Positions 1-64,000 of a stretch of 64,000 nt of DNA are shown piece after piece. Under the pieces are notes generated by a model. It did no database searches. It had not been told where the DNA came from and saw nothing but the letters and a program-made list of their open reading frames with translations. The stretch lies in NCBI RefSeq assembly GCF_000172155.1, contig NZ_ABIZ01000001.1, forward strand, positions 3,195,105 through 3,259,104, in the 5' to 3' direction. The DNA comes from Verrucomicrobium spinosum DSM 4136 = JCM 18804. GTDB taxonomy: Bacteria; Verrucomicrobiota; Verrucomicrobiia; Verrucomicrobiales; Verrucomicrobiaceae. Numbering within the stretch: the stretch's first letter is position 1; each line of letters opens with the position of its first letter. A program made the translations under genes and the position numbers.

Positions 1-1
1 C

Positions 2-2734
2 CAGATCAATCTGGTGGACTGGGACGGTACGTTGGAAGCTGTGCAGCAGCGGTTACGGCGGCTGTACCGGGCGGCTCTGCCGGGAAACAAGTTTGTGAAT
101 CTGGATATGGAGGAATACCGCGATCTGGAACTGACGCTTGCGGCCTTCCAGCGCACTCTCAACGAACCGGAGTTCTTCGGTCTGCGCGCGGGCATCGTCC
201 TCCAGGCGTATCTGCCGGACTCCTGGAAGGCGCAACAGGAGTTGACCAAGTGGGCCAGGATGCGGGTGGTCGGCGGAGGGGCCCCCGTGAAGCTCCGCCT
301 GGTTAAAGGAGCCAATCTGGCCATGGAGCAGGTGGACGCGGAGCTCCATGGGTGGAACGCTGCCCCCTATGCCAGCAAGACGGAGACGGACGCGAATTTC
401 CGCCGCATGCTCGAGTTTGGATGTCGTCCGGAAAATGCCCGGGCCGTACGCCTGGGTGTGGCAAGTCACAATCTCTTCGACATCGCACTGGCTCTGGAAA
501 TGCGCCAGCAACCGGGTCTCTCACCTCTGGTGGAGCTGGAGATGCTGGAAGGCATGGCCAATCCTCAAGCACGGGTCGTGCAGGAGGAGGCAGGGGGGCT
601 GCTGGTGTACGCCCCGATCGTGAAACTGGCCGACTTCCACAGCGCCATGGCCTATCTGGTGCGTCGGCTGGATGAGAACACTGCACCGGATAATTTCCTG
701 CGGGACCTGTTTGCGCTGGAGCCGGGAAGTGATGCCTGGCACCGGCAGGAGCTGCGCTTCCTTGGGGGATGGGAGATGCGTCATCGCGTCTTTGCGGGAT
801 CTTATCGGGCGCAGGCCAGGCCGGTGGGGCGAGGGGGCTTCGAGAACGCTCCGGACACAGACTGGACCCAATCCAGCGAGAGGGAACGGCTGGCCCGGGC
901 GCTCGCGAGCTTCAAGCTCCCCTTCGTGCCCAAAGCGGATGTGGACGGGTGTGAAACGGTGCTACAGACAGCCGTTGCGGCCCAGGCGTGCTGGGAGAGC
1001 TTGGGGTTCGAGGTAAGAGGTGAAGTGCTCCGGAGTTGTGCTGAGGAGATGTCAGCCGGGAGATTTCAGTCCATCGCCCTGCTCGTGCATGAAGGAAGAA
1101 AGGCGGCCGCAGAGGCTGATACCGAGGTGTCGGAGGCGATCGACTTTGCCCGGTACTATGCGGGATATCGTCCCAGCCCACGGGTGCAGGCCTCTGCTCT
1201 GGGAACGGTGGTGGTGACGCCCCCTTGGAACTTCCCCTATGCCATCCCCTGCGGGGGCGTGCTCGCGGCGCTCATGGCGGGGAACAGCGTGATTTTCAAG
1301 CCAGCACCGGAGACGCAGGCGACGGCCTGGTGGTTGGTTCAGCAGCTCTGGCGCGGGGGCGTGCCGCGGGAAGTGCTCCAGTTCTTCCCTTGTGAAGACG
1401 GGGCGGTGGGGCAGGCGCTCATTACCGATGCTCGTACTGCGGCTGTGGTCCTCACTGGCGGATACGAGACCGCCCAGCTCTTCCAGAGCTGGAGGCCGTC
1501 TCTGCGACTTTATGCGGAAACCAGTGGCAAAAACTCCCTGATCATCACGGCGCAGGCGGACCGGGATCTGGCCATCAAAGATCTGGTGAAATCTGCATTT
1601 GGACATGCCGGGCAGAAGTGCAGCGCGGCCAGCCTGGCCATCCTGGAGGCTGAGGTGTATGACGACCCTGCTTTCCGCAGACAGTTGCGGGATGCGGCCG
1701 TCAGTCTGAGGGTGGGGGATGCTACGAGTGCCGCCAGCGTGGTGACTCCTTTGATCCGGGAGGCGTCGCCGGCGTTAAAACGGGCGCTGACCACCCTGGA
1801 GGAGGGGGAGGAGTGGCTCCTTGAACCGCGTCAGGACCCGCGCAACCCGTGTCTTTGGTCTCCGGGCATCAAGCTGGGGGTGATGCCGGGCTCCTGGTTT
1901 CACAAGACAGAGTGCTTTGGACCGGTGCTCGGACTGATGCGCGTAGAGGATTTCAACGACGCCATCCGCATCCAGAACGACAGTGATTTCGGCCTCACGG
2001 GTGGCATTCACAGCCTGGATGACCATGAGATCGCAGTGTGGCGGAAACGAACTGAAGTGGGCAATGCCTATGTGAATCGATCCATCACCGGGGCCATCGT
2101 TCAGCGCCAGCCTTTCGGGGGATGGAAGCGGTCTTCCATCGGCCCCGGGGCCAAAGCAGGCGGGCCCAACTACGTTGGACTCTTCCTGAAATTCGCTGAT
2201 GCACGCCCGGTTGCATTGAACGCCGTCGCCGCAAACTACGGTCAGGCCTGGGGCATTCACTTTGCCCAGGAGCATGATCCCTCCGGTCTCTGCTGTGAGT
2301 CCAACATCTTCCGCTACCGGCCTTGTCGGGGAGTGGTGCTCAGACTGGAGCGGGAGGATGCCACGGTGCTGGAACTGGCAAGGCTCGCAGCAATGACGAG
2401 CGGCGTGCCTCTGCATGTGAGTCTGGCTTCCCAGGAGAGCGAGGGGCAGTTCATCGCGCGGCTGCCTGTGCTGGCCGACAAGAGCGAGTTTCTTCGAACC
2501 GTGGAGCCACCTTCGGATGCCATTCTGGTTGCGGCTCATGCCGCCGGCTTGAACTGGATTGACGCTCCCTTGGTTGCTGATGGGCGCACCGAACTTGTCC
2601 GGTGGGTACGGGAGCAAAGTCTGAGCCAGACCCTGCATCGCTATGGGCAGATGTCCGCTGGCGCGAGCTGGGCCAATTTGGAAAAGGTCGTCCCACCTTC
2701 CAAGTCTCCGGTCATGGTTCAAGTGACTGCCTGA
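2..2734 (+). CDS. putA: Bifunctional proline dehydrogenase / P5C dehydrogenase (PutA), 5'-partial
   Basis: Oxidises proline to pyrroline-5-carboxylate and then to glutamate, feeding proline carbon and nitrogen into central metabolism. The frame is open to the left window edge, so the protein is truncated there; a GTG at 14 is only an internal codon. The first ~200 residues are the C-terminal half of the FAD-dependent proline dehydrogenase barrel, with KGANLAMEQ, a YASKTETDAN stretch and VASHN. An aldehyde dehydrogenase domain follows: TPPWNFPYAIP and the NAD-binding GNSVIFKPAPET, catalytic Glu near residue 502 in AETSGKN and catalytic Cys near 536 in GQKCSA (counted from base 14). A ~180-residue tail after the ALDH domain matches the extended PutA form. 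The next gene begins 26 bases downstream and is probably cotranscribed. Confidence 0.93.
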   Translation, partial: QINLVDWDGTLEAVQQRLRRLYRAALPGNKFVNLDMEEYRDLELTLAAFQRTLNEPEFFGLRAGIVLQAYLPDSWKAQQELTKWARMRVVGGGAPVKLRLVKGANLAMEQVDAELHGWNAAPYASKTETDANFRRMLEFGCRPENARAVRLGVASHNLFDIALALEMRQQPGLSPLVELEMLEGMANPQARVVQEEAGGLLVYAPIVKLADFHSAMAYLVRRLDENTAPDNFLRDLFALEPGSDAWHRQELRFLGGWEMRHRVFAGSYRAQARPVGRGGFENAPDTDWTQSSERERLARALASFKLPFVPKADVDGCETVLQTAVAAQACWESLGFEVRGEVLRSCAEEMSAGRFQSIALLVHEGRKAAAEADTEVSEAIDFARYYAGYRPSPRVQASALGTVVVTPPWNFPYAIPCGGVLAALMAGNSVIFKPAPETQATAWWLVQQLWRGGVPREVLQFFPCEDGAVGQALITDARTAAVVLTGGYETAQLFQSWRPSLRLYAETSGKNSLIITAQADRDLAIKDLVKSAFGHAGQKCSAASLAILEAEVYDDPAFRRQLRDAAVSLRVGDATSAASVVTPLIREASPALKRALTTLEEGEEWLLEPRQDPRNPCLWSPGIKLGVMPGSWFHKTECFGPVLGLMRVEDFNDAIRIQNDSDFGLTGGIHSLDDHEIAVWRKRTEVGNAYVNRSITGAIVQRQPFGGWKRSSIGPGAKAGGPNYVGLFLKFADARPVALNAVAANYGQAWGIHFAQEHDPSGLCCESNIFRYRPCRGVVLRLEREDATVLELARLAAMTSGVPLHVSLASQESEGQFIARLPVLADKSEFLRTVEPPSDAILVAAHAAGLNWIDAPLVADGRTELVRWVREQSLSQTLHRYGQMSAGASWANLEKVVPPSKSPVMVQVTA

Positions 2735-2760
2735 TTGATACTCATTGCTCTTTCCCGACT

Positions 2761-3837
2761 ATGGAAAACTCCATCCTCCCCGTGCACACGGGGCATGAAA
2801 CGGTGCAAGTGTGCATGGATCCCGCCACGGGATTGCGTGCCATCATTGCGGTGCATGACACGCGTCTTGGTCCGGCCCTTGGTGGGGTGCGGATGTGGAA
2901 CTATGCCACGGAGGAGGAGGCGCAGTTTGATGTGCTCCGCCTGGCACGGGGTATGACGTACAAGGCGGCCGCGGCTGGGCTGAACCTGGGAGGCGGCAAG
3001 GCGGTGATCATGGGTGACAGTCGTCGGGACAAGTCGGATGCGCTTCTGCGCCGTTTCGGCGAGTTTGTGGAACTGCTGGCTGGTCGCTACATCACCGCGG
3101 AGGACGTGGGCATTGGCACCCGGGACATTGGCATCATCAGTGAGACCACATCCCATGTGGCCGGGCTGCCGGGGCAGAGCGGGGATCCCTCGCCCTTCAC
3201 GGCCCATGGCACCTTTCTCAGCATCAAGGCAGGTCTGAAACGGGCCACGGGCAGTGAGGAGTTGTCAGGTCGCAAAGTGATGGTGCAGGGCACCGGTCAC
3301 GTGGGGCTGGCCCTGGTCAGACTGCTCCGCAAGGAGGGTGCTGTCGTGTTTGCCCACGATGTGAGAGACGACTCCCTGCGCGATGCGGTAGTGGCAGGGG
3401 CGCGTCTTGCGACGGCAGCGGAAGTGTACAGCCGGTCGGTGGATGTGTATGCGCCCTGTGCGCTGGGGGCGACGTTGAATCCTGAAACCATCCCGCTGTT
3501 GCGTTGCAAAGTGGTGGCGGGTGCTGCCAACAACCAGCTGCTGGATGAGGACCGGGATGGGCTGGCATTGCAAAGGCGCGACATTGTGTATGTCCCAGAC
3601 TTCGTCGCCAATGCAGGCGGCATCATCAACATCTCTGTCGAGCGCGAGGGTGGCTATGACCGCGACCGCGCACTCCAATTGACGGAGAACATCCGGAACA
3701 ATGTTAACCGCGTGTTTGAGATCGAGGATGCCGAAGGTCTTCTGCCGCATCAGGCTGCCATGCGGTTGGCCGAGATCCGGTTGAATCGCGGCCCACAGCC
3801 GCGGGCGATGTCTGTTCATGGAACTCCTTTGGTCTAA
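2761..3837 (+). CDS. Leu/Glu/Phe/Val dehydrogenase family protein
   Basis: NAD-dependent oxidative deaminase of an amino acid, most like leucine or valine dehydrogenases: at 358 residues it is far shorter than glutamate dehydrogenases (~420-450). Visible are the N-terminal substrate domain (LGPALGGVRMW, then GGGKAVI with the catalytic lysine near residue 80), a Rossmann motif GTGHVG near residue 177, and the C-terminal PCALGATLN and VAGAANNQL motifs of the family. The frame is open further upstream to 2602, but that part overlaps putA and lacks family similarity, so I chose ATG 2761, where the conserved domain begins. Following putA at 26 bases, it probably belongs to an amino-acid degradation operon. 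Substrate (Leu, Val or Phe) cannot be fixed from sequence alone. Confidence 0.92.
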   Translation: MENSILPVHTGHETVQVCMDPATGLRAIIAVHDTRLGPALGGVRMWNYATEEEAQFDVLRLARGMTYKAAAAGLNLGGGKAVIMGDSRRDKSDALLRRFGEFVELLAGRYITAEDVGIGTRDIGIISETTSHVAGLPGQSGDPSPFTAHGTFLSIKAGLKRATGSEELSGRKVMVQGTGHVGLALVRLLRKEGAVVFAHDVRDDSLRDAVVAGARLATAAEVYSRSVDVYAPCALGATLNPETIPLLRCKVVAGAANNQLLDEDRDGLALQRRDIVYVPDFVANAGGIINISVEREGGYDRDRALQLTENIRNNVNRVFEIEDAEGLLPHQAAMRLAEIRLNRGPQPRAMSVHGTPLV

Positions 3838-3845
3838 GGGAATCG

Positions 3846-3947
3846 ATGAAATCCATCCTCATCCCCCTGGAGGTGATCCAGATTTTAAAGCGGGATGAGG
3901 CGCTGCGCCGTCATGAGATCATCCTTGGGGCGAAGGCGATGGATTGA
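3846..3947 (+). CDS. Possible 33-residue peptide between the dehydrogenase and the OPT transporter
   Basis: A short frame starts 8 bases after the dehydrogenase stop. An AAGGGA purine stretch sits about 4 bases before the ATG, which is better spaced than most ribosome sites here. The predicted peptide is amphipathic, with a charged centre KRDEALRRHE and hydrophobic flanks (ILIPLEVIQIL, IILGAKAM), so it could be one helix. It matches no family I recognise. It may be a translated coupling peptide, a real small protein or chance. Confidence 0.3.
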   Translation: MKSILIPLEVIQILKRDEALRRHEIILGAKAMD

Positions 3948-3982
3948 GTAAACTGATTGGGAAACTCTAGAAAACTGCCTTC

Positions 3983-5932
3983 ATGCACGCTCCCGCGGCT
4001 CCCGCCGCCTCTTCTGAACCTCCTGCGAATGCTGCGCCCGAAGAACGGGATCAATACTGGTACACCCAGGTGTATCAGGGCGATTCCCAGCCGCAACTAA
4101 CTTTTCGCGCCGTGCTGGTGGGAGGGGTGCTGGGGATGTTCATGTCCCTTTCCAATCTCTACACCACGCTCAAGCTCGGGTGGGCCTTTGGGGTGGCGAT
4201 CACGGCTTGTGTTCTTTCCTATGTCCTGTGGAATGGTTTGCGTGGGCTCAGCGGAGGCCGGCTCTCGCGCATGAGTCTGCTGGAGAACAACTGCATGCAG
4301 TCCACTGCCTCAGCTGCGGGCTACTCCACGGGAGGCACGGTGGGCACTGCCTTTGGTGCGCTCCTGCTGACGACGGGCATGCACCAGCCGTGGTATGTGC
4401 TGGGGGCCATGGTGCTTCTCACAGCCCTGCTGGGGGTGCTGCTGGCCATCCCCATGAAGCGGCAGATGATCAATCACGAGCAGTTGCCGTTCCCCAGTGG
4501 CATTGCGGCAGCGGAGACGCTCCGCAGTCTCTACGCCCAGGGAGCCACGGCGATGCACAAGGCCTGGTCGCTGCTCATCTCTCTGGCAGTGGGGGGTGTG
4601 GTGGGATTTCTAAGAACGGCAGGGGCGCTCACGGAGCAGTTGCGTCACACGGGGCGTCCACAGGCCTGGCTGGAAAGCCTGCTCCGTGCGGTGGGGATTC
4701 CAGAGTCGCTGGCTCTGCCCACATGGCTTCACACCTGGCGAGGCGTGGGGCTGGCAGGTTTCGCCTTTGAGCCCAGTGTCTTGCTCATCGGCGCAGGGAT
4801 GATTGTGGGGCTGCGCGTTTCGCTGTCCATGCTGGCAGCATCCGCAGTGCTGTATTTTGGGTTGGTGCCCTGGCTGATGGAGCATGATCAGGTCCAAGGG
4901 GGCGTGGCTGGCTATGTGCCCTCTCTAACGGTTGCACAGGGCATGATTAACCCGGTGCGTTGGGCCTTGTGGGGTGGGACGGCGATCATGGTCTTTTCCA
5001 GCCTGACCTCGGTGGCCCTACAATGGCCAACTCTGATGCGGGCTTTTCGGGCAGCGCGGGCGCTTCGTGGCGGACCAGGGGCGGCTGACCCCTTGGCGCG
5101 GATCGAGGTGCCTTTTTCCTGGTTGGTCATCGGCGTGCTTCCAGTGGGGGCGGCACTGGTGGTGGTGCAGTGGGTGGCCTTTCATATCTCCATTCCGTTG
5201 GGCATCCTGGCGGTGGTGATGTCTTTGCTGGTGGCGCTGGTCTGCTGCCGGGCGACGGGCGAGACAGACACCACCCCCATGGGGGCCATGGGCAAAGTGA
5301 CGCAGCTGGTGTATGCCATGATGCCGGGATCCGCTGGCAATGCCACGATCAATCTTATGTCTGCCGGCATGACGGCGGCCGCAGGAGCCAGTGCCTCGGA
5401 TTTGCTGACGGATCTCAAGAGTGGTTATCTCCTCGGTGCCAATCCGAGGAAGCAGTTCATCGCCCAGTTCTGCGGAGTGTTCTTTGGCACCCTGGCGATT
5501 GTGCCTGCGTGGTACGCCTTGGTGCCGGACAAGGCGGCCCTGGAAGCGTACAATCCACCTGCGGCCAATATGTGGAAGGCGGTGTGCGATCTGCTGACCC
5601 AAGGCGTGCACATGCTGCCCAAGACGGCGGTCCTGGCCATGGTGGCAGGGGCGGTCATTGGGGTGGCCCTGCCGGTGCTGGAAAAACTCCTGCCCCGCTT
5701 CCGCCCGTATCTGCCATCAGCGATGGGGCTGGGACTGGGACTGGTCATACCTTTCCAGAACGGTCTCTCCTTTGCGCTGGGAGCGGCGCTGGCGGTGTTG
5801 TGGGGGCGGCTGCGCCCGCGGCAGGCGGAGACGTTCTGCATCCCCGTGGCATCGGGTCTCGTGGCGGGGGAGTCACTCGTGGCGGCCATCATCGCCATCC
5901 TCTGTACGGTGGCCGGTTTTCTGGGGCGGTAG
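3983..5932 (+). CDS. OPT family oligopeptide transporter
   Basis: Integral inner-membrane transporter of the OPT family, which imports small peptides (some members carry metal chelates). The 649-residue protein has a short hydrophilic N-terminus rich in Ala/Pro, then about 14-16 hydrophobic segments. Family signatures include SLSNLYTTLKLGW, SLLENNCMQSTASAAGYSTGG, the PSGIAAAETL segment near residue 175 and DLKSGYLLGANPRKQF in the second half. ATG 3983 gives the expected soluble head just before the first membrane segment. It lies on the same strand as the putA-dehydrogenase pair, consistent with peptide uptake feeding amino-acid catabolism, although the 145-base gap may hold its own promoter. 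Confidence 0.9.
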   Translation: MHAPAAPAASSEPPANAAPEERDQYWYTQVYQGDSQPQLTFRAVLVGGVLGMFMSLSNLYTTLKLGWAFGVAITACVLSYVLWNGLRGLSGGRLSRMSLLENNCMQSTASAAGYSTGGTVGTAFGALLLTTGMHQPWYVLGAMVLLTALLGVLLAIPMKRQMINHEQLPFPSGIAAAETLRSLYAQGATAMHKAWSLLISLAVGGVVGFLRTAGALTEQLRHTGRPQAWLESLLRAVGIPESLALPTWLHTWRGVGLAGFAFEPSVLLIGAGMIVGLRVSLSMLAASAVLYFGLVPWLMEHDQVQGGVAGYVPSLTVAQGMINPVRWALWGGTAIMVFSSLTSVALQWPTLMRAFRAARALRGGPGAADPLARIEVPFSWLVIGVLPVGAALVVVQWVAFHISIPLGILAVVMSLLVALVCCRATGETDTTPMGAMGKVTQLVYAMMPGSAGNATINLMSAGMTAAAGASASDLLTDLKSGYLLGANPRKQFIAQFCGVFFGTLAIVPAWYALVPDKAALEAYNPPAANMWKAVCDLLTQGVHMLPKTAVLAMVAGAVIGVALPVLEKLLPRFRPYLPSAMGLGLGLVIPFQNGLSFALGAALAVLWGRLRPRQAETFCIPVASGLVAGESLVAAIIAILCTVAGFLGR

Positions 5933-5952
5933 CACGGTTTGAGGTATAACGA

Positions 5953-5975
5953 CCAACATGGGACGCCCATGTTGG
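5953..5975. terminator. Perfect hairpin between convergent genes
   Basis: Ten-base perfect inverted repeat (CCAACATGGG / CCCATGTTGG) with a 3-base loop ACG. It sits in the 44-base gap between the stops of the OPT transporter and the convergent XylR-like regulator. There is no U-run on either side, so it is a likely bidirectional end structure rather than a classic intrinsic terminator. Confidence 0.5.
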
Positions 5976-5976
5976 A

Positions 5977-7209
5977 TCACGCCTTGAAGGCGGCACGGTA
6001 GTCCTGCAGCGTCTGTCCCGTGCCGCGCCGGAAGAACCGGCGGAGTTCTGCCGCATCCAGAAAGCCGGTCTTGGCAGCGATATCTCCTGGACCCAACTTG
6101 GTGGTGGTGAGCCAGTGGCGGATGATGTCGAGCCTGGCGCGGTCCACCTCCTCTTTGGGGCTGATGCCCAGAGCTTCTAGAAAGCGCTGCCGCAGCAGGC
6201 TGGCGGAGACGCCAAGCTGGTCCGCAATCTCTCCCACACGTGGGGCGGTGGCCGCAGCCTGCTTTCGGATCAATCGTACCGCTGAGGCCACCAAAGGGTC
6301 GCGTATGGACAACACATTCGTGCTCTCCCGGATGGTAACCCCACTCACTGGCACCCGCTGAATGTGGCCGCCTGGGGCGGGGAGCCCCTGCATGAGGGCG
6401 TAGATCGCCTCGGCGGCGCGCAGTCCGATGGCCTCACCCGGGTAGGTGACGCTGCTGAGAGGAGGTGTGGCGGCCTGGCAGAAGTGCGACTGGTCATTAA
6501 AGCCTACCAGCGCGACATCTTGCGGCACTCGCGCACCGCTCGACTGGGCAGCCTGGAGCAATCCGTGGGCCAGCATGTCATCCGCCGCGAAGACACCGCA
6601 AGGACGCGGCAGGGCCTGGAGCAGACCGGAGTAAGTCTCGTGCAACTCCTCCCAGACGGGTCCGTTGTTCCGCCGGGTGGACACCTGGAAGAGCAGCGGC
6701 GTGAACCCTGCCTCCTCCAGTGTTTTCCTGAAACCAGCCTCCCGCTCCTGAGAGTATCGCCTGGCGACGCCCAGGCCGGTAAGACCATCGTCCACAAAGG
6801 GTGTGGCCCGGCCGACGTAGGCAAAGTGGCGCAAGCCCAGGGTGAGCAGGTGCTTTGCGGCTGCGGCTCCGCCGCCTTCATTGTCGGGAACGATGCTCGG
6901 GAACACCCCGCCCAGACGTTCTGTGCTGAGGTTCACCACCGGGATGCCAGCCTTGCGCCAGGCTGTCGCCTCCTGCGGTGTGTAGCGAAAGACGATGAGA
7001 CCGTCCCCGTGCCATCGCGGACCGATGACTACCGGTGCCAGCTCCCCACCGGAGTCCATGGGGGCCTCAATGACCCACGGCTCGTGGGCCTGCATGAACT
7101 TCAGGATACCATCGAACACACCGCGCTGAAAAGTGATCCAGGAAGGGAATCTCACGCCCACTCGCGGCAGAGCCAGGGAAGGTGGAGACGGCGGGCTGGA
7201 CATCGACAT
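5977..7209 (-). CDS. XylR-like transcriptional regulator (LacI-type sensor + AraC-type HTH)
   Basis: Transcription factor combining a periplasmic-binding-protein-like sugar sensor with a C-terminal AraC helix-turn-helix, the architecture of XylR-type regulators that are numerous in Verrucomicrobia. With the chosen start it has 410 residues. The sensor spans about residues 10-290 (VGVRFPSWITFQRGVFDGIL, then VVNLSTERLGGVFPSIVPDN and AAKHLLTLGLRHFAYVGR). The HTH pair follows at about 300-405 (IADQLGVSASLLRQRFLEALG and IAAKTGFLDAAELRRFFRR). The frame is open to 7506, but the first 99 residues have no family character, so ATG 7209 is preferred; a second ATG at 7203 is equally possible. It diverges from the PEP-CTERM gene at 7397, a candidate target. 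Confidence 0.88.
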   Translation of the reverse strand: MSMSSPPSPPSLALPRVGVRFPSWITFQRGVFDGILKFMQAHEPWVIEAPMDSGGELAPVVIGPRWHGDGLIVFRYTPQEATAWRKAGIPVVNLSTERLGGVFPSIVPDNEGGGAAAAKHLLTLGLRHFAYVGRATPFVDDGLTGLGVARRYSQEREAGFRKTLEEAGFTPLLFQVSTRRNNGPVWEELHETYSGLLQALPRPCGVFAADDMLAHGLLQAAQSSGARVPQDVALVGFNDQSHFCQAATPPLSSVTYPGEAIGLRAAEAIYALMQGLPAPGGHIQRVPVSGVTIRESTNVLSIRDPLVASAVRLIRKQAAATAPRVGEIADQLGVSASLLRQRFLEALGISPKEEVDRARLDIIRHWLTTTKLGPGDIAAKTGFLDAAELRRFFRRGTGQTLQDYRAAFKA

Positions 7210-7396
7210 TATAAAAAGCCTGAATTTCCGTCCTGGGCAATGGGGCTTTGTTACATTCGCGTGAGGTCGGTGGCGATTTTGCCTCCAGGACTGTCCAATT
7301 TGCGAAATGACGGGCAAGGCGGCTGAAGCATGCTGCCCACGCGGACCAAACTGCGAGGACTCGGGGTGAGGTCGCGTCATCCCATTGTGATCTCTT

Positions 7397-8227
7397 ATGC
7401 GACTCCTACCTGTCTGCCATGCTGTCTTGATCCTTGCCGGGCTGAGTGGTCTGACCGCACTCTCCCCTGCTGCCACGGTGATACTCGCGAATTCTCCCAA
7501 CGCCAATGGTCAACCTGCCAGCAATGCCAATCTGCCAGCGACGTTTGGCGACAATGTAAGTCTTGGGGCACCGGGAAATGCGGTGTTTGCCACCTCTTCA
7601 GGGGTAGTGGGCATCGTGGGGACGCCAGACATTGGGCTGACCTGGTCCGCCACGGGCGGGAGTGCTGCCAATGCGTGGCAATCGCACACGTGGAGCGGGT
7701 CGGGTGGAAATGCGGGCGGAGGCGCATTGCAGATGGATGGTTCACAGATCAACAGTGTCTTCTCCATCACCTTCACCCCCACGGCTGTCAGCGGGGTGTT
7801 GTTGGGGGGATTCAACTTCATCGGCGACACCAACGGGGACTCGTATCAGTACCGGGTGGATGTGGTGAATCTGGCCACGTCACAGACGGTCTTCACCACT
7901 ACCACAGATCTCTGGACGACCACCACCACTCTGGCCTTTGCCAACGCTCCATCTGTGGATATTGGGTACACCGGTGATTTGAACGTGGCCTATCGGCTGG
8001 ATCTGGTCCGGATCGGCGGCACGGGAGCGTCGTCCGCCGTCGATATCGCAATCGACAATCTCCGGTTTGATCAGGTGCCAGAGCCGTCGCGGGCGATGCT
8101 GCTGACGGCTTCCTTGATGGTGGGAGCCATGCGCCGTCGGAGACGCGGGCGTGCCGGGGTGTGTTGTTTGCTGAAATCCAACCAACCCGGCTACGCTGTT
8201 TCTGCCGGAACTACCAGCCCCCCATGA
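7397..8227 (+). CDS. PEP-CTERM sorting domain protein, extended C-terminus
   Basis: Predicted exported surface or extracellular protein. Residues 1-26 form a signal peptide ending near LSPAATV. The body is Ser/Thr/Gly/Asn-rich beta-type sequence with no recognised enzyme domain. A PEP-CTERM signal starts near residue 227 (VPEPS, a hydrophobic stretch, then a run of arginines), the tag for exosortase-dependent sorting. Normally the protein ends right after the basic run; here the frame continues ~25 residues (including CCLLK) and overlaps the convergent methyltransferase gene by 17 bases, suggesting that an original stop was lost. Function unknown. It may be controlled by the divergent XylR-like regulator. 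Confidence 0.8.
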   Translation: MRLLPVCHAVLILAGLSGLTALSPAATVILANSPNANGQPASNANLPATFGDNVSLGAPGNAVFATSSGVVGIVGTPDIGLTWSATGGSAANAWQSHTWSGSGGNAGGGALQMDGSQINSVFSITFTPTAVSGVLLGGFNFIGDTNGDSYQYRVDVVNLATSQTVFTTTTDLWTTTTTLAFANAPSVDIGYTGDLNVAYRLDLVRIGGTGASSAVDIAIDNLRFDQVPEPSRAMLLTASLMVGAMRRRRRGRAGVCCLLKSNQPGYAVSAGTTSPP

Positions 8228-9380
8228 CCTCAAGGGTGTAGCCCCGGAGGTACTCCGTTTCCGGAATGCCGGTGATGATGGGGTGGTCAGCGCGCTGGCT
8301 GTGCACATCCAGCAGACGAAGAGAACGCTTGGCATCCACCGCTGCGGCATTGATCATGGCGCGGAAATCTCCGGCTCCAACGTGGTGGGAGCAGCTGAAT
8401 GTGGAGAGGATGCCGCCGGGCTCCAACATCTGGAGGGCGCGGAGGTGGATCTCCTTGTAGCCGCGCAGGGCATCATGGAGGGACTGCTTGGTCTTGGTAA
8501 AGCTGGGCGGATCCAAGATGATGAGATCGTAGGTGTTGCCGTTCTTTTCTGCCGTCTTCAGGAAGTCGAACACGTTCTCCGTGCGCGCCCCGAGGGCGAC
8601 GCCGGCGGAGCGGGCGTTCTGAAGCGCCATGTTGACTGCGCTCTCGCTGATGTCCACGGCAACCACTTCAGAGGCACCAGCGACGGCACAAGCCTGGGCA
8701 AAGCCGCCCTGGTTCGTGAAGCAGTCCAGGACGCGGCGTCCCTTGGCATAGCGGGCCACCTTTGTGTAGTTGTCGAGCTGATCAAGATAGAGGCCCGTCT
8801 TCTGACCTTCGTAAAGGTCCACCTGGAAATGAAGCTTGCCAGTCTTGATGGAGAAAGGCTTCGGAGCCTGGCCGTGCAGGAGGGTTTTCTCCAGTTCCAG
8901 ACCTTCCGCTTTACGTACTGGGGCGTCGTTGCGGGCGATGATGCTCTTGGGCTTAAGGAGCTCTTTGAGCGCGTTCGCGATGAGGTCTTGGCGCATAGAC
9001 ATCGCCATGGTGAGAGTCTGCATCACCAGGTGATCGCCGTAGCGGTCCACGATCACGCCTGGCAGGCCGTCGGATTCGCTCCACACCAAACGGCAGAGCT
9101 CCTGGTCGATCGGGAGGGTTTTGCGGAAAGCGAGTGCGCGCTCAATGCGGCGCACGAAGAAGTCCTGGTCCAAGTCCTGGCGGCGGAAGGAAAAGCGCCG
9201 GGCGACAATCTGTGACTTGGGATTGTAAATAGCGCTGCCCAAGGACCGTCCTTTGACGTCTCTGAGGGTGACCACATCCCCTGGTGCGGGATTTCCGATG
9301 GTTCCTTTGACATCACTGGCATAGACCCACTCGTGCCCGTGAAAGAGGCGGGAGCGGGGTTGGACGGTAAGAGCTGACAT
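8211..9380 (-). CDS. rlmI: Class I SAM-dependent 23S rRNA methyltransferase, RlmI-like
   Basis: Predicted m5C methyltransferase acting on 23S rRNA. The 389-residue protein has an N-terminal PUA RNA-binding domain (LFHGHEWVYASDVKG, about residues 10-85), the middle signature LVWSESDGLPGVIVDRYGDH, and a Rossmann SAM domain with LDCFTNQGGFAQACA, VDISESAVNMA and LDPPSFTKTK. The SCSHHVG motif near the C-terminus is typical of the RlmI group. The frame is open upstream to 9653, but those 91 residues are not PUA-like and run towards the divergent gene, so ATG 9380 is preferred. The 3' end overlaps the convergent PEP-CTERM gene by 17 bases. The exact target base is inferred from family only. Confidence 0.9.
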   Translation of the reverse strand: MSALTVQPRSRLFHGHEWVYASDVKGTIGNPAPGDVVTLRDVKGRSLGSAIYNPKSQIVARRFSFRRQDLDQDFFVRRIERALAFRKTLPIDQELCRLVWSESDGLPGVIVDRYGDHLVMQTLTMAMSMRQDLIANALKELLKPKSIIARNDAPVRKAEGLELEKTLLHGQAPKPFSIKTGKLHFQVDLYEGQKTGLYLDQLDNYTKVARYAKGRRVLDCFTNQGGFAQACAVAGASEVVAVDISESAVNMALQNARSAGVALGARTENVFDFLKTAEKNGNTYDLIILDPPSFTKTKQSLHDALRGYKEIHLRALQMLEPGGILSTFSCSHHVGAGDFRAMINAAAVDAKRSLRLLDVHSQRADHPIITGIPETEYLRGYTLEVMGGW

Positions 9381-9658
9381 CCCCCATGGTGCAGGGGAAC
9401 TGGCATTTGTCCAATGGTGATCGCAATCAGGTGGCATTTGTCCGGTGGACCCGGGCAACCGGGGAGGTCGGGGTGTTGCAAGTGTCGCTGACTGCAACAG
9501 GAAATGGTGTGGGGATACGGTTGCTGTCTTGTTCTGTGTGTGTGTTAACCGTTCATGATGAGTGAGTTGAGTGTTGGGGGGCTGAATTGGCATCCCCAGT
9601 GCTGAAGATTGTTCGCAGTCGTCCGCCAGTTGCGGACCTGCCAACAACAACACTCCCT

Positions 9659-10603
9659 ATGAAAGCATCGACTCCCGTTTGTCTTCGTGCCCTGCTTGCG
9701 ACCGCGTCGCTTGGGGCCTGTCTGGGGCTCTCCGCTCCTGCCATGGCTGGCGAACCGTCTGCCAAGGCACCCGTGGCAGCCATCACTCCTGCACCCGAGG
9801 AACCTTGGGTGCATGCCTTGTTCCAACTCGACATCTCTGACCACTACATCACGCCTCGCGGCCTGAATGTAGAGAACGAGGGCGTCATCTTCCAGCCGTT
9901 GTTTCTGGTGTTTTGGAACCTGTACTCCGACAAGGATGCAGGGTTCCTCACGGATGTGACGCTGACCACCGGTGTGTGGAGCTCCATCCACACGCATGAG
10001 TCTGGAGCCGACCCTGGCTATTGGAATGAGTTCGATCCCATCCTGGGGCTCACCTTCAAGTTCGCGGGCGGATTCACCCTGGACACCACCTTTACCTCCT
10101 TCGAGAGCATGGTGGATTCCTACCCGACCTCCACCCACTTTGAAGCCAAGCTGTCCTTCGATGACTCCAAGTATCTGGGCAAGTTTGCCCTGAATCCCTG
10201 GATCGCCTTCTGGCAGGAGCTGGATGAGAAAGCCACGGTCGTCTTTGACACCAGCACCTCTGATAGTTCCTTCTACTTCACCATCGGGATCAAGCCCTCG
10301 TTCAAGCTGAAGAACTTCACCTTCGAGTTCCCGACCTCCATCAACCTGGTGGGCGACGAGTTCTACCAGCAGATGGATGGCTCCCCAGGCGGCTCCGGGC
10401 TGGCGGTCTTCTCCACCGGTATGAAAGTAAGCGTACCGTTGACCTTTGTTCCCAAAGACCTGGGGTTTTGGACGGCTTATGCCGGGGTGAAATACTACCA
10501 CCTGGACAATCAGGGCCTCCTGGATGGCAACAAGGTGCTCACTCCAAACGAGCATCGTGAGGACCTTGTCCAGTTCCACGGCGGCATCTCCATCTTCTTC
10601 TAA
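9659..10603 (+). CDS. Outer-membrane beta-barrel protein (putative channel), unknown family
   Basis: The 314-residue protein starts with a signal peptide (MKASTPVCLRALLATASLG... ending near APAMAG). It then has alternating aromatic/hydrophobic strands such as VIFQPLFLVFWNLYSD and FTLDTTFTSFE, and ends in a phenylalanine-rich strand (GGISIFF), the C-terminal signature recognised by the outer-membrane barrel assembly machinery. I do not recognise a named family. ATG 9659 is chosen because it gives a normal signal peptide; the frame is open from 9587. It heads a same-strand set with a cysteine hydrolase and an NCS2-like permease, so it may provide outer-membrane passage for their substrate. Confidence 0.75.
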   Translation: MKASTPVCLRALLATASLGACLGLSAPAMAGEPSAKAPVAAITPAPEEPWVHALFQLDISDHYITPRGLNVENEGVIFQPLFLVFWNLYSDKDAGFLTDVTLTTGVWSSIHTHESGADPGYWNEFDPILGLTFKFAGGFTLDTTFTSFESMVDSYPTSTHFEAKLSFDDSKYLGKFALNPWIAFWQELDEKATVVFDTSTSDSSFYFTIGIKPSFKLKNFTFEFPTSINLVGDEFYQQMDGSPGGSGLAVFSTGMKVSVPLTFVPKDLGFWTAYAGVKYYHLDNQGLLDGNKVLTPNEHREDLVQFHGGISIFF

Positions 10604-10627
10604 GCCGTCCCGGCGCGGCAAATGCTT

Positions 10628-10675
10628 GGCTCCATGGCGGGGAGGTCTCCGCTGTACCCGCCGTGGAGCCTCCTT
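10628..10675 (+). terminator. Hairpin with pyrimidine tail after the barrel gene
   Basis: Inverted repeat of 14 bases (GGCTCCATGGCGGG / CCCGCCGTGGAGCC, one G-U-type mismatch) around a 15-base loop, followed by TCCTTCTCC. It begins 25 bases after the barrel stop and ends about 35 bases before the hydrolase start. It may partly end transcription or protect the upstream mRNA. Confidence 0.5.
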
Positions 10676-10710
10676 CTCCATTTCATCCTCCCGGACCATC
10701 CATCCAGCCC

Positions 10711-11385
10711 ATGAGCACCCCTTCAGTCAGCATTGACGCGGAACCTTACGCCTTCGAGCTCAAACCGGACCAGTGTGCCCTGCTCATCATCGACATGCAG
10801 CGGGATTTCCTTGAACCTGGCGGGTTTGGCGAGATGCTGGGGAACGACGTCTCGCAGTTGCGGCGCACCATCGAGCCCAACAAAACGCTCCTGTCCGCCT
10901 GGCGCAGCGCAGGGCTCCAGGTGCTGCACACCCGGGAAGGGCACCGCCCTGATCTGACCGACCTGCCTCCCGCCAAAAAGGTGCGCGGCAAGAGCGAGAA
11001 GACCATCGGCGACCCGGGACCCATGGGGCGCATTCTCGTGCGCGGGGAGCCGGGGCACGACATTATTGCCGAACTCTATCCGCTGCCGGATGAACCGGTC
11101 ATCGACAAGCCGGGGAAGGGGGCGTTCTTCGCCACCGACCTGCATGCGATCCTCCAGAACAAGGGCATCACCCAACTGGTGGTGACCGGGGTCACCACGG
11201 AGGTCTGCGTGAACACCACGGTGCGTGAGGCCAATGACCGCGGCTACGAATGCCTGGTGCCGGAGGATTGTGTTGGCTCCTATTTCCCGGAATTCCAGGA
11301 GATGGGGCTCAAGATGATCAAGGCCCAGGGCGGTATCTTCGGCTGGGTCACCAGCTCTCCCGCCATCGTGGAGGCCCTGGCCTGA
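10711..11385 (+). CDS. Cysteine hydrolase, isochorismatase-like family
   Basis: Amidase-type cysteine hydrolase of 224 residues. The catalytic triad is visible: Asp in LLIIDMQRDF (near residue 28), Lys in DKPGKGAFF (near 133) and the nucleophilic Cys in TTEVCVNTT (near 168). The family hydrolyses small amides such as biuret, ureidoacrylate, nicotinamide or N-carbamoyl compounds. Biuret-hydrolase-like members often carry the same TTEVCV context and sit beside nitrogen-compound permeases, as here. The start ATG 10711 follows the hairpin and matches the family N-terminus; the frame is open from 10663. The specific substrate is unknown. The neighbouring NCS2-like permease suggests a cyclic or ureido nitrogen compound. 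Confidence 0.88.
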   Translation: MSTPSVSIDAEPYAFELKPDQCALLIIDMQRDFLEPGGFGEMLGNDVSQLRRTIEPNKTLLSAWRSAGLQVLHTREGHRPDLTDLPPAKKVRGKSEKTIGDPGPMGRILVRGEPGHDIIAELYPLPDEPVIDKPGKGAFFATDLHAILQNKGITQLVVTGVTTEVCVNTTVREANDRGYECLVPEDCVGSYFPEFQEMGLKMIKAQGGIFGWVTSSPAIVEALA

Positions 11386-11452
11386 CGGCTCCTCTGCCAG
11401 TTTCAGATTCTCTCGATCAGCAACGCATGAAACTCAAATAACACCTGCAGTC

Positions 11453-13051
11453 ATGACCACTCCCTCCCTTAGCAAGCCCAAGATATGGGTTCCAGGTGAC
11501 TGGAACGCCTTTTTCGGATTCGGGACCAACATCCTGGTCAACCTTCTCACCCTCACCGCACTTTTGCGCTATGTCTTGAAGATGCCAGATGACATCGTGT
11601 TTGGGCGCATCCTTCCCGCCACAGGGCTGATGCTTTGCCTGAGCACGGTGTACTATGCGTGGCTGGCCTACAAGCTGGCGCTCAAAACGGGGCGTTCTGA
11701 CGTCTGCGCACTGCCGTCTGGTACAAGCGTGCCGCACATGTTTGTGGTGGTCTTTGTCATCATGCTGCCCATCTCCTTGAAGACGGGGGATCCCATCAAG
11801 GGCTGGGAGGCTGGCCTCACGTGGGTGTTTATCCAGAGCTTTGTGCTCATGATCGGTGGCTTCATCGCCCCGATCATTCGCAAGATCACGCCTCGTGCCG
11901 CCCTGCTTGGCACCCTGGCCGGTGTGTCCATCAGCTTCATCTCCATGCGCCCGGCGGTGGAAATGTTCATGACGCCGATCATCGGTGTGGTCTGCTTTGC
12001 GATCATCCTGCTTAGCTGGTTTGGCGGAGTGCGCTACTTCAAGGGCATTCCGGCGGGTCTCATCGCCATCGCAGTGGGCAGTCTCATCGCTTGGGGATCG
12101 AATCTGTTCGGTGCCAACTATGGTGGCATGAGTCTGGAAAAGCTCAGCCAGTCCTTCAGCAGCTTCGGCTTCTCCCTCCCGCTGCCGGCTTTCGGTCACA
12201 TCTTCTCCGGGTTTGAGTTCCTGGGGGTCATTCTGGTCACGGCCATTCCGTTTGGCATCTACGATCTCGTGGAAGCACTCGACAACGTGGAGAGCGCGGC
12301 AGTGGCAGGGGATGAGTTTCCCACCACCCGGGTGCTTACGGCAGACGGTGTCATCAGCCTCATCGGTTGCTGCCTGGGAAATCCCTTCATCAACGCGGTT
12401 TACATTGGCCATCCCGGCTGGAAATCGATGGGGGGGCGCATCGGCTATTCAGCCGCCACGGGTGTGGTCGTGATTCTGTTCTGCACCTTTGGGATTGTTT
12501 CTCTGATGTCGTCTCTCATCCCGATCGTCGCCATCTCACCGATCCTCCTGTACATTGGCATGTTAATCGGTGCCCAGGCCTTCCAGGAGACGCCGAAGCG
12601 GCATGCTCCGGCCATCATTCTCGCGCTGACGCCGCACCTTGCGGCCTGGGGCAAGATGCTGATCGACAACAGCCTGGGCGCTGCCGGAACGAATGCGGCT
12701 GCTGTGGGGCTGGACAAGCTCGGCCAGGTGGGCGTGCTCTACCACGGCCTGGAAGTGATGGGCGGCGGTGCCATCTTGAGCGGCGTCATCCTGCCAGCCA
12801 TCGCGGTCTTCATCATTGACCGCAGCTTCGTCAAGGCGGGTGCCTTTGCAGTGACGGGTGGTGTGCTCACCTTCTTTGGGTTGATGCACGGGGAGAAGAT
12901 CGGCATTGCCGAGTCACCCGTGATGGCCCTCACTTATCTGTTGGTCGCAGGCGTGCTCTTTGGCTGCGCCAAGTATGCCACGACCGAGCCTCTGCCCGCC
13001 GCCCACGGCGAGGAGGAAGAAGAGCTTGGGAAGGCTGCCACCCCGGCTTGA
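11453..13051 (+). CDS. NCS2/xanthine-uracil-permease-like membrane transporter
   Basis: A 532-residue inner-membrane protein with about 12-13 hydrophobic segments and short loops. The repeated half-structure, FGFGTNILVNLLTL near the start and the central VEALDNVESAAVAGDEFPTT segment with an acidic cluster, resemble nucleobase:cation symporters of the NCS2/AzgA clan; homologues are sometimes loosely named 'regulator'. The C-terminus is acidic (HGEEEEELG). It lies 67 bases after the cysteine hydrolase and probably imports its substrate. Family placement is fair; the substrate is unknown. Confidence 0.75.
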   Translation: MTTPSLSKPKIWVPGDWNAFFGFGTNILVNLLTLTALLRYVLKMPDDIVFGRILPATGLMLCLSTVYYAWLAYKLALKTGRSDVCALPSGTSVPHMFVVVFVIMLPISLKTGDPIKGWEAGLTWVFIQSFVLMIGGFIAPIIRKITPRAALLGTLAGVSISFISMRPAVEMFMTPIIGVVCFAIILLSWFGGVRYFKGIPAGLIAIAVGSLIAWGSNLFGANYGGMSLEKLSQSFSSFGFSLPLPAFGHIFSGFEFLGVILVTAIPFGIYDLVEALDNVESAAVAGDEFPTTRVLTADGVISLIGCCLGNPFINAVYIGHPGWKSMGGRIGYSAATGVVVILFCTFGIVSLMSSLIPIVAISPILLYIGMLIGAQAFQETPKRHAPAIILALTPHLAAWGKMLIDNSLGAAGTNAAAVGLDKLGQVGVLYHGLEVMGGGAILSGVILPAIAVFIIDRSFVKAGAFAVTGGVLTFFGLMHGEKIGIAESPVMALTYLLVAGVLFGCAKYATTEPLPAAHGEEEEELGKAATPA

Positions 13052-13409
13052 CCTTGTGTCACTCCGGTGGCGTGGCACCCATTGTCCCGCTGCCCGGACG
13101 CTGCAGCCCCAAGGACCTGTGTGGCTGCAGCGCCCGGTACCGCTCCGGAAGAGGAGCATTCATTTCACTCTGAAATTCTTTCGTCCAGTCAGTCTAGTTC
13201 GTTTGGTTGTGTTGGGTAAGTGCCAATTGCCAGAAGGCGGTGCTGCATGACAGCCAGTTGCGGAGGTGAGCCCGCAGCAGGCCAAAGCAAATCCGCTTTC
13301 TGGCCTTTTCGTGAAGGTGTTCCTGGAGTTGCAGCTCGGGGCCCTGGAGGCCAAATTGAGGCGCAGCCTGACCTAACCTGACAGTGCCACTCAAACCCTC
13401 CCTGCACGC
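13052..13409. other. Intergenic region with a 10-bp hairpin
   Basis: No coding frame with family character is visible in these 358 bases. The one structure is a perfect 10-base inverted repeat at 13099-13108 and 13123-13132 (CGCTGCAGCC / GGCTGCAGCG) with a 14-base loop, about 50 bases after the permease stop. It lacks a U-run. The rest probably holds the promoter of the cupin gene, but no convincing -35/-10 pair stands out. Confidence 0.4.
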
Positions 13410-13787
13410 GTGATTCCTCCTGCCACTTCTCCTTCCTTTCCACTCGTCGAACTACCGGATCTATTTAACATTGCCCAGCATCCTGAATCGGTGCCTTGGA
13501 GGCCCTTTCGCGACGGCGTGGAAATCCACCGTCTCTATGGAGACGGCATCACTGGGCCCACGGCCGCGTTGCTGAGGTTTCACAAGGCGGCGCACATTCC
13601 TGAACATGTGCACGAAGGCTATGAACACATCCTGGTACTGGCGGGGAGCCAGTGGGATCATCAAGGTAAGATCGTGGCGGGTACGCTCCGGATCCATCCG
13701 CCGGGGACCAGCCATGAGGTGAGAAGCGATGCGGGCTGCATCGTCCTCGCCATCTACGAGAAGCCGGTCAGATTCCTGGGGGAGTAG
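13410..13787 (+). CDS. Small cupin protein, ChrR-like
   Basis: A 125-residue single-domain cupin with the metal-binding pattern in order: HVHEGYEH (two His and a Glu near residues 68-74), then PPGTSHEV with the later His. The fold and length resemble ChrR-type cupins, used as zinc-binding anti-sigma or sensor domains, but the N-terminal anti-sigma part is missing. It could instead be a small dioxygenase-like or sensor cupin. The start is GTG 13410, with a 5' region lacking a strong ribosome site. No sigma factor gene is adjacent, so regulation of an ECF sigma factor is unsupported. Confidence 0.75.
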   Translation: MIPPATSPSFPLVELPDLFNIAQHPESVPWRPFRDGVEIHRLYGDGITGPTAALLRFHKAAHIPEHVHEGYEHILVLAGSQWDHQGKIVAGTLRIHPPGTSHEVRSDAGCIVLAIYEKPVRFLGE

Positions 13788-14240
13788 GAGATCTTCCTTC
13801 CAGACGATTGAAGGGCGGAGTGCGTCAACGATGAATCGAACGAAGGTGGAGACGTAGGAAGGTTGCGTTGGGCCGAGGGCGCTGCCTATTGATCACGACC
13901 GACGCATATCCTGCCGCGTGAAGTACGGAGGAGCGGCCTTGAATCTGGAGAAGCAAAGTGACAGGGGGTATTTTTTCTGAGGGCTGGATAATCAAAGCAG
14001 GAGGTTTTAATGGTGCCGGGCCGCTATTTGGGCTTGGGGATGAACACTTTTCGTGGAATAGCAAAACTTCCTGTTTCCAATTTGAAGAACCTGTGATAGT
14101 TTTCAGTCTCTAGCGAGAACACCTGTCCAATTCAAGGCATGGCAGGTCATCAGGTGAGTCTTTGTATTCAGTGGTGATTTGAAACCCGACGGTCGGGAAC
14201 AGTCGAAGATGCAGCAGTCGGTCCGAGCAGATGGTACAAG
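13788..14240. other. Intergenic leader region of the RNA-binding protein gene
   Basis: These 453 bases are lower in GC than their neighbours and hold no convincing gene; a minus-strand 79-codon frame at 13825-14064 is Pro/Ser-rich and unsupported. Close to the RRM gene is a tight 6-base inverted repeat (CCCGAC/GTCGGG at about 14182-14194). A long structured leader would be usual for a cold-inducible glycine-rich RRM gene, but this is inference. Confidence 0.35.
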
Positions 14241-14693
14241 ATGAATACGAAGATGTATGTTGGCAACCTGGCCTGGAGCGCCACGGAGCAAGATGTCCGT
14301 GAACTTTTCTCCCAGTATGGCGCGGTGACGGAAGTTAGCCTTCCCACGGATCGTGACACGGGCCGCCCGCGTGGCTTTGCCTTTGTGGCAATGGACACGA
14401 AGGAGGCAATGGACGCCGCTATCAAGGGTCTCAACGGCCTTGAGTGGATGGGCCGTGCGCTGACCGTGAATGAGGCTCGCCCCCGTGAGGAGCGCCCCTC
14501 CTATTCCGGCGGTGGTGGTGGTTACAGCGGTGGCGGTGGCGGCGGTGGTCGCAAAGGCGGCGGCGGCGGTTACGGCGGCGGCGGTGGCGGTGGTTACGGC
14601 GGCGGCGGCGGTGGCCGTGGTGACCGTCGTAGCGGCGGCGGTGGTGGTGGTTACGGCGGCGGCGGCGGTAGCCGTGGCGGTGATCGCTGGTAA
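14241..14693 (+). CDS. Glycine-rich RNA-binding protein with one RRM
   Basis: RNA chaperone-type protein of 150 residues. Residues 1-80 form one RNA recognition motif: RNP2 is MYVGNLAW at residues 5-12 and RNP1 is RGFAFVAM near 45-52. Residues 90-150 are a glycine-rich tail with repeated GGGYGGG and single Arg/Lys/Tyr residues. Such cold-shock-associated RRM proteins occur in cyanobacteria and many Gram-negatives and bind single-stranded RNA. The tail comes from a GGC/GGT-rich DNA stretch (about 14505-14690). A clear intrinsic terminator follows, so it is transcribed alone. Confidence 0.93.
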
Positions 14694-14738
14694 TCTCTCC
14701 GACAGCTGTCCAGCACCAAGCTGAACACAAGATTTAGG

Positions 14739-14775
14739 GTGATGCTCTGTGGGGCATCACTCTTTTCTGTTTTTG
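14739..14775 (+). terminator. Intrinsic terminator of the RRM gene
   Basis: Stem GTGATGC / GCATCAC (14739-14745 and 14754-14760) with a G/U-rich loop, followed directly by TCTTTTCTGTTTTT. It lies 46 bases after the RRM stop and just outside the 3' end of the convergent IclR gene. Confidence 0.8.
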
Positions 14776-14783
14776 GTCAGGTT

Positions 14784-15644
14784 TCACTCCCAATCGGGCG
14801 GAAAAGAGCCCCCAAGGCGATCGGTGAGTCGGGAGGCGTGCTCCTTGATTGCGTCCGCCGCCTGTATGAGGGCAGTGGGCGAGAGACGGTCCACTGGTCC
14901 ACTGACCCAGAGGGCGGCAATCGGACGGCCGTGGAGATCGAATACGGGTGCTGCGGCACACCGAAACGACTCACTTTCTTCCCCCTCATCCAGGGCATAG
15001 CCGACGGTTCGCACCTGGTCGAGGACTCTGGCGTACTCTGCCCAAGTTGTGATTGTGTGGGGGGTAAAACGCATAAAAGTCAGGTGTGACTTCAGGCGGG
15101 AAAGGGATGATGGATCCAGAAACGCCAGCATAGCCTTTGCTGGTGCAGCAGAATGGAGAGGAAAGGCGTGGCCCAACTCCACCACCACCTTTACGGGATG
15201 GAGGGAGGGGACCTGATCCAGGACGACTCCATGGCTGCCGGCCAGAGTGCCGATCAGGGCTGTTTCCCCGGTAATATTGCGGAGAGATATTAGCACTGGA
15301 GCCGCGACTTGCAGGAGTCTGTCTCCGCCCAGGGCTGTGTGACCGAGGGCGAGCATTTTGCGGCTGATCCGGTAGGACTTGCCTTCTTCATCCCTCTCCA
15401 CATACCCGCGGAGGGTCAGGGTGGAGGCGATCCTGAAGACGGTGTTTTTGGGAATCTTAAGCCCGTCTGTCAGCCCAGCGAGGGTCAACCCTTCAGGCTG
15501 CCGGGCCAGCAGTTCAATGAAGTCCAAGGTGCGGTCAAGAATAGGAACACGGTAGCGCGCAAGGGCTGTCAGAGATGGATCAATCTTCTGGAGGCTTTTG
15601 CCTGCAGACGGTGAATTCGCTTTCCGCTTCGGCCGGGTAGTCAT
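14784..15644 (-). CDS. IclR family transcriptional regulator
   Basis: A 286-residue regulator. Residues ~30-95 form the winged HTH (RTLDFIELLARQPEGLTLAGL, then KIPKNTVFRIASTLTLRGYV). Residues ~105-280 form the IclR effector domain (GETALIGTLAGSHGVVLDQV, PLHSAAPAKAMLAFL, a YALDEGEE segment and FDLHGRPIAALWVSG). A basic, Ser-rich 25-residue N-terminal extension precedes the HTH. It diverges from the FAD-dependent oxidoreductase gene (105 bases apart), the probable target along with itself. Confidence 0.9.
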   Translation of the reverse strand: MTTRPKRKANSPSAGKSLQKIDPSLTALARYRVPILDRTLDFIELLARQPEGLTLAGLTDGLKIPKNTVFRIASTLTLRGYVERDEEGKSYRISRKMLALGHTALGGDRLLQVAAPVLISLRNITGETALIGTLAGSHGVVLDQVPSLHPVKVVVELGHAFPLHSAAPAKAMLAFLDPSSLSRLKSHLTFMRFTPHTITTWAEYARVLDQVRTVGYALDEGEESESFRCAAAPVFDLHGRPIAALWVSGPVDRLSPTALIQAADAIKEHASRLTDRLGGSFPPDWE

Positions 15645-15654
15645 GTTGTTTTAT

Positions 15655-15682
15655 ATCACAAACAAGGTTTTAAATGACAAAC
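15655..15682. promoter_or_regulatory. Candidate operator repeats between the IclR gene and the oxidoreductase
   Basis: Two near-identical 9-mers, ATCACAAAC (15655-15663) and ATGACAAAC (15674-15682), lie 19 bases apart in an AT-rich patch just upstream of the IclR start. About two helical turns of spacing would suit a dimeric regulator. Visual evidence only. Confidence 0.3.
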
Positions 15683-15749
15683 GAAATGATAGAGCCGCGA
15701 AATAGGTGCTGTTTTGGTCAAGCTGTCCGAACCCGAAGTCTATCCCGTC

Positions 15750-18050
15750 ATGGCGTCATTCCATTTGCCCCCCTTCTTGACCGTACTCGCCAGCGTCGCG
15801 ACATGGGGCCCCCTGTGCCGGGCTGCCGATTTGGAGGCGGATCTGCTCATTGTCGGTGGTAACGAATCTGCCTGTGCGGCCGCTGTGCAGGCGGCGAGAC
15901 TGGGCGTGAAGAGGGTGGTTCTGGTGAATGACATCGACTGGCTGGGTGGGCAGTTCAGTGCGGAAGGGGTAGGCTGTCTGGATGAGTGGACGATGGTGGA
16001 GGGGCGGCGGGTCAACTTCCCTCGCAGTGGTTTGTTTCTGGAGATGGTGCGTCGCATCCGGGCTCACAACAGCGCCAAGTATGGCAAGGCCACTCCTGGC
16101 AATGCCTTCTGCGGGACGGATACGATTGAACCGGCGGCGGCTGCGGAGTTGTTTGAAGGACTGGTCAATCCCTACGTTCAGAACGGCGTGCTGCGCATTG
16201 AGCGCGGCTGGGAACCCACCAGTGTCCAGGTGCAGGAAGGGGCAGTGGCAGGGGTGGCGTTCAAACCCGTCGCAGGCGGGGAGGCGAGGTTGCGCATCAC
16301 TGCGAAATTGACCCTCGATGCCAGCGACTGGGGTGATGTGATTCGTCTCAGCGGGGCAAAGTACGGGGCTGGCCCTGATCTCAAATCCAGGTTTGGAGAG
16401 CCCAGCGCCCCCGAAGCATTTGATGAAGCGGGAAATCAAGAAATGAATCCGCTGTCATGGTGTGTGGTGCTGCGTGAGACAGGCGGCAGGCACGCTGTGG
16501 TGCCGAAGCCTGCCTCGTATGATCCGCGTTCCTTCGCGGCTCTGGACAAGCTTGCCCCCTGGGTGGACAGTGATATGAGTGCGGGCATTTACAGCCCGAG
16601 CGGCAACAGCCCCTACACCCACCGACGGTTGGTGGACCGCTGGCACAACGGCTTCGCGCCAGGCACTGAGGCCACGTTTCTGAACTATCCGGTACAGGAT
16701 TATCCGCTGTGCCAGCTGCCGCAAAGAGTGGTGGAAGCGCTGGAACGGAACGAGCCTGGGGCATCGAGGAAAAACATCGTGGACCTCACGCCCGCGCAGC
16801 GGAAAATCATTTTTGACGACGCCCGGCAGCATGCCTTGGGGGTGCTGCACCATCTGCAGACTGCCGTGCATGACCGGGTGGGGGACTTTCCCCAGTCATT
16901 CCGCTACATGTCCCTGACCAGCGAATTTGGAACTGTGGACCGGTTGCCGCCCAAACCCTATGTACGTGAGGGGTTGAGGCTGGAGGCCCTCAGCATGCTC
17001 CGGGAGCAGGACATCCGCACGACCGAAAAAGAGCCAAAGTGGGCTCGCGTGCTGCCCCCGGACGGAGTTTTTGGCTTTCAGTTCAACATCGACTTCCATC
17101 CCACCCGGCGAGAATACCTCGCAGAGGATCGCAATGGCCCCTGGCAGTATGTGCATACTCCTGCGCGGGGCTGGCACACGGATACGGATCGCGCATTGTT
17201 CCCTCTGCGCGGTCTGGTCCCAGTAGCCATGGATGGCTTGATTGGAGGCGGGAAAAACATCGGGGTGAGCAGCGTGGTGCAGTCAGCCTTGCGATTGCAC
17301 GGGCAGATGATGCATGTGGGCCAGGCGGGTGGGACGCTGGCGTGGCTTTGTCTCAGGGATGGGAGGCAACCGAGGGCCGTGGCGGGAGATCTTGCGCGGG
17401 TGAGGGAGCTTCAACAGAAGCTATTGCGCGGTATCGGAGGACCGGGTGTGTTGATCTGGCCCTGGCATGATGTGGATCCTGACGCTGGCTATTTTGAGGC
17501 AGCCAATGCGTTGGCGCTGCGCGGCGTCTGGACACCAGAGGCTGGCAGCGTCTTCTTTCAGCCGGGCAAAGTTCTGACACGTCGAGAGCTCGCGAAGGCG
17601 CTGGTGAAACTGCATCGAGCAAGTGGGCTGGCCAAGGCGTGGCCTGTGCAGGAGCAACCGCTCTATCAGGATGTGGCGAAAGATGATCAGGATTGTTCTT
17701 TCATCGAGGCCATGGTCACCTGGGGTGAATTCCAGCCTACAGCGGAGAAGTTTCGTCCGGATGAAGTCGCCACCTCGGGCACGCTGCATGATTGGTTGAC
17801 CCGGCTGGGAATGCCTGTTTCCCATGGGCTGCTGGACAACAAGGGGCGTGCTTTGCAGCGGGCTGAGATGGTGCAGCACTTGTGGCGGGCCCTGCAGCAG
17901 CAGGGGGAGTGGTTTCCTGAGACCGGCGTTTGGTTGCGTGCTGGTGGGGATGAAGACGGGGATGGGCAGGGCAATCTGGAGGATGCCTTGCCGTTTGATA
18001 GCGACAACAACAATGTGCCGGATCGACTCCAGCCGGCCGTTTCATCGTAG
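15750..18050 (+). CDS. Secreted FAD-dependent oxidoreductase with C-terminal SLH-like repeats
   Basis: A 766-residue exported protein. A signal peptide (residues 1-26) is followed by a dinucleotide-binding motif, ADLLIVGGNESACAAAVQAARLG. The rest resembles the FAD-dependent oxidoreductase family common in Planctomycetes and Verrucomicrobia (WLGGQFSAEGVG; QFNIDFHPTRREYL; PVAMDGLIGGGKNIGVSS). After residue ~570 come SLH-like segments: FEAANALALRGVWTPEAG..., and YQDVAKDDQDCSFIEAMVTWG with FRPDEVAT. The tail carries Asp/Asn-rich GDEDGDGQGN and DSDNNNVPD, resembling calcium-binding TSP3/dockerin-type loops. The frame opens at 15714; ATG 15750 gives the signal peptide. Divergent from the IclR regulator. 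Substrate unknown. Confidence 0.82.
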   Translation: MASFHLPPFLTVLASVATWGPLCRAADLEADLLIVGGNESACAAAVQAARLGVKRVVLVNDIDWLGGQFSAEGVGCLDEWTMVEGRRVNFPRSGLFLEMVRRIRAHNSAKYGKATPGNAFCGTDTIEPAAAAELFEGLVNPYVQNGVLRIERGWEPTSVQVQEGAVAGVAFKPVAGGEARLRITAKLTLDASDWGDVIRLSGAKYGAGPDLKSRFGEPSAPEAFDEAGNQEMNPLSWCVVLRETGGRHAVVPKPASYDPRSFAALDKLAPWVDSDMSAGIYSPSGNSPYTHRRLVDRWHNGFAPGTEATFLNYPVQDYPLCQLPQRVVEALERNEPGASRKNIVDLTPAQRKIIFDDARQHALGVLHHLQTAVHDRVGDFPQSFRYMSLTSEFGTVDRLPPKPYVREGLRLEALSMLREQDIRTTEKEPKWARVLPPDGVFGFQFNIDFHPTRREYLAEDRNGPWQYVHTPARGWHTDTDRALFPLRGLVPVAMDGLIGGGKNIGVSSVVQSALRLHGQMMHVGQAGGTLAWLCLRDGRQPRAVAGDLARVRELQQKLLRGIGGPGVLIWPWHDVDPDAGYFEAANALALRGVWTPEAGSVFFQPGKVLTRRELAKALVKLHRASGLAKAWPVQEQPLYQDVAKDDQDCSFIEAMVTWGEFQPTAEKFRPDEVATSGTLHDWLTRLGMPVSHGLLDNKGRALQRAEMVQHLWRALQQQGEWFPETGVWLRAGGDEDGDGQGNLEDALPFDSDNNNVPDRLQPAVSS

Positions 18051-18207
18051 CGCATTCTTGAGGATGCGGAGGAGCGGGTGGGAGCGGCCTTTTGTGTGGT
18101 TTCATCCTGCGTCGTGCAAGCTGCCCTGGCCAGGCTCTTGCAAACGCAGCCACGAGCAACAAGCGACTCTTCACTCCTAACTCATAACTTCCAACCGCGC
18201 CCCACCC

Positions 18208-18807
18208 TTACAGCTCCCTCAACTGAATATGGCGGTACTCCATAGTGCCGCGATCGCCCTCAAGACCGATGGGGCCGGTGGCGGGCAGAGCCAGCGTGGC
18301 CTCGAGAACCTCACCATTGCAGGTGCAGTGTGCCACGCCGTCTTTCACGGTCACCACGATCTGATTCCAGTCCTGGGCCTTGTATTGCTTGAGTTCCTTG
18401 TAGGGGCCAGCCATCAGATAGTCACGGCACTGGAGCTGGGGCTTGCGCAGGAAGATGCCGCTGTCGGCATTGACCGACGCGCGGAACTCCAACTTGAGCA
18501 CGAAGTCCTTGGGGAACTCCTTCACAGTGTAGATCTGCTGGACGAGCCGGGGGACATCCTTGGGTGGGTTCACGGTAAGTACACCGCCGGCGGCGGTGTA
18601 GCGACCGTCGCTGGAGGCGGTTTTGCCGTCGAAGTTCTCGCCCTTTTTGGGATCGTTCCACCCGGTCAGATCTTTGCCGTTGAACAGGCTCACAAATCCG
18701 GTCTCGGGCTGCCAGGTGTCATCTGGGGCGGCATGGGTGGGGCTGACAAGGGTGGTGACGATCGCCAGGGTGGCGGCAATGGCGGGAACGAGGGCGGGCA
18801 GTTTCAT
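18208..18807 (-). CDS. DUF1080 (3-keto-disaccharide hydrolase-like) secreted protein
   Basis: A 199-residue exported protein with a signal peptide (MKLPALVPAIAATLAIVTTL, cleavage after THA) and one jelly-roll domain of the DUF1080/3-keto-disaccharide hydrolase family: FVSLFNGKDLTGW near residue 40, FRASVNADSGIFLR near 110 and GPIGLEGDRGTMEYRHIQL at the end. Members act on or bind glycans outside the cytoplasm and are abundant in Verrucomicrobia. The frame is open upstream into the glutaminase gene (to 19050), but the upstream part is antifamily and overlaps that gene's end. ATG 18807 is therefore preferred, 52 bases after the glutaminase stop on the same strand. Confidence 0.9.
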   Translation of the reverse strand: MKLPALVPAIAATLAIVTTLVSPTHAAPDDTWQPETGFVSLFNGKDLTGWNDPKKGENFDGKTASSDGRYTAAGGVLTVNPPKDVPRLVQQIYTVKEFPKDFVLKLEFRASVNADSGIFLRKPQLQCRDYLMAGPYKELKQYKAQDWNQIVVTVKDGVAHCTCNGEVLEATLALPATGPIGLEGDRGTMEYRHIQLREL

Positions 18808-18859
18808 GCGGCTCTCAAAACGTGGAATCTGCCAGGTTTCGTGCGGGATTTTTTCTGGT

Positions 18860-20713
18860 TCAGTAGTCAAAAATGCTGACCTCCCGGTTGGCTTTGCGCA
18901 GCTTGGTAGAGAGATATCGCGCCAGATTGCGAAGAAGCACGATCTTGATGTGGGGATGGGTGTCCTCCAGCCTCTCAAAGGCCTCGATGGGCAGCAGGTC
19001 GCATTCAACATCGGTGTCAGCCATGACCACAGCGGAGCGGGGAGACTCATCCAGGAGCGCCATCTCGCCGAAAGCCATTCCTGGCGAGAAGGTGGCCAGG
19101 CGTTTTTGCATGCCGCTGGCCAGCGTGACGGTGACGCTTACCGTGCCGCGGGCAAGCACGAAGAGCTCCCGGGCGGCATCACCCGCATTGACGACCACGC
19201 TGCCCTTGCGGTACTGATGTCTGACAAAGAGGGCGGAGACGATGGAGACCTCGGCGGGGGTCAAGCCCTCCAGCATCTCATACTCTGAGTGCGTGGCGGA
19301 AAGTTCTACATGATGGTTGGGGTGCAACTCGGCCAGGAGGTGGTTCTCACACCACTCCAGGGCAGGATCATTGTCGTCAAAGAAGTGGAACAGTGAACTC
19401 CAGTTTTCACCGAGCTTGGCTTTCATATAGCGCCGCAGCATGGGGGCTCTGAAGATGTGGGTGAAAATCAGCTTGATGCCCGAGGAGGCCAGCTTCAGGA
19501 GCAACTGGTGGAAGAGGCGGCAGGTGCTCTCATTCACCACGAGCGTCCTCTTCAAATCCAGAATGATGAAGCGCCGGTTGCCCAAGTCCTTCATCGCCTC
19601 CCGCACCACCACCTCAGCAGTGGAGAAGACCAGGTTGCCCTGAAGCTGGAGGACCTGTATCGAACGACCCGCCGTTCTCAACAGGCTGGCTTCTTCCGGC
19701 GTGCGAACCCGGCTGGAGTTCACTTCGGATCCGTTGAACTCCAGCCGCACGACTGAGGAACTGGTGTGGGGGGAGTTGAACAGGTGGAGGTCAAAGTGTC
19801 GTGAAAGGTCATCGCACACCTTGATGCCCCGCACGCTGTTGCCGCGCACATCCAAGGGGGGGGAAAAGATACCGATTCCCAATTGGCCGGGCAGCACGGC
19901 CACAATCCCGCCAGCGACACCGCTCTTTGCCGGCATGCCAACTCGATAAATCCACTCCCCCGCGTAGTCGTACATGCCGCAGGACGCCATCACGCTGAGC
20001 ACGCTCTCCACATACTCGCCCCGGATGGCCCGCTTTCCAGTCACAGGGTTGATGCCGTGATTTGCCAGCGTGGCACCCATGATGGCCAGATCGCGACAGG
20101 TCACGGAGAGGGAGCACTGCTTGAAGTAGAGATCAACCACGGGCAGGGGATCTTCCGTGAGGATATCGAAGTTGCGCAGCATGTAGCCAATGGCGCGGTT
20201 TCGGTGTCCGGTGTCGCTCTCTGACTGATAGACACTGGAGTCGAGTGCCAGCTCACGTCCTGCGTAGAGGGAGAAAGTGTCGAGAATCCGCTGCAGGCGC
20301 GTGTTCTGTGACTTGCCTGCGATCTGGCCGACGGCGGCAATCGCGCCAGCGTTGATCATCGGATTGCGGGGGCGGCCGGTATCTGGCTCCAGGCTGATCG
20401 CGTTGAAGGCGTCACCTGTGGGCTCCACGCCGATCTTGGTAAAGACCTCCGTGCGGGTCTTGTCTTCCAAGGCCATGCCGTACACAAAGGGCTTGGAAAT
20501 GGATTGAATGGTGAAGGAGTGCTGGCTGTCGCCCACCTCATAGATCTGCCCGTCTGCAGTTACCAAGCATATACCAAACAGGGATGGGTCAGCCTTCGCA
20601 AGTTCCGGGATGTATGTGGCTACGGCACCCTCGTCCAGAGAGATGTACTTGGCGTGCAGCGATTTGAGGTAGTCGAGAATCGGGGAGGACAAGGAGGAAT
20701 CGGCAAGGTTCAT
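18860..20713 (-). CDS. glsA: Glutaminase A fused to STAS and cyclic-nucleotide-binding domains
   Basis: Hydrolyses glutamine to glutamate and ammonia; the extra domains suggest regulation. With this start it has 617 residues. The glutaminase domain (about 1-310) has the serine-lysine catalytic motif FTIQSISKPF, PRNPMINAGAI, and SGMYDYAGEWIYRVGMPAKSGV. A STAS-like domain follows (about 345-440, FIILDLKRTLVVNEST). A cNMP/CRP-like effector domain closes the protein (about 480-600: GDAARELFVLARGTVSV, GMAFGEMALLDESPRSAVV). Glutaminases with this three-part layout are known. The frame is open to 20983 and includes a signal-peptide-like start at 20902; ATG 20713 is chosen because the enzyme domain begins there and the added domains are cytosolic. 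Confidence 0.88.
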   Translation of the reverse strand: MNLADSSLSSPILDYLKSLHAKYISLDEGAVATYIPELAKADPSLFGICLVTADGQIYEVGDSQHSFTIQSISKPFVYGMALEDKTRTEVFTKIGVEPTGDAFNAISLEPDTGRPRNPMINAGAIAAVGQIAGKSQNTRLQRILDTFSLYAGRELALDSSVYQSESDTGHRNRAIGYMLRNFDILTEDPLPVVDLYFKQCSLSVTCRDLAIMGATLANHGINPVTGKRAIRGEYVESVLSVMASCGMYDYAGEWIYRVGMPAKSGVAGGIVAVLPGQLGIGIFSPPLDVRGNSVRGIKVCDDLSRHFDLHLFNSPHTSSSVVRLEFNGSEVNSSRVRTPEEASLLRTAGRSIQVLQLQGNLVFSTAEVVVREAMKDLGNRRFIILDLKRTLVVNESTCRLFHQLLLKLASSGIKLIFTHIFRAPMLRRYMKAKLGENWSSLFHFFDDNDPALEWCENHLLAELHPNHHVELSATHSEYEMLEGLTPAEVSIVSALFVRHQYRKGSVVVNAGDAARELFVLARGTVSVTVTLASGMQKRLATFSPGMAFGEMALLDESPRSAVVMADTDVECDLLPIEAFERLEDTHPHIKIVLLRNLARYLSTKLRKANREVSIFDY

Positions 20714-20900
20714 TGATAAGCGTGTCAGTGAGAGCGTCTCCGATGTCACAGCAGGTGAGGGCTGCTTCACGGATGGTGTGGACTCCGATACCCGGGTGAA
20801 GGGGTTCGATGTGGAAATTTCGGGGGCGTTGACCGGACGGGTGGTTCCGGCTATGAGAAGAACTCCCGTCAAGCAACAAGCATGCCACCGTGTTTTCTTC

Positions 20901-21752
20901 ATGATTAGCGAAAACCTGCCTCCGCCCATGTCTCCACAGGATTCATCCTCCGCGACTTCCAAACAGAATGCCACCATTGCCATCCAGGGGCTGCGCTATG
21001 TCCGGGACCGGGAAATTTTGAAAGGCATTGACTGGCAGGTGGAGCCAGGGGAGCACTGGGTCATCCTGGGGCCCAACGGCTGTGGGAAGACCTCGCTGAT
21101 CAACTGCCTGACCGGCTATGAGATGGCCACCGCAGGAGATGTTTTTGTGGATGGCGCTGAATATGGCCGTACTGACTGGCGCGAGGTGCGCAAACGCGTA
21201 GGGCTGGTGACGAGTACGCTTACCTTCTACCTGGAGCCAGGTGAGCCGGTGCTGGATGCAGTGGTCAGCGGGCGGGACGCCATGATCAATCTCGTGGGGG
21301 AAGTGGATCCAACCTTGCGCCAGGAAGCGCGTGCCCTGCTCAACCGGATCGGCTGCGGTTACCTCACAGATTCCAGGTGGGGTGTGCTTTCCCAGGGGGA
21401 ACGGCAAAAGATCCTGATCTGCCGTGCGCTGATGGCGCGGTACAAGGTGTTGATCTTGGATGAACCCTGCGCGGGGCTTGATCCCGTGGCCCGTGAGCGC
21501 TTTTTGCAATGGTTGCAGACTCTTGCCCGGGAAGAAGGGGCACCCTCCATGGTACTGGTGACCCACCATGTGGAGGAGATCCTCCCCTGTTTCAGCAGGG
21601 TGCTACTGCTGAAAGACGGGGCTGTACTGTGTGCGGGGCCCAAAGAGGAGGTGATGTCTCCCAGCCTGCTAAGCCAAGCCTACGGTGCACCGCTCCAGCT
21701 CATTCAGAGTGGGGAGCGCTATGTCCTGCAGGTCGTACCTGAGGCGGTCTGA
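20901..21752 (+). CDS. ABC transporter ATP-binding protein (ModF/YlmA-like)
   Basis: A 283-residue ATPase with all nucleotide-binding motifs: Walker A GPNGCGKTS near residue 55, signature LSQGER, Walker B VLILDEPCAGLD, and the switch His in VLVTHHVEE. Single-domain members of this subtype are often annotated as molybdate- or iron-linked ATPases. No permease gene is adjacent, so its partner must be elsewhere, or it may act as a non-transport ATPase. Starts at 20901 or 20928 are both possible; neither has a clear ribosome site. It diverges from the glutaminase gene, whose alternative start at 20902 would share the same CATG. Confidence 0.85.
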   Translation: MISENLPPPMSPQDSSSATSKQNATIAIQGLRYVRDREILKGIDWQVEPGEHWVILGPNGCGKTSLINCLTGYEMATAGDVFVDGAEYGRTDWREVRKRVGLVTSTLTFYLEPGEPVLDAVVSGRDAMINLVGEVDPTLRQEARALLNRIGCGYLTDSRWGVLSQGERQKILICRALMARYKVLILDEPCAGLDPVARERFLQWLQTLAREEGAPSMVLVTHHVEEILPCFSRVLLLKDGAVLCAGPKEEVMSPSLLSQAYGAPLQLIQSGERYVLQVVPEAV

Positions 21753-21823
21753 ACGGCGAGCCTAATCGAATCTTCGGCCCTCCTGTCGTGGTCTTCCTGC
21801 CGCCGAGTGGGAGACAGTTGTTC

Positions 21824-22027
21824 TCAGGAAACTCCGCGGAGGGCCTCGAAGGCAATTGCGGGAACGGGAGTCAGATTCTCAGATTCTGTGGAGGGACGTC
21901 CAGACAGAGGCAGTGCTCCCCTCTCCAGCAGGTTGGATAAACTGGTTTCCAAGGTTTGGAAATGCAGCCCCGGCAGAAGCTTGTCCGTGCCAGGCTTCTG
22001 AATTTTGAGAGCCGCTGTGGTGTTCAT
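21824..22027 (-). CDS. Possible 67-residue hypothetical protein
   Basis: Small frame in the gap between the ABC gene and the PEP-CTERM gene. The predicted peptide has no low-complexity bias, contains LHFQTLETSLSNLLERG and is preceded by an AT-rich patch that could hold a promoter. No ribosome site or family is visible, so it may be chance. Confidence 0.3.
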   Translation of the reverse strand: MNTTAALKIQKPGTDKLLPGLHFQTLETSLSNLLERGALPLSGRPSTESENLTPVPAIAFEALRGVS

Positions 22028-22132
22028 GGCATATACAAGAATATTATCACTATAGAATCAAGAAAATGATTATATTATCTACGGGTAAAAAAGGCAGAAA
22101 TCACATTTGATAGCCTTAACCTTCGTGCCATC

Positions 22133-22172
22133 AAAAAACCCCCACCACCTGATGAAACAGGCGCGATGGGGG
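22133..22172 (-). terminator. Intrinsic terminator of the choice-of-anchor A gene
   Basis: Read on the minus strand: CCCCCA/TGGGGG outer stem (22139-22144 with 22167-22172) with an inner CCTG/CAGG stem, then a run of six T (AAAAAA on the plus strand at 22133-22138). It lies 20 bases after the stop of the PEP-CTERM gene. Confidence 0.75.
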
Positions 22173-22191
22173 TGTCTTGAACGGTTGAAAC

Positions 22192-23190
22192 CTAGCGGCG
22201 CAGATTGGACCGGCGACGGGTAAGGATAATCAGGCCAGCCACGGCCAGGAGAAGGGCGCTGCCGGGTTCGGGTACGGCTTGGGCGCGATAGCCTGCGTAG
22301 GAGTTGGCGCTGCTGCTGCTTGGCAGGTGGACTTCGCCGGTCAGGTTCAGGTTATTGGCGATGACTGCGCCGTCGATGTTGTTGGAGGTCGTGATTGTGG
22401 CATTGGGGGCCAGGATGCTCCCATTGAACTGGTGGCTTCCAAGATTAATGGTGGTGGCTTCGTAGAAGTTCCAGACGATGTGCGCCTGCCAGTAGTCGCT
22501 GGTGAAATCACCCACCATGTTGCCAGCATTCTGGATCCAGTTCACGGTGGTGCCGGAAACGTTGATGACGATGTTGGTGGCGCCATTGGCAACGAGGCCA
22601 ATCTGCTGGGAGAGGTTGCTGCCGAAGATGGCGTCTGCGCTGATGCTGAAGACGGCGAGACCATCGCTGCCCGCGGTAGCGGTGAAAGTGACAGGGCCTG
22701 GTTGGCCGTTGGTGGATGAGGTCACCACGCTGTCGGTAGCGAGGGATTTGAGATTGGCGCTCTCGCTGAGGAAAGCCTGCTTGAGGGTGGACAAATCCGT
22801 GGACTGGCTGACCTGGCTGCCGCCACCATTGTAGTTGATGGTGCGGCCGTTGGTCCCGCCCAGGTATAGGCTGCCTTTGTTGAGTTGAAGCGGGTTCCCG
22901 CTGCCAATGTTGCCGCCCACCACCAAGGTCTTGTCTGTGGCAGAGGTGCCACTGGGAAGGCCGATTCCGAAGTTCGAAGAGTTGCTCCCGCTCAAATTTC
23001 CACCCACTAGGGTGCGTCCTTCGATTTCACCCTGGATGTTCAAGTTTCCGAAGATGATCGCGTTGTAGTTTTCCCAGGTGTAGCTCTGTGCCTTGGCTTG
23101 GCTGAGGCCGAAAGTTACCAGGCTTGAAACGGCGAGAACTATAGACCGTGCCACACGGTTCGCAAAGGTGAGAGATGCTAGGGGTTGCAT
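22192..23190 (-). CDS. Choice-of-anchor A family protein with PEP-CTERM signal
   Basis: Exported surface protein of 332 residues. A signal peptide (about 1-35, ending SQAKA) is followed by the choice-of-anchor A domain: YNAIIFGNLNIQGEIEGRTLVGGNLSG at the start, and NIVINVSG, WNFYEATTINLGSHQFNGSILAPNA and IDGAVIANNLNLTGEVH later. The protein ends with VPEPGSALLLAVAGLIILTRRRS, a standard PEP-CTERM sorting tag read by exosortase. It is probably anchored in or exported through the outer envelope. It is followed by a terminator and preceded by a region with repeated TTGCGA boxes. Role unknown; adhesion or biofilm matrix is a common guess for the family. Confidence 0.93.
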   Translation of the reverse strand: MQPLASLTFANRVARSIVLAVSSLVTFGLSQAKAQSYTWENYNAIIFGNLNIQGEIEGRTLVGGNLSGSNSSNFGIGLPSGTSATDKTLVVGGNIGSGNPLQLNKGSLYLGGTNGRTINYNGGGSQVSQSTDLSTLKQAFLSESANLKSLATDSVVTSSTNGQPGPVTFTATAGSDGLAVFSISADAIFGSNLSQQIGLVANGATNIVINVSGTTVNWIQNAGNMVGDFTSDYWQAHIVWNFYEATTINLGSHQFNGSILAPNATITTSNNIDGAVIANNLNLTGEVHLPSSSSANSYAGYRAQAVPEPGSALLLAVAGLIILTRRRSNLRR

Positions 23191-23243
23191 TCTCGAAAGT
23201 AATACTCACACTCTCAAACGCAATAGCAAATATCGCCAGAGAA

Positions 23244-23359
23244 TCGCAAATACTAGAAACTGAGTCAATTGGGGGCGTGGTTTTATTTGCGCGCGGGCAA
23301 GGTTTCCATAAGATGATCGCAAAACTACGCTTTCGCCGCATGATTTATCATGTTTGCGA
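23244..23359. promoter_or_regulatory. TTGCGA/TCGCAA boxes upstream of the choice-of-anchor A gene
   Basis: TCGCAA occurs at 23244-23249 and 23317-23322 and its complement TTGCGA at 23354-23359. All lie upstream of the minus-strand PEP-CTERM gene, in a region of lower GC. The 10-mer TCGCAAATAC seen here recurs inverted before the DUF5916 gene. Possible regulator sites; visual evidence only. Confidence 0.3.
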
Positions 23360-23400
23360 ATCTCTCATTTGGGGGGTAGGGCGATGCCGTGGTCCCGGAC

Positions 23401-25017
23401 CTAGAGTTCCACCATCAGCAGATGTCGAACGCGCGGGGGCTCATCGCCGCGGTGAAGTGCCACCACCGCGTCTTCAATGCGGCGATCCTCTACTGTGGCT
23501 CTCTGATGCTGGCGAAGGTGTTCCGCCCAGGAGCCGACGATAAACGTCTCCCGAAAAACGCGCGGATTGTCGAGATCTACAAAAAGGGAACAACGAAAAG
23601 CTCCATCGCGAAGACGGATCTTGCGCAGGGCGCGCATCGCCTCGCGGAAGGCAGGCTCGTCTTCTTGGAAGAGCTGGTATTCAATGGTGATCAAGACCGG
23701 GCCATCCTCTGGACCGGGAGTGGTGGTGAGGGTGTGCTCAGGCCAGTCGTTGGATGGGGAGAGGTCCAGCTTGTCCACGTGACTGATGGGCCACCGTCTC
23801 TGGAGCGTGATACTGATGAGGAGCCAGGCGGCTGCGCCAAGCAGGGCGACGGTGGCACCCCAGTCTGAGAGTATTCGCCCCCAGGCCAAGGCTCCCAAGG
23901 CGAAGGCTCCTTGTACTGCCACCAGATAAATGGCGGAGCTGCGGGCGCGAACCCAGTTGGGGAAGGCGCTCTGGGCGGCAACGCTAAAGGTATTGAGCGC
24001 GCTCATCCAACCGGCACCGGCGAGGGCCAGAGCTGCACCCATGCTATAGCGATCAGTTACTGCGGCGAGCAGGCAGGCTGCGAGTGCCGAGGAGAGCCCG
24101 GCAGATGTGACCACCATGTCGAAGCTGAGGCGGGCGCGCAGCTTGGGGAGGAGGAACAGGGCCACCACTATGGCCCCCAGGCCGTAGCAGCTCATGAGCA
24201 GGCCGTAGTCAGACCCGCTCCACCCGCGTCGATGGATTAATATAGGGAGTAGTGCCACTGGGGCCACGGCGGCAAAGACGTGAACTGCGCCCCGGAGCAG
24301 GACGGCCTGCATGGGGGCGGCGTGGCGGGCATAGCGCAGGGCTGCCACCATGGCGCCCATCATCCGCTCCTGTTCGGTGGACTTGGGTGGAGACGGGGGG
24401 CTCACCCGCCAGGCTGCCAAGATCACGGCGCCGAATGAGAGAGTATTGAGGGCGAAGACGGGGCCCGGTCCGGCTGCGGCCACCAGCAAGCCGCCTGCCA
24501 CGGGGCCCAGGGAACGGGCGGTGTTGAAGCCTACGCTACCCAGAGCCAGGGCGGCAGAAAGCTGGGAGCGGCCCACCAAGTCTGGGATCAGGGCTTGCCA
24601 GGCTGGCATGGTGAAGGCGGAGGCGACCCCCAGTTGAAAGGTCGCCAACAACAACAACGGCGCAGAAAGTTTACCGGCAAAGGCCAGATAGGTCATGCCT
24701 GCTGCGGTGAGCAAGGCCCCTGCTTGAGCCAACAGGATGAGCTTGCGTCGGTCCACGAGGTCCGCCAGAGCCCCGGCAGGCAGGGCCAGCAGAAAAAGAG
24801 GCAGCCCTGTCATCGTCTGCATCAGGGCCACCAGCAGTGGAGAGGCGGAGATGGAGGTCATCGTCCAGATGGCCGCCGTGTCATTCATGGTCGTGCCGAT
24901 ATTGGAGACGATATTGGCCAGCCAGAGGCCGCGGAACTGCCAGTCACGCAAGGGGGCCCAAGCGGAGCCCCGCTTCGAAGCGGGGGGCGAGGAGGCGTGG
25001 GAGGCGCTGACGCTCAT
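23401..25017 (-). CDS. MFS transporter (MFS_3 type) with C-terminal monooxygenase-like domain
   Basis: A 538-residue protein of the MFS_3/'transmembrane secretion effector' family (EntS-like exporters). Residues ~20-420 contain about 12 membrane segments with typical motifs: WLANIVSNIGTTMNDTAAIW and a loop LPAGALADLVDRRKLIL. Residues ~440-538 are a soluble ferredoxin-like domain (ITIEYQLFQEDEPAFREAM, then ALRKIRLRDGAFRCSLFVDLD, WAEHLRQHQR), the appendage typical of this subfamily. It probably exports a small metabolite. The frame opens at 25071; ATG 25017 gives the usual short cytosolic head, but the earlier start is possible. Divergent from glcD. Confidence 0.88.
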   Translation of the reverse strand: MSVSASHASSPPASKRGSAWAPLRDWQFRGLWLANIVSNIGTTMNDTAAIWTMTSISASPLLVALMQTMTGLPLFLLALPAGALADLVDRRKLILLAQAGALLTAAGMTYLAFAGKLSAPLLLLATFQLGVASAFTMPAWQALIPDLVGRSQLSAALALGSVGFNTARSLGPVAGGLLVAAAGPGPVFALNTLSFGAVILAAWRVSPPSPPKSTEQERMMGAMVAALRYARHAAPMQAVLLRGAVHVFAAVAPVALLPILIHRRGWSGSDYGLLMSCYGLGAIVVALFLLPKLRARLSFDMVVTSAGLSSALAACLLAAVTDRYSMGAALALAGAGWMSALNTFSVAAQSAFPNWVRARSSAIYLVAVQGAFALGALAWGRILSDWGATVALLGAAAWLLISITLQRRWPISHVDKLDLSPSNDWPEHTLTTTPGPEDGPVLITIEYQLFQEDEPAFREAMRALRKIRLRDGAFRCSLFVDLDNPRVFRETFIVGSWAEHLRQHQRATVEDRRIEDAVVALHRGDEPPRVRHLLMVEL

Positions 25018-25136
25018 CGGGTGGTTGTGCTGTCTGAAAGTCAAATTGGGCGGGAGAAGCCGCTTGTCCATGGAGCAAACAAAACAGGTCCCCAGACTTG
25101 TTACGCATTGTGGTCATTTGGTGACTCGGTCTTGAC

Positions 25137-26552
25137 GTGGTAAATGCGTGTTTCAAACTGGATGCCTTGAACTCTGATGCCACTCCCTGGATCGCCGCGC
25201 TCGTGAACCTCTTGGGAGGGGATGCGGTGCTGTCCTCCGACGAAGACCTCGTCCCCTACAGCTTTGATGGAACCGCTGCGCTCAAACAACGCCCGGCGTG
25301 CGTGGTGTTCCCCCGCAGCACGGAGGACGTGGCGGCCTGTGTAAAACTGGCCAGGGAGCACGGAGTGCCAGTGGTGACCCGGGGCAGTGGCACCGGTCTC
25401 AGCGGTGGCAGTGTGCCTCTGACGGAGTGTCTGGTCCTGTGTTTGGTAAAACTGGACCGCATCCTGGAGGTGGATCCCCGCAATCTCACCCTTAGGGCAC
25501 AATGTGGGGTGATCACCAAGGAGATTGATGACGCCGCTTCAGGACATGGTCTCTTTTATCCGCCCGACCCGGGTTCGATGAAAATCTCCACGATCGGGGG
25601 CAATGTGGCGGAGAACAGCGGTGGTCTGCGCGGGCTGAAGTACGGGGTTACCCGGGACTATGTCATGGGCATGACGGTGGTCCTGCCGGATGGTGAGATC
25701 GCGTGGCTGGGCAACAAGTGTGTGAAGGATGTGGCTGGCTACTCGCTCAAAGATCTCTTTATCGGGAGTGAGGGCACGCTGGGGATCATCACGGAGGTGC
25801 TCCTCAAGCTGCTGCCCAAGCCCGCTGCGCGGCGAACGATGCTGGCCATGTATGACTCCATGGAGGCGGCCGCGGAGACGGTGAGCGCCATTATTGCGGC
25901 ACGGATCATCCCCTGCACTCTGGAGTTCCTGGATCGCATGACCCTGGGCTGCGTGGAAGACTATGCGAAGATTGGCCTGCCCACGGATGTGGAGGCGCTG
26001 CTGCTCATGGAGACGGATGGTCACCCTGCGGCAGTGGAGGATGAGGCGAATCGTATGATGGATATCGCCCGCCAGAACGGGGCCCGTGAAGTGAAGATGG
26101 CTGCCGATGAGGCTGAAGGAGCCCGTCTGGCCGCGGCCCGGCGCAATGCCTTCTCCGCCCTGGCTCGAGTGAAGCCCACCACCATCCTGGAGGATGTGAC
26201 CGTGCCTCGCAGTGAGCTGGCTGCGATGGTGAAGTTTATCAATGAGACGGCAGCGAAGCATCGATTGTTGATTGGCACTTTCGGACACATGGGAGACGGT
26301 AATCTGCATCCCACCTTCCTCACGAATGAGAAGGACGAGGAAGAAATGCATCGCGTAGAGCTGGCTCTGGGCGAGATCGTGGACAAGACCATCGCGATGG
26401 GCGGCACCATCACCGGGGAGCACGGGGTGGGGCTGGCCAAGAAGGGATTCTTGAAACAACAGTTCGGCAAGGCCAGCTATGACCTGCTCAAGCTGGTGAA
26501 AAAGGCCCTGGACCCGGCCGGCCTCCTGAACCCCGGCAAAATTTTTGACTGA
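25137..26552 (+). CDS. glcD: Glycolate oxidase FAD-binding subunit GlcD
   Basis: FAD-linked oxidase that converts glycolate (or a related 2-hydroxyacid such as lactate) to the 2-oxoacid, passing electrons to the Fe-S partner encoded next. The 471-residue protein has the PCMH FAD-binding signature (VVTRGSGTGLSGGSVP near residue 80, PPDPGSMKISTIGGNVAENSGG near 145, DLFIGSEGTLGIITEV near 205) and the C-terminal cap with GTFGHMGDGNLHPTF and ITGEHGVGLAKKGF. The start is taken as GTG 25137, since no ATG lies in frame near the domain. The gap to glcF is 3 bases, so the two genes are co-translated. Confidence 0.95.
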   Translation: MVNACFKLDALNSDATPWIAALVNLLGGDAVLSSDEDLVPYSFDGTAALKQRPACVVFPRSTEDVAACVKLAREHGVPVVTRGSGTGLSGGSVPLTECLVLCLVKLDRILEVDPRNLTLRAQCGVITKEIDDAASGHGLFYPPDPGSMKISTIGGNVAENSGGLRGLKYGVTRDYVMGMTVVLPDGEIAWLGNKCVKDVAGYSLKDLFIGSEGTLGIITEVLLKLLPKPAARRTMLAMYDSMEAAAETVSAIIAARIIPCTLEFLDRMTLGCVEDYAKIGLPTDVEALLLMETDGHPAAVEDEANRMMDIARQNGAREVKMAADEAEGARLAAARRNAFSALARVKPTTILEDVTVPRSELAAMVKFINETAAKHRLLIGTFGHMGDGNLHPTFLTNEKDEEEMHRVELALGEIVDKTIAMGGTITGEHGVGLAKKGFLKQQFGKASYDLLKLVKKALDPAGLLNPGKIFD

Positions 26553-26555
26553 GCC

Positions 26556-27923
26556 ATGAGCATCGAACCTGGCAAAAAAGGGGTGGGGGCGATGTTGCTC
26601 AAGCAGCTGGACTACTCAGTGCTCCAGCAGTGCATGCACTGCGGTATGTGTCTGCCCACATGTCCGACCTACGTGGAGACCAAGCGGGAGCGGAACAGCC
26701 CGCGGGGGCGCATTGCTCTCATGCGGGCTATGGCAGACGGTGAGGTTCCCGTGACCAGGAGCTTTGCCGATGAAATGTACTACTGCCTGGGATGTCTGGC
26801 CTGCCAGACGGCCTGCCCGGCAGGGGTGAACTATGTGGAGCTCTTTGAAACCTCCCGGGCTGAGGTCGAGCGCAGCGGAGTGCAACCTCGCGGGCAGCGG
26901 GATTTTTGGCGTTGGCTCACCCTGGAGGTGCTTTTCATGCACCCGCGGCTGTTGAGAGCAGTCGGCCTGATGCTCCGGGTGTATCAGCAGACGGGACTGC
27001 AGACCATGGTCCGGAGGCTGGGTCTGCCGAAGCTGATACCAGGGAAACTCGGCTCTCTGGAGCCTCAGACCCCCACGGTGGCGGCGGCTTTCTCAGATGA
27101 TCTCATTGATGCGGTGGAATCGCCTGCGGAAAGGCCCCGATATCGCGTGGCTTTGCTGACGGGGTGTGTGCAGGATCTCGTCTTCTCCCAGATCAATCGT
27201 GATACGGCCGACGTGCTGCTCGCGAACGGGTGCGAGGTGATTACGCCTCGCAACCAGTACTGTTGCGGCTCCCTCCATGGGCACAACGGTGCGCCGGAAC
27301 TGGCCCGCGATCTGGCCCGACGCCAGCTCGACATGTTTGATGTCGATAGCCTGGATGCGATCATCACCAATGCGGGCGGGTGTGGATCTCACCTGAAGCA
27401 CTACGGGCATCTGCTTCATCATGACCCTGTGTACGGGCCCAAAGCTGCGGAGTGGGATCGCAAGGTGCGTGACATTCACGAATGGCTGGTGGAAATCGGC
27501 ATCCGCAAGCCGGTGTCTGCCCCTGCCACAGTGGACAGTACGCCCGTGGAAGTGACTTATCATGAATCCTGTCACCTCTGTCACGGGCAGAAGATCACCA
27601 GCCAGCCGCGGGTGGTGCTTGGTGCCATCCCCGGGTTGAAGGTGAAGGAACTGCCGGAAAGCAACTGGTGCTGTGGCAGCGCCGGGATCTACAACATCAC
27701 CCAGCCTGAGCAATCGGCCAAGCTGCTGGAGCGCAAGCTGAAGAATCTCGAGGCCACTGGGGCCGGCGTGGTTGCTACATCGAACCCGGGATGCCACATG
27801 CAGCTCGCCTTTGGGCTGCGGTCAAAGCCCGAAGCAAAATGCCATGAGGTGACGCAACCCGTGAGTTTGTTGGCGGAGGCCTACAGGAGGGAAAGGGAAG
27901 AGGGGGGAAGGCAAGAGGAATAA
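26556..27923 (+). CDS. glcF: Glycolate oxidase iron-sulfur subunit GlcF
   Basis: A 455-residue electron-transfer subunit. Two 4Fe-4S motifs occur near residues 27-35 (CMHCGMCLPTCPTY) and 76-90 (CLGCLACQTACPAG). Two CCG (heterodisulfide-reductase-type) domains follow, with NQYCCGSLHGHNG, then YHESCHLCHGQ and SNWCCGSAGIYN. It hands electrons from GlcD to the quinone pool. The last ~12 residues (REREEGGRQEE) come from a purine-only DNA tract and are unlikely to be conserved. A similar G/A-rich tract follows the next gene. No GlcE gene is present between them, so this is the two-subunit arrangement. Confidence 0.95.
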   Translation: MSIEPGKKGVGAMLLKQLDYSVLQQCMHCGMCLPTCPTYVETKRERNSPRGRIALMRAMADGEVPVTRSFADEMYYCLGCLACQTACPAGVNYVELFETSRAEVERSGVQPRGQRDFWRWLTLEVLFMHPRLLRAVGLMLRVYQQTGLQTMVRRLGLPKLIPGKLGSLEPQTPTVAAAFSDDLIDAVESPAERPRYRVALLTGCVQDLVFSQINRDTADVLLANGCEVITPRNQYCCGSLHGHNGAPELARDLARRQLDMFDVDSLDAIITNAGGCGSHLKHYGHLLHHDPVYGPKAAEWDRKVRDIHEWLVEIGIRKPVSAPATVDSTPVEVTYHESCHLCHGQKITSQPRVVLGAIPGLKVKELPESNWCCGSAGIYNITQPEQSAKLLERKLKNLEATGAGVVATSNPGCHMQLAFGLRSKPEAKCHEVTQPVSLLAEAYRREREEGGRQEE

Positions 27924-27984
27924 GGGGGAGGCGCTACGCTGGTTGAGGTGCCGCGATCGGGTTAGTTGAGGCGAGGGGTGATTG

Positions 27985-28110
27985 TTGGCTGCTTTCGTCC
28001 CGAAGAGCTTGGTGTGGCTTGTCGTGACCGTGATCGGATTGATTTTAACCTCTTGTAATGCGGGTGTGAGAATCGCCCCGCTGTCTTGCAATCGCTGGCT
28101 TTCGTCCTAA
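27985..28110 (+). CDS. Possible 41-residue lipoprotein-like peptide
   Basis: TTG-initiated frame with a GAGGGG ribosome site 6 bases upstream. The peptide has a hydrophobic core VWLVVTVIGLILTSC, with LTSC fitting a lipobox, then a short Cys-containing tail. It ends 13 bases before the NamZ-like lipoprotein gene. Entericidin-like small lipoproteins have this shape, but I see no sequence family match. Confidence 0.3.
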   Translation: MAAFVPKSLVWLVVTVIGLILTSCNAGVRIAPLSCNRWLSS

Positions 28111-28123
28111 AGGGGATAACCCC

Positions 28124-29368
28124 ATGCCTGCACTCAAGATTCTCCTCAGCTTTCTTGTTGGACTCACGATAGCCGGTTGCACCCTTCCCCAGCAGCCTTC
28201 AGTGCGTCCGGTGGGGCCCGCAGCGGCCCCCAATGCTCCCTTCACGCTGGGGATTGATGTGCTGGCGAGCAATGGCTATGACCTGCTCCGGGGCAAGCGC
28301 GTGGGGCTGATCTGCAACCAGACGAGCATGACGGGCAACGGTACGCTGACCCGGGTGGCATTGAGGCGTGCGGGTGTCAATCTGGTCGCGCTCTATGCTC
28401 CGGAGCACGGGGTAGATGGGACCATCAAGGCGGGAATTCATGTGCAGGATCGGAAGGATCCTGTGACGGGGTTGACGGTGTATTCCCTCTATGGCGACAC
28501 GCGCAAGCCAACACCGCGGATGCTGGCACCCATTGATGTCATGTTGTTTGATCTACAGGACATCGGCTCGCGCAGTTATACCTACATCTCCACCATGGTG
28601 GTGGCCATGGAGGCGTGCGGGGAGGGCGGAAAGGAGTTTATCGTGCTGGACCGGCCGAATCCGCTGGGGGGATGGCGCGTGGAGGGGCCGCCGGTGGAGC
28701 CTCAGTGGAAGTCTTTCGTAAGCCAGGTGAATGTGCCCTACGTGCATGGCATGACGACGGGGGAGCTGGCAATGATGGTGGCCGGAGAGGGGTGGATCAC
28801 CCGGCGGCCTCGTCTGAGGGTGGTGAAGATGCGGGGTTATGATCGCAACATGCTCTGGCAGGACACGGGGCTGCGTTGGTACCGTACGTCGCCGAACATT
28901 CCGCACGCGGGTTCGCCCTTGTACTACGTGGCGACGGGGATGCTCGGCGGGGCTGCGGCTGTCGATGTGGGGATTGGCACGGAGAATCCGTTCGGCTACG
29001 CGGGAGGTCGTGGGGTGAATCCGCAGGTGTTTGTCGACTATTGCCGACGCCTCGGTTTTCCTGGTGTGGGGTATGAGGCGTACGCGCGGGAGGGCTTTGG
29101 TGGCGTGAAGCTGCGCATGGATCCCAGAACTCCGGCGAATATCACGGCTCTGGACGTGTACTTGATCGCCGGTCTGCAGAATCAGACTCGTGGGGCGGTG
29201 CTTGGGCGGATGTCTGCCTCGCAGATCAGCCTGTTCAACAAGGTGTATGGCAGCGACAGTCTGCGGAGAGACCTGATGCGGGGAGTTTCTCCGACTCGTA
29301 TTGTCAGTTCCTGGAAGCGGTTCGAGGACGGCTTTCGCGCCAAGCGCCAGCGGTATCTGATGTACTGA
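28124..29368 (+). CDS. DUF1343 lipoprotein, NamZ-like exo-beta-N-acetylmuramidase
   Basis: A 414-residue lipoprotein with a short signal peptide and lipobox IAGC near residue 19. The body is the DUF1343 (YbbC/NamZ) family: GKRVGLICNQTSMT near residue 62, LYAPEHGVDG near 92, MLFDLQDIGSRSYTYIS near 140 and VLDRPNPLGG near 175. NamZ members release terminal N-acetylmuramic acid from peptidoglycan fragments, so a role in wall recycling or in feeding on wall debris is likely. It starts 13 bases after a possible small lipoprotein frame, with AAGGGG before the ATG. Its C-terminus (FRAKRQRYLMY) matches the usual family end, so the gene is complete. Confidence 0.9.
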   Translation: MPALKILLSFLVGLTIAGCTLPQQPSVRPVGPAAAPNAPFTLGIDVLASNGYDLLRGKRVGLICNQTSMTGNGTLTRVALRRAGVNLVALYAPEHGVDGTIKAGIHVQDRKDPVTGLTVYSLYGDTRKPTPRMLAPIDVMLFDLQDIGSRSYTYISTMVVAMEACGEGGKEFIVLDRPNPLGGWRVEGPPVEPQWKSFVSQVNVPYVHGMTTGELAMMVAGEGWITRRPRLRVVKMRGYDRNMLWQDTGLRWYRTSPNIPHAGSPLYYVATGMLGGAAAVDVGIGTENPFGYAGGRGVNPQVFVDYCRRLGFPGVGYEAYAREGFGGVKLRMDPRTPANITALDVYLIAGLQNQTRGAVLGRMSASQISLFNKVYGSDSLRRDLMRGVSPTRIVSSWKRFEDGFRAKRQRYLMY

Positions 29369-29498
29369 GGAGAGGGAGAAGGGAAGAGGGGTAAGGGCAA
29401 CGGGAGCGAACTTTGGGATGGCGGGAGGGGCCGGAAGTCGTTGGTAGGGCGCGGTTTGGGTTGCAACTAGGCATTAACTGGCTCACAATCCCGTGACC

Positions 29499-30077
29499 AT
29501 GGCAAAAAAAGCTGTAAAAAAGGCAACGACCCTCACCTCTCAACGCTCCGATGAGGAGGAGATGGCCTTTGCGGCCGCCACGTTCGCCGATGACAAGAAG
29601 GCGGAAGACATCGTGATCATGGACGTGCAGGGAATCTCGCCTGTGGCAGATTACTTTGTGATCTGCACCGCGACCTCGATGCCGCACCTCAAGGCCATTC
29701 GCAACGAGGTGAAGGACCGCTTTTGGGTCGAACACAATCGCAAACCCATCGCCGTGGATGAGAAGATGGAGAGTCTCTGGATCATCCTGCACTACGGGGA
29801 TGTGATGGTGCATGTTTTCCACAAGGAAAAGCGCGACTTCTACGCTCTGGAAGAGCTCTGGGGCGACGCGCCGCGGGTCGCCTGGCAGCCGACCGTGCCG
29901 GTGCCCGCCGCTCCTGCGCCCAAGGCCAAGAAAGCAGCTGCTCCTGCCAAGAAAGCAGCTGCTCCTGCCAAGAAAGCAGCTGCTCCTGCCAAAAAGGCCG
30001 CTGCCCCTGCCAAGAAATCTGCCGCCAAAAAAGCCTCTGCAAAGAAGGCTCCTGCCAAGAAGGCCGCGCGTAAGTAG
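29499..30077 (+). CDS. rsfS: Ribosome silencing factor RsfS with histone-H1-like Lys/Ala/Pro tail
   Basis: Binds ribosomal protein uL14 and blocks subunit joining under starvation. With ATG 29499 it has 192 residues. The RsfS domain covers ~20-125 (KKAEDIVIMDVQGISPVADYFVICTA; SLWIILHYGDVMVHVF). Both ends are unusual: a short basic N-terminus (MAKKAVKKATT) and a ~55-residue tail of KKAAAPA repeats followed by KKASAKKAPAKKAA, like bacterial histone-H1-type tails. The usual protein is ~110-130 residues. The tail is encoded by four 21-base DNA repeats. cinA follows 5 bases after the stop, so the two are co-translated. The tail may bind rRNA or DNA. Confidence 0.9.
   Translation: MAKKAVKKATTLTSQRSDEEEMAFAAATFADDKKAEDIVIMDVQGISPVADYFVICTATSMPHLKAIRNEVKDRFWVEHNRKPIAVDEKMESLWIILHYGDVMVHVFHKEKRDFYALEELWGDAPRVAWQPTVPVPAAPAPKAKKAAAPAKKAAAPAKKAAAPAKKAAAPAKKSAAKKASAKKAPAKKAARK
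29925..30008 (+). repeat. Four tandem 21-bp repeats encoding the RsfS tail
   Basis: Three identical units (GCCAAGAAAGCAGCTGCTCC plus T) followed by one diverged copy, in frame and encoding AKKAAAP each. The near-identical DNA suggests recent slippage or expansion, so the copy number probably varies between strains. Confidence 0.85.
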
Positions 30078-30082
30078 TCGGC

Positions 30083-31339
30083 ATGAGGTTGGAACTCATC
30101 AATACGGGCACGGAACTGCTCATCGGCGACGTCATCAACACGAACGCGGCCTGGCTGGGGCAGCGCATGGTTGATCTGGGGGTGCTCGTACAACGCGCCA
30201 CCATCGTGCCGGATGGCATGGCGATTGAGGAGGCGCTCAATGAGGCGGTGCGCCGTTCAGATGTCGTGATCATCACGGGTGGACTGGGCCCGACAGCAGA
30301 CGATGTCTCCAGAGAGGCTGCCGCAGGAGTGCTTGGGCTGGCCCTTGAGACGGATCCTGAGGTCATGAAGGTGCTGGAGGCGATCTTTGCCCGATCGGGC
30401 AAGCTGGTCAATGAGCACAATCAACGACAGGCCTTGGTGGTGAAGGGGGCGCATGTGCTGGCCAATCCCCATGGCACCGCTCCGGGATTGCATCTGCCCG
30501 CGAGCTTGGGCGCACCCAAAGGTCTGCATTGCACACTGTTTCTTTTGCCCGGACCGCCCAGGGAACTGAAGCCGATGATGGTGGAGCTGGTGGAGCCCAT
30601 CATACGGGGGATGCTGCCAGGTGGCACGGATAAGGAGTGTCGCTATTTCAAATTTACCGGGATTGGTGAATCGGACATCTCGATGGCGCTCCAGGAAGGC
30701 CTGGAAGCCATTGGCGACCTGGAAATTGGGTATTGCCTGGGTAAGGGTGATGTGGACGTGCGGTTGAATGGACCCGTCGGCGCTCTGGATCGTGCCGGAG
30801 TCTTCTGTCGGGAGAAGCTGGGCGAGTTCCTGGTTTCTGATGACCGTCGCCTCGTGGAAGAGGTGGTGGTGGGCCTGTTGAAGGATCGCGGGGAATGGCT
30901 TGCCACGGCGGAGAGTTGCACGGGTGGCTTCATCGCCCATCGCGTCACAAACGTCAGCGGGGCCTCAGGCGTGTTCGGGCATGGCTTGGTGACCTATGCC
31001 AATGAGGCCAAGATCCAGCACCTCGGCGTGCCGGCTGAACTGATCGAGGAACATGGTGCGGTCAGTGAACCGGTGGCTGCGGCCATGGCGGAGGGATGCC
31101 TCCGCGTTAGCGGTGCGGATCACGCCGTGGCGGTCACGGGAATAGCCGGGCCTACGGGGGGAACCTCTGAGAAACCCACCGGCACGGTGTTTATCGCGCT
31201 GGCGTCCAAGGGTGTTCCCGTAGAGGTGCGCAAGCGCTGGTATCGGGGAGAGCGGGAGCGATTTAAGATTCTGACCAGTCAAACGGCGCTCGACTTTGTC
31301 CGGCGGCGTCTGCAAGGGTATGCCTTGCCGAACGGCTGA
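30083..31339 (+). CDS. cinA: CinA family protein (COG1058 domain + NMN deamidase domain)
   Basis: A 418-residue two-domain protein. Residues 1-170 form the MoaB/MogA-like CinA domain (MRLELINTGTELLIGDVINT, VIITGGLGPTADDVSREA, FLLPGPPREL), tied to pyrophosphatase activity on ADP-ribose-type nucleotides. Residues ~260-410 form the nicotinamide-mononucleotide amidohydrolase domain (AESCTGGFIAHRVT, YANEAKIQHLGV, AVTGIAGPTGGT). Together they recycle pyridine nucleotides. It starts 5 bases after rsfS on the same strand; the next gene is 80 bases away. Both ends fit the family length, so it looks complete. Confidence 0.95.
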   Translation: MRLELINTGTELLIGDVINTNAAWLGQRMVDLGVLVQRATIVPDGMAIEEALNEAVRRSDVVIITGGLGPTADDVSREAAAGVLGLALETDPEVMKVLEAIFARSGKLVNEHNQRQALVVKGAHVLANPHGTAPGLHLPASLGAPKGLHCTLFLLPGPPRELKPMMVELVEPIIRGMLPGGTDKECRYFKFTGIGESDISMALQEGLEAIGDLEIGYCLGKGDVDVRLNGPVGALDRAGVFCREKLGEFLVSDDRRLVEEVVVGLLKDRGEWLATAESCTGGFIAHRVTNVSGASGVFGHGLVTYANEAKIQHLGVPAELIEEHGAVSEPVAAAMAEGCLRVSGADHAVAVTGIAGPTGGTSEKPTGTVFIALASKGVPVEVRKRWYRGERERFKILTSQTALDFVRRRLQGYALPNG

Positions 31340-31419
31340 TTCTGGTTCAAGATATCGGTCCGGATGATTATTTTTGCTGGCGTCCTCTTGGTGTGCCAGC
31401 CACCCTTATCCTGGCCCAC

Positions 31420-33462
31420 ATGATTTCTTTGTCCGTACTTTTGCCATGGTCTCGCGCTGCCCGTATGGGTGGGTTGTTGCTTGCCCTCACCGCTCTAACC
31501 TCTGGCATGGCCCTGGCGGATGTGAAGCTAAGGGCGGGGGACGGCAAGCGCAGCAAGGGCGACGTTTTCATCCCCGAGGCACGTGATGTGTCTGCCAGCT
31601 TTGTGGCTGGAAATGCTGTTGATATTGAACTGATTGGGACCATCGGAACCCTGAAACAGGCCGACTTTGTGATTCGTCAGCTTCCAGAGCACGGTACGCT
31701 CACCAACCTGCGCCCGCATCCCCGCGAATCCAACAAGTCCCTTATCACCTACACCCATGCCGGGGAGCAGGCGTCTCTGATGGACCGCTTCACGTACTCC
31801 GTGCGGGTGGATGGGGGGCCTTTTTCGGCACCTGCCACCGTCACGCTGCGTGGGCAGCGCATGGAGCCGATCCTCTCCATCGTCAAAATGCCCTCATTTG
31901 GCAGGGTGTTTTTGGGTGGTGAAGCTTCAGGCGTCGTCTCCGTGCGAAACATGGGGCGCGCGCCCTACCGGATGAACATGGTGTGGAGTGAGGGCTGGTC
32001 CGGTCCTCCTACGCTGGAGGTAAACCCGGGCGATACGGTGGATTTCCAGATGATCTTCAAGCCAGTCCGTCCGGGTGAGGTGCGACAGGAGATCGAACTC
32101 CAACCCGGTGTGAAAACGAGCAAGCTGACCCTTTTTGGTGAAGGCGTGCGAGCACTGACGGTCAGTCCTGGTTATCTCACGCTGGACTACAATCGCGCCA
32201 CTGGAGTGCGCTCAGGGATTCTGACGCTGGTCAATGGACGCTCCGATCCGATGAAGGTGACCATCAAGTTTCCCATCAGGCTGCTGGCTCCAGCGTCACT
32301 GGAGATCCCGCCGCAGCAAAAGGCTGAGGTGCTGTTGCAACTGCCGGCTACGGATGTGCCCCAGTTTCTTGGTGAAGTGGTGGTGGAGGCAGACGGCGTA
32401 TCCGAGAAAGTCGCGGTGCAGTCCCGGCCCAAGCCGGCTGAACTGAAAGTCGTTTCCCCAGAAAAGGGCACCTTGGACTTCGGTCAGGTGACCCAGCGTA
32501 AGGCGACCAGCCGCGACATCATTCTGGCCAATACAGGTGGAGAACTGCTCGTGGTGGAGGTGCAGGCTCGCAATCCGTACGTGTCGGAGTTTTCCGGTCA
32601 GGCCCTGCGTCTGGAGCCTGGCCAACAACGCAGCGTGAAGGTCTTTCTGAAGAGCGAGTCTCTGGGGAATGTCATCAGTGACCTTCGCATCATTGGGGGC
32701 GCATCGGAGTCGGTGGTCACCCTCAAATCTTACGTTCGTGAACTGGCTGCTCCTGACGTCGCCCCCGCGCCTCCGGTCGTGGCTGCTAGCCCTGTCGTTC
32801 CAGTGGCTCCTTCCACGGGGGGCTCACAGCCTGCCCCGGCCCCGATGGCACCTCCCGTGGCGGCACCTCCCGCACCTGCTCCGGTAGCAGTGGCTCCGAG
32901 CCCCGTTGCCGCCCCGGTGCGTAGAACGGCACCTCCGGACGCGCCCCGCGCCCCGCTCAACAATGTGCAAAGTGCACTGGCGGCCTACCTGGCGACGGAA
33001 GGGTTGCCTATGCCTTCCAGCTCGATCAACCCGCATCTGGACCGAGTGAACAGTGTGGAACTGGTGGATCGGGAAACTTCCAACTTCACCATCGCCTGGA
33101 AGAAGCCTGGTGTGGCTCCTGCGGGCTGGGCCTTGGAGAGTGCCTCCATGTCCAAGGATGAAAGTAGCAACCTCTTCATCAAGACCTGGAACCGTGTGAA
33201 TCATTGGAAGACGGTCTCCGGCGACAATGACAAGGTGGTTGTGAAGGTGCTGGCGCTGCGCCCCGCCTCGCAATACGAGATGCGCGTGCGCGGTGTGGAT
33301 CGCGATGGCAAATTCTCCGAACCGTCTCCAATCTTTGTGGTAACCACCCCGGAACCTTGGCGGGTGCCCGCCTGGGCTTGGCGTGGGATGCTCGTGAGTG
33401 CGTTGCTGGTAGTGATCTACATGCTCTGGCGTGCGCGCCGTGGGGACTTCGAGTTCGCTTGA
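31420..33462 (+). CDS. Secreted membrane-anchored protein with Ig-like/ASH repeats and an FnIII domain
   Basis: A 680-residue exported protein. The signal peptide covers ~1-34 (core LLLALTALTSGMALA). Repeated beta-sandwich segments of the abnormal-spindle/choice-of-anchor-D kind follow: PSFGRVFLGGEASGVVSVRN, GTLDFGQVTQRKATSRDIIL and HVTL-like strands over residues 150-450. A Pro/Ala-rich linker (~455-520) leads to a fibronectin-III-like domain (VELVDRETSNFTIAWKKPG, LRPASQYEMRVRGVDRDGKFSEPSP) and a C-terminal membrane anchor (MLVSALLVVIYMLWRARRG). The topology implies an outward-facing scaffold or adhesive protein. The frame opens at 31393 (GTG). No precise function can be named. Confidence 0.8.
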   Translation: MISLSVLLPWSRAARMGGLLLALTALTSGMALADVKLRAGDGKRSKGDVFIPEARDVSASFVAGNAVDIELIGTIGTLKQADFVIRQLPEHGTLTNLRPHPRESNKSLITYTHAGEQASLMDRFTYSVRVDGGPFSAPATVTLRGQRMEPILSIVKMPSFGRVFLGGEASGVVSVRNMGRAPYRMNMVWSEGWSGPPTLEVNPGDTVDFQMIFKPVRPGEVRQEIELQPGVKTSKLTLFGEGVRALTVSPGYLTLDYNRATGVRSGILTLVNGRSDPMKVTIKFPIRLLAPASLEIPPQQKAEVLLQLPATDVPQFLGEVVVEADGVSEKVAVQSRPKPAELKVVSPEKGTLDFGQVTQRKATSRDIILANTGGELLVVEVQARNPYVSEFSGQALRLEPGQQRSVKVFLKSESLGNVISDLRIIGGASESVVTLKSYVRELAAPDVAPAPPVVAASPVVPVAPSTGGSQPAPAPMAPPVAAPPAPAPVAVAPSPVAAPVRRTAPPDAPRAPLNNVQSALAAYLATEGLPMPSSSINPHLDRVNSVELVDRETSNFTIAWKKPGVAPAGWALESASMSKDESSNLFIKTWNRVNHWKTVSGDNDKVVVKVLALRPASQYEMRVRGVDRDGKFSEPSPIFVVTTPEPWRVPAWAWRGMLVSALLVVIYMLWRARRGDFEFA

Positions 33463-33484
33463 GCAGGTTGTTGTCCGCTGCCTG

Positions 33485-34594
33485 CTACGAGGCGGGGCCG
33501 CCCTTTGCTTTGCGCAGGGTTTCGAAGAGACGGTACGCCTGCTCACGGGCTTCATTTGGGAAGTCGTGATCGCAATCTGGGTGGATCACCTGGAGGCGAT
33601 CCGCTGCGCTATAAAGGCGATACACGTCGCGTGCGGCGGTAGCGACCCGGTCCACGCTGTCCCATTTGAAATTGCCGTCCCGCAAGGGCGCTGAAATGAG
33701 AACATGGCGGGGGGCCACCGCGGCGAGGAGTTCAGGGAAGTCAAAAGGCGCATCCTGCGGCCGACCCACGTACTGGGCCATGCGGGGCATGTAGCGATCC
33801 TGCGTCCACCCACGGAGGTCTCCGTTCTTGTAGTCGCGATAAGAGTCCAGGCCGCAGGAGCTGACCACAATGTGGATCCGAGGGTCGAACACGGCGGTGT
33901 AAACGGAGTTGTGCCCACCCAGCGAGTGGCCCACCGCACCATATCGCCCATGCTGCACGTACGGAAGGCTGTCGAGCACATCCAGAGCTCGTATATTGTC
34001 CCAGATCGCCTTCATAGTGCCGCTGTCGTACCCCAGCCCCTTGAGATCCGGGGTGTATCCGGCCAGGTGTGGATAGCTGGGCGCGATGGTGACAAAGCCA
34101 CGAGCCGCGAGTTCGCTGGCGTACTGGCGGTTGGCCTTGCCTCCCAGACCCACGACTACACCATAACCCACCTGGTTGTCGGTAGGGTGCAGACATAGAA
34201 CCGCTGGATGGCGGGGTGGGCTGCCGGACTGGAGAGCTGTCTTGGGCACGCACAGATAGGCGGGGGTGCGACTGCCTGGCTCGGACTGGTAGGTGATGCG
34301 CTGCCGGATGTAATTTCCTGCATCCGTCTGTTCCTCGATCTGGACATCCAGCGGACAGCGTTTGCTGACATCTGGCAGAGGACCCATCACGGACTGGGCT
34401 GCTTTCAGAATCTCCAGCCGGCGAGGTTCCCATTCTGCAGGAGTGGTCGCTGGCTTGCACCCCCCGTTGGGAAGGCGGATTTCCAGAGGCTTGAAGGGGT
34501 CCAGTCGTGCAAGGTGGGCGACTGGGCTGTCTGCGGCAGCGGAAGCGTGGGCAAGGAGGCTGGAGGCAGCGATGAAGGAGAGCGCGCGGAGCAT
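33485..34594 (-). CDS. Secreted alpha/beta hydrolase (acetylxylan-esterase/dienelactone-hydrolase type)
   Basis: A 369-residue exported hydrolase. The signal peptide (MLRALSFIAASSLLAHASA) is followed by an alpha/beta-hydrolase fold: HPAVLCLHPTD for the oxyanion strand, nucleophile elbow GHSLGGHNS (Ser near residue 222), an Asp region near FDFPELLAAVAPRHVLIS, and a C-terminal catalytic His in HPDCDHDFPNE. The family includes many Verrucomicrobial/Planctomycete esterases that deacetylate plant or algal polysaccharides. It ends 22 bases from the convergent Ig/FnIII gene. The substrate is unknown; a carbohydrate ester is likely, and the region also encodes a pectinase. Confidence 0.85.
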   Translation of the reverse strand: MLRALSFIAASSLLAHASAAADSPVAHLARLDPFKPLEIRLPNGGCKPATTPAEWEPRRLEILKAAQSVMGPLPDVSKRCPLDVQIEEQTDAGNYIRQRITYQSEPGSRTPAYLCVPKTALQSGSPPRHPAVLCLHPTDNQVGYGVVVGLGGKANRQYASELAARGFVTIAPSYPHLAGYTPDLKGLGYDSGTMKAIWDNIRALDVLDSLPYVQHGRYGAVGHSLGGHNSVYTAVFDPRIHIVVSSCGLDSYRDYKNGDLRGWTQDRYMPRMAQYVGRPQDAPFDFPELLAAVAPRHVLISAPLRDGNFKWDSVDRVATAARDVYRLYSAADRLQVIHPDCDHDFPNEAREQAYRLFETLRKAKGGPAS

Positions 34595-34993
34595 CGCGGA
34601 AAATACGAGGGCAGGAGCCCGTTCCTTCTGGGAACCGGAGGGGTTGGGCGAGACTCTCTTTGCGCAAAAATCGAGGCTTCCTCAGAGCTAGTCTGGGGTG
34701 GTAGCATGAGGGGGGGCGGGTGTCTGCATTCTCAATCTTGCTGCCATAAGAGTGGCGCGTAGCGGGATCTGGCCACGGCATTGAAGCCTGTCGAAACCAC
34801 TCCCACGCTGGGTGGAGATGCTGGCGGAGAATTTTGCCTAGCTGGAAGCGCACGACAAGATGCACAAAGTTTCCTTGCAGCGGACTTGGCGAGAAGGAGT
34901 GGTCGCTGCGGATGAACCTGCACGAGCCTGTTTCTGGCAAAAAAACTCTTCTGAGAACCCATCCAGTGGGCGGTTCAAATACGAATCGCGGGC
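34595..34993. other. Intergenic region between divergent genes
   Basis: About 400 bases separating the esterase gene from a small plus-strand gene. Apparent reading frames here are overlap artefacts of either neighbour. It should contain both promoters, but no element is clear to me. Confidence 0.4.
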
Positions 34994-35215
34994 ATGAAGT
35001 TGTACCAAGTTCTCCTAACTTCCGGAGGGTCAGGCCATGTGACCGCTGAGGGCTACACTCGCATTGGTGAGCTGATCATGTTTTTCCGCGGTCCGTCCAA
35101 GGGCTGGGTCGCCTCCTATCGTTCAGATTTGGTGGCGAGCATCCGCGATGTATCGGTGTCTCCTGCTGCGGGCGGAGCGATCGCAGAGGAGCTTCTGGCA
35201 GCAAGGGCAAATTGA
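34994..35215 (+). CDS. Small hypothetical protein, 73 residues
   Basis: Compact soluble protein without signal peptide or membrane segment: MKLYQVLLTSGG, ELIMFFRGPSKGWVASYRSD, then a short Ala-rich C-terminal helix. Composition and codon use look coding. It may be a small beta-alpha domain, but I recognise no family. It precedes a secreted Cys-rich protein by 70 bases on the same strand. Confidence 0.6.
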   Translation: MKLYQVLLTSGGSGHVTAEGYTRIGELIMFFRGPSKGWVASYRSDLVASIRDVSVSPAAGGAIAEELLAARAN

Positions 35216-35285
35216 CTTTTCAGGGCGTCGGGCCACCGGATGATTTTCCTCCACTTTTGCAACGAATTGACGCACACTGGGTTTC

Positions 35286-35747
35286 ATGAGGATGCCTCTC
35301 TCGTCGCTTCGCCATTTGCCGCTGTTGGGTCCAGGTTGGAAGAAGTTCTTCACGCTCGTTGCGTTGTCTGGCGCTGCGCTTGCGGGCCCAAGTTGCACCT
35401 GTTGTGATTCCGGAGTGGCCTCAGGACCTGGTCAGGTGCGTTACAACAGCTGGATTTCGTGCGATCCTGATCACCCTGAGACGCTGGTCTCCCGTGGCAA
35501 GGTGCGCATGCAGGATCCAGCGTGGAAGTTGATTCCTCACCCGCGTGACTGTGATTCCACGGTGTATCGCACGTGGCTGCATTATGACGAGCCCCGTCTG
35601 GCCATCGATGACAATGTGGTTGCGGGAGAGTATCGCAATGGTCGGGATTCGGCCAGATGCCCCGAAGGGCAGGGGGACATCACCGCCACCTACGGCGGGC
35701 CGAGCGGGTCTCCAACCAATCAGCGCTGGGGAGACTCGGGCAAGTAG
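35286..35747 (+). CDS. Secreted cysteine-containing hypothetical protein
   Basis: A 153-residue protein with a signal peptide (hydrophobic core FFTLVALSGAALAG) and a Cys cluster SCTCCDSG just after it; one of these cysteines could also serve as a lipidation site. The mature part has further cysteines (SWISCDPD, HPRDCDST, ARCPEG), suggesting disulfides in the periplasm or outside. It contains RTWLHYDEPRLAIDDNVVAGEYRNGRD but no family I recognise. An in-frame ATG at 35292 is an alternative start. Confidence 0.6.
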   Translation: MRMPLSSLRHLPLLGPGWKKFFTLVALSGAALAGPSCTCCDSGVASGPGQVRYNSWISCDPDHPETLVSRGKVRMQDPAWKLIPHPRDCDSTVYRTWLHYDEPRLAIDDNVVAGEYRNGRDSARCPEGQGDITATYGGPSGSPTNQRWGDSGK

Positions 35748-35786
35748 TCGTAACCCATCGCGGTGAGGTTCGCGCCGCGGGTCAGC

Positions 35787-36194
35787 CTAGAGGTATTCCC
35801 GAAATCCCAGAGCCCGCAGCACGAGGTAATATGTGAGCGCTGGCAAATACAATGAAACGAGCAGAATGGCGGTGATGATGAGATGCCCCTGGCTGATCAG
35901 CAGCAGGGGAACTGTGGCATATCCCAGAAGCACGCCCAAGAGCAGCAGCGGCTCCATCGACCAATGCACTGAGAGACGCTGCTCCGCGAGATAACTGGCG
36001 ATGGATGCCACAGGGGCGAGAATGATGAAGCCGAGCAAGATGGCGATTGCTCCTGACAACGCAAATGAAGCTCCAATCAATGGGATTCGACTGCTTGCCA
36101 AGGCATGGCCAATGCCATCAAGCCCAGAAACCACGCTCAGGAGTAGGGTGGAAGCAGTGAATCCTGCAAAGTGTCTGAGAAGAAACTTCATCAT
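35787..36194 (-). CDS. Small integral membrane protein, hypothetical
   Basis: A 135-residue protein with four predicted membrane helices (around FAGFTASTLLLSVVSG, ALSGAIAILLGFIILAPVASI, PLLLLGVLLGYATVPLLLIS and HLIITAILLVSLYLPALTYYLVL). Two adjacent ATG codons at 36194 and 36191 start the hydrophobic protein; the frame runs to 36332, but the extension is basic and unsupported. No family recognised. Confidence 0.65.
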   Translation of the reverse strand: MMKFLLRHFAGFTASTLLLSVVSGLDGIGHALASSRIPLIGASFALSGAIAILLGFIILAPVASIASYLAEQRLSVHWSMEPLLLLGVLLGYATVPLLLISQGHLIITAILLVSLYLPALTYYLVLRALGFREYL

Positions 36195-36279
36195 CGCGAG
36201 GAAAGTTTTTTGCGGAAGCTGTAGGCGAATCAAGGGCTGGCGCAACGGGAGGATGATCCGTCTGGAATCGGGTGGTGTG

Positions 36280-36948
36280 CTATGGCTTGGCCGCCCCGCC
36301 CACGGGCGTAGGGTCGGGCGGAATGGTCGCATGACAATCTGGTTGAGTGATGTTGGCCAGTTTAATCAAGGAGCGAGTCACTTGATTGAATCCCGAAAGG
36401 CCCCGTTCCTGCCAGTTGATCTCGGGCGTGTCTCTTCTGATGATCCGGTAGCTGCCAGCCTCAATGATCTCGACCAGATACATGTAGGGGTGACCAATGG
36501 AGACCGGCTTATCATCATCCAGCGCGGTACGGAAGACGGGAGAATCGATGCTATGGACCAGTGTCAGGCGCTCTGTCTCGCTGAGCGGGACTGTGCCCGA
36601 CCGGGTGGGTTGGTCCTGAAATCTGAAATCGTGCTCGGTCCACGTCAACTTTGCGTCCTTCGAACGGGGCTGAACGACATGAAAAGCATAGACAAAACCC
36701 CGGCTGCTGAAGCACATCAACCGGATCGATTCATAATCTTTGGACTGGGTCGCTTGGGGGCGCAGGTCCTCTAGGTTGAACTTCAGCAGCGTGTCGAGGC
36801 TCCACTCCGTCGCCCGGGATAGCAGTGGAGGTTCAGCTTCAGTGACGTGGGATGCGGTGGGGTGGGGTGGGCTTTCCGCCAACAACACAGAGACGAAGAA
36901 CCCGATGACGCCGAGGATTGATGTCCTGGTTGCATGTAGAGAAACCAT
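36280..36948 (-). CDS. Hypothetical protein with N-terminal membrane anchor or signal peptide
   Basis: A 222-residue protein with an N-terminal hydrophobic segment (TSILGVIGFFVSVLLAE), then a soluble domain with ESIRLMCFSSRGFVYAFHVVQPRS and a later RDTPEINWQERGLSGF. Probably periplasmic. The frame extends to 37032 but runs into the tRNA-Ala gene there, so ATG 36948 is preferred. It lies 46 bases after the tRNA 3' end. No family recognised. Confidence 0.55.
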   Translation of the reverse strand: MVSLHATRTSILGVIGFFVSVLLAESPPHPTASHVTEAEPPLLSRATEWSLDTLLKFNLEDLRPQATQSKDYESIRLMCFSSRGFVYAFHVVQPRSKDAKLTWTEHDFRFQDQPTRSGTVPLSETERLTLVHSIDSPVFRTALDDDKPVSIGHPYMYLVEIIEAGSYRIIRRDTPEINWQERGLSGFNQVTRSLIKLANITQPDCHATIPPDPTPVGGAAKP

Positions 36949-36993
36949 GGGCGGCAAAGGGCGGGCGGTGAGGCGTTCCCCAAAGAGGAGGCT

Positions 36994-37069
36994 TGGTGGA
37001 GATAAGGGGATTCGAACCCCTGACCTTCTCATTGCGAACGAGACGCTCTACCAACTGAGCTATATCCCC
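36994..37069 (-). tRNA. tRNA-Ala (anticodon CGC)
   Basis: A 76-base cloverleaf on the minus strand: acceptor GGGGATA/TATCTCC with encoded CCA, D-arm GCTC...GAGC, anticodon stem TCTCG/TGAGA with loop TTCGCAA (anticodon CGC, reading GCG), variable AGGTC, T-arm AGGGG TTCGAAT CCCCT. All stems pair. Confidence 0.95.
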
Positions 37070-37541
37070 AAGCAGACTGAATGGTGTGAGTTCGGCTTTG
37101 GCAGCCTGACACCTACCCCCAGCACGACTCGTACTCTGCTACGGGAGTCTCTGGCTGCAAGCGGAAAAAGCAGGGGAAGTCGTAGCGGGGTCTTGCCGCC
37201 GCCTGGGATGAGGAGGTGTTGCTTTCGCGGGTACGGGTGAGGTCGGCGGCCAGGGGTGCACATTTATTTCCATGTCGCTATTGAATATGCTGACGCGATT
37301 TGCCCGATTTTTGCTCCAGACGGTGGCGACGTATGGCCTTCACACCTGAGACCTAGCAGACTTTGTGGCCGCGCCCAGTGTGGGGCAGTCATGATTTTTT
37401 TCCCAGTGGGGTGTTGTCTAAACCTGTCTAGATGAGAAAAGCCGGGATGTTTTGTAACGCCTTCTCCCAAGATGAGTGATCGCTGAAGAGCGGTCTTAGG
37501 GGCGCGAACCCCGGAGACGGCAACCTGACAGCCGTGGTAGT
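37070..37541. other. Non-coding region between the tRNA-Ala and its inverted degenerate copy
   Basis: No convincing gene. The interval is bounded by the tRNA-Ala gene on one strand and a 60-base diverged copy on the other. Short frames that begin inside either tRNA sequence are artefacts. Confidence 0.5.
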
Positions 37542-37610
37542 GGGGCGGGATTGGTAGAGCATCTCATTCGCAATGAGAAGGCCAGAGGTTCGAATCCCCT
37601 TATCTCCACC
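37542..37610 (+). pseudogene. Degenerate tRNA-Ala(CGC)-like copy
   Basis: The last 60 bases (37551-37610) match the intact tRNA-Ala at 56 positions, keeping loop TTCGCAA with a perfect TCTCA/TGAGA stem and the whole 3' acceptor TATCTCC. The 5' acceptor and D-stem are replaced by GGGGCGGGA, the T-stem has an A-C mismatch, and CCA is incomplete (ACC then G). It is inverted relative to the intact gene, 470 bases away. Probably non-functional. Confidence 0.75.
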
Positions 37611-37807
37611 GAGGTTTGTGGGATTTTGGTGGTGCGCCCAATGGATCCTGTCCTCTGGCGGGTCCCGCGCAGGGGAGGTTCAGAGGCATGGGGAGGGGGT
37701 GATCGCCCCCGTCAGGGTGCCGTCCCGATAAAGCTTGGCTCAGAGTTTGATTATTGCTCTTGAAACTCAGTCTTAATAGTGAATGATGGCCAACCACTCG
37801 ATTCCCT

Positions 37808-39904
37808 ATGAGTTCTCTCCGCCAGATCATCGCTGTACCCGTCATCATGGGCTCCGTTTTCTCTTCCTCAGGCGCGCTGGCGCAGGATTCCGCCACTCGT
37901 CCGGCCCCGGGCTCGACCACCGTTTTGGATGAGGTCACTGTGGTGGCTGCGGCGGAGCCGAACGTTCTGGACCTGAAGACGGAGCTGCCCAGTGCCGCCC
38001 TGAAGACGGGGACGGCTCTGCTGGAGACTCCGCAGTCCATTTCCGTGGTGCCGCTGGAGGTGATCCAGCTCCGCGGCAGCCGCCAAACATCCGAGGCACT
38101 GCGCTACAGCGCGGGCGTCACCACCGATTCCTACGGCTACGATCCGCGAGGCTACGAGTGGATCAGCATCCGGGGTTTCGACAGCTTCAACAGCCAGTAC
38201 CTGGATGGAATGCGCCTCTACAACTACGAGATGGTGGAGACCTTTGGTCTGGAGCGCATCGAGCTGCTCAAAGGGCCGAGCTCCGTGCTCTTTGGCCAGT
38301 CCACACCCGGTGGCCTCATCAACAACGTGAGCAAGAAGCCCAAGGCCACCCGCTTTGGCGAAGTCGGCTTCGAGTATGGCACGGGCGAGTCCTATGAGGG
38401 CAACCTCGATTTCGGAGACGTGCTCCTGGGGAACGACGAGCTTTCTTACCGCGTACTCAGCCTTTACCGGAACACCGAGGAGGATCCGAATGGCAACACG
38501 ATCGACAGCGAGCGCATTTTCGTCGCTCCCTCTCTCACTTGGAAGCCCACTGAGGACACCACCCTCACTCTGCTCAGCAGCTACTTGCGCTGGGAGAGTT
38601 CCCAAGTGCCGGAGTACTTTAAAGGTCCTCAAGGCTTGGTGAGAACCAACGACCTCCGCTGGGACCGGGAGTTCAGTGAAATCTGGCGTCTCGGGTATGA
38701 GTTTGAGCAGAAGCTGGGGGACAACGTCACCTTCCGTCAGAACGCCCGTTACTCCCACTATAACTCGGCTTCGAAGTACTTCTCCATCAACGAGCTCGTC
38801 TCCCCCACGGAATTGAGCCTTCTGGCCTCGGGTTACAGCGTGCAGAACCGCGCCTGGACTCTGGATAACCAGCTGGAGTGGCGCAGTGAGCAGGGTTCGA
38901 TCAAACAAACGCTGCTGGCCGGGTTTGACTACGGCTACGCCACCTCCAAGTCCATGCAGCACGATGGCCCGGCTCCCACGCTGGACTTGCTGGACCCCCA
39001 GTATGACACCCCGTTCTCCCGCCCCTCTGATCTCGTCTCCCAGTTCGAACAGAAGGTCCGCCAGATCGGCGTCTATGCGCAGGATCAGGTGAAGATGGGC
39101 GACCACTGGGTGGGCGTGGCCAGTCTGCGTCATGACTGGGTCGCCACGGAGAGTGCAGAGCGCACCAGCGGCGGCTCTTCGGAGGACCAGGATGACAAGG
39201 CGTTCAGCTACCGCCTGGGGCTCATGTACCTGGCCGACAACGGTCTGGCCCCATACGCCAGCTACTCCACCTCCTTCTTCCCCAACGCAGGGGTGGATGC
39301 GCAGGGCAGCACCTTTGACCCCACTGAGGGCAATCAGTACGAAGTGGGCCTCAAGTACGCTCCCAAGGACTTCCGCGGTGGCCTCACTCTCTCCGCTTTC
39401 CATCTCACCCAGGACAATGTGCTCACTACGGATCTCCGGAATCAGGCCTACATGAAGGCCAATGGCGAGTGGACCTCCAAGGGCGTCGAGTTCGAGGGTA
39501 ATATCGGCCTTACCGATCAGCTCACCTTGCTGGGCAGCGTCACACTCATGGATATTGAAATCACCAAGAGTGCTGATGGCGACGAGGGTAAAACCCCTGG
39601 GCAGACCCCGGAGAGGACCGCCTCCGGCTGGGTGACCTACTCCTTTACCGATGGTGTCCTGGAGGGGCTCACTCTCGGCAGCGGTGTCCGCTACACCGGC
39701 TCCAGCTACCAGGACACCAGCAACACCGCCAAGAACGACAGCCTGGTTTGCGTGGATCTCGTGGCCAGATATGTGCGTGGTCCATGGATGGTGGCGCTGA
39801 ACGTGGACAACGTGGCTGACGAAACGACGTACAACAGCGATGGCTTCGGTTACTACCAGAGCGCTGGTCGCACGGTGCGGCTGTCGCTGGGTTACAAGTG
39901 GTGA
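37808..39904 (+). CDS. TonB-dependent siderophore receptor (FhuA-like)
   Basis: Outer-membrane receptor importing ferric siderophores with TonB energy. The 698-residue protein has a signal peptide (1-25, ending GALAQ), a TonB-box-like DEVTVVAA near residue 40, a plug domain (~60-170: ETPQSISVVPLEVI, IRGFDSFNSQYLDGM, ELLKGPSSVLFGQSTPGGLINNVSKKP) and a 22-strand barrel ending in LSLGYKW, with the terminal aromatic expected. The FGQSTPGGLIN motif is typical of hydroxamate-siderophore receptors. No TonB/ExbB or siderophore genes are adjacent, and I saw no clear Fur box. It ends in a large palindrome region before a convergent gene. Confidence 0.93.
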   Translation: MSSLRQIIAVPVIMGSVFSSSGALAQDSATRPAPGSTTVLDEVTVVAAAEPNVLDLKTELPSAALKTGTALLETPQSISVVPLEVIQLRGSRQTSEALRYSAGVTTDSYGYDPRGYEWISIRGFDSFNSQYLDGMRLYNYEMVETFGLERIELLKGPSSVLFGQSTPGGLINNVSKKPKATRFGEVGFEYGTGESYEGNLDFGDVLLGNDELSYRVLSLYRNTEEDPNGNTIDSERIFVAPSLTWKPTEDTTLTLLSSYLRWESSQVPEYFKGPQGLVRTNDLRWDREFSEIWRLGYEFEQKLGDNVTFRQNARYSHYNSASKYFSINELVSPTELSLLASGYSVQNRAWTLDNQLEWRSEQGSIKQTLLAGFDYGYATSKSMQHDGPAPTLDLLDPQYDTPFSRPSDLVSQFEQKVRQIGVYAQDQVKMGDHWVGVASLRHDWVATESAERTSGGSSEDQDDKAFSYRLGLMYLADNGLAPYASYSTSFFPNAGVDAQGSTFDPTEGNQYEVGLKYAPKDFRGGLTLSAFHLTQDNVLTTDLRNQAYMKANGEWTSKGVEFEGNIGLTDQLTLLGSVTLMDIEITKSADGDEGKTPGQTPERTASGWVTYSFTDGVLEGLTLGSGVRYTGSSYQDTSNTAKNDSLVCVDLVARYVRGPWMVALNVDNVADETTYNSDGFGYYQSAGRTVRLSLGYKW

Positions 39905-39930
39905 CTGGAGGTGCTGTGAAAGGCATTTAG

Positions 39931-39999
39931 GGAGCGCAGGTGGCCCGCCTGTTGCAGGGGCGGCCTGCCCCCAGATTTAGTGAGGCGGGCCTGCGCTCC
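39931..39999. repeat. Large intergenic palindrome (REP/MITE-like)
   Basis: Imperfect inverted repeat: left arm GGAGCGCAGG-TGG-CCCGCCT (39931-39950), right arm AGGCGGG-CCTGCGCTCC (39983-39999). It gives a 17-base-pair stem with a 3-base bulge, and an inner GGGGC/GCCCC hairpin in the loop. It lies between convergent genes. Confidence 0.65.
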
Positions 40000-40082
40000 A
40001 TCGCTCCGATGCAGGGCTTGGGGAGAGCGGTGGGCACTCGTCAACGTTGGGATGGTGGAGGGGTGGGTTCTAGGAAGGAACG

Positions 40083-41891
40083 TTACCGGCGAAACCACTG
40101 CCCCACTGCGGATTCCGGCACCTGTTTCTTGAATTCTTCCACCACAAGGTCCGCAAATTCGATGCTGCCCGGCACGTTGAGATGCGTGCCATCGCGACGG
40201 GTGGCTGGTGTGGAGGTTGGAAAGTCGATGTCAGACGGTGCAGGGGCCGTGACTTCCGCGGTGGTTTGGGGGGGTGTCGTGCCGGTGGATGGAGTCGTCG
40301 TCGCATCTGCACCAGGAGCAGGCGCTGGCATGGTGGCAGGTTTGACCGGGAGGATCGGCTCAAAAGGCTCCACGCCTTTGGGGCCGAGTTTCACCACCTG
40401 TTCCGCGCTGCGGGTGTAAAGATCTACCAGCGGGACTTTCTCCTCTGTCGCAACCCGTCGCATGGCAGTGGCATACGGTGCCAGTTCACCCCGCAACTGC
40501 CCGCTGCCATCACGATTGAAGATGCGGCGTACCAGAGGGGTCACCAGTACCGGTGTGGCCCCTGCAGCGCGGACCTCATGCACATAGCGACGCAGGTTCT
40601 CGGCGTAGGTGGTTTCGGGATCCGTTTCGCGTTTGGGGCCTTTGCCCTGCATGTCATTGTGGCCGAACTGGATGAACACGTAGTCTGGCTTGCTGGCCAG
40701 CACCTTCTGCCAGACACCGGTGTCGCGGAAACTCTTCGAGCTCTGCCCGCCGCCGGCGAAGTTCTGGCAGAGCACCTTGCCGGTGATCGCTTTCTTAAAC
40801 CCAAAGCCCCAGCCTGCTGTGTCTGTCACGGTGGAATCTCCGGCCAGGGCGATGCGCACGGCTGGTTGCCAGGGCGCGAAGGCAGGTCCTGGGCCTTCTT
40901 TGGCCAGACGCTTTTTCCAGGCGGGGTAGTCCTTGTTCAAGAGTGATAGGGCCCAGTCGCCGGTCCAGACGTAACCGTGACGGGCCCAGCCGATCTCCGC
41001 CATGCCCAGCTTCCGCACCCCATCCCGGTTGGACCAGAGGGGTTGGTTGGTAGTGATGTCATAGAACCTGGCCCAAAAGGGCTCCGCCGAAGGATCGGGG
41101 GTGGCGGAGAAGTTGTGCCCCTGGGTGTCATCCGTGGTGAGTTCCTGGATCCTCCAGCCATCAATGCGGGAAGTCTGCAGCCAGGCCACGGCGGACTCGA
41201 TGGAATCGACGATCTCCGGAGCGGGGCGGGGGTGGCTCATGAGGAGCTTGACGAGGGCCACGGATTCCGCGCCACTGAGGGATACCAGCTCAAACTTCCG
41301 TGCGGGGCGTGGGCTATAGTCGAGCTCGTCGTGCTGGGCACACCAGGCAGTGAGGCGGCCATCCACCTTGATCTGGCATTTCAGGATGCACTCAATGCCC
41401 CGGTGAAAGGCAATCTGCGCTGCGGCACGTCGGTCAGCGTCCAGTGAGTCGAATACTCCCGGCATGCCCATCTCCTGGAGGAGCAGCAGGATGCGCACCA
41501 TGGAATTGTCGTTGAACGTGATGTGACGGTGATACTCCGCGTCCAACGGGTAGAACTGCGGCCAGCCTCCGGTGGGATACTGGGCGATGAGGATGTAGTC
41601 GAGCCCGTCCTGCACGGCGCGTAGGTAGCGGTTGTCACCTGTGGCCTTGTGCATGCGGGCCAGATAGCGGATCTCGTCAGTTGTGGCGCTGTTGTCGAAG
41701 ATGGGCTTCAACTCACCCACCAGCTCATCGCGACGCCCCGTGAAAGGCTTGGCAGTGAGATCCAGATTTTTGGGCCAGCCGCCGAAGTCGGACTGATACG
41801 AAAGCATGTTGGCCGCCATGGTTTTGGCTTCCTCTGTGGCAAACCATGCTGGAGGTCTCTTGAGAAGGTCCTTGGTCTCCGCAGCCTGGAT
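40083..41891 (-). pseudogene. 3' fragment of a secreted pectate lyase (PL10)-SGNH esterase gene, interrupted by an IS
   Basis: The remaining 602 codons encode a PL10 pectate lyase domain (SYQSDFGGWPKN, NSATTDEIRYLARMHKATGD, HITFNDNSMVRILLLL, FWARFYDI and WSNRDGVRKLGMAEI). An SGNH rhamnogalacturonan-acetylesterase domain follows (block I ALAGDSTVTD, block III FIQFGHNDMQG, C-terminal DGTHLN). A Pro/Thr-rich insert of ~45 residues precedes the last block. The fragment begins inside the 9-bp target duplication at the IS end, so it lacks start and signal peptide. Joining it at the duplication to the 5' fragment at 43129-43206 restores one continuous 625-codon frame. An internal ATG at 41819 could give a cytosolic protein, but export would be lost. 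Confidence 0.9.
41883..41891. repeat. 9-bp target site duplication, left copy
   Basis: AGCCTGGAT directly before the IS left end CAGGGCTTACGC; the identical copy follows the right end at 43129-43137. Confidence 0.95.
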
Positions 41892-43128
41892 CAGGGCTTA
41901 CGCATGAACAGAGTGAGAAAACTTAACATCTCTTAACGATATGATTTTTCTACAGGGCACCGCTGTTTAAGCTGGGAGAGTGACCCACTCCCTTCCTCCT
42001 CAAGGCACTTTGGAAGCCCTCCGGGCCAAATTTGCCCAGATTCATGATCCCCGCCAGGCTGGCAAAGTACGTCATCGCATTGATGAGGTGCTCATCATCG
42101 CTTTCTGTTCGACTCTCTGCGATGGCGAAAGCTATTTGGATATGGGGGATTTTGCCCAGAGCCAGCTGTCGTGGCTGCAAAGCTTTCTTCCTCTGAAGCA
42201 TGGGGCTCCGTCCCACGACGTGTTTCGCAATGTGCTCATGGCCATACAACCGCAGGCCCTGCTTGAGGTGCTCACGGGCTGGTGTGGCGACCTTGAGGGC
42301 AGACATATTGCCATAGATGGCAAAGCTCTGCGCGGCACTCACAACGCTGAAACCGGCAGGCACTTGGTCCATTTACTACGGGCCTGGGTGGACGACTACC
42401 ACCTCAGCGCCGGGCAGATCACCTGCCATGAGAAGAGCAACGAAATTGAGGCCATTCCCCGTCTGCTGGAAAGCCTGCAACTCAAAGGGGCCACAGTCAC
42501 CATTGATGCCATGGGCACCCAAGCTCACATTGCCGAGCAAATCACCGGGGCAGGGGCCGATTATGTCCTGGCACTCAAGGCCAACCACCCAACGGCTCAT
42601 GAGACTGTAAGAAAGCACTTCACGGAAGCCGAGCGCCTGGACCTCAGCCCCTCCCACCATCGCAAAAGCGTGACGCTGGAACTCTCCCACGGGCGCTGTG
42701 AAAGACGTGAGTACACCATCACTGAGGAACTTGACTGGTACCACAAGAGCTGGAAATGGGCCGGACTGCAAAGCGTGGCACAGGTGCGCCGCCAGGTGCA
42801 GCGCAGCCACGATGGGCCGCCGTTGGAAGAGGTGCACTACTTCCTGTGCAGCTTCAAAGCCGATGTGGAACGCCTTGCCAAACTGGTGCGCGGACACTGG
42901 AGTGTTGAAAACCGCTGCCACTGGGTGCTGGATGTGACCTTCAATGAGGACCACTGCCAGGTGAGGGACCGCAACGCGGCCCACAACCTCACCATCCTGC
43001 GCGAAATGGTCATCACCACCCTGCACCGGCACCCAGCAAAAGTCAGCCTGCGCAGGAAGCGCAAAATCGCCACCATGGACCCGGCCTTCAGGCTCCAAAT
43101 GCTAGGCCTCCTTCATGCGTAAGCCCTG
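41892..43128 (+). mobile_element. ISAs1-family insertion sequence, complete
   Basis: 1,237-bp element bounded by perfect 17-base terminal inverted repeats (CAGGGCTTACGCATGAA at the left, its complement at the right) and flanked by the 9-bp direct repeat AGCCTGGAT. One transposase gene fills it; the right repeat overlaps the transposase stop. Length, repeats and duplication size fit the ISAs1 family. Intact ends and gene imply recent insertion. Confidence 0.95.
41980..43122 (+). CDS. ISAs1 family transposase
   Basis: A 380-residue DDE transposase. The N-terminal domain (DPRQAGKVRHRIDEVLIIAF, then ESYLDMGDFAQSQLSWLQSF and PSHDVFRNVLM) is typical of ISAs1 elements. The catalytic acids are visible as IDGKALRGTHN (first Asp, near residue 110), TIDAMGTQAHIAEQI (second Asp) and the Glu region in HWSVENRCHWVLDVTFNED. 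It starts at GTG 41980, 88 bases inside the left end, and its stop lies within the right terminal repeat. No frameshift is seen, so the element should be able to move. It is oriented opposite to the pectinase gene it interrupts. Confidence 0.96.
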   Translation: MTHSLPPQGTLEALRAKFAQIHDPRQAGKVRHRIDEVLIIAFCSTLCDGESYLDMGDFAQSQLSWLQSFLPLKHGAPSHDVFRNVLMAIQPQALLEVLTGWCGDLEGRHIAIDGKALRGTHNAETGRHLVHLLRAWVDDYHLSAGQITCHEKSNEIEAIPRLLESLQLKGATVTIDAMGTQAHIAEQITGAGADYVLALKANHPTAHETVRKHFTEAERLDLSPSHHRKSVTLELSHGRCERREYTITEELDWYHKSWKWAGLQSVAQVRRQVQRSHDGPPLEEVHYFLCSFKADVERLAKLVRGHWSVENRCHWVLDVTFNEDHCQVRDRNAAHNLTILREMVITTLHRHPAKVSLRRKRKIATMDPAFRLQMLGLLHA

Positions 43129-43137
43129 AGCCTGGAT
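43129..43137. repeat. 9-bp target site duplication, right copy
   Basis: AGCCTGGAT immediately after the right IS end; identical to 41883-41891. Confidence 0.95.
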
Positions 43138-43206
43138 GCACAGGGCGGAAACCATGCTGGCGGTGGCGGTGAGGAAGGTGAATACTTGAAGCGAGGTGCG
43201 GTGCAT
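43129..43206 (-). pseudogene. 5' fragment (signal peptide) of the IS-interrupted pectinase gene
   Basis: Twenty-six codons from ATG 43206: a signal peptide with core VFTFLTATASMVSALC, cut by the IS at the target duplication read as Ile-Gln-Ala. Reading on through the IS adds only ten residues before a stop. The residual promoter and start therefore now make a short dead peptide. The frame upstream of 43206 stays open but lacks a better start. Confidence 0.85.
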
Positions 43207-43362
43207 GGAGCCGGGGGAACAGAGGAGGAAGCGCTGTTTCCTAAACGCCACATGGCGGAAGGTTTCTCGCAAATCAGGCGGATGAATGTGGCTGGGACTG
43301 ACTATCCGGCTGAACACCTGCAGCAAGGCTCTTTGCTGACCACCCGGGAGCATCGAAACCGA

Positions 43363-43770
43363 TCACACGACGAACTCCCGACGATGCTTCCACAGGTATA
43401 TTACGAACCATGCGCCAAACAGGGTGCCAAAGGGGGCCAGGAGCATCAGTGGCGGGCTGACCGCAAGGAGATAGCGGTACAACCATACCGCGCGATAGCG
43501 GCAGGCCAACAGAGCAAGGACGAGCACCGCGACCACTGGCAGGGCCACAAAGCCACGCGCCGCCAAGGTGACGAGCAACTCCCCAACGGCTCGCCCCAGG
43601 AGTTGGGCGTCGCTCGTGCCCTGCTGGGCCAGTTCCCGTATCATTCGTATGACCACCAGCCCGGCATCGATCAGGATGTAGAGCAGAAAGACCGTGCCCG
43701 GGATGGCGAAGAAAACCCCGCTACCAAACGGACGAATACCAGGAGTCGTGGGCGGTGGAGGAGTTTCCAT
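43363..43770 (-). CDS. Hypothetical membrane protein with three or four helices
   Basis: A 135-residue protein, Pro-rich at the start (METPPPPTTPG), then helices near SGVFFAIPGTVFLLYILIDAG, ARGFVALPVVAVLVLALLAC and LLAVSPPLMLLAPFGTLFGAWFVIYLW, with a basic C-terminus. ATG 43770 is chosen over an upstream start at 43794. It lies upstream of, and on the same strand as, the interrupted pectinase. No family recognised. Confidence 0.6.
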   Translation of the reverse strand: METPPPPTTPGIRPFGSGVFFAIPGTVFLLYILIDAGLVVIRMIRELAQQGTSDAQLLGRAVGELLVTLAARGFVALPVVAVLVLALLACRYRAVWLYRYLLAVSPPLMLLAPFGTLFGAWFVIYLWKHRREFVV

Positions 43771-43832
43771 GCTGTGCCAAACATGGAGAAACATTTGGCT
43801 CTCGCAAGTTTCGCTCGCGTGGCCCCCTCATC

Positions 43833-44321
43833 CTAGGCCGTGGTATGCAGCAGCCGCAATCCTGCGCGCAACCGCGCTTCTTCCACCAGACTTTCCTGAG
43901 TCTGGGACTGATCGAGCAGGGCTTGATACTGGCCGCTATCCGATCCGGTGGGAAGGTTGTCAGCCTCTTTCAGCAGTGTCCACAGGGCAGACTTGCCCCG
44001 GATCCCAAGAGCCAGTGTTTCAAAGGCCTGGAGCCAGAATACTGGCGGGGTTTCGCACTTGGCTATCCATAGTTTCAGGAAGCCTGCTTTCTCTGCCAGC
44101 CACGCCCCGGCATCCGTCCACTGGTTGCGACTGGAGTCGAGTGCCGTGATGAGATCCGTCAGGACGGACTGCTCACCGGTGATCTCACTTTCAAGGCGGT
44201 CCAGAAGCTGGGCTTCCGGGGGCGGCGGGTCAGATTTTTTCAAATGGGCGATGAGTTCCAAAGCTCCCACTGAGGCTGAGCAATGGTCCTTCAAGTACAA
44301 GGCGAGGCCGTCTTTGTCCAT
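43833..44321 (-). CDS. Helical hypothetical protein
   Basis: A 162-residue, probably all-helical soluble protein (VGALELIAHLKKS, EAQLLDRLESEITGEQSVLTDLITALD, AWLAEKAGFLKLWIAKC, LALGIRGKSALWTLLKEA), resembling a small ferritin-like or helical bundle. No metal-ligand pattern is clear, so function is unknown. ATG 44321 starts the predicted helices; the frame continues to a GTG at 44510 with 63 extra residues of uncertain status. Confidence 0.55.
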   Translation of the reverse strand: MDKDGLALYLKDHCSASVGALELIAHLKKSDPPPPEAQLLDRLESEITGEQSVLTDLITALDSSRNQWTDAGAWLAEKAGFLKLWIAKCETPPVFWLQAFETLALGIRGKSALWTLLKEADNLPTGSDSGQYQALLDQSQTQESLVEEARLRAGLRLLHTTA

Positions 44322-44589
44322 GCCCGGGGATCGATTGCTGAAGACGCGGTGGTCTTGAGAATTGAAAGACAAAACCTGCCAGATGGTTTCAAGGACGACT
44401 GGACCAGACCGCAACTGCTTCGGAGTAGAGCAGGGCTCTCCTTGGGCACGGGGATTCTCCAGTGGCCAGACATCGTCAACGGGGAAATCAGTGTTCTTCC
44501 AAGGAGCCACCTTGCGAGACGGAGCATCTACACAACACTTTCAGCGTTAGGAGCCTGGCAGACCACTCCCCAATGTTGTTTCTCCAGTC

Positions 44590-46770
44590 TCAGAATCTCC
44601 ACGTCACGCCGGCCTTGAGCGCTGCCTCGGACTGCACGTACTTCAACCGCCGCTTGTCCTGCACGGCATAGCCCTGGTTCACAATGAAGTAGATGTCCGT
44701 GCCGGGACGCACGGTCCAGCGGATGCGGCTGTTCACCCCAAAGGTGTCGGACTCATTGTCATACTGCGCCAGGGTGTTCCAGGACAGTCTTGGGGACAGG
44801 GCCAGGTTCAACCTTGCGGTCAGGAATCGGCTGGTGAAATCGCCGCCAGGGAGTTGCACCCCGTATTGCTCATAACCGATGCCGGCGAATACATGTGGTG
44901 AGGGGCGGAAGTCGATCTGGGTCCAGAAGGAGTGCAGCTGACCGTTGTAGAAGTCGCCGATCTCAAAACCTGCGGAGGGGGCCAGCATGCGGGAGGGGGC
45001 TCCAATATACTCGCCCTCGACGCTGTTGAACTTGTAGTCGCCGGGTTCGATGAGATTGCCGGGACGGATGTCGAAGGGCTCAAAGAGCTGCTCCTCTTTG
45101 TGATTGAGCCAGAAGGCGATTTCTTCTCCGCTCTCCAGCTCCCAGCGCAGGCCGGGCAGGACGTGTTTGGCGGATTCCAGCCGGTCATCCAGATCGGTGA
45201 TCAGATATGGAGCCACCCGTATGTTGAAGCTGCGCAACCAGGAGCTGTTGATCTCGTAGCGGTACACAGCGTCGAGCAAGTATTCCCGTACGCCCTGGCG
45301 TTCCAGGAAACCGAGTGCCGGGTCAAAGTCATCGCCGATCTGACTGGCGGTGGAAAAGATGTCCCAGGGGGCGTTGCTGTAGCCTGCGCTCCAGCCAAAG
45401 GCGGCATCCCGGCCGGACTGGTCATCGTCGCTGCCCAGTCCCCACAGGGTGGTGTAAAGGTTCTTGTCACCGAAGAATCGAGCGGTACGCCAGGTGAGAT
45501 CTCCACCAAAAAGCGTGTTGTCGCCCGCCTGATAGGGATCGCCATGGGTGAGCAGCATGCCCAGGGTGATTTCCTCAGAAAGCTCGCGGGTTACGCGGGC
45601 TACAAGGAGGTTCTTGTCCGGCAGGCCATCGTGGCCATCCTGCTGTACATCCAGAATGCCGAGCGTGTAGGGGCCGGCCCGACCGGTGAACTTTGCCCCT
45701 GCCAGAATGTCCACTGGAGCCCCGGCTGCACTGCGGCCGATGTTCCGGGAGAAGAATGGGGTAAGCAGGCTGGTGTTGGTGGGAAAGCTGAAGTAGGGGG
45801 CGTCTCGCAAGAAGAAGTCGCGCTTCTCCGGGAAGAAGAGAGGGAAACGACTCAGGTTGACCTGACGGACATCGGCCTCGGCCTCGGCGAAGTCAGTGTT
45901 CACCGTGATGGTAGCTGTCAGCGCCGGCGTGATGAGCCAGCTCGCGTCGAAACCGCCGCGGAGTTCAGTGGTGCTGCCATCCGTTTTGTTGTCCGTATGG
46001 CGAAGGACCGTATAGGGCTTGAACTCCAGCCCGAGACCTTGATCAAGCTGGGTCATGCCATCCAGACGACCGATGTCTGTGAGCCAGTCGCCGTCGCGGG
46101 ACTGAGTGGGCTGTGCCCAGCGGATCATCTCCTCCCGGCGCCGGATGAGGCGCTGGATGTTCACCCCCCAGGAGTCGCGGCCAGGATCAAAGCTCAGCGT
46201 GCTGAAGGGAATCTTCATTTCCGCAGTCCATCCGCGGGCATCGTGCCTCGCACGTGCATCCCAGATGCCGTCCCACTCCACCACGGTGGTGGTGCTGTTT
46301 TCAATGCGGCCATCCGTCATGGCACCCAGTGGATTTACGGCGAAGAGGAAGCCATCCCGCTGCCGGCCGAACGGATCGATCACGATCTGGACGAAGTCGT
46401 CAGCGGGAAAGGATTCTCCACTGAACGAGTCGCGCTGGAGCTCGCGAGCTGTGATACGGCCAGGCTCGCGGTCATCACAACGGATGGCGATATAGAGGTG
46501 CTGGTGATCGTGGGCGAAGCGCACCTCAGTGGCGTCTGCTGGTGTGGCCCCCTCCCTTGGAAACACCTGCCGGAGGTCGCTGGCCGGGGTGGCGGCCTGC
46601 CAGCAGGCGTCGTCCAGCACGCCATCCAGCTCGGGGGCCTGGTGGGTCTGTCCGTCCAGGATCAGGGCGGGCACCCTGAGTGGTTCAGCGGAGCCTGGCA
46701 AGGTGACGGAGAACTGGGCTGCGAGAGACAGGAGGAGGGAAAGATGCTGGCGGAGCACGAGATTTTTCAA
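44590..46770 (-). CDS. DUF5916 family outer-membrane protein with CBM9-like domain
   Basis: A 726-residue exported protein. The signal peptide (1-28, ending GSA) is followed by a carbohydrate-binding family 9-like domain (~40-220: APELDGVLDDACWQAATPAS, FAHDHQHLYIAIRCDD and FSTLSFDPGRDSWGVNIQR). A DUF5916 beta-barrel fills the rest: FFPEKRDFFLRDAPYFSF, many amphipathic strands, and a terminal aromatic WRF. Such proteins occur in polysaccharide-degrading Bacteroidota and Verrucomicrobia and probably bind or pass glycans at the outer membrane. The upstream region contains clustered TTGCGA boxes. The gene looks complete and is alone on its strand locally. Confidence 0.88.
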   Translation of the reverse strand: MKNLVLRQHLSLLLSLAAQFSVTLPGSAEPLRVPALILDGQTHQAPELDGVLDDACWQAATPASDLRQVFPREGATPADATEVRFAHDHQHLYIAIRCDDREPGRITARELQRDSFSGESFPADDFVQIVIDPFGRQRDGFLFAVNPLGAMTDGRIENSTTTVVEWDGIWDARARHDARGWTAEMKIPFSTLSFDPGRDSWGVNIQRLIRRREEMIRWAQPTQSRDGDWLTDIGRLDGMTQLDQGLGLEFKPYTVLRHTDNKTDGSTTELRGGFDASWLITPALTATITVNTDFAEAEADVRQVNLSRFPLFFPEKRDFFLRDAPYFSFPTNTSLLTPFFSRNIGRSAAGAPVDILAGAKFTGRAGPYTLGILDVQQDGHDGLPDKNLLVARVTRELSEEITLGMLLTHGDPYQAGDNTLFGGDLTWRTARFFGDKNLYTTLWGLGSDDDQSGRDAAFGWSAGYSNAPWDIFSTASQIGDDFDPALGFLERQGVREYLLDAVYRYEINSSWLRSFNIRVAPYLITDLDDRLESAKHVLPGLRWELESGEEIAFWLNHKEEQLFEPFDIRPGNLIEPGDYKFNSVEGEYIGAPSRMLAPSAGFEIGDFYNGQLHSFWTQIDFRPSPHVFAGIGYEQYGVQLPGGDFTSRFLTARLNLALSPRLSWNTLAQYDNESDTFGVNSRIRWTVRPGTDIYFIVNQGYAVQDKRRLKYVQSEAALKAGVTWRF

Positions 46771-46941
46771 GGAAGGCAGATTTTCTGACAGCAGAAGGCG
46801 ATGGGGGCAGTGAGCGCCCGTGCCTTCTGATCTGGGTAGGGGAGTGTTGGCGGCTAGAACTTCCAGCTCACCGGGGTACTTAAATCGAACTTTGCACCCC
46901 GGCGGTCATCCCGCAGATGGCGTTGAAGCTCCTACAGGTTA

Positions 46942-46994
46942 TTATTGCGAGAGAGACGCTGTTGCAATAAGTATTTGCGACGGACTCGCAATAA
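46942..46994. promoter_or_regulatory. Clustered TTGCGA boxes upstream of the DUF5916 gene
   Basis: TTATTGCGA (46942-46950) and its inverse TCGCAATAA (46986-46994) flank TTGCAA (46962-46967) and TTGCGA (46975-46980). All lie 170-225 bases upstream of the DUF5916 start in a low-GC stretch. The symmetric layout suggests a repeated operator; similar boxes precede the choice-of-anchor A gene. Confidence 0.4.
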
Positions 46995-47056
46995 GGGATT
47001 CTGTAATCGGATTCGTTCCCCCTTTCTGAGTCACGAATTCTCGCGGTGCAACTGGG

Positions 47057-47542
47057 TCAAAAGAGACGTTTCAGTGCCTTGTAGTCGGGCTCCCTCACCA
47101 CCTTGACTCCTTGGGCGCGGTATCCGAGACAGGAAAAGCAAATGTCCATGTGGGCTACCATGTTGCCGTCGTGTGTGTAGAAGGCAATGGCGTGGCGGGG
47201 AAAGAAACACCGGGCGTGAGGGCTTGGGTGGTTCTTGCCCGTGGTGGCATCCAGCAGAGTGTTCACTTCCCTGTCGTCCAGGGTACGGCCATCGAGAGGT
47301 GAACGATCGGGGTTCAGCTTTCCGTCGATCAACAGAGTCAGGCTTGGTGAGGGGGAAGGAACGCTCTGATTGAGGACATACGCCGCCACCCGTTCGCACT
47401 GCTTGACTCCTGCCTTTGCCAGGCGTGCCTTCGTGGCCTCTGTCATCGCAAGACCGGGAGAGGGGGTCGAGGGCACTGGCTGGAGCTGGCATCCGGCAGT
47501 GCTCACTGCCAGAAGGGTGCAGAAATGGCGGCGTCTGATCAT
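47057..47542 (-). CDS. Hypothetical lipoprotein
   Basis: A 161-residue lipoprotein with a basic n-region (MIRRRHF) and lipobox STAGC at residue 18. The mature part has a Pro/Ser-rich stretch and a Cys pair ICFSC near the C-terminus in HMDICFSCLGYRAQGVKVV, resembling thiol- or metal-related motifs; HARCFFPRHAIAFY precedes it. Family not recognised. It could be a periplasmic metal- or heme-associated protein, but that is speculation. Ends 20 bases past a region with no other gene. Confidence 0.65.
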   Translation of the reverse strand: MIRRRHFCTLLAVSTAGCQLQPVPSTPSPGLAMTEATKARLAKAGVKQCERVAAYVLNQSVPSPSPSLTLLIDGKLNPDRSPLDGRTLDDREVNTLLDATTGKNHPSPHARCFFPRHAIAFYTHDGNMVAHMDICFSCLGYRAQGVKVVREPDYKALKRLF

Positions 47543-47676
47543 GGGTTCGATGGACGGACGGAACTTTCTCGGATAGACGATGGATTTTGTCCAGTATTGG
47601 CAGGCGCGACCAAGCGGGTGACAGCGACCGAGATGCGCCTTGGGGATCGGCGGCAGCCTGCGGCCGGGACTGGATT

Positions 47677-48213
47677 TCAGTCCGGCGGCCAGGACTTTGT
47701 CACGCCGTAGGCCGCTCTCTGCTCAGTCACGGAAAGGACTCCATTGCGCAGGAGCGTCACGAAAGTCAGGCCCTGTGCATCAGGAAATTCAAACTGGAGT
47801 TCCACTTGGCCCACGAGGTATTCATAGAACAACAGCGTCTCGCCCCCGCTGCGATCCGTCCAGTAAGGCTCGCCGAAGATGGCCTGGACGTCCCTCTCGT
47901 TCATTTGGGGTGACAACGTCAGCGGGCCACCCTTCCAGGACAACGTCCCGGTGAAGTCTGCCAAGGTGATGAAGGCATGGTCAAAGACGCCATGCTCCAT
48001 CCCAATCTCGATGCCCTGCCCAACGAGTTCAAATACTCCGCTGGCGGAGTTGATCACCTCTTTAGGGACAATCGATGCAGGCGCTTCACCGAGTGAGACC
48101 CCGTTGAGTCGGAACCATCCCAAGTCGATCTCGATATCGATGGGCTCAACGCTTTTCTTGACGAACACCTCGCTGGGTGCCGGGCGACGATTGAAAAAGG
48201 AGAGGAAACCCAT
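47677..48213 (-). CDS. Hypothetical protein, first downstream member of the PP2C cluster
   Basis: A 178-residue soluble protein with a short hydrophobic N-terminus (MGFLSFFNRR), then a beta-rich domain: IEIDLGWFRLNGVSLGEAPASIVP, LTLSPQMNERDVQAIFGEPYW and GGETLLFYEYLVGQVELQFEF. The NERDVQAIFGEPY...LLFYE arrangement resembles domains that compute or check a bound state (SmpA/BamE-like), but similarity is slight. ATG 48213 is chosen over a TTG two codons earlier. It follows a small membrane protein and a PP2C phosphatase on the same strand. Confidence 0.6.
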   Translation of the reverse strand: MGFLSFFNRRPAPSEVFVKKSVEPIDIEIDLGWFRLNGVSLGEAPASIVPKEVINSASGVFELVGQGIEIGMEHGVFDHAFITLADFTGTLSWKGGPLTLSPQMNERDVQAIFGEPYWTDRSGGETLLFYEYLVGQVELQFEFPDAQGLTFVTLLRNGVLSVTEQRAAYGVTKSWPPD

Positions 48214-48249
48214 GAACAAGAGAGATGATCAACGAAACGTAGTGGTTTC

Positions 48250-48495
48250 TCAGCGAAAAATCCAGCAGCCACCGCTCACGATGACGGCAATGCCCCAAAG
48301 CACCCACCTGGAGGTGTGCCAGATTTCCAGGAGGCGGAGCGTCCACGAGCGGGCATCTCTGTCCCAAGGAGCTTCACCGATAAGGGATGACTCAGCTCTC
48401 CAGCGCTCGGCATCATAAAGCGCTGAGACGATGCGCATGATGCCATCCAAGATGACAAATAGCACCAGAATAATCAGTGCAATACCTTCGATCAT
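48250..48495 (-). CDS. Small membrane protein, hypothetical
   Basis: An 81-residue protein with two membrane helices (MIEGIALIILVLFVILDGIMRIV; WVLWGIAVIVSGGCWIFR) joined by a charged segment with ERWRAESS and WDRDARSWTLRLLEIW. ATG 48495 is chosen; a TTG at 48507 is in frame. It sits between the PP2C gene and the next hypothetical, so it may anchor them. No family recognised. Confidence 0.55.
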   Translation of the reverse strand: MIEGIALIILVLFVILDGIMRIVSALYDAERWRAESSLIGEAPWDRDARSWTLRLLEIWHTSRWVLWGIAVIVSGGCWIFR

Positions 48496-48541
48496 GAAGA
48501 AATCCAACGTGCCTTGGAAGCTGCAAAAGCTTCATACAAGG

Positions 48542-49183
48542 TTAGCGAAAATCAAGAGCGATCAGGCTGAAGTCGTCGGGTAGCTCCCGACCGACTCGTG
48601 CGAGCGTCGCAGTACGGAGGTGAGCTGCCGCTGTGGTGAAATCGGCGAGGGCGAACGCCGACTGGAGCGCCTCATACCCGCAGTACTTCCAGACACCGTC
48701 AGACATGATGAAGAGGCCATCCCCGGCATCAAGGTCCTGATGGAACATCGTGAACTGGCACTCACCGCTGCCTACGGGTGGATTGCGGAACTGCCGTGAA
48801 GTCCATTCCTCGATGTTTCCGGATCGACGGGGGAAATGGTACAACTTGGAATCACCACATGATCCGCCCGTTACACTCTCACAGGTGATGGCGGCTGCCA
48901 CCAGCGTCGTGAAGCCCTCAGTCTCGCTGACCTCCACATCCACCTCGTCGAGCAAGGCTTCCCAGCAGGAAAGCTCCAACAAATCAGAAGGAGCCGAGTC
49001 CCGGGCGAGTTGCATGGCGGTCGCACAGGCGACCCGCGCCGCTTCTGCACCATGAGCCCGGCCCCCCTGACCATCGGCCAGGAAACATAAGATCACGTCG
49101 TGCGCCATGGGATGTCGCTGCACCAGGACGTGATCTTCATTGTCTGGTTTGCCACCGGGTTCGCTGTGGACGTGAAAACGCAT
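48542..49183 (-). CDS. PP2C-type Ser/Thr protein phosphatase
   Basis: Metal-dependent protein phosphatase of 213 residues, short for the family (~240). Motifs appear in order: NEDHVLV near residue 15, the metal-binding FLADGQGG (near 36, DGQGG in place of DGxGG), TTLVAAAITCE, GDSKLYHF, and FIMSDGVWKY (Asp near 160). The C-terminal DDFSLIALDFR fits the family's DNxT region. No Ser/Thr kinase gene lies in this window. It forms a minus-strand group: a membrane protein 11 bases upstream, a small membrane protein and a soluble protein downstream. Its target is unknown. Confidence 0.85.
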   Translation of the reverse strand: MRFHVHSEPGGKPDNEDHVLVQRHPMAHDVILCFLADGQGGRAHGAEAARVACATAMQLARDSAPSDLLELSCWEALLDEVDVEVSETEGFTTLVAAAITCESVTGGSCGDSKLYHFPRRSGNIEEWTSRQFRNPPVGSGECQFTMFHQDLDAGDGLFIMSDGVWKYCGYEALQSAFALADFTTAAAHLRTATLARVGRELPDDFSLIALDFR

Positions 49184-49194
49184 GGTGTGAGGAG

Positions 49195-49755
49195 CTAACC
49201 CTTCCAGTACTTGGTGCGATCCGTGCCCCCAGCCGTCTCCGGAGAGTCCTCGGCCTCATACAGGCTAAGTTTGATATCTTCAGAAGGCAATGTGTTGCCT
49301 TGTTCCTGACAGAGGGTGTTGAGGCGAGCGATCAAATTGTCCCGTGATGGGGCCGAGAGGTGGGACTCAATGATGGCGGTGCGGAAAAAATAGGATCTTA
49401 CTCCAGCAAGGCGCAACTCGTCGTCATAGCGGAGCAGGGCTGCGTCTTTCCAGGGGGCAAGCCATCGTTTTCGGAAGGGGAAGGCACCTGCCTGAAGTTG
49501 CAGCCCCTCCGCGGTTGCTGTGAGAACTCTGGGAAAGAGATGGATCCACTGAGACCGCAATGCCCGGATGCAAAGGTAGAGCGAGAACAGGACCGGGAAG
49601 CAGTCCCAGAGACTGCGATGCCGAAGATAGGCTATTGTGCCCATGTAGAGCATGCCGAAGATGAGGATCGCCAGAAAGCCGACCAGAATCCAACTCGGAA
49701 TGCGGTGCCACCTTTTGCCCTGGGGCGGAATGCTCACCTGATTCGGCTGGGACAT
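49195..49755 (-). CDS. Hypothetical membrane protein upstream of the PP2C phosphatase
   Basis: A 186-residue protein with two N-terminal helices (IPSWILVGFLAILIFGMLYMG and LWDCFPVLFSLYLCIRAL) and a ~100-residue cytosolic domain (LTATAEGLQLQAGAFPFRKRWLAPWKD, LIARLNTLCQEQG). The domain resembles small PH-like membrane domains: short strands with a basic face. The acidic tail (EAEDSPETAGG) and 11-base spacing to the phosphatase suggest a functional pair. Family not recognised. Confidence 0.6.
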   Translation of the reverse strand: MSQPNQVSIPPQGKRWHRIPSWILVGFLAILIFGMLYMGTIAYLRHRSLWDCFPVLFSLYLCIRALRSQWIHLFPRVLTATAEGLQLQAGAFPFRKRWLAPWKDAALLRYDDELRLAGVRSYFFRTAIIESHLSAPSRDNLIARLNTLCQEQGNTLPSEDIKLSLYEAEDSPETAGGTDRTKYWKG

Positions 49756-49818
49756 GAGGAAAAAAAGACGAAAACCCGCTCAAGGCAAGAGCAAACCGGG
49801 ATCGGCCCAAGTGGGACA

Positions 49819-50256
49819 CTAAGAAGCATGCTTGCAGTTGCCGATTGTCAGGTGCAGGGGCAGGGAGGGCTCGCGTTCCAGTCCCAGGCTTTCGCGGTAG
49901 TCCAGTGCTGCCGGACAATGGACGGGCAGCCAGACGTAGCCGCTGGTTTCCTCGGGCTCATGGGAATACTCCAATGTGACCTCTTGTCCCGCGAGCGTGG
50001 CCCAATGCTCCATGAAGGGCGGTTTCTCGCCCCGGATCACTGAAACATGAGTGCCCCACAAAGGCTCTTGCAAGGTGCGCACGCGGTGGTGCTCCACGGC
50101 AAATAGTTCGCGAAAATAACGTCCTGCGTCTGGGGCGCAGCGGATGATGAGCCACCACTCGGTGGTGAACCCGTCCCGGCGCACGCGCGTGCCTTTGCGG
50201 TCCAACGGCGGGGAGAATTCAAAACGTCCGGTGAGGGTGTGCCGGAATTCGGTCAT
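49819..50256 (-). CDS. 2H-phosphoesterase-like protein
   Basis: A 145-residue soluble protein with two H-(hydrophobic)-(S/T)-(hydrophobic) motifs, HVSV in LWGTHVSVIRGEKPP (near residue 69) and HLTI in LHLTIGNCKHAS (near 134). The order and spacing match the 2H phosphoesterase/LigT superfamily, which acts on 2'-5' RNA links or cyclic phosphates. A full LigT is longer (~180), so this is a minimal or diverged form. It stands first in the minus-strand PP2C cluster, 63 bases from the next gene. The assignment is by motif inspection only. Confidence 0.6.
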   Translation of the reverse strand: MTEFRHTLTGRFEFSPPLDRKGTRVRRDGFTTEWWLIIRCAPDAGRYFRELFAVEHHRVRTLQEPLWGTHVSVIRGEKPPFMEHWATLAGQEVTLEYSHEPEETSGYVWLPVHCPAALDYRESLGLEREPSLPLHLTIGNCKHAS

Positions 50257-50380
50257 GTCGATGTCCTCAACAAGGTTTTTCCACCGAGGCGGGGGGCTGC
50301 TTCATCCACCCACGCGCACATGACCACCCGGTGAGGAAGTCGCTGAATCCCTATGGGTGGGCGCGAGGTTCGCTCTCAGG

Positions 50381-52264
50381 TCAGGGATTGGCTCCGGGAT
50401 CCGTCGAGCTCAGCTTGCCTACCTGGCGATTGATCCCTTCCCGGGCGAACTCGCTCGGCGGATACTGGGTTTTGGCCTTCAGGTACCAGGCGAGGGCGGA
50501 GCCCGTTTGACGACGATCCTCGTGCTGTTTGGCTTTTTGCAGGGCCCCGACAAACTCCGTGGCCTTGATGCTGAAGTCAGAGCGAAGGCGGGAGACCTCT
50601 GGATCATCGGGGAACTCGGAGTAGGTCCTTTCCATGGTCTCCCAAGCACCGGCAAGGTTGCTGGACTGGGCAAGGTTTGTGGCGGCGGCGATGGAGAAGT
50701 TCACCCGGCCCATGTCGGTGAGCACCTTCTTCAGCGACTCCTGGCGCTGTGGATCGTCCATCACCGCAGCGAGATAACGCCCCTGGTCGTTGTAAATCTG
50801 GCGGAAGTTGCGCTGGCTGATGAGGCGGTCCAGATCCAGGGCGGCCTGGGTCTTCACATCCGCGTTGCTGCCGATCATGTTGGTGAATTCCCGCAGCTTC
50901 GGGTTGGTCGGCCAGATCATGGTGGCCTCTGTAAGAGCCTCGGTACTGCCTTTCTGGTCGCCTTGCATGGCGGACACCTTGGCCTTGTTCAGGTGCATGT
51001 CGCTCACCGTGCGGGCGGTCTCGATCATCGCCTTGGGCTTGCTGTAGTCGAAGTCCTTGGCGAGCTTCATGAGCTTGGTCACGAGTTGCTCGGCCAGGGT
51101 GTAGTCCTTCATCTCCATGGCGGAGATGAGCTGGTTGTAGTCCCGTGTAAAATCCAGGACCATCAGCTTCTTCTGCATGGGCACGCGGCGCACGCGGGGC
51201 AGGTACTCGCCCACCATGAACGCCTCGCTGATGCGCTTGGAGCCGCTCGCCAGATCTCCGCGCTCCAGCAGGTTGTCAAAGGCCTGGACGGCCTCATCGA
51301 CATCGCGAATGGCCTCGTTGGCAAAAGCGTCCAGGCCGCTGATCGTGGGAGAAGTGCCGAGGGTGGAAGCGAACATCTTTTCCGCATCAGACCCTTCCTT
51401 CAGGGAGAGGATCCCGCTCGGGTCCGAGAAAATATGGCGGTAGAAGCGGCAGGCAAGGACGACATGCTCAAACCGGCGCTGAAGGGCGAACTGAATGATG
51501 AGCGCCTGGAACTCGGCCTTGGCCGTGAGTTGGGAGGTGCCCATGGCCAGCTCATTGGCCTTCATACGGGCCTCCAGCTCCGCGATGGAGGCGATGTACT
51601 TGGCGGTGGCGAAGGTTTGCAGCGTCTGGGACTGGGCCGCCTGCTGGTTATTTCCTCCTCCTGTGGGGCGAGGGGCGCTCCCGGAGGGTGATCCCGTGGC
51701 CGAGGAATGCCGGGCCTGGAAGGTCTCTCCACGCACCCGTTCTGCCATGGCGCTGTTGGTCTGGCGCAGGCTCGTCACGTTCTTCTGGGCCAGCCACACG
51801 CCGTAGATGGCATTGGCGAGGGAGTCACAAAGTTTGGCATCGATCTTGTATTGGGCCGCCTCGGGCAGGAGGGCCACCGCCTGGGGCAGGCTGGGATTGC
51901 CGCCATTGTGGCCAGGGGAGAGCAGTTTGGAGATCTGCTCCAGTACATCGCGATATGCCTGGTCATCCGGGGTGTTGGCCTCGGGTGAGGCCAGGTACTT
52001 CTCCAGCCGGGCCTGGAACATGCGATTGTTCGTCACGTTCCACACCTTGCCATCCCAGGCAACATTCTCGCCGCCCAGATCCATAAACGGCAGGGCATCG
52101 CCCAGCAGGCTGCTCTTCTTTTGCTGCTGACCTCCGCCACCAGATGAGGAGGCGGGCGCAGGTTGAGCGGGCGCAGGTTGGGGATTCGATGGCAGGACCT
52201 GGGCGCTCAACAGGGTGGGCAGCAGGGCACCGGACGTCAGAAGCAGGCGGGTTCGGAGCGACAT
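50381..52264 (-). CDS. Secreted helical-repeat protein, hypothetical
   Basis: A 627-residue protein with a signal peptide (MSLRTRLLLTSGALLPTLLSA), a low-complexity Pro/Ala/Gln linker (residues ~25-50), then a mostly helical body with TPR-like pairs, e.g. YTLAEQLVTKLMKLAKDFD and HLNKAKVSAMQGDQKGSTEAL near 380-440, and LAGAWETMERTYSEFPDDPEVS near 550. A second Gln/Gly-rich linker sits at ~185-205. It probably acts as a periplasmic scaffold. It lies downstream of the OB-like anchored protein and ABCG-type transporter genes on the same strand. No enzyme motif seen. Confidence 0.7.
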   Translation of the reverse strand: MSLRTRLLLTSGALLPTLLSAQVLPSNPQPAPAQPAPASSSGGGGQQQKKSSLLGDALPFMDLGGENVAWDGKVWNVTNNRMFQARLEKYLASPEANTPDDQAYRDVLEQISKLLSPGHNGGNPSLPQAVALLPEAAQYKIDAKLCDSLANAIYGVWLAQKNVTSLRQTNSAMAERVRGETFQARHSSATGSPSGSAPRPTGGGNNQQAAQSQTLQTFATAKYIASIAELEARMKANELAMGTSQLTAKAEFQALIIQFALQRRFEHVVLACRFYRHIFSDPSGILSLKEGSDAEKMFASTLGTSPTISGLDAFANEAIRDVDEAVQAFDNLLERGDLASGSKRISEAFMVGEYLPRVRRVPMQKKLMVLDFTRDYNQLISAMEMKDYTLAEQLVTKLMKLAKDFDYSKPKAMIETARTVSDMHLNKAKVSAMQGDQKGSTEALTEATMIWPTNPKLREFTNMIGSNADVKTQAALDLDRLISQRNFRQIYNDQGRYLAAVMDDPQRQESLKKVLTDMGRVNFSIAAATNLAQSSNLAGAWETMERTYSEFPDDPEVSRLRSDFSIKATEFVGALQKAKQHEDRRQTGSALAWYLKAKTQYPPSEFAREGINRQVGKLSSTDPGANP

Positions 52265-52350
52265 GGGAGTTGAGATGCCTGAGGGTGGTGGTGGGCTGAG
52301 GGGAAAAAGAGAAAAGGAGGCTTCGGTCTGGCGCGGGCAGGAAGGGTAGA

Positions 52351-52764
52351 TCAGGATTTGGTGAGTTCCTCCACCTCCAACACGCCGGATTCCGCCTGCA
52401 CGGTGACTTTGAACTTGAAGCGTTGTCCGCGTTGAATGTTGGTGCTGTTTAGCCTCTGGGGCACCAGCACGGGCAGGGGTGAGGTGTCGGAGCTGTCCTC
52501 CACCAACACGCTAAAAAGCCGCCCTTCAGCCGAGCGCCAGTTGTCCAGGCGTTCCTCAATGGTGCCTTCAATCTGGTAGGTGTTGCCGCTCAGTGCATTG
52601 GAGTTCTCCATGTACTCCCGCACGCTCAGCTGGGCGGTGCCGTTGAAGCTGGCCCCCGAGGTGCGGTGCATGAGCGTGTAGCCCCCCCAGATGAAGACCG
52701 CTACGGCGGCGACAATGATGACGATGTGTACGGGACTGAGGGAGGATTTGGCTCGGCGGGCCAT
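52351..52764 (-). CDS. Membrane-anchored OB-fold-like protein
   Basis: A 137-residue protein with an N-terminal basic segment, one membrane helix (VHIVIIVAAVAVFIWGGYTL), and an outward ~95-residue domain with OB-like strand order (YQIEGTIEERLDNW, LFSVLVEDSS, LPVLVPQRLNS, RGQRFKFKVTV). It resembles CcmE-type or bOB folds in layout, but has no heme ligand pattern. It lies between the ABCG-like transporter and the helical secreted protein, 144 bases after the transporter stop and 86 before the next gene, so the three may work together. Confidence 0.6.
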   Translation of the reverse strand: MARRAKSSLSPVHIVIIVAAVAVFIWGGYTLMHRTSGASFNGTAQLSVREYMENSNALSGNTYQIEGTIEERLDNWRSAEGRLFSVLVEDSSDTSPLPVLVPQRLNSTNIQRGQRFKFKVTVQAESGVLEVEELTKS

Positions 52765-52908
52765 GGGGCGGCAATGGGGTGCGGTGACGACGTGAAAAGG
52801 GAAATCAGCGGGGCGGAATTATCCCACAGATTCTGTGCAGGTCAGATTATTGAACTCCAGACTTTTGTGCGGTGAATCCTGTGAATCTTGCCTCCGGAAG
52901 GGTGGGGG

Positions 52909-54852
52909 TCAGTCCCATTGCGACTTCTTGACCCCGGCATAAGCCAGGGTGAGCCCGACAACGAGGTGGATGCTTAGCACGAACATGGCCAGATTGGCTG
53001 GCTCCAGGCTGGTGTTGGTCACTGCCTTCACGGCATCGTAGAAGGAGGTGCTCTTCATTGTGCTGAGGCTGCCAGACCAGCTCCAATAAGCGACGATAAA
53101 CGGCTGGATGAAGGGCTCGATCGCCTTTGGCAAGGTCAGCACGGCCCCGCTCAGCGGGAGCTGGAAGCCGACCAGATAGATGCTGAGGATGGTGGCTTTC
53201 TCTGGAGAGCGCATGAGCCCGGAGATGCCCAGGCATACAGCCGTCATCGAGGCCGAGGCCATGACAAGGAGCACCAGCTTCACCACCAGATCACCCGGGA
53301 TGCCATTGCATAACATCTCTACGAATAGCCCCATCCACAGGGCCTGCGCGAGCACGAAGCTCCCCAGAAAAAGAATCTTGCTCAACAAGTAGCTGATGGC
53401 GCGCAGGCCTCCCAGCCGCTCGCGCTCCAGAATATCGCGCTCTGCCGCAATCTCGCGAGCGGCGTTATTGGACGCCATCAAGGTGACCAGCACCACCTGC
53501 ATGAGGACCAGACCGGATACGAGGCCACCTGCCTTCAGCAGACTCTCCTTGTGGGCGATCTGTTCTTTGATGTCCAGCAGCACATTGGCATCGTGCCGTA
53601 CGGACATCTGGCGCACCTGAGGCACGCCTTCGAAGCCGAAGATCACTACCAGCAGGGGAAAGCCAAAAAGCATGGCGGCATGAAGCCACATCTGGGATCG
53701 GTCGCGTCTGAAGATGGTCCAACGGCGGCGCAGGAGTTCGCGCGTCTGGGCGAACACTCCAGGAAGTTGATGGGGGGCGTCCACCTCCACATCGTGCTCG
53801 TGGCGCTTGTGGTGTTTTTTGTGTTCCTCCTCCTCGTCCGCCTTCTTTTTTTCCCGGTTCTTTTTGTGCTTCGCCCAGGAGTCCTCCTCCTCTGGCTCAG
53901 TGTGGGCGGAGTCCTTGTCGCTCTCCTTCCGTTTCTTCAGGTCGGATTCATCCTCGTCCGTCAGGGCCTTGGCGCTGGGTAGCTTGATGCGGTCCGGTTC
54001 GCGGTTCTCTACGATCTTTGCGTCGGCAAACGGCACCTCCTCTGCGGGAGCCAGCTTGTAGGCCTTGTAGTAGGAATCGCGATGCCTGGCCCAGGAGTCA
54101 CCCCAGCGCTCGGCGCTGCGGCGGGCGAGCTTCGGGTAGATATCCTCCGCCTGCTCGACGCTGAAGTAGTGGTTCAGCGCCCGGGGAGGGCCGTGGTACA
54201 CCACCCGGCCTTCGTGAAGCACCAATACCGTGTCGAAGAGCGACAGGTTCGTAAGACTGTGTGTGACGTTGATGACGATGCGCTTGTCATTCTGACGTGC
54301 CAGATCGTGCAGCAGTTGGGTGATTTCCCGTTCCGATTTTGGGTCCAGACCGCTCGTGACCTCGTCGCAGAGCAGAAGGTTTGGGTTGGTGACGAGTTCC
54401 AGGGCCAGCCCCAGGCGGCGCTTCTGGCCGCCAGAGAGCACCTTCACCTGCCGGTCGCCCAGGGCAGTCAGCCCAGTCTGCTTCATGACTTGCTCTACTA
54501 CCGCCCAGGCAGATTCGTGATCAGCCTGCCGGGTGCGCAGGGCCACGGCGCTGGCCACGCACTCCTCCACCGTCAGCAGATCATGTGCGATGCTGAACTG
54601 CGGCACGTAGCCGAGTTCGGAGGGGTGGAGGTCTCCATCCTCCGCAAGGTTTCGCCCCTGCCAGCGGATTTCGCCATTGTCCTCCTCTTTGAGGCCGGCA
54701 ATGGTCTTCAGCAGCGTGGTCTTCCCACAGCCGGAAGGACCGACGATTGCCAGCAGGTGCCCGGTAGGCACGGAGAAGGTCACATCGTCCAAAAGGGCCT
54801 GCGACTCTCCGTCGCGTTCCAACGTCAGGGAAATATTGCGGAGTTCGAGCAT
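52909..54852 (-). CDS. ABC transporter, ATPase-permease fusion (ABCG-like) with charged linker
   Basis: A 647-residue half-transporter with ATPase first. The ATP-binding domain (1-220) has Walker A GPSGCGKTTLL, signature LSGGQKRRLGLALEL, Walker B LLLCDEVTSGLD and the switch His in VTHSLTNL. Residues ~280-365 form a highly charged linker (DESDLKKRKESDKD; EEEHKKHHKRHEHDVEVD) of unknown role, perhaps metal- or nucleic-acid-contacting. An ABC-2-type membrane domain follows with about six helices (FGFPLLVVIFGF; LVLMQVVLVTLMAS; ISYLLSKILFLG). It probably exports a lipid, peptide or polysaccharide. Divergent from the AsmA-like gene by 109 bases. Confidence 0.9.
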   Translation of the reverse strand: MLELRNISLTLERDGESQALLDDVTFSVPTGHLLAIVGPSGCGKTTLLKTIAGLKEEDNGEIRWQGRNLAEDGDLHPSELGYVPQFSIAHDLLTVEECVASAVALRTRQADHESAWAVVEQVMKQTGLTALGDRQVKVLSGGQKRRLGLALELVTNPNLLLCDEVTSGLDPKSEREITQLLHDLARQNDKRIVINVTHSLTNLSLFDTVLVLHEGRVVYHGPPRALNHYFSVEQAEDIYPKLARRSAERWGDSWARHRDSYYKAYKLAPAEEVPFADAKIVENREPDRIKLPSAKALTDEDESDLKKRKESDKDSAHTEPEEEDSWAKHKKNREKKKADEEEEHKKHHKRHEHDVEVDAPHQLPGVFAQTRELLRRRWTIFRRDRSQMWLHAAMLFGFPLLVVIFGFEGVPQVRQMSVRHDANVLLDIKEQIAHKESLLKAGGLVSGLVLMQVVLVTLMASNNAAREIAAERDILERERLGGLRAISYLLSKILFLGSFVLAQALWMGLFVEMLCNGIPGDLVVKLVLLVMASASMTAVCLGISGLMRSPEKATILSIYLVGFQLPLSGAVLTLPKAIEPFIQPFIVAYWSWSGSLSTMKSTSFYDAVKAVTNTSLEPANLAMFVLSIHLVVGLTLAYAGVKKSQWD

Positions 54853-54961
54853 GAGAAGAGCGTTTCAGGCTGCCGGGGGGATTAAAGCGGAATTTGATGG
54901 GCTGGCGAGAAAAACTTGTCTAACGTGCCTGCGCGCCGATTTCTCCCGCGCTGGCAAACTC

Positions 54962-56497
54962 ATGAGCCGTCGTACCCACCGCCCCAGTCCGATCAAGCAA
55001 TTCATTCTGTGGAGCTTGCTCGCGTGCGTCCTCATCGTCACCGCCCTCGGCCTCTACGGCTACTTTTGGGTGCAAAACTACCTGCGCAGCGATGCCATCC
55101 GGGTGATGCTGGAGGCCCGGCTCGGGCAGTTGACGCAGGGGGAGGCCAAGTTGACGACCCTGGAGTGGTCCGGCCCCGCCGCCTACATTTCCACCGCCTC
55201 CCTGACGCCAGGACAACCTGCGGGCTGGCGGAAGGTGGAGGCTGAGGGGGTGCAGTCCCAGGTGGACTGGAGCGGGATTCGCGAAGGGGTGTGGCGGGTG
55301 CCGGTCGTGGCCATGGACTGGTTGAAGATCGAGCTCACTCCTCCTCCGTCCCCAGCGGTTCCAGGGGCAACGCCGGTTGTCGAGAAGGCTCCCGTGTTGG
55401 TAGCCGTTGATCCGCCAACACCCGCGGCCCCGCCTTCCGCACCCGCCTGGTTGCAAGGCTGGATCCCGCAGCGGACGGATATTCATAAAGTGGAAGTCGC
55501 CTCCTTGGAGATTGCCCCTCCAAAGGGGGCCATCGGCACACGATTGCGTGAGTCCAAGGTGGTGGCAAAGCCCGCCGTTGATGCCGGGGCCTGGGCGCTG
55601 GAAGGGCGTGGAGGCAGGCTGCTGCTGCCTGGCTGGACGGACGAACTCAATCTGCAGGTGGTGAACGCCCGTCTGGATGCAAGGGCCCTTACCATCAACC
55701 ATGGCGCAGCCCGCTGGCTGGGCGACAGCGAAATCACGGTACGGGGCGAGTTGCCTTTCCAGGGCGGTCGTCCATGGAAGTTCTCCGGCGCAGTCACGCA
55801 TCTTGAACTTCGCCATGTCTTGTCGCCAGCCTGGCAAAATAAACTGCACGGGGTGTTGGAAGCAGACTATGCGGTTGAGCCTGGCGTTCTCTCTGCCGTC
55901 GTGACCATAAAGAACGGCGTGGTGGAGAATCTGCCTCTGCTAACCCGCATTGCCGACTTTACCCGCACCGATCGCTTTCGTCGGGTGGCGCTTGAGCAGG
56001 CCAAAGGAGATGTGACCCGCCGTGGAGCAGACTTGGAGATCAGAAAGCTGATCCTACAGTCCAGCGGTCTGCTTCGCGTTGAAGGGGACCTTGACATCAA
56101 GAATGGCAACGACCTGAACGGCATCCTCCAAGTAGGGGTATCCACGGATGCCCTGCGCTGGATGCCTGGAGCGCAGACGCAGGTCTTCACAGAGAGCCGC
56201 CCTGGTGGCCCGCCCGGCTTCGCTTGGACGGAGGTCCGTCTCACGGGTACGGTGGAAGCACCGAGAGAAGACCTGAGCAACCGCCTCCTTGCTGCTATGG
56301 GGAAAGAGCTGATCGCCGCCCCCTTGGGCCTCGCGGAGAAAGGGATCGAGGTGCTGGGAACGGCAGGAGGTGAGCCTGGGAAGGGGGCTGCCGAGGTGGG
56401 CAGAGAAGTGCTCAAGACCACGGAGGATGCCGCAGGCAAGGTCATGGAGAGCGGCGCTGACTTGCTGAAAGGCGTGGTGCCCCTGTTTGGGAAGTAG
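54962..56497 (+). CDS. AsmA-like envelope protein
   Basis: A 511-residue inner-membrane-anchored protein: cytosolic basic head, one helix (FILWSLLACVLIVTALGLYGYFWV), then a long beta-rich periplasmic part with a Pro-rich spacer near 125-160. The region AADYAVE-like strands with GVVENLPLLTRIADFTRTDRF and LRVEGDLDIKNGNDLNG resembles AsmA/DUF3971 C-terminal domains, linked to lipid transfer between membranes. The tail (ALL...EKGIEVLGTAGGE; DLLKGVVPLFGK) is helical. ATG 54962 precedes the anchor; the frame is open from 54677, inside the divergent ABC gene, which I reject. Confidence 0.75.
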   Translation: MSRRTHRPSPIKQFILWSLLACVLIVTALGLYGYFWVQNYLRSDAIRVMLEARLGQLTQGEAKLTTLEWSGPAAYISTASLTPGQPAGWRKVEAEGVQSQVDWSGIREGVWRVPVVAMDWLKIELTPPPSPAVPGATPVVEKAPVLVAVDPPTPAAPPSAPAWLQGWIPQRTDIHKVEVASLEIAPPKGAIGTRLRESKVVAKPAVDAGAWALEGRGGRLLLPGWTDELNLQVVNARLDARALTINHGAARWLGDSEITVRGELPFQGGRPWKFSGAVTHLELRHVLSPAWQNKLHGVLEADYAVEPGVLSAVVTIKNGVVENLPLLTRIADFTRTDRFRRVALEQAKGDVTRRGADLEIRKLILQSSGLLRVEGDLDIKNGNDLNGILQVGVSTDALRWMPGAQTQVFTESRPGGPPGFAWTEVRLTGTVEAPREDLSNRLLAAMGKELIAAPLGLAEKGIEVLGTAGGEPGKGAAEVGREVLKTTEDAAGKVMESGADLLKGVVPLFGK

Positions 56498-56582
56498 TAG
56501 GAGATGTAGGGGACGGTGCAGGAGGCTTCGTCGCAGACTGCTTACAATTCTGGCATTGACGGATTTTTGGCGGCCTGAAAGC

Positions 56583-58562
56583 ATGGCCGCCATGAAAGCG
56601 CTCAGCCTCGCATGCCTGCTCTTTGTGATTGCCTTGGACGCTCACGTTGCAGCTGCTGAGCAGGAAGATCTGGCAAAACGGCTGGCGCAGGCGCAGTCCG
56701 CGCAGAGGAGCCGGAACTTCGATGAGGCTATTGATGCCTATGAACTGGCACTGAAGTCAGATCTGGGCTCCACGACGAAGACCGTGGTCTTGATCAATCT
56801 CGGTGCTGCCTACAACGGCAAGCGTCAGTGGGACAAGGCGGTACCCTGCTTCGAGGCCGCGCAGATGTTGCAGCCGGAGCAGCCCGCTTCGTGGTACTTC
56901 ATGGGGGACTCACTATTTGCCCTGAACCGTTTGGAGGAGTCCCTGGCCGCCTACACACAGGCCATCAAACTTTTGCCCAAAGAGGCGGCATTCTACAGCG
57001 GCCGGGCCAGTCTCTTTCTGAAGATGGGCAAGTATGAGCTGGCGTTGGAGGATTGTGACGCGGCAGTGAGGTTCGAGCCCAAAACAGCTCTGCACTATGA
57101 CAAAAGGGCGGCTGTTTACTATGCACAGAGCAACATCCCTGCTGCGGAACGGAACTACACGGAGGCCATCCGCCTGGATCCGGCCAATGTCTCCGCTCTG
57201 AACAACCGCGGAGTGCTCTACCTGCACACCCAGCAGTGGGACAAGGCCATCGCCGATCTGAGCCTCGCACTGAAACTGGCACCCGAGCATGACAGCGCCC
57301 GGTGCAATCGTGCCCAGGTCTTTGCCGGCATGGGCGACTGGGCGCGGGCAAAGAGCGACTATCAAGAGGCCGTGAAGCTCTTTCCCAGGGACGAAACCAG
57401 TTGGATGGGACTGGCCATCTTGTACGGATCCTGCCCCGACGAGAGCCAGCGTGATGGCAAGCTGGCAGTTGAGGCCGCAATGAAGGCGGGGGAACTGTCG
57501 CAATGGAAGTCGGCGAAGTCACTGGATGTCCTGGGCATTGCGTATGCCCAGGCAGGCGAGTTCGACAAAGCGGTCGAAGCCGCCGACAAAGCGCTGGCTC
57601 TGCTGGAGGCTTCAGCGCCTGAGCGGGAGGGGATTGAAAAACACCGTGCGCTCTATGTGAAAAAAGAAGCCTTCAGGCAGACCGGGAAGAATTGGGGCTC
57701 CGTCGCCGCCGCGAAGGAGGCCGATACGGTGGAAGGCTGGCTGGCGGCGGGAAACATCGCCCTGCTGCAAAAGGATTATGACAAGGCTTTTGATCTCCTT
57801 TCCAAGGTTCTAGCACTCGACCCTGAGCCCAAGGATCGGGCAATTGCCCTGGGAGGGCAGGCTCTCGTCCATGTGCAGCGTGGGCACTGGGATGAGGCGG
57901 TGCAAACTGCCACTGAGGCGATCGGGATTTCACCCAAAGAGGAGACGTTTTACCAGTTGCGGGGAAAGGCCTGGCAGGAAAAAGGGGAAAGTGAGAAGGC
58001 TGTCGCTGACTACAGTGAGGTGCTCCGCATCTCCCCCCGTGATTCAAAGGTCCAATGTGAGCGAGGGAGGCTGTACAAGATGCTGGGCAAGCCTGATCTC
58101 GCCGAGAAAGACTTTACCGCTGTGGTCGAACGTTCGCCCAAGAGCCTGGAAGGCTGGACACTCCGGGCGCTCCTTTATCTGAATGAAGGGCGCTGGATCG
58201 AATGTCTGCGCGATGGGGATCGAATGTTGGCATTGAAACCGGACATGCCCGAGGCGCTCAGCATGCAGGCCCTGGTGCTCGCCATGGCACCCGATCCCAC
58301 CATCCGGGATGGGAAACGGGCGGTGGCCAAGGGTACACGAGCCTGTGAACTGACCCAGTGGCAGGACTGGCAAAACATGTCCCACCTCGCCTCCGCTCAT
58401 GCAGAGAGCGGGGAGTTCCAAGCTGCAGACAAGGTGTTGCAACGAGCTCTGGCGCTGGCGGGACTCCCAGAGTCCGCGGTCAATCAACTACAGGACATGA
58501 GGCTGCAATACGCCAAAGGGAAGCCGCTCTACATGAGTGCCAAAGGCAGGGTGGGGCGGTGA
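56583..58562 (+). CDS. Secreted TPR-repeat protein
   Basis: A 659-residue protein. A signal peptide (MAAMKALSLACLLFVIALDAH...) is followed by at least nine TPR motifs, e.g. NFDEAIDAYELALKSDLG near residue 40, ALNRLEESLAAYTQAIKLLPK near 110, QWDKAIADLSLALKLAPEHD near 220, and EKAVADYSEVLRISP near 470. It should act as a periplasmic or surface protein-interaction scaffold. Two close ATG codons, 56583 and 56592, are possible starts. It follows the AsmA-like gene on the same strand and precedes an OB-fold secreted protein by 52 bases. Confidence 0.85.
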   Translation: MAAMKALSLACLLFVIALDAHVAAAEQEDLAKRLAQAQSAQRSRNFDEAIDAYELALKSDLGSTTKTVVLINLGAAYNGKRQWDKAVPCFEAAQMLQPEQPASWYFMGDSLFALNRLEESLAAYTQAIKLLPKEAAFYSGRASLFLKMGKYELALEDCDAAVRFEPKTALHYDKRAAVYYAQSNIPAAERNYTEAIRLDPANVSALNNRGVLYLHTQQWDKAIADLSLALKLAPEHDSARCNRAQVFAGMGDWARAKSDYQEAVKLFPRDETSWMGLAILYGSCPDESQRDGKLAVEAAMKAGELSQWKSAKSLDVLGIAYAQAGEFDKAVEAADKALALLEASAPEREGIEKHRALYVKKEAFRQTGKNWGSVAAAKEADTVEGWLAAGNIALLQKDYDKAFDLLSKVLALDPEPKDRAIALGGQALVHVQRGHWDEAVQTATEAIGISPKEETFYQLRGKAWQEKGESEKAVADYSEVLRISPRDSKVQCERGRLYKMLGKPDLAEKDFTAVVERSPKSLEGWTLRALLYLNEGRWIECLRDGDRMLALKPDMPEALSMQALVLAMAPDPTIRDGKRAVAKGTRACELTQWQDWQNMSHLASAHAESGEFQAADKVLQRALALAGLPESAVNQLQDMRLQYAKGKPLYMSAKGRVGR

Positions 58563-58614
58563 GACGGAAAGCGGCAGTCTTGACGTCACTCCGCAGCATG
58601 GGGATAATGCAGCC

Positions 58615-59028
58615 ATGCGCCTGACTTCCCGTGGATCGCTTGCTTTCAGTACGTTTGCCATGGTGCTCTGCCTCTGGCTTGCCAGTCTGCCGGGGGTGGT
58701 TCAAGCTGTTACGCCTGAGGAGGCGCTGCAGCTCGATGGCAAGAACGGCACCATAGAGGGGATTGTGAGTGATGTGAACATCACCGAGCGCGGGCACGCC
58801 TTTATCAACATGGGGGGCGTTTATCCCAGCCACACCTTCACCGCCTATGTGCCGGCGGTCATTGTGCCGATCCTGGGGAAGGAGTACCTGGAGAGCCTGC
58901 GGGGGAAGGACATTGCCGTCACGGGCAAGATAAAGATCTACAAAGGCAAGCCAGAGATCGTGTACAACAAGAAGGATCAGGTGGTCGTGAAGGGCGGGGA
59001 ATCTGAGAAGAAGGAGGCCGCGAAATAG
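58615..59028 (+). CDS. Secreted OB-fold protein
   Basis: A 137-residue exported protein. The signal peptide (1-31, ending VVQA) is followed by one OB-fold (tRNA_anti-like): GTIEGIVSDVNITERGHAFINM near residue 48, FTAYVPAVIVPILGKEYLES, and LRGKDIAVTGKIKIYKGKPEIVYN. The strand order matches OB-type nucleic-acid or oligosaccharide-binding domains such as the small YdeI/BOF-like periplasmic group. The C-terminus is charged (GGESEKKEAAK). ATG 58615 gives the signal peptide. Confidence 0.8.
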   Translation: MRLTSRGSLAFSTFAMVLCLWLASLPGVVQAVTPEEALQLDGKNGTIEGIVSDVNITERGHAFINMGGVYPSHTFTAYVPAVIVPILGKEYLESLRGKDIAVTGKIKIYKGKPEIVYNKKDQVVVKGGESEKKEAAK

Positions 59029-59076
59029 TTTTTTTGAACCGATGGGATTGCGGAGGTTCAAAGGTCCTGCCGCGCC

Positions 59077-59187
59077 ATGAAAGCTGCTTCCGTCACGTTC
59101 GCCATCTTACTGGGAGCTGTCTCCTGGGTGCCTTTCCTCTTGGGTGAAGCTGGAAAAGCTCAGATTTCGACTTTGATCCAAATATGA
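59077..59187 (+). CDS. Possible 36-residue signal-peptide-like peptide
   Basis: ATG frame in the gap before the histidine kinase. The peptide starts MKAASVTFAILLGAVSW and looks like a signal peptide or small membrane peptide with a short polar tail. No strong ribosome site. It could be a small protein or a gene-start remnant. Confidence 0.3.
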   Translation: MKAASVTFAILLGAVSWVPFLLGEAGKAQISTLIQI

Positions 59188-59262
59188 GCGGGGAGGGATA
59201 TTCATTTTCCCTTCAGGGGTAAAGCCGCTACATTGGTCCGTCTCGCCCGCCCCCCCCAGCCC

Positions 59263-60450
59263 ATGTCCCAGGACCCCCTGCAAGGCGATGTCGCCGTCAT
59301 TAATAGCATCTCAGCGGTGCCTTCCATCCTGGACGTCGTGTGCCGCACGACGGGAATGAAGTTTGCCGCCGTTGCTCGCGTCACGGAAGAGAAGTGGGTG
59401 GCGTGTAGCGTGCTGGACTACCTCGAGTTTGGTTTAAAGCCAAGTGAGGAACTTAAGCTGGAGACGACCCTTTGCAATGAGGTCCGATGCGTGAGGTTGC
59501 CCGTGGTGATCGACGAGGTACGTGAGGATCCCGTGTACCGGGATCACCACACACCCAAGATGTATGGATTCCAAAGTTACATCTCCATGCCTATCTTTCT
59601 TCCCGGAGGAGATTTCTTTGGGACGCTTTGCGCCCTTGACCCCAGGCCGCACCGCCTGAACACGCCGGAAGTTCTGGGCATGTTCCGGCTCTTTGCCGAC
59701 CTCATTTCCAGCCACTTGGGCGCGCTGGTAAGGATCGCCGACAGCGAACAGCAGGCTGCGGCTGAGCGACTGGTGTCCGAGCGGCGGGAGCAATTCATTG
59801 GCGTTCTGGGCCATGATTTGCGGAGTCCTCTAGGTGCCATCTCCATGGGGGCCCTGATGTTGAAGGAGGGAGAGCTGAGCGAGGATCAGCATGCGACCGT
59901 GGCCATGATGGAGCGCAATGTGGCCAAGATCTCGGACCTTGTGGATGATGTCATGGATCTCACCCGGGGCCGACTAGGGGGTGGGATTTCGCTGAAGGAT
60001 CTCACCGATGCTCCCCTGGAGCCCGTGCTCCGCCAGATCGTGGAGCAGGAGCAGACCATCAGGCCGCAGCCGCTGATCGAGTGTGTATTTGCCATCAATC
60101 ACCGTGTTTCCTATGATCGGAACCGGATGGGGCAGTTGTTCTCCAACCTCCTCTCCAACGCTATGAAATACGGACTCCCGGGTGTGCCTGTGGCGGTGCG
60201 TGCGTCCACAGATCAGGAAAGATTCACCCTCTCAGTAAGCAACGGTACGGACCCCATTCCTCAAGAGGAACTGGACAAACTCTTTCTCCCTTTCATGCGA
60301 GGACCTGGGGCGCGGGAGGAGAAAGGGCTGGGATTGGGACTGTACATTGCCTCAGAAATTGCCGCCTCTCATAGTGGCAAAATCGATGTGGTTTCAGAAA
60401 AAGGAGTGGTGTGCTTTACCTTCACGATGCCTGTACGGCAGGCGGCCTGA
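59263..60450 (+). CDS. GAF-domain sensor histidine kinase
   Basis: A 395-residue cytosolic kinase. The N-terminal GAF domain (~10-165) shows CRTTGMKFAAVARVTEEKWVAC and FQSYISMPIFLPGGDFFGTLCALDP. The dimerisation/phosphoacceptor helix follows (QFIGVLGHDLRSPLGAISMG, His near residue 184). The ATPase domain is complete: N box NLLSNAMKYG, G1-like FTLSVSNGTDPIP and G2 GLGLGLYIASEIA. There is no membrane segment, so it senses a soluble signal. GAF-PAS-free kinases of this layout resemble phytochrome-linked sensors, but no chromophore Cys is clear. Its expected response regulator is not intact nearby; a broken receiver-like start lies at 60821. Confidence 0.93.
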   Translation: MSQDPLQGDVAVINSISAVPSILDVVCRTTGMKFAAVARVTEEKWVACSVLDYLEFGLKPSEELKLETTLCNEVRCVRLPVVIDEVREDPVYRDHHTPKMYGFQSYISMPIFLPGGDFFGTLCALDPRPHRLNTPEVLGMFRLFADLISSHLGALVRIADSEQQAAAERLVSERREQFIGVLGHDLRSPLGAISMGALMLKEGELSEDQHATVAMMERNVAKISDLVDDVMDLTRGRLGGGISLKDLTDAPLEPVLRQIVEQEQTIRPQPLIECVFAINHRVSYDRNRMGQLFSNLLSNAMKYGLPGVPVAVRASTDQERFTLSVSNGTDPIPQEELDKLFLPFMRGPGAREEKGLGLGLYIASEIAASHSGKIDVVSEKGVVCFTFTMPVRQAA

Positions 60451-60709
60451 CTCGAAGCGGAGCCCGAGGACTTTGCGCAGGATCGATGATGTAACGCGTC
60501 AGTCGCTCGCCCGCCCGGCTGCGGTCTTTCAACGTGCTGACCATTGCTTGTGGGACGACCTCAATCTGGTCAGTCGAGTCGCGGAAGTTCCCGTCAGGGC
60601 TGGGGCCAGTGCACAGTACGCCTTGGGAGAGACTCCAACCCTCCCAAGGCGCAGTGGCTGCGGGTGCAGCCGGGAAAGCCTCAAGATCGCTTTCGCGGAT
60701 TAGCGGCCT
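60422..60709 (-). pseudogene. Remnant of an HTH (excisionase-type) DNA-binding protein
   Basis: Open minus-strand frame of 95 codons without a plausible start. It begins with RPLIRESDLEAF, close to the end of excisionase/MerR-type DNA-binding domains (the 'RxSDLEAFLA' pattern), followed by a long tail (SPDGNFRDSTDQIEVVPQAM) with GC-rich third positions. The expected N-terminal helix-turn-helix upstream is missing after a stop at 60710-60712. It overlaps the kinase's 3' end. Confidence 0.35.
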
Positions 60710-61132
60710 TTAACCTTCCGTGACGTCACACTACAAAAACCATGCTTGAACGTATACCACGCAATTGAGGGGGGGATCCGATGGTTGTGCCCACCGACCA
60801 CCCTTGTAGCCTTGCTGTGCATGGCAGACAATGCATCCGAAGGGCAACTCCGAATCATGGTGGTGGAAGATCACGCCGAAACGCTCAAGGCTCTCTCCCT
60901 GTGATCTGGAGCGAGAGAGTGAGAGTGTATGAGGCGGGAGACCAAGGACGCTCTACCATTGGATTCGGTGGCTCTCTCCCCTCGGGGTCATTCATCCAGC
61001 GCTTTTCGGCGGAAGATGGAGGCGTGAAGGATTGGGGAAGCGCAGAGAACTTCTCTTCCGGAGTCGCCTGCCTACGGGGAGGCGGAAATTTTCAAAAGCT
61101 CTTTTGCTGCTCGTTAAGACGCAATGAAAAGA
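60451..61132. other. Decayed 0.68-kb region between the kinase and tRNA-Thr
   Basis: No intact gene. It contains the HTH-like remnant (60422-60709) and a truncated receiver-domain start (60821-60904), both described separately. The long plus-strand frame through it runs on into the tRNA and is not coding. Confidence 0.5.
60821..60904 (+). pseudogene. Truncated response-regulator (receiver domain) start
   Basis: ATG frame of 27 codons and a stop: after a polar lead (MADNASEGQ), the peptide reads LRIMVVEDHAETLKALSL, which matches the first beta strand, acidic pair and first helix of a CheY-like receiver (consensus 'rILvVEDha.t...L'). The frame ends at TGA where the receiver should continue. 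It lies 370 bases downstream of a histidine kinase that lacks an intact partner here. Confidence 0.6.
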
Positions 61133-61207
61133 TGGAGCCGAAGGCGGGAATTGAACCCGCGACCCGCGCATTACGAATGCGCTGCTCTACCTCTGAGCTA
61201 CTTCGGC
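61133..61207 (-). tRNA. tRNA-Thr (anticodon CGT)
   Basis: A 75-base cloverleaf on the minus strand with encoded CCA: acceptor GCCGAAG/CTTCGGC, D-arm GCTC...GAGC, anticodon stem GCGCA/TGCGC with loop TTCGTAA (anticodon CGT, reading ACG), T-arm GCGGG TTCAATT CCCGC. All stems pair. Confidence 0.95.
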
Positions 61208-61336
61208 GTTCCGGGCTGGCAATCTATAGGAAGCTTTTCTGATTTGTCACCCAGTTTCTTTTCTTGATGATCAAAATCTCAGAGGGAATTGCCAAAATCC
61301 TACTAGCCTCCGCCCGCAATCTCGGTTTCATGCCGC

Positions 61337-61816
61337 ATGCCTGAATTTGTCCAAATGCTGCAGCGACTGTGGCGCAAAGTTCCATTTCGACACGTCCTGG
61401 CGGCGACCGTCTTTCTGGCGGTAGTCGGGGAGCAGTATCCGTTTTCGAATTTTCCGATGTATTCGCACCTCGACAAGGAGGCGGATGTTCTTTATGTGAC
61501 AGACCAGACAGATCGGGTGCTGCCTATGGAGAAGCTATTCGGAACCAGTTCCAGCACCCAGAAGAAGGTCTTCATCACAGAACTGAAGGAGATTTGCAAT
61601 CCGAAGGGGCGGGATACTCGGGATGCCCTGCCGGAAGAGCGTAGTGCTGCGGGTGCCAAACTTGGAGAAAAGCTTTTTCCCAAGCTAAAGCCCCACAACC
61701 TGGCCCAGGTGGGCGGGGAAGTGAAGGGGCTGCGACTCTACTACAAGGTCTTCACTGTGGAATCAGGGGCAATTAGTACCGGTGCCCCTCAACTCGTGGC
61801 TGAAAAAGCCCTATGA
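61337..61816 (+). CDS. Small membrane-anchored protein upstream of an HTTM-like protein
   Basis: A 159-residue protein with one N-terminal membrane helix (FRHVLAATVFLAVVGEQ) followed by YPFSNFPMYSHLDKEADVLYV, a motif (GEQYPFSNFPMYS) seen in proteins encoded beside HTTM/vitamin-K-carboxylase-like membrane proteins. The rest is soluble, probably periplasmic (YYKVFTVESG). Its stop overlaps the next start by 4 bases (ATGA), so the two are translationally coupled. Function unknown. Confidence 0.65.
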   Translation: MPEFVQMLQRLWRKVPFRHVLAATVFLAVVGEQYPFSNFPMYSHLDKEADVLYVTDQTDRVLPMEKLFGTSSSTQKKVFITELKEICNPKGRDTRDALPEERSAAGAKLGEKLFPKLKPHNLAQVGGEVKGLRLYYKVFTVESGAISTGAPQLVAEKAL

Positions 61817-62760
61817 AATATCTTTCTGCCTCCAACGCCATGTCAGCAGCTTCCCATCGCCGCTCGCGGTTCGACGCGAGCGATTTCCACCTTGGCTCCG
61901 TGGAACTCCTTCTCATGCGCCTTGGCTTTGCGCTTCTCGTGTTTTTTGCCATCAAGTGGGAGGTGTCCGGCTTGGGTGCCGCCGATCCCAAAAAACTCAC
62001 CGGTCTGACTCATCTGATCAATCTGGACTGGCTGCAGTCCCTGAGCCCCATCTGGCTTTGGCAGACCGTCACCATCTTGGGTCTCGTCTCCTACGTGGCG
62101 GGCATTGCCCCTGCCTTGGCATTGTTTCCGGCCTTGTTCTTCAGCATCGGGATTGGCACTCTGGCCAACTCGCAGGGTGCTGCGAACCACAGTACTCAGC
62201 TGATTTCCATGATCTTGCTGGGGCAGTTCATCGCCTACATCTGGCCCAGGAGGCAGGAGCTGGGTGGTCCGCCTTCCACATGGGCGTTCCCTGATCTGGC
62301 CGTGCACCAGAAGGTGGTGTATGTCTCGATGGTGATCTTTGCCGCCAGCTACGTGGTCTGCGGCTGGGTGAAGCTGGACAACTCGGACTGGAAGTGGATT
62401 CAAAATGTCCCCAATCTTTCGGTTGAACTCCAAAAGAGCAACTGGAGCGAGTATTACGATACTCTCACTCCGGTCCCGGACTCCCTACAGTCGGTCGTGA
62501 CGATGATGAATGAGCACCCCAACTTTGCCCGGGTGCTCTTTGGCAGCGGCTTGCTGATCGAGCTCTTTGCCTTCCTGGCACTGATGGGGCGGCGTTGGGC
62601 CTTCTTCTACGGGGTGATCATCATTCTGTTCCACCTCAGTGTGAGCCGCCTCATGCAGCTCGACTTCTGGTATCACATGGGGGCGGCTTTGGTCTTCCTC
62701 GTGAACCTGCCTGGCTTGAGGAAGACCTTTGTTGGCAAGCCTGACCGGCTGATGCTGTAG
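61813..62760 (+). CDS. HTTM-like integral membrane protein
   Basis: A 315-residue protein with about 7-8 helices: LLLMRLGFALLVFFAIKWEV, LWQTVTILGLVSYVAGIAPAL, LISMILLGQFIAYIW, VYVSMVIFAASYVVCGWVKLDN and a C-terminal LMQLDFWYHMGAALVFLVNL. The layout resembles HTTM-domain proteins, relatives of vitamin-K-dependent gamma-carboxylase, but the full HTTM motif set is not evident, so 'HTTM-like' is a cautious label. It is coupled to the previous gene by ATGA and ends at a strong terminator, so the two form a small operon. Its substrate is unknown. Confidence 0.65.
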   Translation: MKYLSASNAMSAASHRRSRFDASDFHLGSVELLLMRLGFALLVFFAIKWEVSGLGAADPKKLTGLTHLINLDWLQSLSPIWLWQTVTILGLVSYVAGIAPALALFPALFFSIGIGTLANSQGAANHSTQLISMILLGQFIAYIWPRRQELGGPPSTWAFPDLAVHQKVVYVSMVIFAASYVVCGWVKLDNSDWKWIQNVPNLSVELQKSNWSEYYDTLTPVPDSLQSVVTMMNEHPNFARVLFGSGLLIELFAFLALMGRRWAFFYGVIIILFHLSVSRLMQLDFWYHMGAALVFLVNLPGLRKTFVGKPDRLML

Positions 62761-62786
62761 TGGTCCATTTCCAGAGAAGTTTTGAA

Positions 62787-62813
62787 GCGGGGCCCGATGG
62801 GTCCCGCTTTTTT
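62787..62813 (+). terminator. Intrinsic terminator after the HTTM-like gene
   Basis: Nine-base stem GCGGGGCCC/GGGTCCCGC (62787-62795 with 62799-62807, one G-U), loop GAT, then six T. It lies 27 bases after the stop and is the strongest intrinsic terminator in the window. Confidence 0.95.
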
Positions 62814-62934
62814 AGGGGAATTTGCGCATGCGCGCTCAAGCGTCATCTATGGGGATCTCTCCGGGAGATTAACCAAATTGTTACGGGATTGTCACGGCAC
62901 CGTTAGTTCGGGGCGATAGCATGACAGAATCCTC

Positions 62935-64000
62935 ATGTCACGCCCTTCCGATGATGCTACTCATTCCTCCAGTTCTGCCCCGTCCGCTCATTTGCAGTCC
63001 GTCCACGTCCGTCTGAGGGCGTTGGTGAGCCGGTTCCGGCTGCCTTTGTGGAACGCGCTGTTCCTCTTCGTGGGATTTCAGATGGTGCGTGTGTTGCTTG
63101 TGGCGAGGTTTCACCCAGTGGAGCCGCAGCCTCTGGGCTCCTACGCGCGCCTCTTTTTGGTGGGCTTGCACAGGGATCTGGTGGTGTCTCTGCTGCTGAG
63201 CACGCCGCTTGGCTTGTGGTGTGCCATGACTTCGAGCCGCGGTGCAAAACCTCCCGGCAGGGGGGGGAGGGCGCTGCTCACAAGTTTCTTGGCGTTTTCC
63301 TGGCTGCTCCAGGTGTTCCTGATGGTGGCGGAGTTGAATTTCTTTGCCGAGTTCAATTCTCGGTTCAATACGGTGGCGATCGATTACCTGATCTATCCAC
63401 ATGAGGTCTTTGCCAATATGTACCAGTCGTTTCCGCTGGGTTGGATTCTCGGGGGTGTGACGGCGGGTGGCTCGGTGATCACGTGGCTGCTGCTGAAGCT
63501 GGCAGGCCCGGCCCGCCAGGTGCCCAGGAGTTCTTCCATCTCTGCCCCGCGGCGCGCTGGTTCTGCGTTAAGCTGGGTGTTGCCCGTGGTCCTGCTTACG
63601 GCGACTCTGCCTCTCGTCCCATGGCAGCAGAGTCATGACCGGGTGATGAACGAGCTGGGGAACAATGGGCTGGTCGCAGGGGTGACCGCAGCGGTGACGC
63701 GAAATCTGGACTATACTGCCTTCTATCCGCACATGGACCGTGAGGCGGCCTACCGTAGGGTGAAGGCGCTGTTGGCCACACCGGATGCGACTTATGTGGA
63801 CCCGCACGACGTGTACAATCTCCGCCGCCGGATCCATGGCCGGCCGGGCACCCGGCCTTTCAACGTGTGTCTGCTCATGGAGGAGAGCCTGGGCAGCGAG
63901 TTCTGGGGCAGTCTGGGCCGAACCAAGAAAGACGGCACTCCTCACACCCTCACCCCGCACCTGGACCGGTTGGCGAACGAGGAAGGCTGGCTGTTTGACA
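62935..64000 (+). CDS. LTA-synthase-like membrane sulfatase, 3'-partial
   Basis: First 355 codons of a large membrane enzyme. After a Ser-rich cytosolic head come five membrane segments: about LWNALFLFVGFQMVRVLLVA, LFLVGLHRDLVVSLLLS, FLAFSWLLQVFLMVAELNFF, FPLGWILGGVTAGGSVITWLL and SWVLPVVLLTATLPLVPW. An external domain begins with RPFNVCLLMEESLGSEFWG, the position of the metal-binding Glu and the start of the LTA synthase/alkaline-phosphatase fold. Family members transfer glycerol-phosphate or phosphoethanolamine groups, or act as sulfatases, in envelope glycans. The catalytic Thr would lie beyond the edge. No frame break is seen. The start is ATG 62935, without a clear ribosome site. Confidence 0.85.
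   Translation, partial: MSRPSDDATHSSSSAPSAHLQSVHVRLRALVSRFRLPLWNALFLFVGFQMVRVLLVARFHPVEPQPLGSYARLFLVGLHRDLVVSLLLSTPLGLWCAMTSSRGAKPPGRGGRALLTSFLAFSWLLQVFLMVAELNFFAEFNSRFNTVAIDYLIYPHEVFANMYQSFPLGWILGGVTAGGSVITWLLLKLAGPARQVPRSSSISAPRRAGSALSWVLPVVLLTATLPLVPWQQSHDRVMNELGNNGLVAGVTAAVTRNLDYTAFYPHMDREAAYRRVKALLATPDATYVDPHDVYNLRRRIHGRPGTRPFNVCLLMEESLGSEFWGSLGRTKKDGTPHTLTPHLDRLANEEGWLFD

Follow-up and report, generated by a model that had tools for sequence, protein, structure and literature searches.

A repeat-bearing lysine/alanine/proline tail on the ribosome silencing factor RsfS of Verrucomicrobium spinosum

RsfS is commonly treated as a small fixed domain. In the stretch of Verrucomicrobium spinosum DNA analysed here (64,000 nucleotides, the window), the rsfS gene continues past the conserved core into a long lysine-, alanine- and proline-rich tail. 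This raises the question whether the tail is a passing product of repeated DNA or a lasting part of the protein, and, if the latter, which partner it would bind. The features of the gene are:

29499-30077, + strand: rsfS gene, 192 amino acids, with ATG at 29499 and TAG at 30075-30077
29499-29558, + strand: basic N-terminus MAKKAVKKATTLTSQRSDEE, with four Lys within the first eight residues and conserved in the two nearest species
29574-29861, + strand: RsfS core domain (residues 26-121), with a PF02410 match and a predicted fold, acidic overall
29790-29792, + strand: His98, which aligns with the conserved Asp81 of E. coli RsfS
29880-30074, + strand: Lys/Ala/Pro tail of 65 amino acids, predicted disordered, net charge +19, without Asp or Glu

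The rsfS gene and its product

The gene is single-copy in the genome, which is one contig of 8.22 Mb. Both of its neighbours are on the same strand, with NamZ (28124-29368) lying upstream and CinA, which starts at 30083, downstream. Among 15 loci checked in family f1, to which the window belongs, CinA directly follows rsfS in seven (the window, its two nearest species G001 and G003, and L019, L021, L030 and L014) and was not found right after it in the other eight, including L002, a short contig. The ATG at 29499 is favoured as start because the N-terminal MAKKAVKKA is conserved in G001 and G003, while the codon at the in-frame GTG at 29493 (Val here) is Ser in both.

The first-pass annotation had named the product RsfS, and family profiles and predicted fold identify it as a genuine one. 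PF02410 matches residues 26-121 (E 1.1e-30, 106.1 bits; cut-off 21.6) and the equivalog TIGR00090 scores 108.3 bits (cut-off 56.9). Of the thirteen distinct PDB sequences that match the protein, 11 bear the name RsfS, iojap-like or MALSU1, and the remaining two, 2o5a and 2id1, are RsfS orthologues according to the accessible text of PMC3400551. An AlphaFold model, computed from an alignment of the window RsfS with nine related proteins, had a mean pLDDT of 70.9 and a pTM of 0.56. Its top eight structural matches among PDB chains were RsfS relatives (Z 14.3-18.8). Matches included M. tuberculosis RsfS (4wcw_A; Z 18.8, rmsd 1.8 over 114 residues), the RsfS chain of a pre-50S particle from a rimM knockout (9ss4_FS; Z 17.3, rmsd 1.2 over 103), proteins of B. 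halodurans (Z 16.7) and C. violaceum (Z 16.4), and S. aureus RsfS on the 50S subunit (Z 15.4). DNA polymerase lambda and alarmone synthetases also appeared (Z 7.3-8.6); we take these to reflect a common nucleotidyltransferase-like arrangement and not to be RsfS relatives.

A histone-H1-like Lys/Ala/Pro tail of about 55 residues and a basic N-terminus had likewise been proposed, and both agree with the composition found. The tail measures 57 residues when counted from PAAPAP and 65 from the core end, and these 65 comprise 29 Ala, 18 Lys, 10 Pro and one Arg, with no Asp or Glu. In 10-residue blocks, pLDDT is 73-92 in the core and 45-56 in the tail, residues 1-13 fall below 50, and the model has no helix or strand beyond residue 127. 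The tail is predicted to be disordered, and the segment has the marks of an H1-like tail, being rich in Lys, Ala and Pro, basic, and a repeat segment of predicted disorder. Its charge of +19 compares with a maximum of +16 among 100,000 random 65-mers drawn with the codon usage of the window. The last 40 residues carry +14, against a mean of 1.5 (sd 3.2, maximum 7) for the 42 gene-like open reading frames of the window, a set of frames of at least 200 amino acids that leaves RsfS itself (192) outside. Core and tail are oppositely charged, with -6 for residues 21-127 versus +19.

The window RsfS shares with the RsfS/YbeB/iojap/MALSU1 family (PF02410, TIGR00090) the core, Trp94, His105, Arg112 and Tyr115, the predicted fold and the single copy, but adds the 65-residue polycationic tail, the basic N-terminus and a His for Asp81. 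Lys/Ala/Pro-rich repeats like those of the tail occur in AlgP and PhaF of Pseudomonas, Hc2 of Chlamydia, BpH1 of Bordetella and HupB of mycobacteria (for HupB see PMC5676037), but these are DNA- or granule-associated proteins, whereas the window tail sits on a ribosome silencing factor. Streptomyces topoisomerase I has C-terminal Lys repeats on a conserved core, reported to give processivity (PMC7398561), and is, unlike RsfS, a DNA enzyme. Domain and tail type are both known; the matches listed in our literature searches held no description of RsfS tails, nor of this combination.

Repeat units and recurrence of the tail

The tail is encoded in part by tandem units of 21 bp, described earlier as near-identical:

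29928-29948, 29949-29969 and 29970-29990, + strand: three identical units AAGAAAGCAGCTGCTCCTGCC, each encoding KKAAAPA
29991-30011, + strand: fourth unit with four mismatches, resembling the second unit of G001

The array found by TRF spans 29925-30017 (period 21, 4.4 copies, 91% match, score 158), and no further copy with at most four mismatches occurs elsewhere in the window; the remainder of the tail (30012-30074), beyond the 21-bp array, is KKA(S/P)A-like. The probability that three KKAAAPA units match at every synonymous site by chance is 2.2e-6 with the codon usage of the window, and the units are therefore recent DNA copies, the DNA itself having been duplicated. Length had been expected to vary between strains; the number of units varies between species, each represented by one genome: at the same place the window has four KKAAAPA-type units, G001 two and G003 one (KKVAAPA). 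Through the core end, G001 differs from the window by one residue and 17 of 381 bases, and G003 by no residue and 27 of 381 bases. Two mismatches separate the first unit of the window from the first of G001, and likewise the fourth of the window from the second of G001. This fits a gain of units in the window lineage, though losses elsewhere could also explain it. In the fourth genome of the genus, G002, the tail is basic but lacks the KKAAAPA unit; the reading frame and KAARK end of the tail, kept in G001 and G003, are not kept there. The window contains a second repeat-built tail, a Gly-rich one from 21-27-bp tandem repeats at 14178-14690, on what is presumably an RNA-recognition-motif protein, likely RNA-binding. 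Repeat number or size varies in AlgP, Hc2 and BpH1 as well (PMC9239181, PMC2848022), with Hc2 (PMC2848022) and AlgP (PMC9239181) as precedents for a change of repeat number in H1-like proteins.

RsfS was found in 56 of 57 genomes searched, the own genome among them. Family f1 makes up 36 of these genomes, 35 with RsfS, and all 35 proteins were read, with the RsfS of G019 split across two contigs and that of G002 lacking its N-terminus. Basic tails occur in 26 of the 35, the window RsfS included (24 by the automatic tail rule, and L030 and L043 by eye), and C-terminal extensions of at least 30 residues in 24. The other nine RsfS have no tail and end 3-13 residues past the aligned core. Absence of the tail in close relatives had been named as an observation that would count against the proposal; tails are instead present in all three other genomes of the genus, besides recurring throughout the family. 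The tail as a lone oddity or assembly error is ruled out by this recurrence. In the last 30 residues or fewer of the 26 tailed proteins, 763 positions hold five Asp or Glu, with 41% Lys and 35% Ala; composition is conserved whereas sequence and length drift.

No extension of at least 30 residues was found in the RsfS of family f2 (0/21), of families f3-f6 (0/15, of which three or four bear N-terminal K/A segments) or of sampled phylum members outside the class (0/18). In the class sample the length rule selected 11 of 34; one, L129, was dropped as a domain mis-hit and the remaining ten all belong to family f9. Ten of the 16 RsfS sampled from f9 carry such an extension, all ten net positive (+11 to +27). 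These phylum loci outside f1 (21 from the first genome search, 27 new and 40 hand-picked) are a sample and not a census.

The same holds for the Burkholderiales, the order to which we take the Variovorax genome to belong: 119 of 120 genomes have RsfS, and the 70 loci sampled are the best 30 plus 40 hand-picked. An extension of at least 30 residues is present in 11 of the 70, net positive in each (+4 to +36, and at least +10 in all but one). Eight of the 70 satisfy the K/A rule, of which seven belong to the 11 long-extended proteins and the eighth extends by 26 residues. RsfS of Variovorax, Comamonadaceae and Janthinobacterium (L034-L038) combine the RsfS core (TIGR00090 at 102 and 107 bits for two of them) with basic K/A-rich C-terminal extensions of 109-128 residues, and their frequency is biased, AKKAPAKK having been among the query patterns that found them. 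They differ from the window RsfS in having kept Asp81, in their longer and less regular tails, and in belonging to another phylum. The earlier statement that RsfS normally ends soon past the core stands for most RsfS read and fails for f1, f9 and part of the Burkholderiales sample; in these three separate groups, the long extensions are basic throughout.

Could the tail then be neutral, its K/A codon repeats growing by replication slippage and being tolerated since a C-terminal tail is harmless? The three exact DNA units do suggest slippage, nine of the 35 f1 proteins manage without a tail, and unrelated proteins such as ArgG bear similar tails. However, tails in f1 stay basic, with only the five acidic residues given above, long extensions carry a net positive charge in all three of the separate groups, and frame and KAARK end are conserved in the two nearest species, if not in G002. 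We therefore regard neutral slippage as a doubtful explanation of the tail.

The Asp81 position and uL14

The three most conserved RsfS residues named in PMC3400551 are Trp77, Asp81 and Arg95 (E. coli numbers), and the same source predicts a contact of Asp81 with Arg98 of uL14. In the S. aureus crystal structure Asp81 has two potential hydrogen bonds to uL14, both absent in the cryo-EM model; when four interface residues of S. aureus RsfS were mutated to Ala, the D81A and W77A proteins were insoluble (PMC9503621, accessible part). The window RsfS has the Trp and the Arg of this trio, with His98 in place of Asp81, a residue used here as a mark of conservation, outside the curated RsfS family definition. 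Outside f1, Asp81 is retained in 157 of 158 RsfS, a count that omits nine named pattern-search loci (eight with Asp, one with Asn, the latter in a Prosthecobacter). Within f1 it is retained in 6 of 35 and lost in 29 (12 His, 9 Asn, 6 Val and 2 Gly), while equivalents of Trp77, His88, Arg95 and Tyr98 are present in all 35.

Tail and Asp81 loss coincide in plain counts: 25 RsfS without Asp81 are tailed and 4 tail-less, against 1 tailed and 5 tail-less with Asp81 (Fisher p = 0.002). On a tree of RsfS core and uL14 from 56 genomes, built with the Asp81 column removed, f1 is a single clade (support 100/98). The minimum number of undirected changes is four for Asp81 kept or lost, five for residue identity and four for the tail. 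Supported branches yield three independent pairs, of which an average of 0.5 differ at Asp81. Because there are only three such pairs, a link between the tail and Asp81 loss cannot be claimed, and this candidate association was rejected despite the Fisher value. Tail-less lineages also lack Asp81 (His in G013 and G019, Gly in G005 and G015), and tailed proteins that have kept it are found in G030 of f1 and in the Burkholderiales.

The uL14 partner residues for RsfS are present in the own genome. No covariation of uL14 with Asp81 was found in 54 genomes, and since the RsfS-facing Arg and Lys are invariant in all of these, there is no sign of uL14 adapting to the tail. The Thr before the Arg of its GTR/GSR motif is Ser in part of f1, regardless of Asp81. 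Separately, uL14 has one extra residue (Asn29 here) in 34 of 34 f1 sequences and in none of 20 outgroup sequences. It is conceivable, if improbable, that in f1 the exact contact of RsfS with uL14 was partly replaced by a looser, electrostatic one, the uL14-facing Asp81 being released repeatedly and slippage-adjustable polycationic tails taking on some of the grip on the 50S subunit. If so, silencing strength would be a trait tunable by 21-bp slippage.

Candidate partners of the tail

The RsfS tail is one of several of its type in the genome. KKAxAKKA gives four matches in three genes of the own genome, namely RsfS (twice), uL29 and L096 (internal). This pattern prompted the idea that the tail is a ribosome-only mark, which was dropped since KKAxxKK also finds the tails of Ku and ArgG. 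The latter pattern has 20 matches in 16 frames (reversed control, 3 forward and 0 reverse). In 11 of the 16 the motif lies in a K/A-rich terminal tail or the whole protein is of this kind; in five it is internal or the frame doubtful. The 11 are RsfS, uL29 (PF00831), Ku (PF02735), argininosuccinate synthase (PF00764), a zinc-finger protein of the SWIM type (PF04434), the terminal part of a PEP-utilising enzyme (PF02896), a small protein resembling H1 and four that match no Pfam family. The genome also encodes bL25 (PF01386) with a related A/P/K/G tail. Ten relatives were read for tailed proteins, nine of them with KKAxAKKA, and the K/A-tailed ones include what we take to be uL22, Rho and a DksA-like protein.

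Some of these tails deserve mention in themselves. The uL29 tail, about 30 residues, is present in the own genome (L097/L313, G000 C1:5532147), G001, G003 and G008 (L172, L154, L174), the Pfam check covering the own copy. Small, nearly pure Lys/Ala/Pro (H1-like) proteins occur in the own genome and G008 (L298:1366-1560 and L157:1354-1686). In L311 (PF02896) and, by resemblance, L175, a similar stretch continues in frame from the PEP-utilising enzyme, and the tail of argininosuccinate synthase (ArgG, L315:1501-2907) is odd for a metabolic enzyme. From these sequences the K/A tail is a general appendage in the group, carried by about ten other proteins of the own genome and predicted to bind polyanions. 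With so many bearers, presence of the tail alone cannot select between rRNA and nucleoid DNA, the two ligands suggested at first, or another polyanion.

The RsfS core itself narrows the choice. S. aureus RsfS adjoins bL19 and helix H95 of 23S rRNA (PMC7125091, accessible part), and because the window core should sit beside H95, rRNA would be the first polyanion met by a flexible chain of charge +19. For this reason we give about an even chance to what we consider the most likely role of the tail, electrostatic retention of RsfS on 50S rRNA. The core would dock on uL14 of the 50S subunit and prevent joining of the 30S, and the added disordered polycationic tail would make a sequence-independent electrostatic contact with the rRNA next to where the core docks, so that the otherwise acidic RsfS would come off more slowly. 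The charge and reach of the tail would depend on how many KKAAAPA units it has, a number that changes through in-frame 21-bp duplication or deletion. The opposite charges of core and tail and the predicted disorder of the latter favour retention on rRNA, as do a composition held while length drifts and extensions of at least 30 residues that are net positive wherever met. It is favoured further by the same tail on the 50S protein uL29 of the own genome, and by tails on the proteins of relatives that we take to be uL22 and Rho. In bacterial ribosomal proteins, Lys-rich regions of low complexity have been interpreted as nucleic-acid binding (PMC6821194). On the other side, nine of 35 f1 proteins and most RsfS elsewhere lack a tail, which is therefore dispensable for RsfS, and since Ku, the SWIM protein, the H1-like protein and ArgG share it, this kind of tail is not specific to the ribosome in the own genome. 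The invariant RsfS-facing residues of uL14, with no sign of adaptation to the tail, also count against retention.

Two other polyanions have to be weighed. Firstly, an H1-like tail could hold RsfS, or RsfS-bound 50S, on chromosomal DNA: the own genome has the same tails on the DNA-binding Ku, the SWIM protein and a 53-residue H1-like protein, and in AlgP, as far as described in the accessible source, KPAA-repeat peptides bind DNA and the tail is required for granule spacing. Still, the folded part of RsfS should bind the 50S subunit, making rRNA the nearest polyanion after docking, and a ribosomal protein, uL29, is tailed too, so a nucleoid tether seems unlikely. Secondly, the Lys tail could bind polyphosphate under starvation, when RsfS acts, and alter its activity or place. 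In E. coli, polyphosphate is bound by a disordered Lys-rich segment of YihI, which activates the GTPase Der (PMC12345225), and AlgP with its K/A/P repeats has been found on polyphosphate granules (PMC9239181). However, the name RsfS has 0 occurrences in the accessible part of PMC12345225, and the tail has none of the acidic residues of PASK motifs and lacks most of their serines, which makes a polyphosphate sensor quite improbable.

If retention on rRNA is true, a recurring polycationic tail of variable length would give RsfS a simple evolutionary dial on the duration of 50S silencing. The frequent loss of Asp81 in family f1 offers, in turn, a natural test of which parts of the RsfS-uL14 interface are needed.
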